A DNA stretch of 45,690 nt. Origin: an uncultured SAR86 cluster bacterium (GTDB lineage: Bacteria > Pseudomonadota > Gammaproteobacteria > Magnimaribacterales > TMED112). Of the stretch, positions 1 to 45,690 are shown in pieces; within the stretch, counting starts at the first letter, position 1; each line of letters begins with the position of its first letter. The stretch is taken from NCBI GenBank assembly GCA_902610995.1, contig CACLXU010000006.1:1-45690 (forward strand), given 5' to 3'. The notes below the pieces were generated by a model that saw only the letters and a program-made list of their open reading frames with translations, was not told the DNA's origin and did not search any database. The translations under genes were made by a program, and so were the position numbers.

Positions 1-281
1 ACCTAGAGCCACATGAAACAATACTTGATGCATGTTTGCGAAATGGCATCAGACTGGAACATGCTTGTGAAAAAGCATGTGCATGTACAACTTGTCATGT
101 GATTGTTAAAGAAGGCTTTCAAAACCTTGAAGATGCTTCCGATGAAGAAGAAGACCTTCTTGATAAAGCATGGGGGTTGCAGCCAAACTCTAGATTAAGC
201 TGCCAGGCTTATCCTGTCGACGAGGTAACTGTAATAGAGATTCCTAAATATACAATAAATCAAGTTTCTGAGTTAACATAA
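1..281 (+). CDS. fdx: [2Fe-2S] ferredoxin of the ISC system, 5'-truncated
   Basis: Adrenodoxin-type ferredoxin that supplies electrons for iron-sulfur cluster assembly in the cytoplasm. The reading frame is open from base 3, so the gene enters from outside the window and its first residues are missing. The cluster-binding pattern is intact: a Cys in HACEKACACTTC followed by two more Cys, with the last ligand in the RLSCQA motif near the C-terminus. The ending EIPKYTIN is typical of bacterial Fdx. An in-frame TTG at 36 is not the start, because conserved sequence (ETILDACLRNG) runs across it. It lies one base before iscX, so this is the tail of an isc operon whose hscA/hscB/iscA members would lie upstream. 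Confidence 0.95.
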   Translation, partial: LEPHETILDACLRNGIRLEHACEKACACTTCHVIVKEGFQNLEDASDEEEDLLDKAWGLQPNSRLSCQAYPVDEVTVIEIPKYTINQVSELT

Positions 282-282
282 C

Positions 283-480
283 ATGCTTAAGTGGATTGAT
301 ACCCTGGATATAGCTATCGAACTATACGAAAAGCATCCTGAGATTGATCCGCAGTGGGTAAATTTTATGGATTTAAGGCAGCTGGTAATTGACTTGGAAG
401 ACTTTTCTGATGATCCAGGAAAGAGCAATGAAAAAATCCTTGAGTCAATTCAGCTTAATTGGATCAAAGAAAAGGAGTAA
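283..480 (+). CDS. iscX: Fe-S assembly accessory protein IscX
   Basis: Small acidic protein (65 aa; family about 66 aa) that binds IscS and iron and is thought to modulate cluster assembly. The family signature is clear: LKW near the N-terminus, the acidic segment DLEDFSDDP, and SNEKILESIQLNWI. It starts with ATG one base after the fdx stop, the usual terminal position of isc operons in gammaproteobacteria. The restricted distribution of IscX supports a proteobacterial, probably gammaproteobacterial, host. Confidence 0.95.
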   Translation: MLKWIDTLDIAIELYEKHPEIDPQWVNFMDLRQLVIDLEDFSDDPGKSNEKILESIQLNWIKEKE

Positions 481-483
481 AAA

Positions 484-903
484 GTGCAAACAACATTATC
501 AATTATAAAACCAGATGCGGTATCTAAAAATGTAATAGGGAAGGTCATTGAACGGTTTGAAGATGCAGGATTAAAAATAGTTGCTTCTAAAATGATTAAG
601 CTTGATAAAGAAATAGCCTCTGGCTTCTACGCTGAACACGAGGGCAAACCATTTTTTGAGAAACTAGTTAACTATATGATATCCGGCCCAGTCATTGTTC
701 AAGTTATTTGTGGTGAGAATGCGATTTTAAAGAATAGGGAGCTTATGGGGAATACAGATCCATCGAAAGCAGATCCAGGAACAATTCGAGCAGATTTTGC
801 TGATTCAATCGATGCTAATGCAGTTCATGGCTCAGATTCTGAGGAAAGTGCAAAGCGGGAAATCTCATATTTTTTCAAAGATGACGAGCTGTTTTTAAGG
901 TAA
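484..903 (+). CDS. ndk: Nucleoside diphosphate kinase
   Basis: Cytoplasmic enzyme that moves the gamma-phosphate of ATP onto nucleoside diphosphates through a phospho-histidine. The 139 aa length is normal (usually 140-143). The catalytic histidine is His115 in the motif NAVHGSDS; the nucleotide-binding Lys9 (IKPDAV) and Arg102 (TIRADF) are present. The start is GTG at 484, supported by a good AAGGAG ribosome binding site ending a few bases upstream inside the iscX stop region. It follows iscX by three bases and precedes ispG by eight, so it is probably cotranscribed with both. Confidence 0.97.
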
Positions 904-911
904 AGCTTAAT

Positions 912-2009
912 TTGAATACTTCTAAAATTAACAGAAAAAAAACTAAAAAGATTTGGGTTGGAGATATACCTGTTGGAGGCGATGCTCCAATATCCGTTCA
1001 ATCGATGACAAACACAAATACTGAAGATATCGAATCTACAGTTAATCAGATAAATGGGATAAGTGAGGCTGGCGGAGACATTGTAAGAGTATCTATCCCA
1101 ACCTTTGAGGCCGCTAATTCTCTTATTGAGATAAAAAAGCAAACAAAAATTCCAATCGTCGCAGATATTCATTTTGATTATAAGATAGCACTGGAATCTC
1201 TCAGAAATGGAGTCGATTGTGTTCGAATTAATCCTGGAAATATTGGGTCTGAAAAAAAAATTAGAGAAGTAATATTGGCTGCGGAAGATAGAGGAGTTCC
1301 AATAAGAGTTGGAATAAATGCTGGCTCTCTCGAAAAAGAACTTCAAACTAAGTATGGCGAACCAAATGCTGATGCATTAGTGGAGTCGGCAATGAAACAC
1401 GTTGAAATTCTGAATAAAAATAACTTTGACAATTTTAAGTTAAGCATAAAATCATCCGATATTTATATGGCTATAGAAAGTTATGAAAAAATATCTGAAC
1501 TAATTGATCAGCCCCTTCATCTTGGAATTACTGAGTCAGGGTCATTAAAGTCTGGCACAGTCAGATCATCAATAGGCTTAGGGCATCTTCTCATGAAAGG
1601 TATTGGAGACACAATAAGAGTATCATTAGCATCAGATCCTGTTAACGAAGTTGCAGTAGCTTGGGAGATGCTTAAATCACTCAATATAAGATCAAGAGGT
1701 GTAAAAATAATAGCTTGCCCCAGTTGCTCAAGGCAGAACTTCCAAGTTATAAAAACAGTGAATAGTCTTGAGGAAAAACTCTCTTCAATTAAGCAAGAGG
1801 TTACTCTCGCAGTAATTGGGTGCTATGTAAATGGGCCCGGTGAGTCCAAAGTTGCAGATGTAGGTGTAACAGGAGCAACCCCAAAACATTTAATTTATGT
1901 TAACGGGAAACCTGCATATAAAGTAGCTACCGAACTTCTTGAGGAAGCACTTATCAAAGAAGTTTTAAGCATTGCAGAGCAAAAAAGTAATACAATATTA
2001 ACGCAATGA
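912..2009 (+). CDS. ispG: 4-hydroxy-3-methylbut-2-en-1-yl diphosphate synthase (MEP pathway)
   Basis: Iron-sulfur enzyme that reductively converts methylerythritol cyclodiphosphate to HMBPP, the next-to-last step of the MEP isoprenoid pathway. At 365 aa it matches the short bacterial form (E. coli 372). The [4Fe-4S] cysteines are visible as Cys269 and Cys272 (ACPSCSRQ) and Cys304 (GCYVNGPGE), with the following Glu. The N-terminal TIM-barrel start PISVQSMTNT is conserved. The start is TTG at 912, eight bases after the ndk stop; no better start lies nearby. Its partner ispH is in the same window at 26074. The stop overlaps hisS by four bases (ATGA). Confidence 0.97.
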   Translation: MNTSKINRKKTKKIWVGDIPVGGDAPISVQSMTNTNTEDIESTVNQINGISEAGGDIVRVSIPTFEAANSLIEIKKQTKIPIVADIHFDYKIALESLRNGVDCVRINPGNIGSEKKIREVILAAEDRGVPIRVGINAGSLEKELQTKYGEPNADALVESAMKHVEILNKNNFDNFKLSIKSSDIYMAIESYEKISELIDQPLHLGITESGSLKSGTVRSSIGLGHLLMKGIGDTIRVSLASDPVNEVAVAWEMLKSLNIRSRGVKIIACPSCSRQNFQVIKTVNSLEEKLSSIKQEVTLAVIGCYVNGPGESKVADVGVTGATPKHLIYVNGKPAYKVATELLEEALIKEVLSIAEQKSNTILTQ

Positions 2010-3247
2010 AAGAGCTTAAAACTATTAGGGGTATGCCGGACTTATTTGGATCGCAGATCCAAGGCATTTCTTTTGTTGAAAAAACATGTGAGAAAATCTT
2101 CAAAAGTTTTAATTTTCAGGAGTTCAGGACGCCTATTCTGGAAAATAAAAGCCTTTTTAAAAGGTCTGTAGGTGACACCTCAGAGATGGTTCAGAAAGAG
2201 ATGTATGAACTTAAAGACCGAAAGGGTGAAGAACTTTGTCTTAGGCCAGAAGGAACTGCAGGTTTAGTAAGGGCATTGATTACAAACAATCTTGACGGGA
2301 CTGATATTAAAAAGTTTTTCTATATTGGACCTATGTTTCGCTATGAGAGGCCCCAAAAGGGAAGGAAGAGACAATTCTGTCAAGCTGGCATAGAGCTTAT
2401 TGGAGATTCTTCTATAAATGCAGATATCGAGGTTATTCAAATTGCTACATTAATTCTAAAAGAATTAGATATTGAAGCTGAACTTCAAATAAATTTTATT
2501 GGCGACCTTGAAAGCTTGGATGGCTATAGGAAGTACCTAAGAGATTATCTTAAAGAATATAAATCATCGACGGATGAAAAGCTTTATTCAAGATTAATCA
2601 GAAACCCTTTGCGAGCTATGGATTCAAAAGATGCAAATATAAAAGAGGTAATGAAAAATGCAAAAAAAATATCTGAATTTCTCTCAGCAGATCAATTAAA
2701 AAAGTATGACGAGATTAAAAGTTTATTAACTGGAATGGAAATTAAGTTTGTAGAAAACCCCGATCTAGTAAGAGGGATGGATTATTACACAGGAACAGTC
2801 TTTGAGTTTACAAATGATCAATTAGGAGCACAAAATTCTATTTTGGGGGGCGGTAGGTACGATAACCTTATTTCAGATCTTGGTGGAAACAGGTTACCAG
2901 CCACTGGCTTTGCTCTTGGGGTTGATAGATTAGCAGAGATTGTAAAAATGAAAGAGCAACAAAAAGATTTATTTCTTGGAAGTTTAGACAGTGCAGGAAA
3001 AGCTTTTGCACAAAAGCTTTCATTCAAAATTCGATCTCGAAACCCTAATCTTGTTATTGAAACTTACCTTGGACAAGCAAATATCGGAAAACAACTAAAA
3101 AAAGCTGATTCATTAGGATTTAAATCTGTTATTATTATCGGCCAAGAGGAGCTAAACTCTGGATTATTGAAAGTAAAGTATTTTGATAATAATTTGCCAG
3201 ACCTTGAGCTTACCGAAGATCAACTTTTGGAGAAATTAGGTTGCTAG
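2006..3247 (+). CDS. hisS: Histidyl-tRNA synthetase
   Basis: Class II aminoacyl-tRNA synthetase that charges tRNA-His. Length 413 aa (E. coli 424). Visible motifs are the N-terminal IRGMPDLFG, motif 2 around MFRYERPQKGRKRQF with the conserved arginine, the histidine-binding segment LVRGMDYYTGTVFEF, and the GGGRYDNL and GFALGVDRL motifs, followed by an anticodon-binding domain. The ATG overlaps the ispG stop by four bases. The ispG-hisS-yfgM-bamB-der order is the standard gammaproteobacterial arrangement. Confidence 0.97.
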   Translation: MKELKTIRGMPDLFGSQIQGISFVEKTCEKIFKSFNFQEFRTPILENKSLFKRSVGDTSEMVQKEMYELKDRKGEELCLRPEGTAGLVRALITNNLDGTDIKKFFYIGPMFRYERPQKGRKRQFCQAGIELIGDSSINADIEVIQIATLILKELDIEAELQINFIGDLESLDGYRKYLRDYLKEYKSSTDEKLYSRLIRNPLRAMDSKDANIKEVMKNAKKISEFLSADQLKKYDEIKSLLTGMEIKFVENPDLVRGMDYYTGTVFEFTNDQLGAQNSILGGGRYDNLISDLGGNRLPATGFALGVDRLAEIVKMKEQQKDLFLGSLDSAGKAFAQKLSFKIRSRNPNLVIETYLGQANIGKQLKKADSLGFKSVIIIGQEELNSGLLKVKYFDNNLPDLELTEDQLLEKLGC

Positions 3248-3837
3248 ATCAATTAGAAAAGTTTTTAAAAAATAAATACACAATTTTTTCTCTAGTAGGA
3301 GTTGTGATTTTAATAATTGCTTTAAATGTCTTTTCATATTTTAAAACTGAAAAAAATGAAGCAGAGTTTTTAAGATTTGTTGAAATAAACGATGCCTTTG
3401 CTTCTGACATAGAGTCTGCAAAGCTTTCAAATGAACTCAATTTAGATTTTGAAAATTTCGGTTATGAGCTTATCTCAAAAAGTGTTCTCGCTAAGAAGGC
3501 TCTGGAAGAAGAAAACTTTGAGCTTGCCTTATCGTTTTATGGTGAACTCTACTCAAGTCTAAAAGATAGTGGAATTGATTCTGGAACTAAACAAGTTCTC
3601 CAAGAGCAGTTCCTAGAAAATATTTTAAGATTAACTATGCAACTAGAGTTGTATGAAAGTGGTATAGAGTATATTGAGGAATCTAACTTAAATTCTGTTC
3701 GGTTCTTTGAACTAGCTGGTGATTTTTACAAATATTATGAAAACTATGAAATAGCAAATAAATGGTACGGCAAAGCTATAGATTCCGATATTACAGATGC
3801 TCAGAAGAACTTAATTAGGCTAAAGTTGTCTAACTAA
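3241..3837 (+). CDS. yfgM: YfgM-like SecYEG ancillary protein with TPR region
   Basis: Inner-membrane protein with a short cytoplasmic tail, one N-terminal transmembrane helix (about residues 15-33) and a periplasmic helical, TPR-like domain. Characterised YfgM binds the SecYEG translocon with the chaperone PpiD and helps exported proteins along. Length is 198 aa (E. coli 206). Overall sequence is weakly conserved, so the call rests on topology, size and its place between hisS and bamB. The TTG start overlaps the end of hisS by seven bases. Confidence 0.85.
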   Translation: MLDQLEKFLKNKYTIFSLVGVVILIIALNVFSYFKTEKNEAEFLRFVEINDAFASDIESAKLSNELNLDFENFGYELISKSVLAKKALEEENFELALSFYGELYSSLKDSGIDSGTKQVLQEQFLENILRLTMQLELYESGIEYIEESNLNSVRFFELAGDFYKYYENYEIANKWYGKAIDSDITDAQKNLIRLKLSN

Positions 3838-3841
3838 TATT

Positions 3842-5002
3842 ATGAAAATTTTTGCTATTATTCTTATATTCCTGTCTGGTTGCCAGACTTTGGGAACACT
3901 TGGTTTTATAGAGGAAGATCCTCGTGCACCAAAAAAAGTTGATAGATCTTTCCCAGCCTTTGCAAGTGAGAGATGGAGCAAAATTGAATATCCTCCGTTA
4001 ATAAATTTCCAATCCGAGCAAGATAAGTATATTGGTAATCATTTACTGAAAATTGTTAATAATCAGGTCTTTAGGTTGAAAGATAATTCTTTGATTATTA
4101 ATAACATCTCCAATGGAAGGGAGTTATCTGAGTTTACTCTAGAAAGCAATACGATTGTATCCGGGGTTTCTGTCGGCTATCAAACATTTGTTTACTCAAA
4201 CTCAGAAGGGGACATTTATGCACACGAGCTTTCAGATGGAAGTATACGCTGGAAAAAAAGTCTTCAAGATCTGGTAATTTCTGAAGTTTTGATCACTTCA
4301 AGAAGTGTCTTTGTCCAAACATCGTCAGATGTTTTGTATTCAATTAACTTAAGAGACGGAGAGATAGAATGGACAAAATCAGCACAATCACCTCTTCTTT
4401 CAATAAGGGGGACTGCCTCCCCTTATTTTTATGAGGGCTTAATCTTCTCTAGCTTTTCAAATGGAAGGCTCGCAGCAATAAGGTCAACAGATGGAATTCA
4501 ACTTTGGGAAAAGCCTATTTCAATTCTAAAAGGTTCAACTGAGCTTGAGAAACTAATGGATTCTGATACTACTCCTATAGCTTTTGACGAGAGTGTTTAT
4601 GTTGCAAATTTTAATGGATCGCTAACACGATTTGATATTAGATCAGGTGAAAAGGTTTTTTCAGTTGACTTTTCGACCTCTGAAGACCTAATTATTTATA
4701 GAGATTTAATTATAGGACAATCAAATGATGACGAAATAATTGCTTTTGATGCCATTAATGGCACTAAAAGATGGTCTAATGAAAACTTTATGTTTAGAAA
4801 TTTGTCATCAATTAATCTTTTAAATGGAAAGTTATATTTTGGTGATCTAGACGGTTATCTTCACGAGGTAGATGCAAGTACTGGTGAAATTTTAGGAATT
4901 ACTAGAACGAGCCTTGGTGCAATAAATCAAGTTGTTTTAAATGACGAATTTATAGCAGCAAGTGACTTTTCAGGCAAAATCAAAATTTTCGAGATTTTCT
5001 AA
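3842..5002 (+). CDS. bamB: Outer membrane assembly lipoprotein BamB
   Basis: Subunit of the BAM complex that inserts beta-barrel proteins into the outer membrane. The N-terminus is a lipoprotein signal with lipobox FLSGC, making Cys14 the lipidated residue; no Asp follows it, as expected for an outer-membrane lipoprotein. The rest is an eight-bladed beta-propeller with repeating blade motifs of the type DGSIRWKKSL, DGEIEWTKS, DGIQLWEKP and NGTKRWSNE. Length 386 aa (E. coli 392). It starts four bases after yfgM and its stop shares one base with the der start (TAATG). Confidence 0.95.
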   Translation: MKIFAIILIFLSGCQTLGTLGFIEEDPRAPKKVDRSFPAFASERWSKIEYPPLINFQSEQDKYIGNHLLKIVNNQVFRLKDNSLIINNISNGRELSEFTLESNTIVSGVSVGYQTFVYSNSEGDIYAHELSDGSIRWKKSLQDLVISEVLITSRSVFVQTSSDVLYSINLRDGEIEWTKSAQSPLLSIRGTASPYFYEGLIFSSFSNGRLAAIRSTDGIQLWEKPISILKGSTELEKLMDSDTTPIAFDESVYVANFNGSLTRFDIRSGEKVFSVDFSTSEDLIIYRDLIIGQSNDDEIIAFDAINGTKRWSNENFMFRNLSSINLLNGKLYFGDLDGYLHEVDASTGEILGITRTSLGAINQVVLNDEFIAASDFSGKIKIFEIF

Positions 5003-6309
5003 TGAAAAAGATTGTTTCCTTAGTCGGCAGAACTAATGTCGGAAAATCATCCATTTTCAATATGTTAACTAAGTCAACAAAAGCGATTGTATCTGATTTA
5101 GAGGGCTTAACAAGAGATAGAAAGATTTCACAGCTTAAAGATGGATCTAGCGAAGTTGATTTGATTGATACTGGTGGTTTTTTTTCTTCCAAGAAAGATG
5201 AGTTTGAAGAACAAATAATCCTCCAAGCTTATGAGGCAATTTTCAATTCAGATCTAGTGATATTTGTTGTCGATAATAAAGCAGGGATAACTCCATATGA
5301 TAAAGAAATAGCAAAAATTTTAAGAAAATCTAATAAGAATATTCTTTTAGCCATTAATAAAATTGATGTTAAATCAGCTGAAGGTCCTGATGTTTTTCAA
5401 AGTCTTGGGTTCAAAGAACAAATTTTAGTGAGTGCATCGCATAATCAAAATATCTCGGAGATTAAGAAAAGAATCTTTGAGCACTTTCCCAAGAATCTCA
5501 AAACAGAAAGAGATATTTTTACAAAAATCTGTATTGTTGGGAAACCAAACGTTGGTAAATCGTCAACAATCAACAGCTTTTTAGAGGAAGAGAGGTTAAT
5601 TGTATCGGATATACCAGGCACAACGGTTGATTCAATAGATACAGAGGTTAGCTATAAAGGAAAGAATTACTTATTCGTCGATACTGCGGGTGTAAGAAAA
5701 AAAAGCAAAGTTATCCAGAAAGAGGAAAAGTTTTCTGTCATAAAATCATTTGATTCATTGCAAAAATCGGATTTATGCTTATTTTTGCTAGATGCAAAAA
5801 ATTTCTTGAAAGATCAAGATCTTACCATATTCAACAAAGTTCTAAGTATAGGAAGGGGCACAATAATAGTTGTAAATAAGTCTGATCTTTTATCTAGGGA
5901 AGAGATTAAATCTCTAAGCGAACAAATTAAAAACCAGCCTGAACTAAAAAATTTTCCAGTGGTCTTCTATTCAGCAAAAGAAAAAACAGGGATAAGAGAC
6001 CTTTTTAATCAAATCTATAGAGTTTTTGAAAATACAAAAACAAGGCTTTCTACTAATAAATTGAACTCGATTCTTAAAAAAGCCCTTGACCGAAAAACAA
6101 TTCCATTCAAAGGAAAATTTAAACCTAAAATAAGATATGTGCACAAAGGAAGCTCAAACCCTCACACTTTTATTTTTCATGGAAATTCTTTAGAAAAAAT
6201 TGAGGGAAGTTATGAAAGGTTTCTCAAAAACTTTTATCTTAAAAATCTAAGACTTGATGGTGTTCATTTAAATTTAAAATTCATAAGTTCCAAAAACCCA
6301 TTTAAATAG
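5002..6309 (+). CDS. der: Ribosome biogenesis GTPase Der (EngA)
   Basis: GTPase with two tandem G domains and a C-terminal KH-like domain, needed for 50S subunit maturation. The first domain shows GRTNVGKSS, TRDRK, DTGG and NKID; the second shows GKPNVGKSS, GTT, DTAGVRKKSK and NKSD. The 435 aa length is slightly short (E. coli 490), mainly from a shorter linker between the G domains. The first P-loop has Thr where Pro is usual (GRPNVGKS). The gene overlaps bamB by one base and appears to end this operon; sdhC follows after 49 bases. Confidence 0.96.
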   Translation: MKKIVSLVGRTNVGKSSIFNMLTKSTKAIVSDLEGLTRDRKISQLKDGSSEVDLIDTGGFFSSKKDEFEEQIILQAYEAIFNSDLVIFVVDNKAGITPYDKEIAKILRKSNKNILLAINKIDVKSAEGPDVFQSLGFKEQILVSASHNQNISEIKKRIFEHFPKNLKTERDIFTKICIVGKPNVGKSSTINSFLEEERLIVSDIPGTTVDSIDTEVSYKGKNYLFVDTAGVRKKSKVIQKEEKFSVIKSFDSLQKSDLCLFLLDAKNFLKDQDLTIFNKVLSIGRGTIIVVNKSDLLSREEIKSLSEQIKNQPELKNFPVVFYSAKEKTGIRDLFNQIYRVFENTKTRLSTNKLNSILKKALDRKTIPFKGKFKPKIRYVHKGSSNPHTFIFHGNSLEKIEGSYERFLKNFYLKNLRLDGVHLNLKFISSKNPFK

Positions 6310-6341
6310 CATAAATTAAGGATAAATTTATTTATCTTATT

Positions 6342-6347
6342 TATAAT
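6342..6347 (+). promoter_or_regulatory. Putative -10 element upstream of sdhC
   Basis: A perfect TATAAT hexamer lies in the 49-base gap between der and sdhC. No convincing -35 box is seen 16-18 bases upstream. If used, transcription would begin about base 6354, leaving a leader of only around five bases before the sdhC ATG at 6359. There is no Shine-Dalgarno sequence directly before that ATG, which would agree with a nearly leaderless message. This is inference from sequence only, in a strongly AT-rich gap. Confidence 0.3.
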
Positions 6348-6358
6348 AACGTCAAATA

Positions 6359-6733
6359 ATGAGAAGGCGTCCAACATTTATAAATTTGCTTTTAATTAAG
6401 CTTCCAATTCCAGCAATATCCTCTATTTCTCATAGAGCAACTGGAATCATTAATTTTTTTATTACGATACCAACCTTTGTGTTTTTATTTCTCACAGGAT
6501 TCTTGCTAGATGAAAGTAATTCTTGGGATGCTAATAAGTTTAATTTAGAGATAAAGGTTTTGATATCTGTATCTCTGATATCAATTACCTACCATATTTT
6601 TTCTGGCCTTCGGCACCTGATAATTGATTTTAGTAATTATGGGCATGAAATTGAACAAGCAAGGGCTTCAGCAATTGTTGTTTTCTTATTTACGTTTCTT
6701 CTATCATTCTTCTTAATAACGGAGGTTTGGTAA
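6359..6733 (+). CDS. sdhC: Succinate dehydrogenase cytochrome b556 subunit
   Basis: Membrane anchor subunit of respiratory complex II; with SdhD it binds haem b and ubiquinone. The family start (RRPTFINLLLIKLPIPAISS, then SISHRATG) is clear, and three transmembrane helices follow. The haem-ligand histidine lies in YHIFSGLRHLIID. Length is 124 aa (E. coli 129). It is the first gene of sdhCDAB-sucAB-lpd-sucCD. No gltA lies upstream; der does. Confidence 0.95.
   Translation: MRRRPTFINLLLIKLPIPAISSISHRATGIINFFITIPTFVFLFLTGFLLDESNSWDANKFNLEIKVLISVSLISITYHIFSGLRHLIIDFSNYGHEIEQARASAIVVFLFTFLLSFFLITEVW
6721..6726 (+). promoter_or_regulatory. Shine-Dalgarno site that fixes the sdhD start
   Basis: GGAGGT at the 3' end of sdhC lies six bases before the ATG at 6733. 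An in-frame TTG at 6727 touches the site directly and could not be used with it, so ATG 6733 is the supported sdhD start. Confidence 0.75.
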
Positions 6734-7095
6734 TGGGAACTACTATGTGGTACCTGCAGAGAGCAACATCTGTATTTATACTTTCATATATTATGTATAT
6801 TTTTTTTGGCTATTTAATCTACCCTTATTCTGAAAATGGCTCACTATGGTTCAATGATATAAGAACCATTCAAATGAAAATTTTTACAATTTTATTTGTC
6901 ATATCTTTGTTTATCCACAGTGTTCAAGGGTTGAAAGCTGTGGAAGATGATTATCTTTCAGAAAGAACTTTGGGCTTTGTTTCAACGGATTTGGCAAATT
7001 TTTCTAAAGTTTTTCGTTTCATTTATAGATTCTTTATTGCTTTAGTGATTTTCGTTCTTACCTATGTATTAATATTTAATTATTTGATGAGTTAA
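6733..7095 (+). CDS. sdhD: Succinate dehydrogenase membrane anchor subunit
   Basis: Second membrane anchor of complex II, about 120 aa with three transmembrane helices. The N-terminal WYLQRATSV and the C-terminal [14 protein letters not shown] segment are characteristic; this segment carries a conserved His, and the Asp-Tyr pair is part of the quinone-site region. I place the start at ATG 6733, which overlaps the sdhC stop by one base (TAATG) and has a good ribosome binding site. Its stop is two bases before the sdhA GTG. Confidence 0.93.
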
Positions 7096-7097
7096 CT

Positions 7098-8879
7098 GTG
7101 GAAATTAAAGGACAACAAGTTTCGGAAAAATCTTTTGACGTTCTAATTGTCGGCGGAGGCGGCTCTGGACTCAGAGCTGCATTGGAAATATCAAAATCGG
7201 GATTAGAAGTTGCTGTAATATCAAAGGTATTTCCAACTCGATCGCATACTGTAGCAGCTCAGGGCGGCATAACTTGTGCAATAGCAAGTGCTGATCCTGA
7301 TGATGATTGGAGATGGCATATGTTTGATACCATAAAAGGGTCAGACTACATTGGTGATCAAGATGCCATTGAATATATGTGTTCTGAGGGACCTGAAGCA
7401 GTTTTTGAGCTTGAACATATGGGGCTACCATTTTCTCGTTTTGAAAACGGCAGAATCTACCAAAGACCGTTTGGAGGACAATCAAAAGAATTTGGAGAGG
7501 GAGGTCAGGCAGCAAGAACTTGTGCAGCTGCAGATAGAACAGGTCACGCATTATTACACACCCTTTATCAAGCAAATTTGAAAGCAGGAACAAAATTTTT
7601 AAATGAGTGGTTTGCTGTTGATCTGATTGAAGATAGTGAAGGAGCAATTGGTGGAATCAGTTGCTTTGACATGGAAACTGGCGAAATCTCAATTGTACGA
7701 TCTAGTGCAGTCGTTCTTGCAACCGGAGGAGCAGGCCAAGTATACGAACAAAATACAACTTCATTAATTTGTACTGGAGATGGATTAGGTATGGTTCTAA
7801 GAAATGGATTACCTCTGCAAGATATGGAAATGTGGCAGTTTCACCCTACAGGGTTGTATGGCAATGGATCACTCATGACAGAAGGATGCCGTGGTGAAGG
7901 AGGTTATTTAATCAATTCTGAAGGCGAGAGATTTATGCCTAATTATGCACCCAAAGCGAAAGATCTTGCATCAAGAGATGTTGTTTCAAGATGTATAGTT
8001 CAAGAATTAATTGCTGGACGTGGTTGTGGAGAAAAGAAGGATCATGTTCTCTTAAAAATTGATCACCTTGGGGAAGAAGCAATCAAAAGCAAGCTTCCAG
8101 AGATAAGAGAAATATCTATGACTTTTGCAGGAGTAGACCCGATAAAAGATCCTATTCCTGTTGTTCCTACTTGCCATTATATGATGGGCGGGATACCAAC
8201 TAATGTGAATGGGCAGGTACTAACAACTGACGTGAAAGGAAAAGATCAAATTGTTCAAGGATTGTATTCTATAGGAGAAGCAGCAAATGTGTCAGTGCAT
8301 GGCGCAAACAGACTGGGAGGGAACTCACTCTTAGACCTTGTTGTTTTTGGAAGGGCGGCTGGAAGGCATATCAAGCAGGATATTAAGTCAGGCCATAGAT
8401 CAGAACTTTCAAAAGGGAATATTGAAAAATCCATAGATGTACTTCGTAGATTAGACAGCAGTAAGAGTGGTGAAAGTGTCTTTGATCTTAAATCGGATAT
8501 GCAAAAAACAATGCAAGACTATTTTGGGGTGTATCGTAATGAGAAATTGATGAGTCAGGGAATTGAGAAGTTAAAAGAGATTGAAGAAAGAACAAAATCT
8601 CTTCATTTGAGAGACAAATCAAATCAATTTAACTCTGAAAGAGTTGAAGCGCTCGAATACATAAATATGCTTGGAATTGCAAAAGCAACTGCTTATGCAG
8701 CATATGAAAGAAAAGAAAGTAGAGGGGCACATGCCAGAGAAGATTTTCCTGAAAGAGATGATGAAAAGTGGTTATCTCATTCTTTGTATTTTTTGAAAGA
8801 TAACTCTGTAGCAAAAAGGGCGGTAAATTTTTCACCAAAGACAATCGATGCCTTTAAACCAAAAGCAAGAGTTTACTAG
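7098..8879 (+). CDS. sdhA: Succinate dehydrogenase flavoprotein subunit
   Basis: Catalytic subunit of complex II, oxidising succinate to fumarate with covalently bound FAD. The Rossmann FAD motif is [12 protein letters not shown]; the FAD-linked histidine lies in [10 protein letters not shown]. Active-site segments HPTG, the RDVVSR arginine and [18 protein letters not shown] are all present. Length 593 aa (E. coli 588). The start is GTG at 7098. Its TAG stop shares its G with the sdhB GTG (TAGTG), indicating translational coupling and equal subunit output. Confidence 0.98.
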
Positions 8880-9592
8880 TGAAAATATTAAAACTTAGCC
8901 TATACAGATTCGATCCAGAAAAAGACGATCGACCTTACATGTCAGACCACTCAATCAAAATGGAAGGTCACGGAAATATGATGGTAATCGACGCAATTAG
9001 AAAAGCTCAAGAAAAAGATCCCACAATCACCTTTAGAAGGTCTTGTGCCCAAGGAGTTTGTGGTTCCGATGGAGTAAATATGAATGGTCAAAATGGCCTA
9101 GCTTGCATTACTTCTGTTTCCTCAGTTGCAGTAGCAAACAGACTAGAGGTTAGACCATTGCCAGGTTTACCAGTTATCAAAGATTTGATAGTTGATATGA
9201 AACCATTTTATGACCAATATGAGAAGATAAAGCCTTTTTTAGATAATGATGAAGAAATTAATACTGGTCATGAAAGGTTGCAAAGTCCAGACGAAAGAAA
9301 AAAGCTAGATGGTCTATATGAATGTATTTTATGTGCTTGTTGTTCAACAAGTTGCCCATCATTTTGGTGGAACCCCGAAAAATTTGTAGGACCAGCCGCA
9401 CTTCTTCAGGCATACAGGTTCATTGCTGACACTAGGGATAAGCAAAAGCTAAAAAGACTAAAAAAACTAAACGATGCTTTTAGTGTGTATAGATGTCATG
9501 GGATAATGAATTGTACTTCTGTTTGTCCAAAAGGGTTAAATCCATCAAAGGCAATCAACGAAATTAAAAAGGAGTTAAGAAAAATAGGATAG
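8879..9592 (+). CDS. sdhB: Succinate dehydrogenase iron-sulfur subunit
   Basis: Electron-transfer subunit of complex II with three Fe-S centres. The [2Fe-2S] motif is SCAQGVCGSDG followed by a Cys in GLACI; the [4Fe-4S] motif is CILCACCSTSCP; the [3Fe-4S] motif is CHGIMNCTSVCPKGLNP. Length 237 aa (E. coli 238). The start is a GTG overlapping the sdhA stop by one base. Its own stop overlaps the sucA GTG in the same TAGTG form, linking complex II directly to the 2-oxoglutarate dehydrogenase genes. Confidence 0.98.
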   Translation: MKILKLSLYRFDPEKDDRPYMSDHSIKMEGHGNMMVIDAIRKAQEKDPTITFRRSCAQGVCGSDGVNMNGQNGLACITSVSSVAVANRLEVRPLPGLPVIKDLIVDMKPFYDQYEKIKPFLDNDEEINTGHERLQSPDERKKLDGLYECILCACCSTSCPSFWWNPEKFVGPAALLQAYRFIADTRDKQKLKRLKKLNDAFSVYRCHGIMNCTSVCPKGLNPSKAINEIKKELRKIG

Positions 9593-12387
9593 TGTCTAAG
9601 TCAATTGAGGAGAGGATAAAAGAAAGCTTTAAATATGGTACTAACTTCAGTTACTTAGAAAACCTTTATAATAAATATCTTACAAATCCTGATACGGTTG
9701 AATCTGAGTGGAAGCAGTACTTTGATTCCATTCAGAACGGAACAGGAGAAATTAATCATCAACATATTCTTCAGGAGTTTAAAAATAAAAAATTCTACTC
9801 CAATGACTCTACCAGCTCAGTAAAAAATTCTACTTCAAATAAAAGTTCAGATGTTCAAAACCTTGTTAATGCTTACAGAAGAAGAGGACATCAAATAGCC
9901 ACTATCGATCCATTGAATCTTAGGGTAAAAAAAGAAATTCCAGAATTAGGGCTTTCCTTCCATAACCTAACTCCAAACGATCTTACGGAAAAATTTGCGC
10001 TTTCAAATTTTCTTAATTCAAAAGAAATGCAGCTGAAGGATATCCTGGAATCAGTCAAAAGTACTTATACCTCAAATATTGGATACGAGTTTATGCACAT
10101 AGGTAATAGCAAGATTCGTAAATGGTTCTTGGAGAGGATTGAAGGCAAGAAAACTCCTTATAACTTCTCTCTGGATGAAAAATCACATATTTTAAAAAGA
10201 GTTGTTGATTCTGAGGGTTTAGAGAAATTCCTTGCTTCAAAATACCCTGGCGCCAAAAGATTTGGGCTTGAAGGTGGTGAATCACTTATTCCACTAGTAG
10301 ATACATTAATTGAAGATTTTGGTGCAAAGGGTGCAAAAGAAATTTGTTTAGGGATGTCCCATCGTGGAAGATTGAATGTTTTAATTAACGTAATGGGCAA
10401 AAAACCCAGTGAATTATTTTCAGAATTTGCTGAAGATTTAGAAATCCATGATGCTAGAACTGGAGATGTTAAATATCACCTAGGATTTTCCTCTAATATC
10501 TTAACAAGTGGAGGGGAAGTTCATTTGTCGCTTGGTTCAAATCCTTCTCATTTAGAAATTGTTAATCCTGTAGTTCTTGGGTCTGTACGAGCAAGACAGG
10601 ATAGAAGGCTTGATGAGAATAAAAATAAAGTTATTCCGATCTTGATGCACGGAGACGCATCTTTTGCGGGACAAGGTGTAGTTATGGAAATATTGCAACT
10701 TTCCCAAACTAGAGCATTTGGGGTTGGCGGAACAATACATATTGTTGTCAATAATCAAATTGGATTTACTACAAGCCTTCAAGAGGATGCAAGATCAACA
10801 GAGTATTGTACTGATGTTGGCAAAATGATTGAAACACCAATCATTCATGTTAATGGTGATGATCCTGAAGCATGTGTTATGGCTGCGAAGATCGCAGTGG
10901 AATATAGAGATAGCTTTAAGAAAGATATAATCATTGATTTTGTTTGCTACAGAAGAAGAGGACACAATGAAAGCGACGAGCCTTTTGCAACCCAACCTCT
11001 TATGTATTCAAAGATACATTCTAAAAACACTGTAATTGAGCTCTATTCAAAAAAGCTCATTGAAAGCAAGGCAATAAGTGAAGAGGTTTTTGAAGCTTAT
11101 AAAAAAGATTACAGAGACCACATGGAAAAAGGAGAAATGGTTGCAGAATCATTATCATCTGATCCAGATAAATCAATATATTTCGATTGGACACCTTATC
11201 TACAGCCTGATTTAAAGAAGAGTTATCCAACGCTTGTCAGTAGAGCAAATCTTGAAATAGCAGTCAAACACTGTTTATCTTTTCCAGAGGACTTGCAGAT
11301 GCAGAAACAGGTTCAAAAAATGTATTCCGATAGAGAAAAAATGCTCAAGGGGGAATTGAAACTAAATTGGGGATTTGCAGAGATGGCAGCTTATGCTACT
11401 TTACTTCAAGAGGGATATCCGGTAAGAATCACTGGTCAAGACACTAGAAGAGGCACATTCTCGCATAGACATCTTGTTGTTAAGGATCAAAAAAGTGGAG
11501 AGGGTACAGTCCCACTTGCAACTCTAAATAAAGGGAATAAAAAATTTGAAATCTTTGACTCACTTTTATCAGAAGAAGCAGTGCTTGGATTTGAATATGG
11601 TTACTCATCAACATGGCCTGAAGGTTTAGTAATTTGGGAAGCTCAGTTTGGGGATTTCGCAAATGTTGCACAAGTTGTTATTGACCAGTTTATTGTAAGT
11701 GCAGAAACAAAGTGGGGAAGACTATCGGGGTTAACTATGTTTCTTCCTCACGGATATGAAGGACAAGGACCTGAGCATAGTAGCTCAAGGCTAGAGAGGT
11801 TTTTACAACAATGTGCATACGACAATATTCAGATATGTATTCCTACTCTTCCATCACAAATCTTTCATTTATTACGAAGACAAACTATAAGACCAATAAG
11901 ACGGCCTCTTGTAGTGCTATCACCGAAAAGTCTACTAAGAAATCCTGAAGCATCTTCATCTATTGAAGAACTTTGTTCAGGAAGCTTTAAAAATATAATC
12001 ATTGATGAAAAAAAGGGATTAACTAAATCTGTAATCTTCTGCTCAGGCAAAATATACTTTGACCTTAAAAAGGAAATTGAAACAAAAAAATTGAAAGGAA
12101 TTCAGCTTGTGAGATTAGAGCAATTATATCCATTTCCTGAAAGCGAGCTTACATCATTCACAAATTCAATTAAATGTAAGAATTTCCTTTGGGTTCAGGA
12201 GGAACCAGAAAATATGGGAGCATGGCTTATGATAAGACATAGGCTTGAAAAGTTATTAAACAAAACAAAAAAAGGGTATAAATTAGGCGTTGTTGCAAGG
12301 AATCCATCTGCTGCTCCTGCAGGCGGATATCAAAAATATCATCAAAAACGTCAAAAAGAGATAGTTAGAAGAGCATTAGAGTACTAA
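9592..12387 (+). CDS. sucA: 2-oxoglutarate dehydrogenase E1 component
   Basis: Thiamine-diphosphate-dependent E1 subunit that decarboxylates 2-oxoglutarate and passes succinyl to the SucB lipoyl group. The N-terminal E2-binding helix ([11 protein letters not shown]...VESEWKQYF), the MSHRGRLN and GDASFAGQG cofactor motifs, NNQIGFTT, and the transketolase-like GTFSHRH and EGQGPEHSS segments are all visible. Length 931 aa (E. coli 933). The start is GTG at 9592, overlapping sdhB by one base. sucB follows after ten bases. Confidence 0.98.
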
Positions 12388-12397
12388 AATATACAGC

Positions 12398-13627
12398 ATG
12401 GCTGAAGACATAAAATCCCCAGTATTCCCTGAATCAGTTTTTGAAGGAACTTTGTCAAATTGGCTTAAAAAGGAGGGGGAAAGTTTCAAACAGGATGAAA
12501 TCTTAGCAGAAATAGAAACCGATAAAGTAGTTATCGAAGTAACTGCTCCAAAGGATGGGACTATTGAAAAGATTATCATTCCAGAGGGAACAACAATAAA
12601 AAGCTCTGAGGTAATAGGTAATTTTAATGTTGGTGAAAACATTAAGAAATCAAAATCCATCAGCACAAAAGAAAAAGCAAACCAAGTAACATCACCTGAA
12701 AAAACTAAAAATAAAAGTGAATCTAAAGAGCTTAATCCACAAAATAAAGGATTTAGGATGGGGCCTGCCGCAAAAAAACTTTTAAATGAGAAGGATATAA
12801 CTATTGAAGATATTCAGACCACATCCAAAAAGGGCGTGATTACAAAGAGTGACATTGTTAGAAACCTAAATCAAGATTCAAATCCATCAGAGTCTGTAAG
12901 CGAAGATGATTCATCAATTTCGAACAGTGAATCGTCCAAGAGGGTTCCAATGACTAGGTTAAGAGCGGTAGTGGCAGATAGGCTTTTAGAATCTCAAGCC
13001 CAAACTGCTTCATTAACAACCTTCAATGAGGTTGACCTATTTGAGGTAAAAAAATTAAGAGAAAAATATAAAGAGGACTTCGAAAAAAAATATGGAGTAA
13101 AGCTAGGTTTTATGGGCTTATTTTTAAAAGCTTCCTCAATCGCTTTACAGGAAATGCCTATTGTAAACGCTTCTATTGAAGGTACTGACATCATATATCA
13201 TGGCTTTCAGGATATTGGGGTAGCTGTTTCTACTGAAAGAGGCCTTGTTGTTCCAGTAATAAGAAATGTTAGCAATATGTCAATTGCTGAAATCGAAAGT
13301 TCCATAAAAGATTATTCAATAAAAGCTAGAGATGGCAAGCTTTCAATTGACGATATGATGGGTGGAACTTTTACTGTTTCAAATGGAGGAGTTTTTGGAT
13401 CTTTGCTCTCAACACCTATTTTAAATCCACCTCAATCAGCAATCCTTGGGATGCATAAGATACAAGATAGACCAATGGTAGTTGATGGAAATATCGAGAT
13501 TAGACCAATGATGTATCTTGCACTTACTTATGATCATAGGTTGCTTGATGGCAAGGATGCAGTATCATTTCTTGTGAAAATAAAGGAATCTCTGGAATCA
13601 CCAGAGTCAATGATGTTAGGAATATAA
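12398..13627 (+). CDS. sucB: 2-oxoglutarate dehydrogenase E2 (dihydrolipoyl succinyltransferase)
   Basis: Core of the 2-oxoglutarate dehydrogenase complex, transferring succinyl from lipoamide to CoA. It has one lipoyl domain (residues 1-75, lipoylated Lys43 in EIETDKVV), a charged linker, an E3/E1-binding domain (about 118-155, [10 protein letters not shown] to VITKSDIV), and a catalytic domain (about 180-409). The catalytic pair is His380/Asp384 in [11 protein letters not shown]. Length 409 aa (E. coli 405). Close resemblance to SucB and position next to sucA favour succinyl over acetyl transfer. It ends directly against lpd with no gap. Confidence 0.97.
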
Positions 13628-15046
13628 ATGGATTTTGATGTAGTAGTCATAGGAGGAGGCCCTGGTGGATATGTAGCAGCAATTAAAAGCGCTCAATTAG
13701 GGCAAAAAGTTGCTTGTATTGAATTTGATAGCAATGAAGATAAAAAAATAAAACTTGGAGGTACATGTTTAAATGTTGGGTGCATACCTTCAAAATCACT
13801 TCTAGATTCATCTTATAAATTCCACCAAATCACTCATGGCTTAGAAGAACATGGAATTACTTTAAGTAAGCCAAAACTTGAACTTAGTAAAATGATGGAA
13901 AGAAAAAATTCTATTGTAAAAAAACTAACTTCAGGAGTATCCCAATTATTTGCTCATAATAAAGTTACTTCAATTCACGGAAGAGGAAAATTAATTGACC
14001 AAAATACAGTTGAAGTTACAGATGATAAGGGGAAAAAGAAAAAAGTAACTGCAAAAAATATTATTTTAGCCACAGGCTCCAGACCTATTAACATCCCATC
14101 AGTTCCATGGAATGGCACAACCATTATAGGAAGTTCCGGAGCTTTAGAGTTAACAGAGGTGCCTAAGAATTTAGCAATAATTGGTGCCGGGGTAATTGGC
14201 CTAGAACTTGGGAGTGTATGGTCAAGATTAGGATCAAAAGTTGAAATTTTTGAGGCAGAAAAGGAATTTTTACCCATGCTTGATAAAGATGTTTCAAGAG
14301 TCATTGAAAGAGAGTTTAGAAATCAAAACCTCAATATCAATCTTGGCTGTTCTGTAGAAGGATCAAAAAAATCAAGAAAAGGTGTTACTTTAGATATAAA
14401 TATTGATGGAAAAGTAGACAACAAAAATTTCGATAAAGTAGTTGTTGCTGTTGGAAGAAGGCCATTTACTGAAAATTTACTTTCTCCAAACTGTGGGTTA
14501 GAGCTTGATGAGAGAGGATTTATTAAAGTCGATGATTATTGCAAAACAGAGTTAGATAATATTTATGCAATTGGCGATATCGTTAGAGGGCCTATGCTAG
14601 CCCATAAAGCAATGGAAGAAGGTATCATGGCTGCAGAGAGAATTGCAGGGAAAAAAATGGAAGTAAATTATGACTTGGTTCCCTCCGTCATCTACACCCA
14701 TCCTGAAATTGCGTGGGTAGGTAAAACTGAAAAGCAACTCACAAAAGAAAATATTGAGTATAAGAAAGGTAACTTTCCTTTTGCAGCAAGTGGAAGAGCT
14801 CTCGCATCTGGTGAGTCGGTCGGCCTGGTAAAGGTTTTGGCAAGTAAAGAAACAGATGAAGTAGTAGGTGTTCAAATTTTTGGTAATGGAGCTGCAGAAA
14901 TACTGCAACAAGGGCTTATTGGTATGGAATTTGCAGCTAGTTCAGAAGATTTTGGATTAACTATGTTTAGCCATCCCACAGTTTCTGAAGCGCTGCATGA
15001 AGCTGCATTGGCAGTAAATAAGCAAGCTATTCATATAGGTAATTGA
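13628..15046 (+). CDS. lpd: Dihydrolipoyl dehydrogenase (E3)
   Basis: FAD/NAD flavoenzyme that reoxidises dihydrolipoamide in 2-oxoacid dehydrogenase complexes. It has the N-terminal FAD motif GGGPGGY, the redox disulfide Cys47/Cys52 (GGTCLNVGCIPSK), a central NAD motif (GAGVIGLELG), the AIGDI segment, and the His449-Glu454 catalytic pair in HPTVSEALHE. Length 472 aa. It lies between sucB and sucC, as in Pseudomonas rather than E. coli, so it is likely the E3 of this complex. It may also serve pyruvate dehydrogenase and glycine cleavage, which are not in the window. Confidence 0.97.
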   Translation: MDFDVVVIGGGPGGYVAAIKSAQLGQKVACIEFDSNEDKKIKLGGTCLNVGCIPSKSLLDSSYKFHQITHGLEEHGITLSKPKLELSKMMERKNSIVKKLTSGVSQLFAHNKVTSIHGRGKLIDQNTVEVTDDKGKKKKVTAKNIILATGSRPINIPSVPWNGTTIIGSSGALELTEVPKNLAIIGAGVIGLELGSVWSRLGSKVEIFEAEKEFLPMLDKDVSRVIEREFRNQNLNINLGCSVEGSKKSRKGVTLDINIDGKVDNKNFDKVVVAVGRRPFTENLLSPNCGLELDERGFIKVDDYCKTELDNIYAIGDIVRGPMLAHKAMEEGIMAAERIAGKKMEVNYDLVPSVIYTHPEIAWVGKTEKQLTKENIEYKKGNFPFAASGRALASGESVGLVKVLASKETDEVVGVQIFGNGAAEILQQGLIGMEFAASSEDFGLTMFSHPTVSEALHEAALAVNKQAIHIGN

Positions 15047-16209
15047 TGAATCTTCACGAGTATCAAGCCAAGGAGCTTTTTGAAGAATATGATTTACCTG
15101 TATCTAGAAGAGGCATCATTTCAGAAAAAGATCAAATACAGGAAGCACTAGAATCAATTAATTTTAGCAATGGATGTGTTGCAAAAGTTCAAGCTCATAC
15201 CGGAGGAAGAGGCAAAGTTGGTGGTGTAAAGCTTTGTAAGACGATTGAGGATGTTCAGCAATTTGTTGATCAATGGCTTGGTAAACGCATAAAAACAATC
15301 CAAACAGATGAAAACGGATTACCTGTTAATGTAATTTCAGTTGAGGAGTTAACAGATGTTGATAAGGAATTGTATCTCAGTTTAGTTATAGATAGAGGGG
15401 CAAAATGTGTTTCAATTATACTGTCTGAAGCAGGTGGTATGAATATCGAAGAAGTTGCCGAAAAGACACCAGAAAAGATTCTAAAAGCTGAATTAAATAG
15501 TAATTTTAAAATCTCATCTGATCAGATATCCCTCTTCGCAAGAAATCTTTCATTTAATAAAACACAGGAAAGCGAATTCAAACACATTGTAGAAAATTGC
15601 TGCAAAATTTTTAAAGACAAAGATCTAAGTCTTTTAGAAATTAACCCCCTCGTTATTACCAGAGCGGGCGCTTTGCATTGTTTGGATGCTAAGTTAAATA
15701 TAGACGAGAATGCTTTATTCAGGCAGGAGAAAATTGCAGAAAAAAGAGATGCATCTCAAGAGGATTCTAGAGAATTTGAAGCAAAACAGAATGATTTAAG
15801 TTATGTAGCTCTGGATGGAAACATAGGTTGCATGGTTAATGGTGCTGGCCTTGCAATGGGTACAATGGACACAATTAAATTATATGATGGTGAGCCAGCA
15901 AATTTTCTTGACGTGGGCGGAACAGCTACCAAAGAAAGAGTATCTTCTGCATTTAAACTTATACTTTCAGATAAAAATGTTAAGGGGATTTTAGTGAATA
16001 TTTTTGGAGGAATTGTGCGATGTGATCTTATCGCTGAAGGAATAATTGAAGCAATTAAAGAAATTAATGTTGAAATTCCAATTGTTGTTAGATTGCAAGG
16101 TAATCAATCTAACCTAGGAAAGAGAATTCTTAATGAATCAGGTTTAAATGTAATTGGAGAAGATTCATTACAATTAGCAGCAAAAAAAATAGTGGATCTT
16201 GTTAAATGA
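15046..16209 (+). CDS. sucC: Succinyl-CoA synthetase beta subunit
   Basis: ADP/GDP-forming succinyl-CoA synthetase subunit carrying the ATP-grasp nucleotide site and succinate site. The N-terminus [12 protein letters not shown] is diagnostic; [33 protein letters not shown], and FLDVGGTA are the usual motifs. Length 387 aa (E. coli 388). I start it at ATG 15046, which overlaps the lpd stop by one base (TGATG); a TTG three bases earlier adds nothing. It overlaps sucD by four bases. Confidence 0.97.
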
Positions 16210-17075
16210 GTGTACTTATAGATAAAAATACAAAAGCTATCTTTCAGGGTTTTACAGGGTCTCAAGCAACCATGCATGCTGAACAATGTATTAATTACGG
16301 AACAAATATTGTGGGTGGAGTAACACCTGGAAAAGGTGGAATAGAACATCTCAATAGGCCTGTTTTCAATTCAGTGAAAGATGCCTGCTCTGAAACAAAT
16401 GCCAACGTCAGTGTTATATTTGTGCCAGCAAGATTCACCAAAGCAGCAATAATTGAGGCTGCAGAATCAGGAATAAAGTTAATTATATGTATTACTGAGG
16501 GTGTCCCGGTGATCGATATGATCGAGGTAATAAATGAGCTAAAAAATTATCCCGAAGCAAGATTAGTTGGCCCCAATTGCCCAGGAGTAATTACTCCTGG
16601 AGAGGCAAAGTTAGGAATAATGCCAGCTGACATTCATATGAAAGGTTCTGTAGGGATAGTTTCTCGGTCTGGAACTCTAACATATGAAGCAGTTAAACAG
16701 ACTACAGATGCTGGGATAGGCCAAAGCAGTTGCATTGGTATAGGTGGAGACCCTGTGAATGGAACATCATTTATTGACTGTTTAGAAATGTTTGAGAAAG
16801 ATCATCAAACAGAATCAATAGTTATGGTTGGTGAGATAGGCGGTACTGCAGAGGAAGAAGCTGCAGAATTTATCAAAACAAGTATTTCTAAGCCAGTTGT
16901 CTCTTATATTGCTGGAGTAACAGCGCCTAAAGGAAAAAGAATGGGGCATGCTGGAGCAATTATCTCTGGAGGCAAAGGAACTGCACAAGATAAATTTAAA
17001 GCTTTAGAATTAGCAGGAGTCTCAGTTGTAACTGATTTAAATTTGATTGGCGCTCGGCTTAAAGAGCTCCTTTAG
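16206..17075 (+). CDS. sucD: Succinyl-CoA synthetase alpha subunit
   Basis: CoA-binding subunit whose phosphorylated histidine is His248 (RMGHAGAI). Conserved parts include the N-terminal [35 protein letters not shown], and [10 protein letters not shown]. Length 289 aa, identical to E. coli. The ATG overlaps sucC by four bases (ATGA). It ends the long sdh-suc block. Its last 39 bases are also the 3' end of the MATE gene on the opposite strand. Confidence 0.98.
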
Positions 17076-18413
17076 TTTTCTTTTTTTATTTTTTAACCTC
17101 TTCAAGTTCAAGAAAGCACTAATCATTATTCCAATTATCATTCCAAACCACATACCTTCTGGGCCATTTGGGATATAGTCCCCACTTTCAAAAGCAAAAT
17201 AAATGCCTAGAGGCAATGCACAAACCCAATAAGAAATAATAAAATTTATCATGGGACCAAAGGTATCTTTATGCCCTCTTAGTGAACCAATAGCAGAGAA
17301 ACCAATTGCATCTGGTATCTGAAAAATTAAAGAATAATAAAGCAAGATGATTGCAATTTTTGATACAGAAATATCTGATGTATAAAATGAAATTAATTGA
17401 GATCCTAGAAAGAAAATAATTAAAATATTAATAACTGCTATAAAAATTGAAGACCTTAAAGAAAAATTAGATGCGTAATTTGCTTGAGAATAGTTCTGTT
17501 CTCCAACTAAATTCCCTACTCTAATTGCTGATGCTAGACCAAGAGATAATGGCAACATAAATAGCAATCCAACAATATTGATTGCAATAGTATGTGCAGC
17601 AAGTGCTGTTGAGCCAAAAAATGAAATGATTAGTGCTGCACCACTGAACATACTTAGTTCAACAAAAACCCCAAAGCTAATTGGTCCTCCGATCCTAAAG
17701 AGTTCTAAAGTACTTAAAAAATCTGGATTTATAAACTCCCCATATATGCTTGTTTTTTTATATTTTTCTGAAAGCAAAGTTACTAACCAAAAGATAACTA
17801 AACCAATTATTACAAGAATAGTTGTTGCATACCCACAACCCACGCCTCCATAATCAAAGTAGAATATAAACAAATAATTAAATGGGATATTTAAAATAAA
17901 GATCCCAAAACTGATCAAAAAAACAATCCGTGTTTGTGTAATTCCCTCACTATATCCTCTAAGTGCTTGATATATCGTCATAGGGATAGCTCCGTAAGAA
18001 ATAATTTTTAGATATTCAATTGAAATATTTTTAATATCTGCCTCAGTATCTATAAAATTGAATATCAAATAAGAGTTCCTTAATACAAGAAAAAAAACAA
18101 ACCCAATCAAAAGCGCTGCCCATAAAAACCTTCTGGTTTTCAGTCTTATTTGTACAAAATCTTTTTTTCCATAAAGTTGCGCAATAATTGGATTTATTCC
18201 AAACATGACCCCCGCAGTTAGAAAATAGATGGGATTAAATATTGAAGCAGCTAGTCCAAGGCCTGCGAGGTCATCTGAACTGTAATAACCTGCCATAATG
18301 TAATCCGTTGTTGTCAGTCCATACATTACAAGCTGAGTTCCTAGTATTGGCAACCCTAAGGATATGAACTTTTTAGCTTCTTGTTTAAAATTAGATATAT
18401 TTAGGCTAATCAT
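17037..18413 (-). CDS. MATE family cation/drug:proton or sodium antiporter (NorM-like)
   Basis: Multidrug and toxin extrusion transporter: about twelve transmembrane helices in two homologous halves, 458 aa (family about 450-480). Typical segments are [15 protein letters not shown], the [19 protein letters not shown] helix, [17 protein letters not shown] near the mid-point, and [14 protein letters not shown] in the second half. The substrate cannot be told from sequence. The gene is transcribed against sucD and its final twelve codons overlap it. Its start faces the acyltransferase gene, leaving about 40 bases of shared upstream region. Confidence 0.9.
17060..17093 (+). terminator. Possible weak terminator at the end of the sdh-suc block
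   Basis: A short inverted repeat (TAAAG, five-base loop, CTTTA) spans the sucD stop and is followed by a long T-rich run at 17076-17093. The stem has only five mostly A-T pairs, so termination strength is doubtful. It lies within the 3' coding end of the opposing MATE gene. Confidence 0.35.
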
Positions 18414-18442
18414 GATAGTGGTATTCTAGCTTATAATTAATT

Positions 18443-18448
18443 AAGGAG
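18443..18448 (+). promoter_or_regulatory. Shine-Dalgarno site supporting an AUA start for the acyltransferase
   Basis: AAGGAG lies six bases before an in-frame ATA at 18455. Conserved protein sequence begins right after that codon and no ATG, GTG or TTG occurs in the frame between the upstream stop (TAG, 18449-18451) and the internal ATG at 18566. The site therefore marks translation beginning well upstream of the first canonical start. Confidence 0.6.
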
Positions 18449-18454
18449 TAGATC

Positions 18455-19174
18455 ATAAACAAAGAACACAGACCGTATTGGTTAAAGCATCTTTTTAATT
18501 CATTTAGTGCTTTTTACATACATCATTTTTTAAAACCAAAATTTTCTGGTTTTGGAAAGAATGTCATGATTCTTAAACCCCAGTATCTCAGGCTTTTTGG
18601 GACCAATATAAGTATTGGAAACTTTGTTACAATTATTTGTGCTTCTGATAGGAAAGTAGATATATCCACCTGGCAAACTGATAAGTTAAATGGGGAAATA
18701 CTTATTGATGACTATGTCTTAATGTCACCAGGAACAAACTTAAGATGTGCAAAGAAAATAAGTATTGGAAAATCATCTATGATTGCAAGTGACGTCACTA
18801 TTACTGATTCTGATTGGCATGGAATATACGACAGAACCGACTATGTTGCATTGCCAAAAGAAGTAGAAATTGAAGAAAACGTATGGATCGGAGAGAGATC
18901 AATAGTTCTTAAAGGGAGTAAAATTGGTAAAAACTCGATAATAGGGGCAGGCTCAGTGGTTGCAGGTGATATTCCGGAAAATTGTATATTTGCAGGTAAT
19001 CCAGCAAAATTTGTAAAGAAACTTGATAAAAATGATTTTAAAACAAGAGAAAGCTTATTTGAGGAATCATCGACCTACCTGGAAGATCTTATTGAAATTG
19101 AAAAAAGAACTACCAGTCAAAATACTTTATATAGCTGGATAAGATCAGTTTTTTGGCCAAAAAATGAAGATTAA
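18455..19174 (+). CDS. Left-handed beta-helix (hexapeptide repeat) acyltransferase, apparent AUA start
   Basis: Cytoplasmic acetyl/acyltransferase of the maltose/serine O-acetyltransferase (LbH) type. The C-terminal half has hexapeptide-repeat turns and the classic VWIGERSIVLKGSKIGKNS, IGAGSVV, and FAGNPAKFVKKLD ending; DSDWHGIYDR provides a likely catalytic His. The first ATG (18566) falls inside conserved sequence. Reading upstream in frame gives 37 more codons beginning INKEHRPYWLKH, as I recall from homologues, preceded by AAGGAG at 18443-18448. The only codon suitably placed is ATA at 18455, giving 239 aa. If that start is wrong, the 202 aa form from 18566 remains. The acceptor is unknown; a cell-surface sugar is a guess. 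It overlaps pdxB by 11 bases. Confidence 0.8.
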   Translation: MNKEHRPYWLKHLFNSFSAFYIHHFLKPKFSGFGKNVMILKPQYLRLFGTNISIGNFVTIICASDRKVDISTWQTDKLNGEILIDDYVLMSPGTNLRCAKKISIGKSSMIASDVTITDSDWHGIYDRTDYVALPKEVEIEENVWIGERSIVLKGSKIGKNSIIGAGSVVAGDIPENCIFAGNPAKFVKKLDKNDFKTRESLFEESSTYLEDLIEIEKRTTSQNTLYSWIRSVFWPKNED

Positions 19175-20243
19175 AATCGACAATAAAATACCATATATAA
19201 ACTATTTTACCGAGGGTCTAAATATTGATATTGACCTTTTTGATGATCAGTCATTTAAATTAGACTCTTTATCAGAAGATTCTATCGTAGTCATAAGATC
19301 CACCTATAAAACTCATGGCCTAGAGGCTCCGGAATTTCTTAAACTTTTATGTTCTGTTTCAGCAGGAGAGGATCATGTAGACAAGGATCATTTAGATAAA
19401 AAATCTATTGATTATAGTTTTTCTTCAGGAGCCAACTCTTGTGCAGTTGCTGAGTATTTCTTTTCATGTCTGGCCTTATTATCAAAAAAAAGAGCATTTA
19501 AATTTCAAAAAGATAGAGTGCTTGTTGTGGGCAATGGCAATATAGGTAGTAGAATTTATAAAACGCTCAAAGAATTCAGTTTCAATGTAGACACATATGA
19601 CCCCTTCAAGGAGTCAACTATAAAAAACCTTAATCATATCGATGATTATGGTGTTATAACATTCCACATTCCTCTTACAAATAACACTGCATACCCAACA
19701 AAGGGTTTAGTCAATAAGTTATTTTTAGAAAAAATGAGAAAAAATTCATGGATTATCAATACATCAAGAGGTGGAATTGTGAACGAAGAAGACTTCATGT
19801 CACAAAATAAAGTTTCTATGATTTCGGATGTCTTTAATAACGAGCCAAATATAAATAAAGATTTCCAAAAATCATGCTATTTAAGTACACCTCACATTGC
19901 AGGTCATACCCAATTTTCACGCTATCAAATGACCAAGATGGCATTCGAGAAAATTTTTGCATTTCTTAAACTGCGAGCTCCAACTTTTAAAGGTCTAGAG
20001 TGTCCTGACCCAGAACCATTAAATATAAGACAGCTTGAATTAGATTTTAGCGATTATGGATTTCCTGTAGACCTGATCTTAAATACGTATGATCCGACTT
20101 TAGATAAATTTAAATATGCAGAATTTAAAAAATTCAGAGATAATTACCATAATAGATTGGGATTTGCACAAAAAGGAATTATTTTTAATGATCATCGATA
20201 TAAAACTCTCATTAAAAAAATAGGTTTTTGTATAAATCCGTGA
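19164..20243 (+). CDS. pdxB: Erythronate-4-phosphate dehydrogenase
   Basis: NAD-dependent D-2-hydroxyacid dehydrogenase family enzyme oxidising 4-phosphoerythronate in the DXP-dependent pyridoxal phosphate pathway. The NAD Rossmann motif is VGNGNIGSRIY; catalytic residues are the Arg in NTSRGG, the Glu in FNNEPN, and the His in STPHIAGHT. The C-terminal about 75 residues match the PdxB-specific dimerisation domain (YDPTLDKFKYAEFKKFRDNY), separating it from SerA and other relatives. Length 359 aa (E. coli 378). The ATG lies within the last codons of the acyltransferase, so the two are probably coupled although their functions look unrelated. Confidence 0.92.
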   Translation: MKIKIDNKIPYINYFTEGLNIDIDLFDDQSFKLDSLSEDSIVVIRSTYKTHGLEAPEFLKLLCSVSAGEDHVDKDHLDKKSIDYSFSSGANSCAVAEYFFSCLALLSKKRAFKFQKDRVLVVGNGNIGSRIYKTLKEFSFNVDTYDPFKESTIKNLNHIDDYGVITFHIPLTNNTAYPTKGLVNKLFLEKMRKNSWIINTSRGGIVNEEDFMSQNKVSMISDVFNNEPNINKDFQKSCYLSTPHIAGHTQFSRYQMTKMAFEKIFAFLKLRAPTFKGLECPDPEPLNIRQLELDFSDYGFPVDLILNTYDPTLDKFKYAEFKKFRDNYHNRLGFAQKGIIFNDHRYKTLIKKIGFCINP

Positions 20244-20283
20244 TCTAAGGTTGAATGATAAAAAAGTAAAATAATATGACAGA

Positions 20284-20667
20284 ATGAAAAAAATTAATAA
20301 AAACTTAACCCCTGAAGAAGAGTACGTTTTAAGGGACAAAGGAACTGAATATCCATTTTCTGGAAAATTTGATAGTTTTTATGAAGATGGTATTTATAAG
20401 TGTAAGAACTGCGGTGCGAAATTATTTAAGTCAGACTCAAAATACAATGCAGGATGTGGTTGGCCAAGTTTCTTTGAAGCAGTAAACGAGACTGCAATAA
20501 AATATGAAAAAGATAATTCAATTTTTGGAAGACCTAGGACTGAAATTTTATGTGCAAACTGTGATGGTCATCTTGGACACGTTTTTGAGGATGGGCCCAA
20601 AGAAAAAACTGGTTTAAGGTATTGCGTTAATTCAATATCATTAGATTTTGAAGAAGAGAAAAATTAA
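20284..20667 (+). CDS. msrB: Peptide-methionine (R)-S-oxide reductase
   Basis: Repairs the R epimer of methionine sulfoxide in oxidised proteins. Zinc-binding pairs are Cys40/Cys43 (CKNC) and Cys90/Cys93 (CANC); the catalytic cysteine is Cys114 in LRYCVNS; the GCGWPSF and DGHLGHVF motifs are intact. Length 127 aa, a stand-alone MsrB with no MsrA domain and no signal peptide, so cytoplasmic. It follows pdxB after 40 bases and abuts murJ directly. Confidence 0.96.
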   Translation: MKKINKNLTPEEEYVLRDKGTEYPFSGKFDSFYEDGIYKCKNCGAKLFKSDSKYNAGCGWPSFFEAVNETAIKYEKDNSIFGRPRTEILCANCDGHLGHVFEDGPKEKTGLRYCVNSISLDFEEEKN

Positions 20668-22041
20668 TTGAACATATCTAGATTTTGGAAATCATCTTTT
20701 GGGTTTTCCTTTTTTACATTTATTTCAAGAATATTTGGCTATCTTCGTGATCTTGTTTTATCGTCAAGCTTGGGAGCTAGCAATATTCATGACATTTTTG
20801 TTGTAGTTTTTCGTATACCAAATGTATTTAGGAGTTTTTTTGGGGAGGGTGCAATGTCTCAATCTCTTGTACCAAGTATTCTCGAGGCAAAGAAAAACCA
20901 AAGAAAATTCTTAAACCAAGTCTTTACTTTACTTTTCACAGTACTATCGCTTTTTGTAATAATTGTTTTATGCTTCCCTAGTTTGTTCATTGCCTTATTT
21001 GCCCCAGGCTTTTTGTCAGATGGAAATAAATTTGACAATTCAAGTTATTTCTTAAGATTAGTGTTCCCATATATTCTTTTAATTTCAGTTGTAGCATTTT
21101 TGGGTGCAATTCAAAATTCAAATAAACAATTTCAAGCTGTTGCAGCTACGCCAATAATTTTCAATATCACGTTAATTATTTTTGCTCTTTCAGTATCTGA
21201 GCTGAGTTTAACAGTAATTGGGATTTCCATACTAGTTGCAGGCTTAATGCAACTAATTCTAAATCTGTGGATTACTTTTAAATTAAACTATTTTCCAAGT
21301 CTAGATTTTAATTTTGATTTCACCCTTTTAAGCTCATTTTTTAATAGATTGCTCCCAGCAATTTTTGCTGCAGGAATTTATCAGATAAATATCCTTGTCG
21401 ATACTATCTTTGCTTCTTTCCTTACGGCTGGCAGCCCAACTTGGCTATATCTTTCAGAAAGAATAATCCAGTTGCCTTTAGGCATGTTTGGAGTAGCAGT
21501 TGCGGTTGTTTCCTTGCCCAATATTTCTGAATTTTTTCAGAAAAAAAATTATGACGCATTAAGAGCTAATATATTTCAGGGATTTTCTGCGGTCATTTTA
21601 GTTGGCTTTGCTTCATTAGTAGGGCTCTTTCTTCTTTCTGAATTAATTGTTTTTCTTTTATTTGAACGGGGGCAATTTACTAGCTTTGATACAATTCAAA
21701 CATCAAAAAGTTTGCTTGCTTACGCATTTGGATTGCCGTTTTTAATGTCGAATAAATTCTTCAATACTATTTATTTTGCTATGTCAAAGACATCTATGGT
21801 CTTGAAATTAGGCCTAGTTTCATTGTTTATAAACATATTGCTAAACTATTTTTTTGTTTATGTTTTAGAATTAAATCATGTAGGAATTGCACTAGCCACA
21901 AGTTTTAGTGCTATTGCAATATATCTAATATCATTATTTTGGCTAAATAAAAATGACCTTTTTAATGGAAGAGGAAAAATTCTGTCATATATTTTTGCAC
22001 TTTTAGGCTTACTAATAATGATTTTTACAATAAATATATAA
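20668..22041 (+). CDS. murJ: Lipid II flippase MurJ
   Basis: Polytopic inner-membrane protein of the MOP superfamily that flips lipid II for peptidoglycan synthesis. The N-terminus shows the family pattern: SRIFGYLRDLVLSSSLG, FRIPNVFRSFFGEGAMSQSLVPS. The mid segment LPLGMFGVAVAVVSLP and the FERGQFTSFDT motif are also characteristic. At 457 aa it is about 50 residues shorter than E. coli MurJ (511), so the last helices may be reduced. The start is TTG immediately after the msrB stop, and ribF begins immediately after its stop. Confidence 0.95.
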   Translation: MNISRFWKSSFGFSFFTFISRIFGYLRDLVLSSSLGASNIHDIFVVVFRIPNVFRSFFGEGAMSQSLVPSILEAKKNQRKFLNQVFTLLFTVLSLFVIIVLCFPSLFIALFAPGFLSDGNKFDNSSYFLRLVFPYILLISVVAFLGAIQNSNKQFQAVAATPIIFNITLIIFALSVSELSLTVIGISILVAGLMQLILNLWITFKLNYFPSLDFNFDFTLLSSFFNRLLPAIFAAGIYQINILVDTIFASFLTAGSPTWLYLSERIIQLPLGMFGVAVAVVSLPNISEFFQKKNYDALRANIFQGFSAVILVGFASLVGLFLLSELIVFLLFERGQFTSFDTIQTSKSLLAYAFGLPFLMSNKFFNTIYFAMSKTSMVLKLGLVSLFINILLNYFFVYVLELNHVGIALATSFSAIAIYLISLFWLNKNDLFNGRGKILSYIFALLGLLIMIFTINI

Positions 22042-22920
22042 ATGAATAAATATGTAACAACAATTGGGAATTTTGATGGTGTACATTTAGGACATCAAGC
22101 AATACTTAGGCTTATCAAAGAAAAAGCAAAAAAATATAAATGCCATTCAAAATTAATAACATTTAATCCATATCCATTTGAATATTTTGATAGCACCAAG
22201 CTCAGAATTAGCTCAGATTACGATAAAGATAATATTCTAGACAGTATGGGTATTGATTCGAGGGTATATTGCGAATTCAATGAGCATTTCAAAGATCTAA
22301 GCGCAGAGGAGTTTTTTAATGGTTACTTAAGAACAGATAGTATATGCATAGTGGTTGGTAAGGATTTTCGTTTCGGAAAAGATAGGCAGTCAGGCATTAG
22401 CGATCTTAGGAAATTTTGTGACAAAAGTTCAATTGAATTTTATGTTTTCGAAGATTTTCTAGTTGAATCAGAAAGAGTAAGCAGCTCACAAATAAGACTT
22501 CTTCTTAAAAATAGTGAATTTAAAAAAGTAAAAGCACTTTTAGGAAGGTCATATAAGATTTCAGGAAAGGTAAATACTGGCATGAAAGTAGGAAGAACAA
22601 TCCAGACACCTACTGCTAATGTGCAAATTGATGACCAACAGTTTTGTTTTTCAGGAGTTTTTTTATGTAAGGCAGCTTTAAAAAATAAAACGTATTATGG
22701 AATTGCAAATTTTGGCCCAAAGCCTTCATTTGACGATTATAAACACTCTTTAGAAGTTAATCTTTTTAATTTTAATGATAATATTTATGGAGAAATACTT
22801 ACTGTTGAATTTTTGCATAAAATCAGAGAACAAATAAAATTTTCATCTATTGATGATTTAAAATCGCAAATCAAAAACGATCAAGAACTAGCAAAAGATT
22901 TAATTAAAAACTATGAGTGA
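22042..22920 (+). CDS. ribF: Bifunctional riboflavin kinase / FAD synthetase
   Basis: Makes FMN from riboflavin and FAD from FMN in the cytoplasm. The N-terminal FAD synthetase (nucleotidyltransferase) domain has TIGNFDGVHLGHQ, VGKDFRFGKDRQ and the ESERVSSSQIRLLL segment; the C-terminal flavokinase domain (about 170-290) has the conserved TPTANVQ motif. At 292 aa it is slightly short, because the N-terminus begins only seven residues before GNFDG. It lies between murJ and ileS, the usual position in gammaproteobacteria. FAD made here would serve SdhA, Lpd and the DadA-like enzyme. Confidence 0.96.
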   Translation: MNKYVTTIGNFDGVHLGHQAILRLIKEKAKKYKCHSKLITFNPYPFEYFDSTKLRISSDYDKDNILDSMGIDSRVYCEFNEHFKDLSAEEFFNGYLRTDSICIVVGKDFRFGKDRQSGISDLRKFCDKSSIEFYVFEDFLVESERVSSSQIRLLLKNSEFKKVKALLGRSYKISGKVNTGMKVGRTIQTPTANVQIDDQQFCFSGVFLCKAALKNKTYYGIANFGPKPSFDDYKHSLEVNLFNFNDNIYGEILTVEFLHKIREQIKFSSIDDLKSQIKNDQELAKDLIKNYE

Positions 22921-25651
22921 GAAAAAAGACTTAAAGCTAAATTTGCCGCACACTAAGATTCCAATGAAAGCGGCACTAAATCAAAGAGAACCAGAATTCA
23001 TGCAAATTTGGAAAGATAGAAAGCTATACCAAAAAATTAGGCAACATAAGAAAAGCAAAGAAAAATTTCACTTGCACGATGGACCTCCTTATGCAAATGG
23101 TCAAATTCACTTGGGTCATGCTGTAAATAAAGTTCTTAAAGATATTGTAATGAAGTCAAAATCATTATCTGGATACGATGCACCCTATATTCCAGGATGG
23201 GATTGCCATGGACTTCCTATTGAGCACCAAGTAGAAAAAAAACTTGGTAAAAAAAGAAGGGAAATTTCTCAAAAAGATTTTCGAAGCCTGTGTAGAAGTT
23301 ATGCAGAAAAACAAATTGAAATTCAGAAAAATGATTTTATCAGACTTGGCGTTTTTGGTGATTGGGAAAAAAGATATGCAAGCCTTGATAAAACTTTTGA
23401 GGGTAATGCAATAAATGGTTTTGCAAGAATTTTTCATAATGGCCATGTAGAAAAAGGTTTTAAACCTGTGCATTGGTGTCCAGAATGTGGATCGTCTTTG
23501 GCAGAAGCCGAAGTTGAATATTTAGACAAAGATTCAATAGCAATTGATGTTAAATTCGAATTTGATAAGAAGAGTAAAGAAAAGTTAATAAACAGATTTA
23601 ATTTAGAAAAAAATAAGAACATCTCATTAATCATTTGGACAACAACACCTTGGACCATACCTGGAAATCAGGCAGTATGCTGTAACCCTGAAATAGAGTA
23701 TTTGATTCTTAGCTATGAAAATGAGTACATCTTAATTGCTTCAGAACTTAAAGAAGACTGTCTAAAGAGGTGGGCTGGCAATGCTTATGAATCTACAAGC
23801 CAAACTCTGAAAGGATCTGACTTAGAAAATTTGAAATTATTGCATCCCTTGTATGGCAGAGAAACTCCTATACTTTTTGGAGCTCATGTTACGACCGAGT
23901 CAGGTACTGGTTTTGTTCATACAGCTCCAGCTCACGGTGTTGATGATTTTAATGTCTGCACAAATGAAAATATTGAAGTTGTAAACCCAATATCTATGAA
24001 CAATTGTTTTAAGGAAGATGTTGGAATATTTTCAGGCACGCATGTGAGAAAAGTTGATCCTCTTGTTTTAGAGGAACTTGAAAAGAAAAACTGTCTAATC
24101 CACTCAGAAAATTACCACCATAGCTATCCCCACTGCTGGAGGCATAAGACGCCACTAATTTTTATGGCAACTCCTCAATGGTTTATTTCAATGACAAAAT
24201 CTGGACTTATAGATGGAGCAAACAGAGCCATTCAAGATGTTAAATTTATCCCTGAATGGGGGAAGGAAAGAATGGAAATTATGTTAAAGGATAGGCCTGA
24301 TTGGTGCATCTCTAGACAGAGAGATTGGGGAATACCAATACCATTATTCTTTGAGAGCGAGTCTGGAGAACTGCACCCAGAGCAAAATGAAATTTTTAAT
24401 AAAGCATCAGAAGCAATAAAGAAAACAGGAATTGATTCTTGGAAAAATTTAGAGCTAGGTGTTGACGACAAGGGTTTTGAAAAGTCTAAAGATATCTTTG
24501 ATGTATGGTTTGATTCTGGTATTACACATTATTGTGTTATGGACGAGCGTTTTGGGTCTAATACTCAAGCTGATTTATATCTTGAAGGAAGTGACCAGCA
24601 CAGAGGATGGTTTCAGTCATCTTTGCTTACATCAATAGCCATGAAAGGAACCTCTCCATTTAAATCTGTCTTAACACATGGTTTTGTTGTTGACGATTCA
24701 GGAAGAAAAATGTCTAAGTCCATAGGAAATGTCGTAGATCCAAAAGATATTATTCAAAACTCTGGAGCAGATATCCTAAGGTTTTGGATTGCTTCTACAG
24801 ATTTTCGTGGGGAAATGGCTTTCTCAAAAGACATTTTTGATCGATCAATAGACGGTTTTAGAAGAATAAGAAATACTATGAGGTTTATGGTCTCAAATCT
24901 ATATGATTTTGACCATAAGTTTGAAGAAAAAAATCTACTTTACCTTGACAGAATACTTCTAAATAAAACAAAGGAACTTCAAGAGGAAATTCAAAAATGT
25001 TACGAGGAATATAATTTTCACTTAATAATTTCGAAAATCTTAAATTTCTGTGTAAATGACTTGGGTGGACTTTATCTGGATGTGATTAAAGACAGATTAT
25101 ATACAATGAAGCCGAACTCTTTGGGACGAAAGTCTGCTCAATATACACTAGATAAAATTTTGAATACCTTGCTCAAAGCCATTAGTCCAATCTTATCTTT
25201 TACTGCATTTGAGTTTTATGAAGACATGTTCCCTGGAAAAGGGCATGAAATTTTCCTTGCTGAGTGGGACAACTATTCTACCAATGTAACAATAGAAGAA
25301 ACTGACATATTTGAGGAGTTAGAGAGCTTGAGAGACAGAGTTTATCAAGAGGTTGAAAGAAAAAGAGAGATTGGTGAGATTAAAAATGCATTAGACTCTT
25401 CAATAGAAATTACTCTGACAAGTGATATTTTTGAAAAGATTAAGCCTTTTGCAGATGAGTTTAATAAGTTTCTTATTTGCTCGAATTGCGAAATTAACCT
25501 TGGAAAGAAAGAAAATATAGAGGTCGTGAAGTCTAATCTTGAAAAATGTTCTAGGTGCTGGCACAAAGTAGAGGAACTAAATGATAGTGATATTTGTCCA
25601 AGATGTGAGTCAAATATAAGTGGTGCTGGAGAGGATAGGAGTTCATTCTAG
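22913..25651 (+). CDS. ileS: Isoleucyl-tRNA synthetase
   Basis: Class I synthetase charging tRNA-Ile, with an editing domain against valine. The HIGH motif is HLGH in GPPYANGQIHLGHAVNK; the KMSKS motif is GRKMSKSIGN near residue 600; the editing-domain segment TTTPWTIPGN and the WCISRQRDWGIPIP motif are present. A C-terminal zinc finger (CSRCWHK and CPRCESN) places it in the bacterial IleS class. Length 912 aa (E. coli 938). The ATG overlaps ribF by eight bases, and lspA begins directly after the stop. Confidence 0.98.
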   Translation: MSEKKDLKLNLPHTKIPMKAALNQREPEFMQIWKDRKLYQKIRQHKKSKEKFHLHDGPPYANGQIHLGHAVNKVLKDIVMKSKSLSGYDAPYIPGWDCHGLPIEHQVEKKLGKKRREISQKDFRSLCRSYAEKQIEIQKNDFIRLGVFGDWEKRYASLDKTFEGNAINGFARIFHNGHVEKGFKPVHWCPECGSSLAEAEVEYLDKDSIAIDVKFEFDKKSKEKLINRFNLEKNKNISLIIWTTTPWTIPGNQAVCCNPEIEYLILSYENEYILIASELKEDCLKRWAGNAYESTSQTLKGSDLENLKLLHPLYGRETPILFGAHVTTESGTGFVHTAPAHGVDDFNVCTNENIEVVNPISMNNCFKEDVGIFSGTHVRKVDPLVLEELEKKNCLIHSENYHHSYPHCWRHKTPLIFMATPQWFISMTKSGLIDGANRAIQDVKFIPEWGKERMEIMLKDRPDWCISRQRDWGIPIPLFFESESGELHPEQNEIFNKASEAIKKTGIDSWKNLELGVDDKGFEKSKDIFDVWFDSGITHYCVMDERFGSNTQADLYLEGSDQHRGWFQSSLLTSIAMKGTSPFKSVLTHGFVVDDSGRKMSKSIGNVVDPKDIIQNSGADILRFWIASTDFRGEMAFSKDIFDRSIDGFRRIRNTMRFMVSNLYDFDHKFEEKNLLYLDRILLNKTKELQEEIQKCYEEYNFHLIISKILNFCVNDLGGLYLDVIKDRLYTMKPNSLGRKSAQYTLDKILNTLLKAISPILSFTAFEFYEDMFPGKGHEIFLAEWDNYSTNVTIEETDIFEELESLRDRVYQEVERKREIGEIKNALDSSIEITLTSDIFEKIKPFADEFNKFLICSNCEINLGKKENIEVVKSNLEKCSRCWHKVEELNDSDICPRCESNISGAGEDRSSF

Positions 25652-26101
25652 TTGAAGTATATCGTCCTTTTTTTATTTTTATTATTTCTTGATCTATTCT
25701 CGAAATATTATGTTTTGAATTTCATCTCTGACTCCATGACTCTTATACCATTTATTGACCTTTTGGTTACTAGCAATACAGGCATTGCATTTAGCCTATT
25801 TAGTTCATCTGATCAGACAATTAAAATTATCTTAATATTAGTAACATCTTTGGCACTCCTTTTCCTAGGTAATGAATTTAGGAATGCTCAGTCATCGACC
25901 TATAAATACGCGCTTACTTTGATAATTTCTGGAGGCTTTGGAAACCTTTTTGAAAGAATCCTGAGAGGGGAAGTGACTGACTTCTTGCACCTAAGAATTG
26001 AAAAGTTTTCTTTTTTTGTATTTAATTTAGCTGACCTTTTTATAACCCTGGGCGCTATTGTAATATTTATTCAATGGATAAGACTTCGAAAAATAAAATA
26101 A
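25652..26101 (+). CDS. lspA: Lipoprotein signal peptidase
   Basis: Inner-membrane aspartyl protease (signal peptidase II) that cleaves signal peptides from prolipoproteins such as BamB in this window. It has four transmembrane helices. Conserved segments are NTGIAFSL, ISGGFGNLFERILRGEVTDFL and FNLADLFI, containing the two catalytic aspartates. Length 149 aa (E. coli 164). The start is TTG, abutting ileS. fkpB, which commonly separates lspA from ispH in relatives, is absent; the two genes overlap by 28 bases instead. Confidence 0.96.
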   Translation: MKYIVLFLFLLFLDLFSKYYVLNFISDSMTLIPFIDLLVTSNTGIAFSLFSSSDQTIKIILILVTSLALLFLGNEFRNAQSSTYKYALTLIISGGFGNLFERILRGEVTDFLHLRIEKFSFFVFNLADLFITLGAIVIFIQWIRLRKIK

Positions 26102-27033
26102 AAAAAGAAATCCTTCTAGCTAACCCTAGAGGATTCTGTGCAGGGGTGGAGAGAGCAATAGAAATTGTTGAGAAATCACTTGAAAAATATGATTGTCCTG
26201 TTTTTGTAAGACATCATGTAGTCCATAATAAAAAGGTTGTGGAAAACCTTGAGTCAAAAGGTGTAACCTTCGTAAAAGAGGTTGACGAGATTCCTGATGA
26301 GTCAATTGCAATATTCAGCGCACATGGAGTGCCTGAAGATGTTGAAATTAGTGCAAATTCAAGAAACTTTAAGTATTTTGATGCTACCTGTCCACTTGTA
26401 ACAAAAGTGCATCTAGAAGTAAAAAAACACGCTAAACTGGGAAGAGATATAATCTTGATTGGACATAAAGGGCACCCCGAAGTTGTGGGAACATTGGGAA
26501 GACATCCTAAACACAGCAATACAAAAATTATATTAGTCGAGACTGAAAATGATGTTAAGAGTTTAAATGTAAATGGTGAAAAATTAGCGTTTGTCACTCA
26601 AACGACTCTCTCAGTAGATGAAACAAAGGAAATAATATCTGCTCTAAAAAAGAAATTTCCAAAAATTGTTGGCCCAAATGCAGACGACATCTGTTATGCA
26701 ACACAAAATCGGCAGGATGCTGTGAAACAACTTTCTTTAGAGTCAGATTTAGTAATTGTAATTGGATCAAAAAGCAGCTCAAACTCGAATAGGTTAAAAG
26801 AGCTTGCAGAAAAGTGTGGTACAGCCTCGTGTCTTATCGATGGATATGAGGATTTCAATACTAATCTGCTTGAAGATAAAAAAGTAGTAGGAATTACTGC
26901 AGGAGCCTCTGCCCCAGAATACATTGTCGATGAATTAATTGCATTCCTCTCAAAATTTGATTTTAAAGATGTAAGAAATCTATCGAAAAATAATGAAAAT
27001 GTTAATTTTAAACTACCAAGGGAACTTCAATAA
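26074..27033 (+). CDS. ispH: 4-hydroxy-3-methylbut-2-enyl diphosphate reductase (MEP pathway)
   Basis: Final enzyme of the MEP pathway, reducing HMBPP to IPP and DMAPP with a [4Fe-4S] cluster. The ligands are Cys22 (GFCAGV), Cys106 (DATCPLV) and Cys207 (DICYATQ), matching E. coli Cys12, Cys96 and Cys197 with a constant offset. Length 319 aa. The N-terminal ten residues before EILLANPRG are lysine-rich and extra relative to E. coli. ATG 26074, inside the end of lspA, is the only canonical start that includes the conserved region. The stop overlaps the next gene by one base. Confidence 0.97.
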   Translation: MDKTSKNKIKKEILLANPRGFCAGVERAIEIVEKSLEKYDCPVFVRHHVVHNKKVVENLESKGVTFVKEVDEIPDESIAIFSAHGVPEDVEISANSRNFKYFDATCPLVTKVHLEVKKHAKLGRDIILIGHKGHPEVVGTLGRHPKHSNTKIILVETENDVKSLNVNGEKLAFVTQTTLSVDETKEIISALKKKFPKIVGPNADDICYATQNRQDAVKQLSLESDLVIVIGSKSSSNSNRLKELAEKCGTASCLIDGYEDFNTNLLEDKKVVGITAGASAPEYIVDELIAFLSKFDFKDVRNLSKNNENVNFKLPRELQ

Positions 27034-28262
27034 TGGAAAAGATCGCTGTTATTGGGGCAGGAATACTTGGGGTTAATACAGCATATTTTTTATCGAAAGC
27101 TGGATATGAAGTCACTGTATTTGATTCGGAAAGATATGCTGGCATGGAAACTAGCTTTTCTAATGCCGGTCAAATCAGTGCTTGTAATGCTGAAACCTGG
27201 ACTACATGGAAAAATATCTCCTCCGGAATAAAGTGGATGTTTAGGGATGATGCGCCGCTTAAATTTAATCCATTGCCAAATATTCTTGATCCATATGAAA
27301 CATATCTGAGGTATAAATGGTGTTCACACTTTTTTTTAACTTCTTTAAATGGTAGTCAAAAAATAAATTCAGAAAAAGGTTTTGAGATTTCCTTAAGATC
27401 AAGAGAACTTTATTTAAAAATTGTTGAGGAGGAGGGATTAGATTTTGATTTTCTTCAGAGAGGTATATTGCAAATTGTGGAATCAGAATCTCAACTTGAT
27501 GAACTTTATGCTAAAAAAAATTGGATCGAGAATATGGGAATAGAATGGGACTGCCTTGATAAAGAGGGAGTTTACAAAGTTGAACCAGCTCTTAAAGGAA
27601 ATGAATCAATTGTTGGGGGAGTCTTTACAAAATCCGATGCCTCTGGGGATATACACAAATTCTGTGTTGCACTCTCGAAGAATCTCAGAAAAAAATATGG
27701 AGTAACTTTTAAATTTTCAGAAAAAGTTAAAGATATTAGTGGAAATAGTAATCCTTATGTTGTCACGGAAATTGATCAATACCCATTTGATAAAGTTGTG
27801 ATTTGCGCAGGTGTGCAGTCACAGTTTTTTAGCAATAAGTTTAAAGATGGCTTAATTATTTATCCTGTAAAAGGATATTCGATAACGATTGATTTAGCAG
27901 ATAGCAAGTCAATAAGTTCTGCTCCCGTAGTGTCTGTAAAAGACGATACAAAAAAAATAGCATGTTCAAGAATTGGAAATCGGTTACGAGTTGCTGGAAC
28001 TGCCGAATTGGGTGGCTTTAATAAAGATATAAGACATGCAAGAATTCAGCCACTAGTTGAGTGGACAAAAAAAAGATTTCCCTCTGTAGAAACAGAAAAC
28101 TTTCTTCCCTGGGCTGGTTTAAGGCCAATGACATCAACAATGATGCCAGTTATTGGGCGATCAAAAAAGGAAAATATTTTCTATAATACAGGCCATGGAC
28201 ACTTGGGTTGGACTATGGGAGCTTATTCAGGAAAACTAATAACTGATATCATCAGAAGTTAA
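27033..28262 (+). CDS. dadA: FAD-dependent D-amino acid dehydrogenase (DadA-like)
   Basis: DAO-superfamily flavoprotein, probably oxidising D-amino acids such as D-alanine to 2-oxoacids with electrons passing to the respiratory chain. The N-terminal FAD motif is IGAGILGVNTAYFLSKAG; the DadA-specific ETSFSNAGQIS follows; the C-terminal segment PWAGLRPMTSTMMPVIGRS and the GHGHLGWTMGAYSG substrate/FAD motif are conserved. Length 409 aa (E. coli DadA 432). Substrate is uncertain; glycine-oxidase-like relatives are the main alternative. It overlaps ispH by one base and lies just before ampD, so a link to D-amino acids from cell-wall turnover is possible but inferred. Confidence 0.85.
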   Translation: MEKIAVIGAGILGVNTAYFLSKAGYEVTVFDSERYAGMETSFSNAGQISACNAETWTTWKNISSGIKWMFRDDAPLKFNPLPNILDPYETYLRYKWCSHFFLTSLNGSQKINSEKGFEISLRSRELYLKIVEEEGLDFDFLQRGILQIVESESQLDELYAKKNWIENMGIEWDCLDKEGVYKVEPALKGNESIVGGVFTKSDASGDIHKFCVALSKNLRKKYGVTFKFSEKVKDISGNSNPYVVTEIDQYPFDKVVICAGVQSQFFSNKFKDGLIIYPVKGYSITIDLADSKSISSAPVVSVKDDTKKIACSRIGNRLRVAGTAELGGFNKDIRHARIQPLVEWTKKRFPSVETENFLPWAGLRPMTSTMMPVIGRSKKENIFYNTGHGHLGWTMGAYSGKLITDIIRS

Positions 28263-28298
28263 TTCGTATCTCAAAGTCAGACAGTTTAAAATCTTTAA

Positions 28299-28823
28299 AT
28301 GGAAATAGTTAACCACTTATTATCAAATGCAATATTTGTAAAATCACCTAATTTCTCTGACAGAACGATGCCAGCTGAAATAATCATCCTTCATTGTATT
28401 AGCTTACCTGAGGGCGACTATGGAAATAATAATGTCAGAGATCTATTTCTTAATAGACTCAATCTGAATTCTCATGAAACATTTATGAGTTTAAAAAATG
28501 TTTCAGTATCTTCACATTTATTTATTAAGAGAACTGGAGAAATAATTCAGTTTGTACCCTTTGATAAAGTAGCATGGCATGCTGGTGTATCAGATTACCG
28601 TGGCAGAAATGACTGCAACGAATTTTCAATTGGAATTGAATTGGAGGGAACAATAAAAGATTATTTCGAAGATATACAATATGAAAAGTTAAATGAAATA
28701 ATTTGTTGTCTAAGGAAAGAGTATAGACAAATGGAAGTTGTAGGTCATAAAGACGTTGCACCATCAAGAAAGCTTGATCCTGGAGAAAAGTTTGATTGGG
28801 AGAGGTTAAATGTTGTTAAGTAG
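28299..28823 (+). CDS. ampD: 1,6-anhydro-N-acetylmuramyl-L-alanine amidase AmpD
   Basis: Cytoplasmic zinc amidase that cleaves the peptide from anhydro-muropeptides during peptidoglycan recycling. Zinc ligands His32 (IILHCIS), His150 (VVGHKDVAP) and Asp160 (KLDPG) and the catalytic Glu114 (IGIELEG) and Lys158 correspond to the known AmpD set (His34, His154, Asp164, Glu116, Lys162). No signal peptide is seen, which separates it from periplasmic AmiD. Length 174 aa (E. coli 183). Its end overlaps the AmpG-like permease gene by 14 bases, fitting a joint recycling role. Confidence 0.95.
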   Translation: MEIVNHLLSNAIFVKSPNFSDRTMPAEIIILHCISLPEGDYGNNNVRDLFLNRLNLNSHETFMSLKNVSVSSHLFIKRTGEIIQFVPFDKVAWHAGVSDYRGRNDCNEFSIGIELEGTIKDYFEDIQYEKLNEIICCLRKEYRQMEVVGHKDVAPSRKLDPGEKFDWERLNVVK

Positions 28824-30351
28824 AAAAATCCCATTTAATTTTATTCTTTTAGGAGTATCTGCTTCACTTCCATATTTTGTGACTGGAGCTGCTTTAACAA
28901 GATGGCTAAGAGTAGAGGGGATAGATCTATCAGACATAGGTTTACTTTCTTTGGGGGGATTAATCGTTGCAGCAAATTTTCTTTGGTCACCTCTAATCAA
29001 CAGTTTAAAAATTCCTTTACTAGGAACATACATAGGATTAAGAAGATCATGGCTAGCAGCATCACAAATAACACTAGCAATCTTATTTTTTTCATTATCG
29101 ATGATAAGTCCCTCAGCTTCATTCATAAGTTTATTCATAATCGTTTTATTAATATTCTTTGTCGCCTCAGTACAAGATATCTCTATGGATGCGTACAGAG
29201 TTGAGTATGATGAATTTTTTGCAACTGAGAATTTAGCTAGTTCATATGTTGTTGGATGGAGGATTGGAACATATTTATTTGGAAGCGTAATTTTTTCTGC
29301 TGAATCTTCTCTATCGTGGCCTTTAATCTTAAAGATTCTATCTGTTGTAATGCTCTTGATGGTTATTGTTACACTTGCTTCCAAAAAAGTTAAAGAAGCT
29401 CAAATAAGTAAATTTGGTTTCAATGACTTTTTTCCAGCTCTAAAGCAATTTATTCAAAATAAAAACTTTATAGTCATATTGCTGCTAATTGCATTTTTTA
29501 GACTGTCCGATACTGTTCTAGGTTATATGGCATACCCTTTTTATACAGATGTTGGCTTTACCGGGAATGATTTAGCAGTCAAGAATTTATATAATTTTGT
29601 TGCTACTTTTGTTGGAGCTTTTTCTGCCGCTTTATTTATGCAAAAAACGTCTCTTCTAAGGGGCCTTTTTGTAGCATCACTTACTATTTTATTCACTAAT
29701 CTCTCATTTTCATATTTAGCCCTATACCCCACACTAAGCAATCTTATTTGGATAAACTTTATTGATACTTTTGCACAAGCATTTGCAACAGCTTGTTTTT
29801 TAGCATTTCTTGTCAGCCTAATTAACCGAAAATTCACAGCAATACAGCATGCAGTTTTTACCTCTCTTATGTTAGTCCCAGGATATGTGATGCGTGGATA
29901 CTCAGGCTTTTTTGTTGAAAGCCTTGATTACTATAATTTCTTTTTACTTTGTGGTTTTTTTGGATTGCCGTCAGTACTTTTAACTTATTACCTATTAAGG
30001 TCTACAGTCTTCTCTACAGAAAACATTCTTAAGTTATTTTCAATTCTTCTTATTATTTCAATTCTAATTGTTTCAATGGTAAATTTTGGTAATTATTCGA
30101 ATCAATTTAATGATAATTTGATCCATTTTAGTATGTATTTTTTCCTTACACTTGTTGTATTTGCTGCTAGCAAAAAAACTCATTACGTTGTCTTATTATT
30201 GCTGCTAATTATTATGGGGATATCTATTGAAATAGCACAATATTTTACAGGTTTGAGGTATTTTGAGTATATGGATATAATAGCCAATTCAATTGGAGTT
30301 TTTGGGGGATACCTAATATATAAAATTTCAAGTTATAACTTGAAAAATTAA
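28810..30351 (+). CDS. ampG: AmpG-type muropeptide permease fused to a VanZ-like domain
   Basis: Major facilitator protein resembling AmpG, which imports GlcNAc-anhydroMurNAc peptides. Family marks include the N-terminal SLPYFVTGAALTRWL, LWSPLINSLKIPLLG with GLRRSWL, and the VQDISMDAYRVEY motif. Residues 1 to about 400 hold the twelve-helix transporter. The remaining about 110 residues form four more helices with a VanZ-like pattern: HF at 438-439, Glu474, Gln477, Arg483, Asp489 and Asn493 (IEIAQYF, then R, D, IIANSIGVFGG). Total 513 aa against about 490 for E. coli AmpG, whose own C-terminus lacks these residues as far as I recall. The ATG lies inside ampD. The transporter call is firm; the VanZ call is by motif. 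Confidence 0.88.
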   Translation: MLLSRKIPFNFILLGVSASLPYFVTGAALTRWLRVEGIDLSDIGLLSLGGLIVAANFLWSPLINSLKIPLLGTYIGLRRSWLAASQITLAILFFSLSMISPSASFISLFIIVLLIFFVASVQDISMDAYRVEYDEFFATENLASSYVVGWRIGTYLFGSVIFSAESSLSWPLILKILSVVMLLMVIVTLASKKVKEAQISKFGFNDFFPALKQFIQNKNFIVILLLIAFFRLSDTVLGYMAYPFYTDVGFTGNDLAVKNLYNFVATFVGAFSAALFMQKTSLLRGLFVASLTILFTNLSFSYLALYPTLSNLIWINFIDTFAQAFATACFLAFLVSLINRKFTAIQHAVFTSLMLVPGYVMRGYSGFFVESLDYYNFFLLCGFFGLPSVLLTYYLLRSTVFSTENILKLFSILLIISILIVSMVNFGNYSNQFNDNLIHFSMYFFLTLVVFAASKKTHYVVLLLLLIIMGISIEIAQYFTGLRYFEYMDIIANSIGVFGGYLIYKISSYNLKN

Positions 30352-30368
30352 CCTTAAAACCCAAATTA
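30339..30368 (+). promoter_or_regulatory. Putative sigma32-type heat-shock promoter for groESL
   Basis: CTTGAAA at 30339-30345 matches the sigma32 -35 consensus exactly; after 14 bases comes CCCAAATTA (30360-30368), a partial match to the -10 consensus CCCCATnTA. The predicted start near base 30376 would leave a short leader containing the GGAGGA ribosome binding site (30379-30384) ahead of groES at 30394. The -35 lies in the last codons of ampG. No CIRCE inverted repeat is present. Confidence 0.5.
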
Positions 30369-30393
30369 AAATGTAATTGGAGGACAACTAAAA

Positions 30394-32333
<1,940 letters not shown>

Positions 32334-32350
32334 ATTGTAAAAATGCAATA

Positions 32351-32381
32351 AAAAAGGGAGCGAACTGCTCCCTTTTTTTTT
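32351..32381 (+). terminator. Rho-independent terminator after groEL
   Basis: The stem GGGAGC (32356-32361) pairs with GCTCCC (32367-32372) over a five-base loop, flanked by A's before and a run of eight or more T's after. The flanking A and T runs lengthen the stem to eleven pairs. This is the clearest terminator in the window and lies 18 bases after the groEL stop. Confidence 0.93.
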
Positions 32382-32415
32382 AAGTTGAATTAGAATAAAA
32401 GCTGGAGGAGATAAA

Positions 32416-33075
32416 ATGTACGAGTACTTATCACAGCTAGATCGATTTCTACACGTTCTATTTGGAATAGTTTGGATTGGGTTATTATATTATTTCAACT
32501 TTGTTGGAGCAGGCTATCTTAAAGAAGCCACACCTGAAGGAAAAAAAGACGTACTACAAAAATTAGTACCAAAAGCCTTATGGTATTTCAGGTGGGCAGC
32601 ATTACTTACGTTTCTAACTGGCCTTTACCTCCTTTATTATGTTTCTGAAATTCCTGGTGCATACAATGTTGGTATCTCTCTAGGGGCAACAATGGCAACA
32701 ATTATGTTTTTGAATGTTTGGTTAATTATTTGGCCAAACCAAAAAAAAGTTATTGCGGGCGCACAAGACGCAGCTGAAGCTGGTGCAAAAGCAGCTCTTG
32801 CCTCAAGAACAAATACCTTGCTTTCCTTTCCTATGCTTTACTTCATGATTTATTCTGCTCATATTAATTTTGGAAATGATCCGCTATTGCTTGGTGGGGA
32901 ATTAGGACCAGGATGGAGCTCATATTCGTTGTGGGTAGGAATACTTTTAATTATAGCTATTGAGTGGAACGCAATATTTGGAAAAATGAGAAAATGGCTA
33001 GAATCAGTTAAAGCAGTTATTCATTCTGGTCTAATATTAACTGTCTTCTATGGAGCTCTTGTTCACTTTTTTTAA
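32416..33075 (+). CDS. Urate_ox_N-type (PuuD N-terminal-like) integral membrane protein
   Basis: Membrane protein of 219 aa with about six helices. The N-terminal segment (LHVLFGIVWIGLLYYFNF) and LNVWLIIWPNQKKVI are characteristic of the family named after the membrane domain of the urate hydroxylase PuuD, often annotated urate hydroxylase or DUF989. PuuD proper also has a C-terminal cytochrome c domain; this protein stops after the membrane part, so urate oxidation should not be assumed. Conserved histidines (His13 and near the C-terminus) could bind haem, which is inference. A GGAGGAG site precedes the ATG. It is isolated from groEL by a terminator and faces a convergent gene. Confidence 0.75.
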   Translation: MYEYLSQLDRFLHVLFGIVWIGLLYYFNFVGAGYLKEATPEGKKDVLQKLVPKALWYFRWAALLTFLTGLYLLYYVSEIPGAYNVGISLGATMATIMFLNVWLIIWPNQKKVIAGAQDAAEAGAKAALASRTNTLLSFPMLYFMIYSAHINFGNDPLLLGGELGPGWSSYSLWVGILLIIAIEWNAIFGKMRKWLESVKAVIHSGLILTVFYGALVHFF

Positions 33076-33083
33076 ATTAATTT

Positions 33084-33111
33084 GTCAGCAGATTTTTTAA
33101 ATTCTGCTGAC
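33084..33111. terminator. Bidirectional hairpin between convergent genes
   Basis: A perfect nine-base inverted repeat, GTCAGCAGA (33084-33092) and TCTGCTGAC (33103-33111), encloses a ten-base A/T loop. It begins nine bases after the stop of the upstream + strand gene and holds the stop codon of the - strand CNNM gene in its loop. T tracts outside the stem are short on both sides, so it is a plausible shared terminator or mRNA-end stabiliser. Confidence 0.6.
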
Positions 33112-34314
33112 TTTAACTTCGTCAATAAAATTTTCGCTCACTTTAGTAGTTTCTATTTGATACCCCTCAATTGTTATACATATATTTCCCTTAGGAAAGT
33201 GATCAATATGGTCAATTACAAAGCCACTTAAAGTCTTTGCACCATCTTCTGGAATTTTCCAAGACATATGTTTATTTAATTCTCTAATACTAGTTGATCC
33301 ATCAGCTGTTATTGAAAGATCCTCGTTGAGTAGTATTCCAAGTTCTTCTTCATCTTGATTCAATCTACCAATAATTTGTTCTATCAAATCTTCTAAAGTA
33401 ACAAGACCTGTAAAATTTCCATATTCATCTACAACCATTCCAACTTCATTGCCCTGTTTTTGAAATTGTTTTAGTTGCGAAAAAAGCGATGTTGATTCTG
33501 GTACGTAGTAAGGATCAATAAGAAAGTCATCTATATCTGTTTTTAAATTACGAAACTGCTCTACCTCTTTCGAGTGGATAAAGCCAAGTATTTCGTTCTC
33601 ATCATCATTAAATACTGGATAAAAAATATTTTTTTCTATATTTACTGGTAGCTTATCATCACTTTTCTTAATGGAGATTACTTCATTTATTGGTATAAGA
33701 ATGTCTTCTACTGTGAGATCTTTCAGCTCAAGCAGGGATTTAAGTGCGTCCATTTCTTCCTGATCAACTTGGTCAGTTTGGCTCTCTAAAACTGATTTAA
33801 GCTCTTCTCTGTTTAATGATTTAGAAAAATAGTTCTCTTGATTTTCAGATCTAATGAGGTTGTTGCCAATCGATGTTAAAATTTTTGATAACCAGCCAAG
33901 ATATTTTGTGAAAAACTCTAAGGGTTTGCTTGCGGGATATGCAATAGATTCAGGATTTCTTGCTGCAAAGTTTTTTGGTGCAATTTCGGCAAATATTATG
34001 ATGAATAAAGTAAGCAGCAATGTTCCTATCCAAACATATTCATCTCCGAATTGTTTGATAATAAAATAAGTTAATAGTGCAGAAGCTGTTATATTGACAA
34101 GATTGTTCCCAATCAAAATTACTCCCAGGACTTCATTAATTCGTTTTCTTAAATTATTTGTTCGTTTAGCATTTTTATCTCCCTTTTTTTCTGCACTATC
34201 AAGTTTAATTTGGTTAATAGCCATAAGAGAAGTTTCAGAACTAGAAAAAAAGGCAGAAAGTATTATTAAAACTACCAACGAAAAAATTACGAATAAAATA
34301 AACCCGTCAAACAT
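33097..34314 (-). CDS. CNNM/CorC (HlyC) family membrane protein, YfjD-like
   Basis: Inner-membrane protein of the CNNM/CorB-CorC class, linked to magnesium homeostasis in characterised members. The order is an N-terminal DUF21 membrane domain (about 1-150; SAFFSSSETSLMAIN, GVILIGNNLVNITASAL, EIAPKNFAARN), a pair of CBS domains (about 195-320; VEDILIPINEVISI and GNFTGLVTLEDLIEQIIG), and a C-terminal CorC_HlyC domain (about 335-405; DGSTSIRELN). Length 405 aa, close to E. coli YfjD. In related genomes a member of this family lies near ffh and rpsP; here it is divergent from rpsP with no ffh or ypjD between. Confidence 0.92.
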   Translation of the reverse strand: MFDGFILFVIFSLVVLIILSAFFSSSETSLMAINQIKLDSAEKKGDKNAKRTNNLRKRINEVLGVILIGNNLVNITASALLTYFIIKQFGDEYVWIGTLLLTLFIIIFAEIAPKNFAARNPESIAYPASKPLEFFTKYLGWLSKILTSIGNNLIRSENQENYFSKSLNREELKSVLESQTDQVDQEEMDALKSLLELKDLTVEDILIPINEVISIKKSDDKLPVNIEKNIFYPVFNDDENEILGFIHSKEVEQFRNLKTDIDDFLIDPYYVPESTSLFSQLKQFQKQGNEVGMVVDEYGNFTGLVTLEDLIEQIIGRLNQDEEELGILLNEDLSITADGSTSIRELNKHMSWKIPEDGAKTLSGFVIDHIDHFPKGNICITIEGYQIETTKVSENFIDEVKVSRI

Positions 34315-34352
34315 ACAAATACATTAAATTAGTTAAGAAAATAGGGAAATAT

Positions 34353-34383
34353 TTGTGAATCTTCCATAGAAAAGGTGTAAAAT
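34353..34383 (+). promoter_or_regulatory. Weak candidate promoter for the rpsP operon
   Basis: TTGTGA (34353-34358) and TAAAAT (34378-34383) resemble -35 and -10 boxes but are 19 bases apart, longer than ideal. They lie in the 97-base divergent gap between the CNNM gene and rpsP. The leader has no Shine-Dalgarno sequence before the rpsP ATG, and CCATTTT at 34385-34391 could pair with AAAATGG across the start codon. Confidence 0.3.
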
Positions 34384-34411
34384 GCCATTTTCAAATATTA
34401 TACATTAAAAA

Positions 34412-34879
34412 ATGGTAGTAATAAGACTTTCAAGAGCAGGGGCAAAAAAACGCCCGTTTTATCACATATGTGTGTCTGATAGACGTAACAAACGTGACGG
34501 AAGATTTATTGAAAAAATTGGGTTCTTTAATCCTATAGCCAACAGCGGTGAAGAGAAAATTAAGGTTGATATTGAAAGATTTGAATATTGGACATCAGTA
34601 GGTGCAAAACCAAGTGAAACTGTAGAAATGTTGATAGAGAGGTCAAAACTATCCGATAAAGAAATAGAAAAAATAGAGAAAAAGAAATCTGACCTTGTCC
34701 AAAAGAGAAAACAAAAAGCAGCTTTAGAAGCAAAGCAAAAAGCAGAAGAAGCTCCTGCTGAAGAAGCTCCAAAAGAAGAGGCTGCTGCTGAAGAAGCTCC
34801 TGCTGAAGAAGCTCCAAAAGAAGAGGCTCCAGCAGACGAGAATTTAGAATCAAAAGATCTTGATAAAAAGGAATCCTAA
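34412..34879 (+). CDS. rpsP: 30S ribosomal protein S16 with a long charged C-terminal tail
   Basis: Small-subunit ribosomal protein that binds 16S rRNA and aids 30S assembly. Residues 1 to about 85 are normal S16 ([40 protein letters not shown]). The remaining about 70 residues are absent from E. coli S16 (82 aa): a Lys-rich helix, then repeated Glu-Glu-Ala-Pro units encoded by a 39-base direct repeat, ending in acidic residues. Such tails occur in S16 of some other bacteria; their role is unknown to me. It opens the rpsP-rimM-trmD-rplS operon, and rimM begins 20 bases before its end. Confidence 0.97.
34745..34828 (+). repeat. 39-base direct repeat inside rpsP
   Basis: Two identical 39-base copies (34745-34783 and 34790-34828) are separated by GCTGCT. 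Each encodes [13 protein letters not shown] (residues 112-124 and 127-139 of S16). Each copy contains smaller internal GAAGAAGCTCC repeats. Identity at synonymous positions suggests a recent duplication by slippage or unequal exchange, so length variation among strains is likely. Confidence 0.9.
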
Positions 34880-35363
34880 AGAAGATCTAATTCCAATAGC
34901 AAAATTTGGAAAAACTCATGGCCTTATTGGACAGATAACGATCATTTCTTTTTGTAACCCACCTGAAAACCTTTTGGAATATAAAAACCTTTTCCATGAA
35001 AATGGAGAGAAAATTTGTGCTCAACTAAATCAAAACAATAAAAAAATATTAGCGACCTTAAAGGGATTAACATCTATTGATGATGTAGCTTATCTCGTTA
35101 ATAAAATGATTTATATTTCAAAAAATGAACTCCCAACTTTGAATGACGGAGAATTTTATTGGGAAGATTTAATTGGAATGAATGTAATCAATCATTTTGG
35201 AACTAAACTTGGAGCTATAGAAAAAATTGAGAATCATGGAGCTACTGATCTAATTTTTATAAAAACTACAAAAGACGATCTTATAATTCCATTTATAAAA
35301 GATTTTATACAAGATGTTGATCTCGAAAAAAAACAATTAGTTTTGAATTGGTTTGAAGAATGA
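34860..35363 (+). CDS. rimM: 16S rRNA processing protein RimM
   Basis: Assembly factor that binds S19 in the 30S head and helps 16S rRNA maturation. It has the N-terminal RimM domain ([19 protein letters not shown]) and a C-terminal PRC-barrel ([34 protein letters not shown]). Length 167 aa (E. coli 182). The start is TTG at 34860, within the 3' end of rpsP in another frame; no other start precedes the conserved region. No clear ribosome binding site is seen, so translation may depend on ribosomes finishing rpsP. Confidence 0.94.
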
Positions 35364-36094
35364 AAATAAATATTATTTCACTTTTTCCTGAAATTTTTGA
35401 ATCACTTCAATACGGAGTTGTTGGGAAAGCTATATCAAAAAAAATTATTTCTCTAAATTTAGTTGATTTGAAGGAGTTCTCAACAAACAAATATGGAAGT
35501 GTTGACGACACACCATATGGTGGTGGTGAGGGGATGGTTATATCTCCTGAACCCTTACATTCTGCTCTTAAACAAACAAAAGGAAAATCACATGTAATTT
35601 ACCTTACCCCACAAGGGGAACTTTTCGACCAAAAGAAATCGAAAAAACTTTCCAAAATTGACGAAATCACGTTGATTTGTGGTAGGTATGAAGGAATTGA
35701 TCAGAGAATTATAGATAATTTTGTTGATGAGGAAATTTCTATAGGTGACTATGTGCTTAGCGGTGGCGAGATTGCAGGATGTGTTCTTATAGACTCTATT
35801 TCCAGGAATATCCAAGAAGTTTTGGGAAATAAAGAATCTTTGGAAAATGACAGCCTTTCGGATGGAAAATTAAAGGGCCATAGCTATACAAGACCAGAGA
35901 ATTTTCTCGGAGCCAAAGTGCCAGATGTGTTACTTTCAGGTAATCATGCTCAGATCGCTGAGTGGAGAATTGCTAACAGTTTATGGACTACCAAACAAAA
36001 ACGACCAGATTTGTTTAAAGATTTACAACTTTCTGAAAAAGAAATGATATTATTACGTGAATACGAAGCCAGAATCGTAAAATCAGGGGAATAA
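35360..36094 (+). CDS. trmD: tRNA (guanine-N1-)-methyltransferase TrmD
   Basis: SPOUT-class enzyme that methylates G37 of tRNAs reading CNN and some other codons, preventing +1 frameshifts. The trefoil-knot SAM site is visible in [14 protein letters not shown] and [11 protein letters not shown]; the N-terminal [11 protein letters not shown] and the [10 protein letters not shown] motif are conserved. Length 244 aa (E. coli 255). It overlaps rimM by four bases (ATGA) and precedes rplS by two. Confidence 0.97.
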
Positions 36095-36096
36095 AA

Positions 36097-36444
36097 ATGA
36101 CTAAAGATGTAATCAAAAAAGTTGAAGATAGCCAAATTCAAGAAAGGCCCAATTTTAAGTCTGGTGATACTGTTGAGGTTCAAGTTAAAGTTACAGAAGG
36201 AAAAAGAACACGGTTACAAGCATTTGAGGGTTTAGTAATAAGTGTCAAGAAAAGAGGACTTAACTCTTCCTTCGTAGTAAGAAAAATATCAAATGGTGTT
36301 GGGGTAGAAAGAACTTTCCAAACTCATAGCCCTTTAATCGATTCAATTAAAGTAAAAAGAAGAGGGCTTGTAAGGCAATCAAAGCTTTACTACATAAGAG
36401 AGAGATCAGGAAAATCTGCTAGAATTAAAGAAAAAATTAATTAG
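36097..36444 (+). CDS. rplS: 50S ribosomal protein L19
   Basis: Large-subunit protein at the 30S-50S interface. Length 115 aa, equal to E. coli. Typical segments are [48 protein letters not shown] and [22 protein letters not shown]. It starts two bases after trmD. Its stop shares a base with the xerD GTG (TAGTG). Confidence 0.98.
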
Positions 36445-37340
36445 TGCAATTTGAATCAAAATTATTAGTTGAAAGCTTCCTTGATAATTCATGGCTTGAG
36501 AAGAATCTTTCTGAAAATACTCTTTCTTCTTATAAGAATGACCTTTCAAAATTTTATAAATTTACCGAAAAAAATAACAAAAATGTCATATTAGCTGATC
36601 ATTTTCTAATAATTTCATATCTAAGTATTTTGATTGATCAGGGCTTGTCTTCAAAAACCATATCAAGAAATATTTCGGCTTTAAAGAGCTTTTACTCATA
36701 CCTACAAAATTTTGGTCATATAAAAACTAATCCCACTGAAAATATTGAGCCACCAAAATCAGGTCTCTTTCTCCCAACTACGCTTACAGTAGAGGAGACC
36801 GAGAAATTATTAAATTCTCCAATAAAAGAAAACTATATAGAACTTCGTGACAAAGCAATGCTCTTTACGTTGTACGCATCCGGCATGAGGATTTCAGAGC
36901 TCATTAACTTAACTTTAAACCATTTAGACCTCAATAGAGGATCTGTACAAGTTCTTGGAAAAGGAAAAAAAGAGAGATTAATACCGATAACAGAGCAAGC
37001 CATAAAGATGATTAAAATCTATCTCTTGGAGTCACGAGAAAAATTAGCAAAAAATAAAGATCATCTCTATGTTTTTCTATCAACACATGGAAAAAGAATG
37101 ACAAGACAGAGTTTTTGGCACAGGATCAAAATATATATGCGAAGAGAGAGAATTGAAAAAGCAATTCATCCGCATACGTTAAGACATGCATTTGCTACCC
37201 ACATGTTAAATAATGGGGCTGACTTAAGGTCTGTTCAATTGCTCCTTGGTCATGCAGATCTCGCAACAACGCAAATTTACACTCATGTAGCACAATCAGA
37301 AATTAAACAATTACATAAAAAACATCATCCTAGGGGCTAA
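36444..37340 (+). CDS. xerD: Site-specific tyrosine recombinase XerD
   Basis: Acts with XerC at dif to resolve chromosome dimers. The catalytic set is complete: Arg149 (ASGMRISEL), Lys173 (GKGKKER), His244 and Arg247 (HPHTLRHAF), His270 (LLGHADL) and nucleophile Tyr279 (TQIYTH); the last four match E. coli XerD numbering exactly. Length 298 aa, the same as E. coli. Assignment to XerD over XerC is supported by the adjacent dsbC, the standard gammaproteobacterial pairing. GTG start, overlapping rplS by one base. Confidence 0.95.
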   Translation: MQFESKLLVESFLDNSWLEKNLSENTLSSYKNDLSKFYKFTEKNNKNVILADHFLIISYLSILIDQGLSSKTISRNISALKSFYSYLQNFGHIKTNPTENIEPPKSGLFLPTTLTVEETEKLLNSPIKENYIELRDKAMLFTLYASGMRISELINLTLNHLDLNRGSVQVLGKGKKERLIPITEQAIKMIKIYLLESREKLAKNKDHLYVFLSTHGKRMTRQSFWHRIKIYMRRERIEKAIHPHTLRHAFATHMLNNGADLRSVQLLLGHADLATTQIYTHVAQSEIKQLHKKHHPRG

Positions 37341-37341
37341 A

Positions 37342-38046
37342 GTGACAAGATTAATTTATTTTTTAGTTATCTGTTTAATCAGTGATACAAATGCAAATTC
37401 GGTAGAGGAAAGAATCCAAGAACTTCTTCCACCAGGCATAGAATTAAATTCATATCAGGATTCTGAGCTTGGTGATTTTTATGCGGTTAATGTTGCCAAT
37501 AATCAGGTACTATATATTTCGAAAGACTTTAAATATGTTTTTGCAGGCGAATTAATAAAATTTGAGAACGTAGCTCCGAAAAGTTTGAATGATATTTATA
37601 AGCAAAAATATGTAGTAGAGGCTTTGAGTCGTATTAATGATAACGAGGCTATAAAATTTATATCAAATTCTGAATCTGAAATAATTAGAGTATTTACAGA
37701 TGTAAAATGTGCTTACTGTAGAATTTTTCATTCAGAAATTGATAGCTATTTGAGCCAGGGTATATCGATTTATTACTATGCTTTTCCTAGAGATGGAACA
37801 CAAAGTGACAGTTTTGATGATATGACAAGCGCTTGGTGCAATTCTAATAGAAAGAGCGCAATTACAAAGCTAAAATTAGGAGAGGACATCACCAAATTAA
37901 ATTGTGATAATCCTGTCCAACAACATTTCAATGCTGGGAGATTGATGGGTGTTTCAGGCACTCCAACGATAATTTTAGAAGACGGCAGAATGCTAACTGG
38001 CTATATTCCTTCTGAAGATTTAATTAAAATAATTAAAAATGGATAG
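37342..38046 (+). CDS. dsbC: Periplasmic thiol:disulfide isomerase DsbC
   Basis: Corrects wrong disulfides in periplasmic proteins. It has a short N-terminal signal peptide (hydrophobic IYFLVICLIS, cleavage about residue 19), an N-terminal dimerisation domain, and a thioredoxin-like domain with active site Cys123-Ala-Tyr-Cys126 (E. coli CGYC) and the cis-Pro loop SGTPTII. A second cysteine pair (AWCNSN and LNCDNP) matches the structural disulfide. Length 234 aa. The start is GTG. It overlaps the prfB start by eight bases; recJ, usually next in related genomes, is missing. Confidence 0.94.
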   Translation: MTRLIYFLVICLISDTNANSVEERIQELLPPGIELNSYQDSELGDFYAVNVANNQVLYISKDFKYVFAGELIKFENVAPKSLNDIYKQKYVVEALSRINDNEAIKFISNSESEIIRVFTDVKCAYCRIFHSEIDSYLSQGISIYYYAFPRDGTQSDSFDDMTSAWCNSNRKSAITKLKLGEDITKLNCDNPVQQHFNAGRLMGVSGTPTIILEDGRMLTGYIPSEDLIKIIKNG

Positions 38047-39134
38047 CGCAGAGATAAACTTAAGGCTTAATAGAGTATCTGATCAAATTGATGATCTGAG
38101 GGGGTTACTTTGACCCTGAGCAATTAAATCAAAAGTTGTCCCAGATAAATGAGAATTTACAGAATCCAGAAATTTGGAAAGATCACTCGAAACTTAATTC
38201 TCTAAATAAAGAAAAATCCAACATTGAGAATAAAATTAATGAAATCAGCACTATTAGCAGTAAATTTAAAAATATTTCAGAGCTAATAAATATTTCCATT
38301 GAATTAAATGATTCATCTGAACTAGAGAACCAAATTAAAGATTTAGAAATCCTAATTAATGACATTGAAAGCCTAGAAACAAAGAGATATTTTTCAAAAA
38401 AAGATGATCTAAATAATGCCTTTCTTGATATTCAATCTGGTTCAGGAGGAACAGAGGCTCAAGATTGGGCAGAAATGCTCTTAAGAATGTATACAAGATG
38501 GTCAGAGGAGAATGGGTTTAAAGCAAAAGTAGAGGAACATTCACCAGGCGATGTTGCAGGCATTAAAAGTGCAAGTTTATATATAACAGGCGATTATGCC
38601 TATGGATGGCTCAGAACAGAATCTGGTATTCATAGGCTTGTTCGAAAATCCCCATTTGATTCAGGCAACAGAAGACACACTTCTTTTGCAGCAGTTTTTG
38701 TATCCCCAGAAATAGATGATGATATTGAAATAAATCTTGATATGTCACAGGTAAGAATTGATACATACAGAGCCTCAGGTGCAGGAGGGCAACATGTAAA
38801 CAAAACTGATTCTGCAGTTAGGCTGACACACAATCCAACTGGTTTGGTTGTGCAATGTCAATCACAAAGATCACAACATCAGAATAAAGACAGAGCAATT
38901 AAACAATTAAAGTCTAAGCTTTATGAGCTTGAATTAAATAAAAAAGAAATGGAAGTACAGAAATTAGAGGATTCAAAAACAGATATTGGATGGGGCAACC
39001 AGATTCGTTCATATGTTCTTGATCAATCAAGAATCAAAGATATTAGAACAAAGTACGAAGAAACAAATACTCAGGCAGTTTTAGATGGTAAAATCAACAA
39101 TTTTATAAAAGCTACACTTAAAGATGGATACTAA
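38039..39134 (+). CDS. prfB: Peptide chain release factor 2, made by programmed +1 frameshift
   Basis: RF2 ends translation at UGA and UAA. The gene begins at ATG 38039 and meets an in-frame TGA at 38111 after 24 codons; a +1 shift continues at GAC 38112 to the stop at 39134, giving about 364 aa (E. coli 365). The stop-recognition motif KSPFDSG and the peptidyl-release motif GAGGQHVNKTDSAVRLTH are intact. The DNA interval holds two frames, so a simple ORF scan shows only the second part from 38136. It overlaps dsbC by eight bases and lysS by eleven. Confidence 0.97.
38099..38114 (+). promoter_or_regulatory. RF2 autoregulatory frameshift site
   Basis: The sequence AGGGGGTTACTTTGAC has the known RF2 arrangement: an internal Shine-Dalgarno-like AGGGGG three bases before the slippery CTT, followed by TGA and C. 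Low RF2 leaves the weak UGAC stop unread and lets ribosomes slip forward one base; high RF2 terminates them. The spacer is TTA in place of the E. coli TAT, keeping the same length. Confidence 0.97.
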
Positions 39135-40590
39135 AGAGTTAAATAAGATTCAAAAAGATAGAGAAGAAAAACTAAAAAAATTGAGAGATCAAGGTTTTAA
39201 CTTCCCAAATGATTTTGATAAGACCCATAACTTAGGAGAAATTGCTGAAAAATTTTCCGATTCATCAAAATTAGACCTAGAAAAAAACTCGAATCGAGTA
39301 CAATCTGCAGGAAGAATAGTCTTGAAAAGAGTTATGGGAAAAGTCTCCTTTATGACACTCGAGGATACATCTGGACGTCTTCAGGCATATTTTTCTTTCA
39401 ATAATTTGGGAGATAGCCTAGAGGAAATTAAAGATTGGGATTTGGGAGATATTGTTGGCATAAAAGGAAATCTATTTAAGACAAAAACTGATGAACTCAC
39501 AGTTGAGGTTGAGGAAGCTTTACTACTTACAAAATCCTTGAATCCTATGCCGGAGAAGCACAAAGGAATCTCTAATATAGAGACGATATATAGACAGAGA
39601 TATATCGACCTAATGAGCAGCCAAGAATCTAGGGAACTTTTTGTTAAAAGGAACAAAATCATACAATCGTTACGTAAGAATCTTGAATCTGCAGGATTTT
39701 TAGAGGTTGAGACACCGATGATGCATCCAATTCCAGGAGGCGCTAATGCAAGACCATTTGAAACACATCATAATGCTTTAGATAAAAAACTTTACCTAAG
39801 AATCGCTCCCGAATTATATCTAAAACGACTATTAGTCGGAGGGTTTGAAAGGGTTTTTGAAATAAATAGAAACTTTAGAAATGAAGGCATATCAACAATT
39901 CATAATCCAGAATTTACAATGTTAGAGTTCTATGAGGCATATGGAAATCTTGAAAAAACAACAAACTTTATTCAAAAATTAGTGCAAGATAGTGTACTTG
40001 AAGTAAATAACAGTCTGAAAATTCAATATGATGGAAAGCCACTTGATTTATCCAAAAATTTTAAAGTTATTTCTGTAAAGGAATTACTTAAACAAAAACT
40101 TGGGATTGAAAAGTTAGAGAGTTCAAAGGAAATTTTTGATGCCGCCAAGAAACACAACTTAAAAATAAATAAGAGTTGGGGATGGGGTAAAGTTCTGCTA
40201 GAGCTTTTTGAAAAATATGTGGAGAAAGATTTATGGGAGCCAACATTCGTTAAAGATTATCCATATGAAGTATCGCCGCTTTCAAGAAGAAAGGATGGTG
40301 ATAAAGATTACACAGACAGAGTTGAATTGTTTATTGCTGGAAGAGAGTTCGCAAACTTTTTTTGTGAATTAAATGATCCCATAGATCAAGAAGAACGCTT
40401 TGATGACCAGCTAAAACAAAAGGATTTAGGAGATATCGAAGCAATGTTTTTTGACGAAGATTACATTAATGCTCTAAAGCATGGAATGCCTCCCGCAGTT
40501 GGTGTTGGAATTGGTATTGATAGATTGATTATGCTGGCTACTGACAGCCAATCAATCAGAGATGTGGTGCTTTTCCCAACCCTAAAGTAG
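39124..40590 (+). CDS. lysS: Lysyl-tRNA synthetase, class II
   Basis: Charges tRNA-Lys. An N-terminal OB-fold anticodon domain (AGRIVLKRVMGKVSFMTLED) precedes the catalytic core with motif 2 (FEINRNFRNEGISTIHNPEFTM split around ERVFEI) and motif 3 (GVGIGIDRLIML). The segment PIPGGANARPFETHHNALD is typical of class II LysRS. Length 488 aa (E. coli 505). The ATG is within the end of prfB, the conserved prfB-lysS pair. Its last nine bases overlap the convergent mdh gene. Confidence 0.97.
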   Translation: MDTKELNKIQKDREEKLKKLRDQGFNFPNDFDKTHNLGEIAEKFSDSSKLDLEKNSNRVQSAGRIVLKRVMGKVSFMTLEDTSGRLQAYFSFNNLGDSLEEIKDWDLGDIVGIKGNLFKTKTDELTVEVEEALLLTKSLNPMPEKHKGISNIETIYRQRYIDLMSSQESRELFVKRNKIIQSLRKNLESAGFLEVETPMMHPIPGGANARPFETHHNALDKKLYLRIAPELYLKRLLVGGFERVFEINRNFRNEGISTIHNPEFTMLEFYEAYGNLEKTTNFIQKLVQDSVLEVNNSLKIQYDGKPLDLSKNFKVISVKELLKQKLGIEKLESSKEIFDAAKKHNLKINKSWGWGKVLLELFEKYVEKDLWEPTFVKDYPYEVSPLSRRKDGDKDYTDRVELFIAGREFANFFCELNDPIDQEERFDDQLKQKDLGDIEAMFFDEDYINALKHGMPPAVGVGIGIDRLIMLATDSQSIRDVVLFPTLK

Positions 40591-41568
40591 ATCTTTTACG
40601 AGTTCTCTTTCTTCTAGTAACTCATTTGAAGTTTTTCTAATCTTAGATTGTGCGAACTCACTCAAATTAAAATCTCTTACAATTTTAATGTTTCCTTCTC
40701 CATCTGATATTAAAGGAAAGCCAGAAAATACTCCCTCAGCAATATCATATGATCCGTCACTCAAAACTGCTGCATTAAAAACATCACCAGATCTAGTTTT
40801 ATGTTCTACATTTTTGACAGTATCGCATGCTGCCCTTGCTGCAGATGATGCTGAAGAAGCTCCACGAGCGTCAATAATTTCTGCACCTCTTTGTTGAATT
40901 TTCGGTAAAAAATTATTTTCTACCCATTCATGATCTCCAATTTGCTCATATGTGTTCTTGCCGCTAACATTTGAATTCTCTAAATCTGGAAACATGGTGG
41001 GACTATGATTGCCAAATATAGCTAAACGATAAATGTCATCGACATGGCAGCCCAACTTTTTTGCAACCTGAGCTTTTGCTCTCAATGCATCCAACATTGT
41101 CATTGCCATCCATAATTGATTTGGATTTTTGGCGTTTTTATAGCCTATTAGAGCATTAGTATTGGCAGGATTGCCTACAACTAGAACTTTGCAATTATTT
41201 TTTGCTTTTGAGCCAATAGCTTTTCCTTGCTCAGTAAAAATGCTCCCATTTATTTGGAGCAAATCAGCTCTTTCTTTAATTTCTTTTCCATTCAAGACTA
41301 TTCCTCTTGGAATTGAACCCACCAGAAGGCACCAATCTGCATCTAAAACAGCATCATTGATATTGTCGTACGTGTTAATTGAGTTAACACTAGAATAGGC
41401 TGAATCTTCAAGCTCTTTAACGAATCCATCAAGTTTTTTCATTGCAGGAGGAATCTCGACAAGCGATAAATCAAGCTTTTCTTTACTTGCAAAAATTCCT
41501 CTCTCACATAGAAAAGGAACTAATGAATAAGATATTTGTCCAGCGGCACCAGTAATTAAAATTTTCAT
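40582..41568 (-). CDS. mdh: Malate dehydrogenase
   Basis: NAD-dependent enzyme interconverting malate and oxaloacetate in the TCA cycle. It starts ILITGAAGQISYSLVPFL, has VLVVGNPANTNALI, the catalytic His in FGNHSPTMFPDL, and RGASSASSAARAA. At 328 aa it belongs to the cytosolic-type (long) bacterial MDH group found in many proteobacteria, not the 312 aa E. coli type. It lies alone on the - strand, convergent with lysS (nine-base overlap) and divergent from the SDR gene. It complements the succinate-side TCA genes at 6359-17075. Confidence 0.96.
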   Translation of the reverse strand: MKILITGAAGQISYSLVPFLCERGIFASKEKLDLSLVEIPPAMKKLDGFVKELEDSAYSSVNSINTYDNINDAVLDADWCLLVGSIPRGIVLNGKEIKERADLLQINGSIFTEQGKAIGSKAKNNCKVLVVGNPANTNALIGYKNAKNPNQLWMAMTMLDALRAKAQVAKKLGCHVDDIYRLAIFGNHSPTMFPDLENSNVSGKNTYEQIGDHEWVENNFLPKIQQRGAEIIDARGASSASSAARAACDTVKNVEHKTRSGDVFNAAVLSDGSYDIAEGVFSGFPLISDGEGNIKIVRDFNLSEFAQSKIRKTSNELLEERELVKDLL

Positions 41569-41593
41569 ACAATAAATTTATATCTATTCTATG

Positions 41594-41621
41594 TTTACTT
41601 GTTTTTTAATTCCATTAGAAT
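41594..41621 (+). promoter_or_regulatory. Candidate promoter for the SDR gene
   Basis: TTTACT (41594-41599) and TAGAAT (41616-41621) are 16 bases apart, a fair sigma70-type pair, in the 89-base divergent gap between mdh and the SDR gene. A good AAAGGAG ribosome binding site (41644-41650) precedes the ATG at 41658. The predicted leader is about 30 bases. Confidence 0.4.
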
Positions 41622-41657
41622 CAACAATCTAAACACATTATTTAAAGGAGTTTAAGC

Positions 41658-42569
41658 ATGTCACTAGATTTTAATGGAAAAGTAGCGATTGTCACTGGTT
41701 CAGGTGGTGGTATTGGAAAAGGGTACGCTCTTGAGTTAGCAAAACGCGGGGCAAAGATAGTTGTAAATGATTTAGGTGGAGCTGTTGACGGAACAGGAGG
41801 ATCTGTAAGTGCAGCAGAGGCAGTTGTTCAAGAAATAGAATCAAATGGTGGTGAAGCAATGGCTAACGGTGCAAACGTAAGTGTGCAATCGGAAGTTAAA
41901 TCAATGGTCGAAGATGCAGTGAAAAAGTGGGGCAAAGTTGATATTTTAATTAACAACGCTGGAATACTCAGAGATAAATCATTTGGAAAAATGGAGTGGT
42001 CAGATTTTGAAGCAGTAATTAACGTCCATTTAATTGGTTCGGCACTGTGTGCTCATAGTGTATTTCCTGTTATGAAGGAGCAGGGATATGGAAGAATAAT
42101 TATGACTTCATCCTCATCAGGGTTATTTGGAAATTTTGGACAAACCAATTATGCAGCTGCAAAAATGGGGGTTATTGGTTTGATGAATACGCTGAAACTT
42201 GAGGGAGCCAAATATAATGTTCATACTAATTCTATTGCTCCAACTGCAACTACAAGAATGACTGAGCATCTATTTCCCGCAGAATTTGGTGAAAAGCTTG
42301 ACCCTAAATATATTATCCCGGCAGTTATATATCTTGCTAGTGAAAAAGCTCCTAATGGAGAAATTCTTGAAGCTGGAGGAGGCGTTGTTGCAAATACCTA
42401 CATAATGGAAACTATGGGAAAATACTTTGGTACTGGTGACGATTTTACAGCTGAATCAGTGGCAGAAAGCTGGGAAGCTATTTCAGATACCACAGATGCA
42501 AAAAGACCATTTCAAGGTGGCGATGTTGCTATGAAACATTTTGAAACAATTCAAAAATCTGAGAGTTAA
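41658..42569 (+). CDS. Short-chain dehydrogenase of the HSD17B4 / (3R)-hydroxyacyl-CoA dehydrogenase type
   Basis: NAD(P)-dependent SDR resembling the N-terminal domain of peroxisomal multifunctional enzyme type 2. The cofactor motif is TGSGGGIGKGYA; VVNDLGGAVDGTGG follows, an insertion typical of this subgroup; NNAGILRD, the catalytic Ser in TSSSSGLFGN, and Tyr/Lys in YAAAK are present. The 303 aa length matches the isolated dehydrogenase domain, without the hydratase or SCP2 domains. A role in oxidising (3R)-hydroxyacyl-CoA or a steroid-like alcohol is likely, but the substrate is not resolved. No other fatty-acid gene is adjacent. Confidence 0.88.
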   Translation: MSLDFNGKVAIVTGSGGGIGKGYALELAKRGAKIVVNDLGGAVDGTGGSVSAAEAVVQEIESNGGEAMANGANVSVQSEVKSMVEDAVKKWGKVDILINNAGILRDKSFGKMEWSDFEAVINVHLIGSALCAHSVFPVMKEQGYGRIIMTSSSSGLFGNFGQTNYAAAKMGVIGLMNTLKLEGAKYNVHTNSIAPTATTRMTEHLFPAEFGEKLDPKYIIPAVIYLASEKAPNGEILEAGGGVVANTYIMETMGKYFGTGDDFTAESVAESWEAISDTTDAKRPFQGGDVAMKHFETIQKSES

Positions 42570-42596
42570 AGCTTACATTTAATTTAATAATTAAGT

Positions 42597-42797
42597 ATGG
42601 GTATATTTATTCTGGGCGGATTAGTTTTCATTGTTTCTTTTTGTTTATTCAAATGTTCTGCATTTAGAAAAACATCGAAAGATCAATCTTGGTTAAAACT
42701 TTCGATTGTGGGAGTTGTTGACTATCTGATATTAGTTATTGGAACACTCGGTACAGGTATACTTTTTATGACGTTATATACAAATAGCCATGGATAA
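42597..42797 (+). CDS. Small two-helix membrane protein of unknown function
   Basis: Not recognised. The 66 aa product has two strong hydrophobic segments (about residues 2-20 and 34-58) joined by a positively charged loop (FRKTSKDQSWLK), so it should be a hairpin in the inner membrane with the loop probably cytoplasmic. It starts 27 bases after the SDR stop and overlaps the next small gene by eight bases, which supports a translated, coupled pair. No clear ribosome binding site is seen. Homologues would be needed to confirm it. Confidence 0.6.
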   Translation: MGIFILGGLVFIVSFCLFKCSAFRKTSKDQSWLKLSIVGVVDYLILVIGTLGTGILFMTLYTNSHG

Positions 42798-43047
42798 AAT
42801 TTTTTTTATACTGATTTTATACTTCTTTTCTTTTGGATTATTTGCACAAGACAAAGATACAAAAATTTCAGAAATTACTGTTGATGAGCTTACTGAAGTA
42901 GTAAGAACTATTGTGCAGGAAACTTTGGAAAAATGTTCAGTCACTGGTGAAATGAACGGAAGAGCTAAAATTAACCTTGAGGTTGAGGGTGAAGTTATCG
43001 CACGTATAATCTGTGAATTTGAGGCTGAAGACGAAGCGAAGGAATAG
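42790..43047 (+). CDS. Small secreted or periplasmic protein of unknown function
   Basis: Not recognised. The 85 aa product begins with a signal peptide (MDKIFFILILYFFSFGLFAQ, cleavage probably after the Ala at 19), then an acidic mature part of about 66 residues. Two cysteines (EKCSVTG and IICEFE) could form a disulfide in the periplasm, where DsbC acts. The alternating pattern AKINLEVEGEVIARIICEFE suggests a beta-hairpin. The ATG lies within the end of the upstream small membrane-protein gene. Its compositional similarity to neighbours argues for a native gene. Confidence 0.65.
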   Translation: MDKIFFILILYFFSFGLFAQDKDTKISEITVDELTEVVRTIVQETLEKCSVTGEMNGRAKINLEVEGEVIARIICEFEAEDEAKE

Positions 43048-43062
43048 AGTCTTTTGAGGAGA

Positions 43063-43094
43063 GCACTGCCATAGCTGCAGATCTACGGCAATGC
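43063..43094 (-). terminator. Hairpin downstream of nrdB
   Basis: Twelve-base arms GCACTGCCATAG (43063-43074) and CTACGGCAATGC (43083-43094) surround an eight-base loop. On the + strand two positions mismatch (C with A), but in RNA from the - strand both become G-U wobbles, giving a full 12-pair stem nine bases after the nrdB stop. No T run follows on either strand, so it may be a terminator of unusual type or an mRNA 3'-end protector. Confidence 0.5.
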
Positions 43095-43103
43095 AAACTT
43101 TAT

Positions 43104-44351
43104 TTAGTCAAATTGTAGTGAACCACCAACCTGGTATTCAATTACTCTTGTCTCAAAGAAATTCTTTTCTTTTCTTAGATCCATAATCTCTGACATCCAT
43201 GGAAAAGGGTTCTTTGCTCCAGGATATTCCTCTTCAAGCCCAATTTGAACAAGCCGTCTATTACAAATGAATTTCAAATACTCTTCCATCATTTTTGCAT
43301 TCATCCCAAGCACACCTCTTGGCATTGAGTCTCTGGCATAATCAATTTCATATTGAGTTCCCTCCAAGATCATATTTCTAGCTCTAGCAATCATATCTTG
43401 ATCCCAGATCTCAGGATTTTCATTTTTTATACTATTAATGACATCAATCCCGAAGTTTACATGCATTGATTCATCCCTAAGGATATACTGGAATTGTTCA
43501 GATACGCCTGTCATTTTATTAAGCCTACCCATAGATAGAACTTGGGTAAAACCACAATAAAAAAACATTCCCTCAAGAACACAGTAATAAGCAATTAAAT
43601 TTGCTAAAAACGCCTTGTCATTTTCAGGCGTACCTGTTCTAAAGTTGGGATCTGATAGCTCCTTAGTATATTTAAGTCCCCAAGCTGCCTTTCTTTCTAC
43701 AGACGGGACTTCTCTGTACATATTAAATATCTCACCCTCATCCATACCTAATGATTCAACACAGTATTGATATGCATGCGTATGTATTGCTTCCTCAAAT
43801 GCCTGCCTCAAAAGATACTGTCTACATTCTGGATTTGTTATGTTTCTATACACAGCTAAAACTAAGTTATTTGCAACAAGAGAATCTGCTGTAGAAAAGA
43901 ATCCTAAACTTCTTTTAACTATTCTTCTTTCATCGTCTGAAAGACCATCATTACTTCTCCATAATGCAATGTCTTGTGTCATATTAATTTCTTGTGGCAT
44001 CCAATGGTTTGCACATCCATCCAAATACTTCTTCCAAGCCCATTCGTATTTAAATGGCACTAATTGATTAAGGTCTGCCCTTGAATTGATCATTGCCTTT
44101 TGATCAACTTGAACTCTTCCCTCAAGAGTATCGAGATCCTCTTTAGCAAGCTTTAGATCTTCATCTGTGAGGGTAGATCCTACCTCTTCTGTCGAAGAGT
44201 TTTGTTCAGCCACTATGACATCTGATTGAGGTTCATTAACTTCCTCTACTTTCTGCAATTTAGGATCAGGCAAGACTTGTTTTTCGTCCTTCTGAACCTC
44301 GTCTTTCTTTACCGGCGCGTCTTCGTTGTAGTAATCATCCCAATTCAACAT
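43104..44351 (-). CDS. nrdB: Ribonucleotide reductase class Ia, beta (radical) subunit
   Basis: Small subunit carrying the diiron-tyrosyl radical cofactor that starts nucleotide reduction. Ligands are seen in STADSLV (Asp), [12 protein letters not shown] (Glu, His and the radical Tyr), VLEGMFF (Glu) and [10 protein letters not shown] (Glu, His). I start it at ATG 44351 (MLNWDDYY), just after an AGGAGGA site, not at the upstream ATG 44378. This gives 415 aa, the size I recall for Pseudomonas aeruginosa NrdB, with an acidic N-terminal extension of about 85 residues before the conserved [19 protein letters not shown]. It follows nrdA by eight bases. Confidence 0.96.
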
Positions 44352-44354
44352 ATT

Positions 44355-44361
44355 TCCTCCT
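44355..44361 (-). promoter_or_regulatory. Ribosome binding site fixing the nrdB start
   Basis: On the - strand AGGAGGA lies four bases or so before the ATG at 44351. The site overlaps the nrdA stop codon (44360-44362), so ribosomes ending nrdA sit on it, consistent with coupled production of both subunits. The ATG at 44378 has no comparable site. Confidence 0.8.
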
Positions 44362-45690
44362 ATTGGCATGCCTCGCAATCAGGATCTAGTATGCTGCAAG
44401 CTTGCGGGGCTTGCGCTGCTACTTGTTCTCCCTTTTCGCTATCTACGGCGTTTAAATTGCTCCTCTCCACAGTTGATTTTTCAGTTGAGGTTGCTCCCAT
44501 TGACCTCAAGTAATATGTAGTTTTAAGACCCTTATACCAAGCCATCCTGTATGTTATATCAAGTTTTTTTCCATCTACATTAGCAATATACAAGTTTAAT
44601 GACTGTGCTTGGTCAATCCATTTTTGCCTCCTGCTAGCTGCCTCCACAATAAATTTTGGCTCAACTTCAAAGGCAGTTTTAAATTTTTCTTTTATCTCTT
44701 CAGGGATCCTATTTATTTGCGATAGCGATCCTTCATAATATTTGAGATCACTTAACATCACATCATCCCAAAGTTCCTTGTTTTTAAGCTCCTCGATTAA
44801 ATATGGATTTACAACTGTAAATTCTCCTGATAAGTTTGATTTCACAAAAAGGTTTTGATAGGTGGGTTCTATTGATTGAGATACTCCTGTAATATTTGCA
44901 ATTGTTGCTGTTGGTGCAATTGCCATAACATTAGAATTTCTCATCCCAGATTTTTTTACCTTTTCTCTCAGAGAATCCCAATCTAGAGTTGTTTCAATAT
45001 TCTGATCTAAGTAATTTTCTCCTCGTTGCTCCTTTAAAAGGTTAATGGAATCAATTGGAAAAATTCCACGATCCCAAAGAGAACCTTCATATGTCTGATA
45101 TGTTCCTCTTTCAGCAGCAAGCTCTGAGGATGCTTCAATAGCAAAATAGCTTATCAGCTCCATTGATTTATCAGCAAATTTAACGGCTTCTTCCGAGTTA
45201 TATGATATTCCGAGCTTATAAAGAGCATCTTGGAAGCCCATTAACCCAAGCCCAACTGGCCTGTGTTTTTTATTTGAGTTTTCTGCTTGTGGAACTGGGT
45301 AATAATTGATGTCAATAACATTATCTAGCATCCTAACTGCAGTTCTAACAGTATTTTTTAATTGATCTATATCTATCTTCCCTTCTTGTATATGTTGCGG
45401 TAAATTTATACTACCAAGGTTGCATACTGCTATTTCTTCCTCGTTTGTATTAAGCGTTATTTCTGTACAAAGATTTGATGAGTGAACAGTACCAACATGT
45501 CCTTGGGGTGATCTTATGTTACATGGGTCTTTGAAAGTTACCCAAGGATGCCCAGTTTCAAAGAGCATTGATAACATTTTCCTCCAAAGAGTTTTTGCTG
45601 GTATCTTTTTATATAGACTTAACTCATCTTTTTCGGCCAAGGCTTCGTACTCCTCGTATTTTTTTTCGAATTCCTGTCCATACAAGTCAT
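44360..45690 (-). CDS. nrdA: Ribonucleotide reductase class Ia, alpha (catalytic) subunit, 3' part
   Basis: Catalytic subunit that reduces NDPs to dNDPs. The frame is open through the window edge, so only about the last 440 residues are present. Active-site residues of this portion are seen: SSNLCTEI carries the Asn-Leu-Cys-x-Glu group (E. coli Asn437, Cys439, Glu441) and [10 protein letters not shown] carries the Cys462 equivalent. KTTYYLRS holds the paired radical-transfer tyrosines (Tyr730/731). The C-terminal DCEAC is the redox shuttle pair served by thioredoxin or glutaredoxin. An in-frame TTG at 45685 is not a start, because the conserved core continues from outside. Confidence 0.97.

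Follow-up and report, generated by a model that had tools for sequence, protein, structure and literature searches.

The stretch of DNA analysed here (45,690 nucleotides, hereafter the window) comes from contig CACLXU010000006.1 of an uncultured SAR86 cluster bacterium, and its source assembly (GCA_902610995.1) comprises 861 kb at 80 % completeness. The window harbors an open reading frame for 513 amino acids, with an ATG start and no internal stop, that joins members of two known families in one polypeptide, an AmpG-type transporter core and a C-terminal VanZ domain (Table 1). As an earlier reading of the bare letters (here termed the sequence-only reading) had stated, the gene overlaps ampD; groES and groEL follow downstream. 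The dadA-like gene that precedes ampD was found only in some members of the genus, and where it is missing, ispH abuts ampD. Across SAR86, the string lspA-ispH-(dadA)-ampD-(DUF520)-ampG-vanZ-groES-groEL is widely conserved. The DUF520 gene (PF04461) lies upstream of ampG in f2 and f4 loci (L049:4448-4930, L036:4014-4496, L042:6153-6650, and others); in the f4 loci L049 and L036 it directly follows ampD, and it is absent from this position in the window and its genus. AnmK was found in all 21 genomes of the genus, which indicates that the recycling steps following AmpG are in place.

Table 1. Genes, domains and motif codons of the ampG-vanZ locus (positions within the window)
Feature	Position	Strand	Description and basis
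dadA-like gene	27033..28262	+	D-amino acid dehydrogenase; PRK12409, 443 bits (below cut-off of 494); PF01266, 218 bits; synteny
ampD	28299..28823	+	1,6-anhydro-MurNAc-L-alanine amidase; overlaps fusion gene (from 28810) by 14 nt; NCBIfam PRK11789 AmpD, 218 bits (above cut-off of 143)
ampG-vanZ fusion gene	28810..30351	+	
AmpG-type MFS core, residues 1-400	28810..30009	+	12 helices predicted, N-in/C-in; TIGR00901, AmpG structures 8zgz/9c3f, synteny, positive-inside count
VanZ (lipocone) domain, residues 401-513 and stop	30010..30351	+	Four helices; PF04892, vanZ_1; conserved in 17/17 complete genus copies
D435 and H439 codons	30112-30114, 30124-30126	+	Start of VanZ helix 2; H439 at the lipocone H2 position; both 56/56
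E474 and Q477 codons	30229-30231, 30238-30240	+	ExxQ at the end of VanZ helix 3; E 56/56, Q 52/56
R483, D489, N493 and G496 codons	30256..30297	+	H3-H4 loop and helix 4; R, D and G 56/56
groES	30394-30681	+	Constant downstream neighbour of ampG-vanZ in SAR86 (synteny, f1-f4 loci)
groEL	30690-32333	+	Constant downstream neighbour of ampG-vanZ in SAR86 (synteny, f1-f4 loci)

AmpG core and VanZ tail of the fusion protein

Using hmmscan, residues 10 to 393 matched the AmpG model TIGR00901 over positions 8 to 415 of 417, with 287 bits (E 1.9e-85), a score that does not reach the curated cut-off (350 bits). By sequence, the solved structures closest to the protein were AmpG chains (E 1.6e-38), with the similarity limited to residues 11 to 403. 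These results bear out the AmpG-like MFS core that had been recognized beforehand and suggest that the first 400 residues constitute an AmpG-family muropeptide permease, for which transport of GlcNAc-anhydroMurNAc-peptides would be expected from the family and from the partner genes.

Beyond the core, four hydrophobic segments were located at about residues 403-424, 438-456, 459-478 and 487-507, consistent with the four further helices of the sequence-only reading. The search against Pfam VanZ (PF04892) that it had named as a check gave a clear match for the tail alone (residues 401-513; 45.2 bits, E 1.8e-11, gathering cut-off 30.1), and hmmscan of the whole protein yielded 37.1 bits (E 5.7e-9, residues 431-506, cut-off 30.1). 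The VanZ sequences of relatives scored 27 to 32 bits against the same cut-off of 30.1. Furthermore, the NCBIfam model vanZ_1 matched the tail at 35 bits, above its own cut-off. The model vanZ-A for the VanZ of glycopeptide resistance gave 17.5 bits (cut-off 250), and the immediate neighbourhood of the fusion gene contains no van genes.

When the VanZ parts of 16 fusions were aligned with 40 separate VanZ sequences (n = 56), D435, H439, E474, R483, D489 and G496 proved identical throughout and Q477 was shared by 52 sequences; N493 is invariant among the fusions and is N or D in the separate proteins. The VanZ match exceeds chance, the motif residues being the invariant positions across the genus fusions and 40 separate vanZ genes. 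From the VanZ pattern listed in the sequence-only reading, Glu474, Gln477, Arg483, Asp489 and Asn493 were confirmed, and the HF pair was found at 439-440, not at 438-439. In lipocones, helices 2, 3 and 4 contribute a His, a Glu and an Asp, respectively, to the site; a fourth polar position lies close to where helix 3 ends, and the Asp is followed in helix 4 by another polar residue and, farther on, by a Gly (PMC12419801). By this definition, the His-Glu-Asp set is provided by H439, E474 and D489 in all 56 sequences; the downstream polar residue and later Gly correspond to N493 (N/D) and G496 (56/56). In our mapping, the complete site of the tail would therefore comprise H439, E474, D489, Q477 or R483, N493 and G496. 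VanZ-1 proteins are described as having an Asn in H2 and DxDDxxxN in H4, and VanZ-2 proteins as having RKxxH and DxxxD (PMC12419801). The marks in the SAR86 sequences are mixed, with a VanZ-2-like His in H2, a VanZ-1/Skillet-like ExxQ in H3 and ExxDxxxN or ExxDxxxD in H4, so that placement in VanZ-1 or VanZ-2 is not clean. Compared with the core, the tail has evolved several times as fast, and in seven close pairs its dN/dS was 0.19-0.35 versus 0.02-0.10 for the core. This indicates that the tail is maintained by purifying selection under weaker constraint than the core.

Loops on the side of the N terminus contain 21.3 Lys/Arg residues versus 5.3 on the opposite side (averages, 12 core and four tail helices). 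By the positive-inside rule, this charge bias would leave both termini in the cytoplasm and place D435/H439, E474/Q477 and R483-D489 at the periplasmic face; it supports but does not prove this location of the VanZ motif, with helix boundaries partly taken from a low-confidence model. The outward-facing site predicted for membrane lipocones has the same orientation (PMC12419801). AlphaFold, run with three sequences as input, returned pLDDT values of 36 (whole protein) and 61 (tail), both too poor for use; the tail was modelled as four helices at low confidence (pTM 0.38). A Foldseek search with this low-confidence model against the PDB gave no match and is uninformative on the fold, and a sequence search found no solved VanZ structure.

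Distribution of the fusion and of the separate gene pair

The fusion was found in 17 of 17 genus genomes with a complete gene, with relatives at 40 to 58 % protein identity. A sequencing artefact or a stop codon lost in a single assembly is ruled out by the agreement of these 17 genomes. Three partial copies (G007, G013, G017) run into contig ends, and one genome of the genus (G005) gave no match to the fusion protein. The genus is the only one sampled for its family. Assembly G006 contains two similar fusion copies (G006:C25 and G006:C27), each 44 % identical to the window protein, which possibly stem from mixed strains in that bin. In the AmpG tree, the fused copies fall into a single supported group; since long branches make its deeper order unsafe, the tree was not used for dating the fusion. 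Elsewhere in the phylum, no such fusion appeared among the matches listed (349 genomes), where only that of the window passes approximately position 430 of the 518-position model, and no phage or viral match was found. The literature searched, with partial coverage and with PMC12419801 represented by its main text, contained no earlier description of the fusion, and no paper in it linked SAR86 with peptidoglycan recycling.

In the three other SAR86 families, ampG ends after about 420 codons, and a separate vanZ of about 110 codons comes next; their AmpG proteins have 412 to 452 amino acids and no VanZ tail. Of the 113 genomes in these families for which protein and Pfam searches located both genes, 112 have vanZ immediately after ampG and in the same orientation, the sole exception (G112) lying at a contig edge. 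The median gap between the ends of the ampG and vanZ matches was 22.5 nt in SAR86 genomes with separate genes; in the majority of the 40 loci extracted, vanZ begins within ampG, with an overlap of 1 to 20 nt. Two loci (L038, L048) retain vanZ beside ampG although ampD is about 3 kb away. In 129 gammaproteobacterial genomes outside SAR86 that contain both families, no adjacent pair was seen among the matches listed, whose positions were compared by eye, and a broad gammaproteobacterial ampG-vanZ pairing was rejected on this basis. The survey of the fusion and its neighbours across gammaproteobacteria, which the sequence-only reading had suggested, thus confines the pattern to SAR86 among the matches listed. 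Taken together, these data confirm that members of two known families are fused and that the fusion is fixed in this lineage, with further backing from the gene pair found across the order.

VanZ domains also occur in other contexts. A second VanZ match was observed within a 431-codon open frame of a SAR86 genome, away from ampG (G030:C3:65717-65959), and many non-SAR86 gammaproteobacteria (L087, L088 and other class loci) carry VanZ domains within open frames of 1100 to 1260 codons.

Eighteen SAR86 genomes possess ampG without a Pfam VanZ match, five of which have vanZ according to a SAR86-specific profile. In five genomes (G036, G054, G063, G117, G105), ampG is directly followed by a small membrane-protein ORF, which we take to be FxsA-like, and vanZ is missing. 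Separately, the f2 loci L122, L123, L127, L133 and L047 have an ORF of 141 to 145 amino acids between ampG and groES, at the place of vanZ, that presumably resembles FxsA. Only a gap of 134 to 142 bp separates ampG from groES in G098, G110 and G129, which have no vanZ. The VanZ frame is interrupted beside an intact ampG in G152, and G095 has an apparent vanZ remnant beside an intact ampG. Among the other genomes without a VanZ match, G027 and G029 end at contig edges and G043 is rearranged. Since several SAR86 genomes have lost vanZ and keep ampG, vanZ is not required for the persistence of ampG.

Possible role of the VanZ domain and comparison with known systems

VanZ proteins are widespread and affect glycopeptide susceptibility, and they are poorly understood. 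For the locus described here, we lean towards a merger of neighbouring genes in which the AmpG permease carries a periplasmic-side, enzymatic VanZ lipocone that is tied to muropeptide recovery as an accessory to AmpG. The fusion would have arisen from two adjacent genes of the SAR86 ampD-ampG-vanZ-groES string. Its AmpG half would import periplasmic GlcNAc-anhydroMurNAc-peptides for AmpD and AnmK. The tail of 113 residues would form a four-helix VanZ lipocone in which His439, Glu474 and Asp489, joined by Asp435, Gln477, Arg483 and Asn493, cluster on what the charge bias suggests is the periplasmic side. Such a tail is most likely enzymatic and may cleave or exchange a head group that is attached through phosphate to a lipid of the outer leaflet; the most plausible lipid would be an undecaprenyl-linked wall intermediate. 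Contact of the tail with the permease could then co-locate or co-regulate lipid-carrier turnover and wall-fragment recovery. VanZ would be an accessory to AmpG and not a requirement, since some SAR86 genomes keep ampG without it.

Because related SAR86 keep ampG and vanZ side by side, a link of VanZ to cell-wall recycling is probable in this lineage. The tie to muropeptide uptake proposed in the sequence-only reading gains independent support from this order-wide pair, although vanZ can be lost. Adjacency alone is modest evidence, because the whole lspA-ispH-ampD-ampG-groES-groEL string is conserved in SAR86, and groESL is as constant a neighbour of ampG without being an obvious functional partner. 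The evidence is strengthened by the two loci in which vanZ stays by ampG despite a distant ampD, and by the fusion itself.

A more specific proposal, which we put forward tentatively, is that VanZ serves as a dedicated partner enzyme of AmpG at the periplasmic face, acting on lipid-linked wall intermediates and joining wall-fragment uptake to lipid-carrier turnover. If true, AmpG-VanZ would be a membrane unit in which VanZ has a role unconnected with antibiotic resistance. A variant in which VanZ feeds the permease by releasing its substrate from lipid II was considered unlikely: TelC-type cleavage leaves a diphosphate on MurNAc and not an anhydro sugar, so that such a cut would give no known AmpG substrate.

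Overlapping neighbours could also have merged without any functional link, through loss of the ampG stop codon in a streamlined genome, with VanZ doing an unrelated job. The 1- to 20-nt overlaps in unfused relatives, the conservation of the gene string as a whole, unrelated groESL included, and the loss of vanZ from several genomes that keep ampG would fit such an origin. We regard it as a live but less likely alternative, given that the pair is intact where ampD has moved off, that the adjacency is absent from the matches listed for the 129 other gammaproteobacterial genomes with both families, and that the fusion persists across a genus at 40 to 58 % identity with both halves under purifying selection.

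A similarly live but less likely alternative is that the tail is non-catalytic and stabilises or gates AmpG, or binds muropeptide- or lipid-bearing molecules without turnover. Such a role would agree with the attachment to a transporter and with the loss of VanZ from some lineages, E. coli AmpG likewise has extra hydrophobic C-terminal sequence (unrelated to VanZ), and the lower lipoglycopeptide binding to cells that is reported for VanZ of S. aureus and S. pneumoniae (PMC7146870) is compatible with binding. However, only the predicted catalytic and adjoining residues are invariant across fused and separate VanZ, and a structural role does not obviously need these.

That the tail is an ordinary AmpG C-terminus, called VanZ by chance on hydrophobic sequence, was refuted: non-SAR86 AmpG proteins also extend tens of residues beyond the MFS core, and spurious profile matches can arise on membrane helices, but the motif and profile are absent from the other SAR86 AmpG proteins, which end at 412 to 452 amino acids, and from E. 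coli K-12 AmpG (491 aa; no Pfam VanZ match, hhalign probability 0.1 % with the VanZ profile), and the tail passes curated cut-offs in two libraries with an invariant polar motif.

A lineage in which VanZ is permanently joined to a permease whose substrate class is known, with relatives that encode the two side by side, offers a defined pathway for testing VanZ. The locus further documents that a wall-recycling route (ampD, ampG, anmK), with a membrane component added, is retained in an abundant ocean clade whose genomes measure close to 1 Mb.

Among known systems, the TelC toxin domain and PTDSS1/2, the only lipocones cited as biochemically characterised, have the same kind of polar site (PMC12419801); their relation to the SAR86 tail is at the superfamily level only, and no match to a solved structure was obtained. 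The VanZ family (PF04892), in the VanZ-Skillet clade of the lipocone superfamily, shares the H2 His, the H3 ExxQ, the H4 Asp with Asn/Asp and the helix-capping Gly, together with a predicted four-helix unit and a predicted outward-facing site (PMC12419801). The SAR86 VanZ differs in being fused to or beside AmpG, and the terms AmpG, MFS, permease and muropeptide do not occur in the main text of that paper. E. coli AmpG (PDB 8zgz/9c3f) aligns with the MFS core end to end (residues 10-403) and shares the QDI...DA motif and the adjoining ampD, but it lacks the VanZ domain of the SAR86 fusion protein, which itself scores below the TIGR00901 cut-off. The lone vanZ of other SAR86 families agrees with the fused domain in gene position, motif and partner, and differs from it in that ampG and vanZ are two separate, usually overlapping genes.
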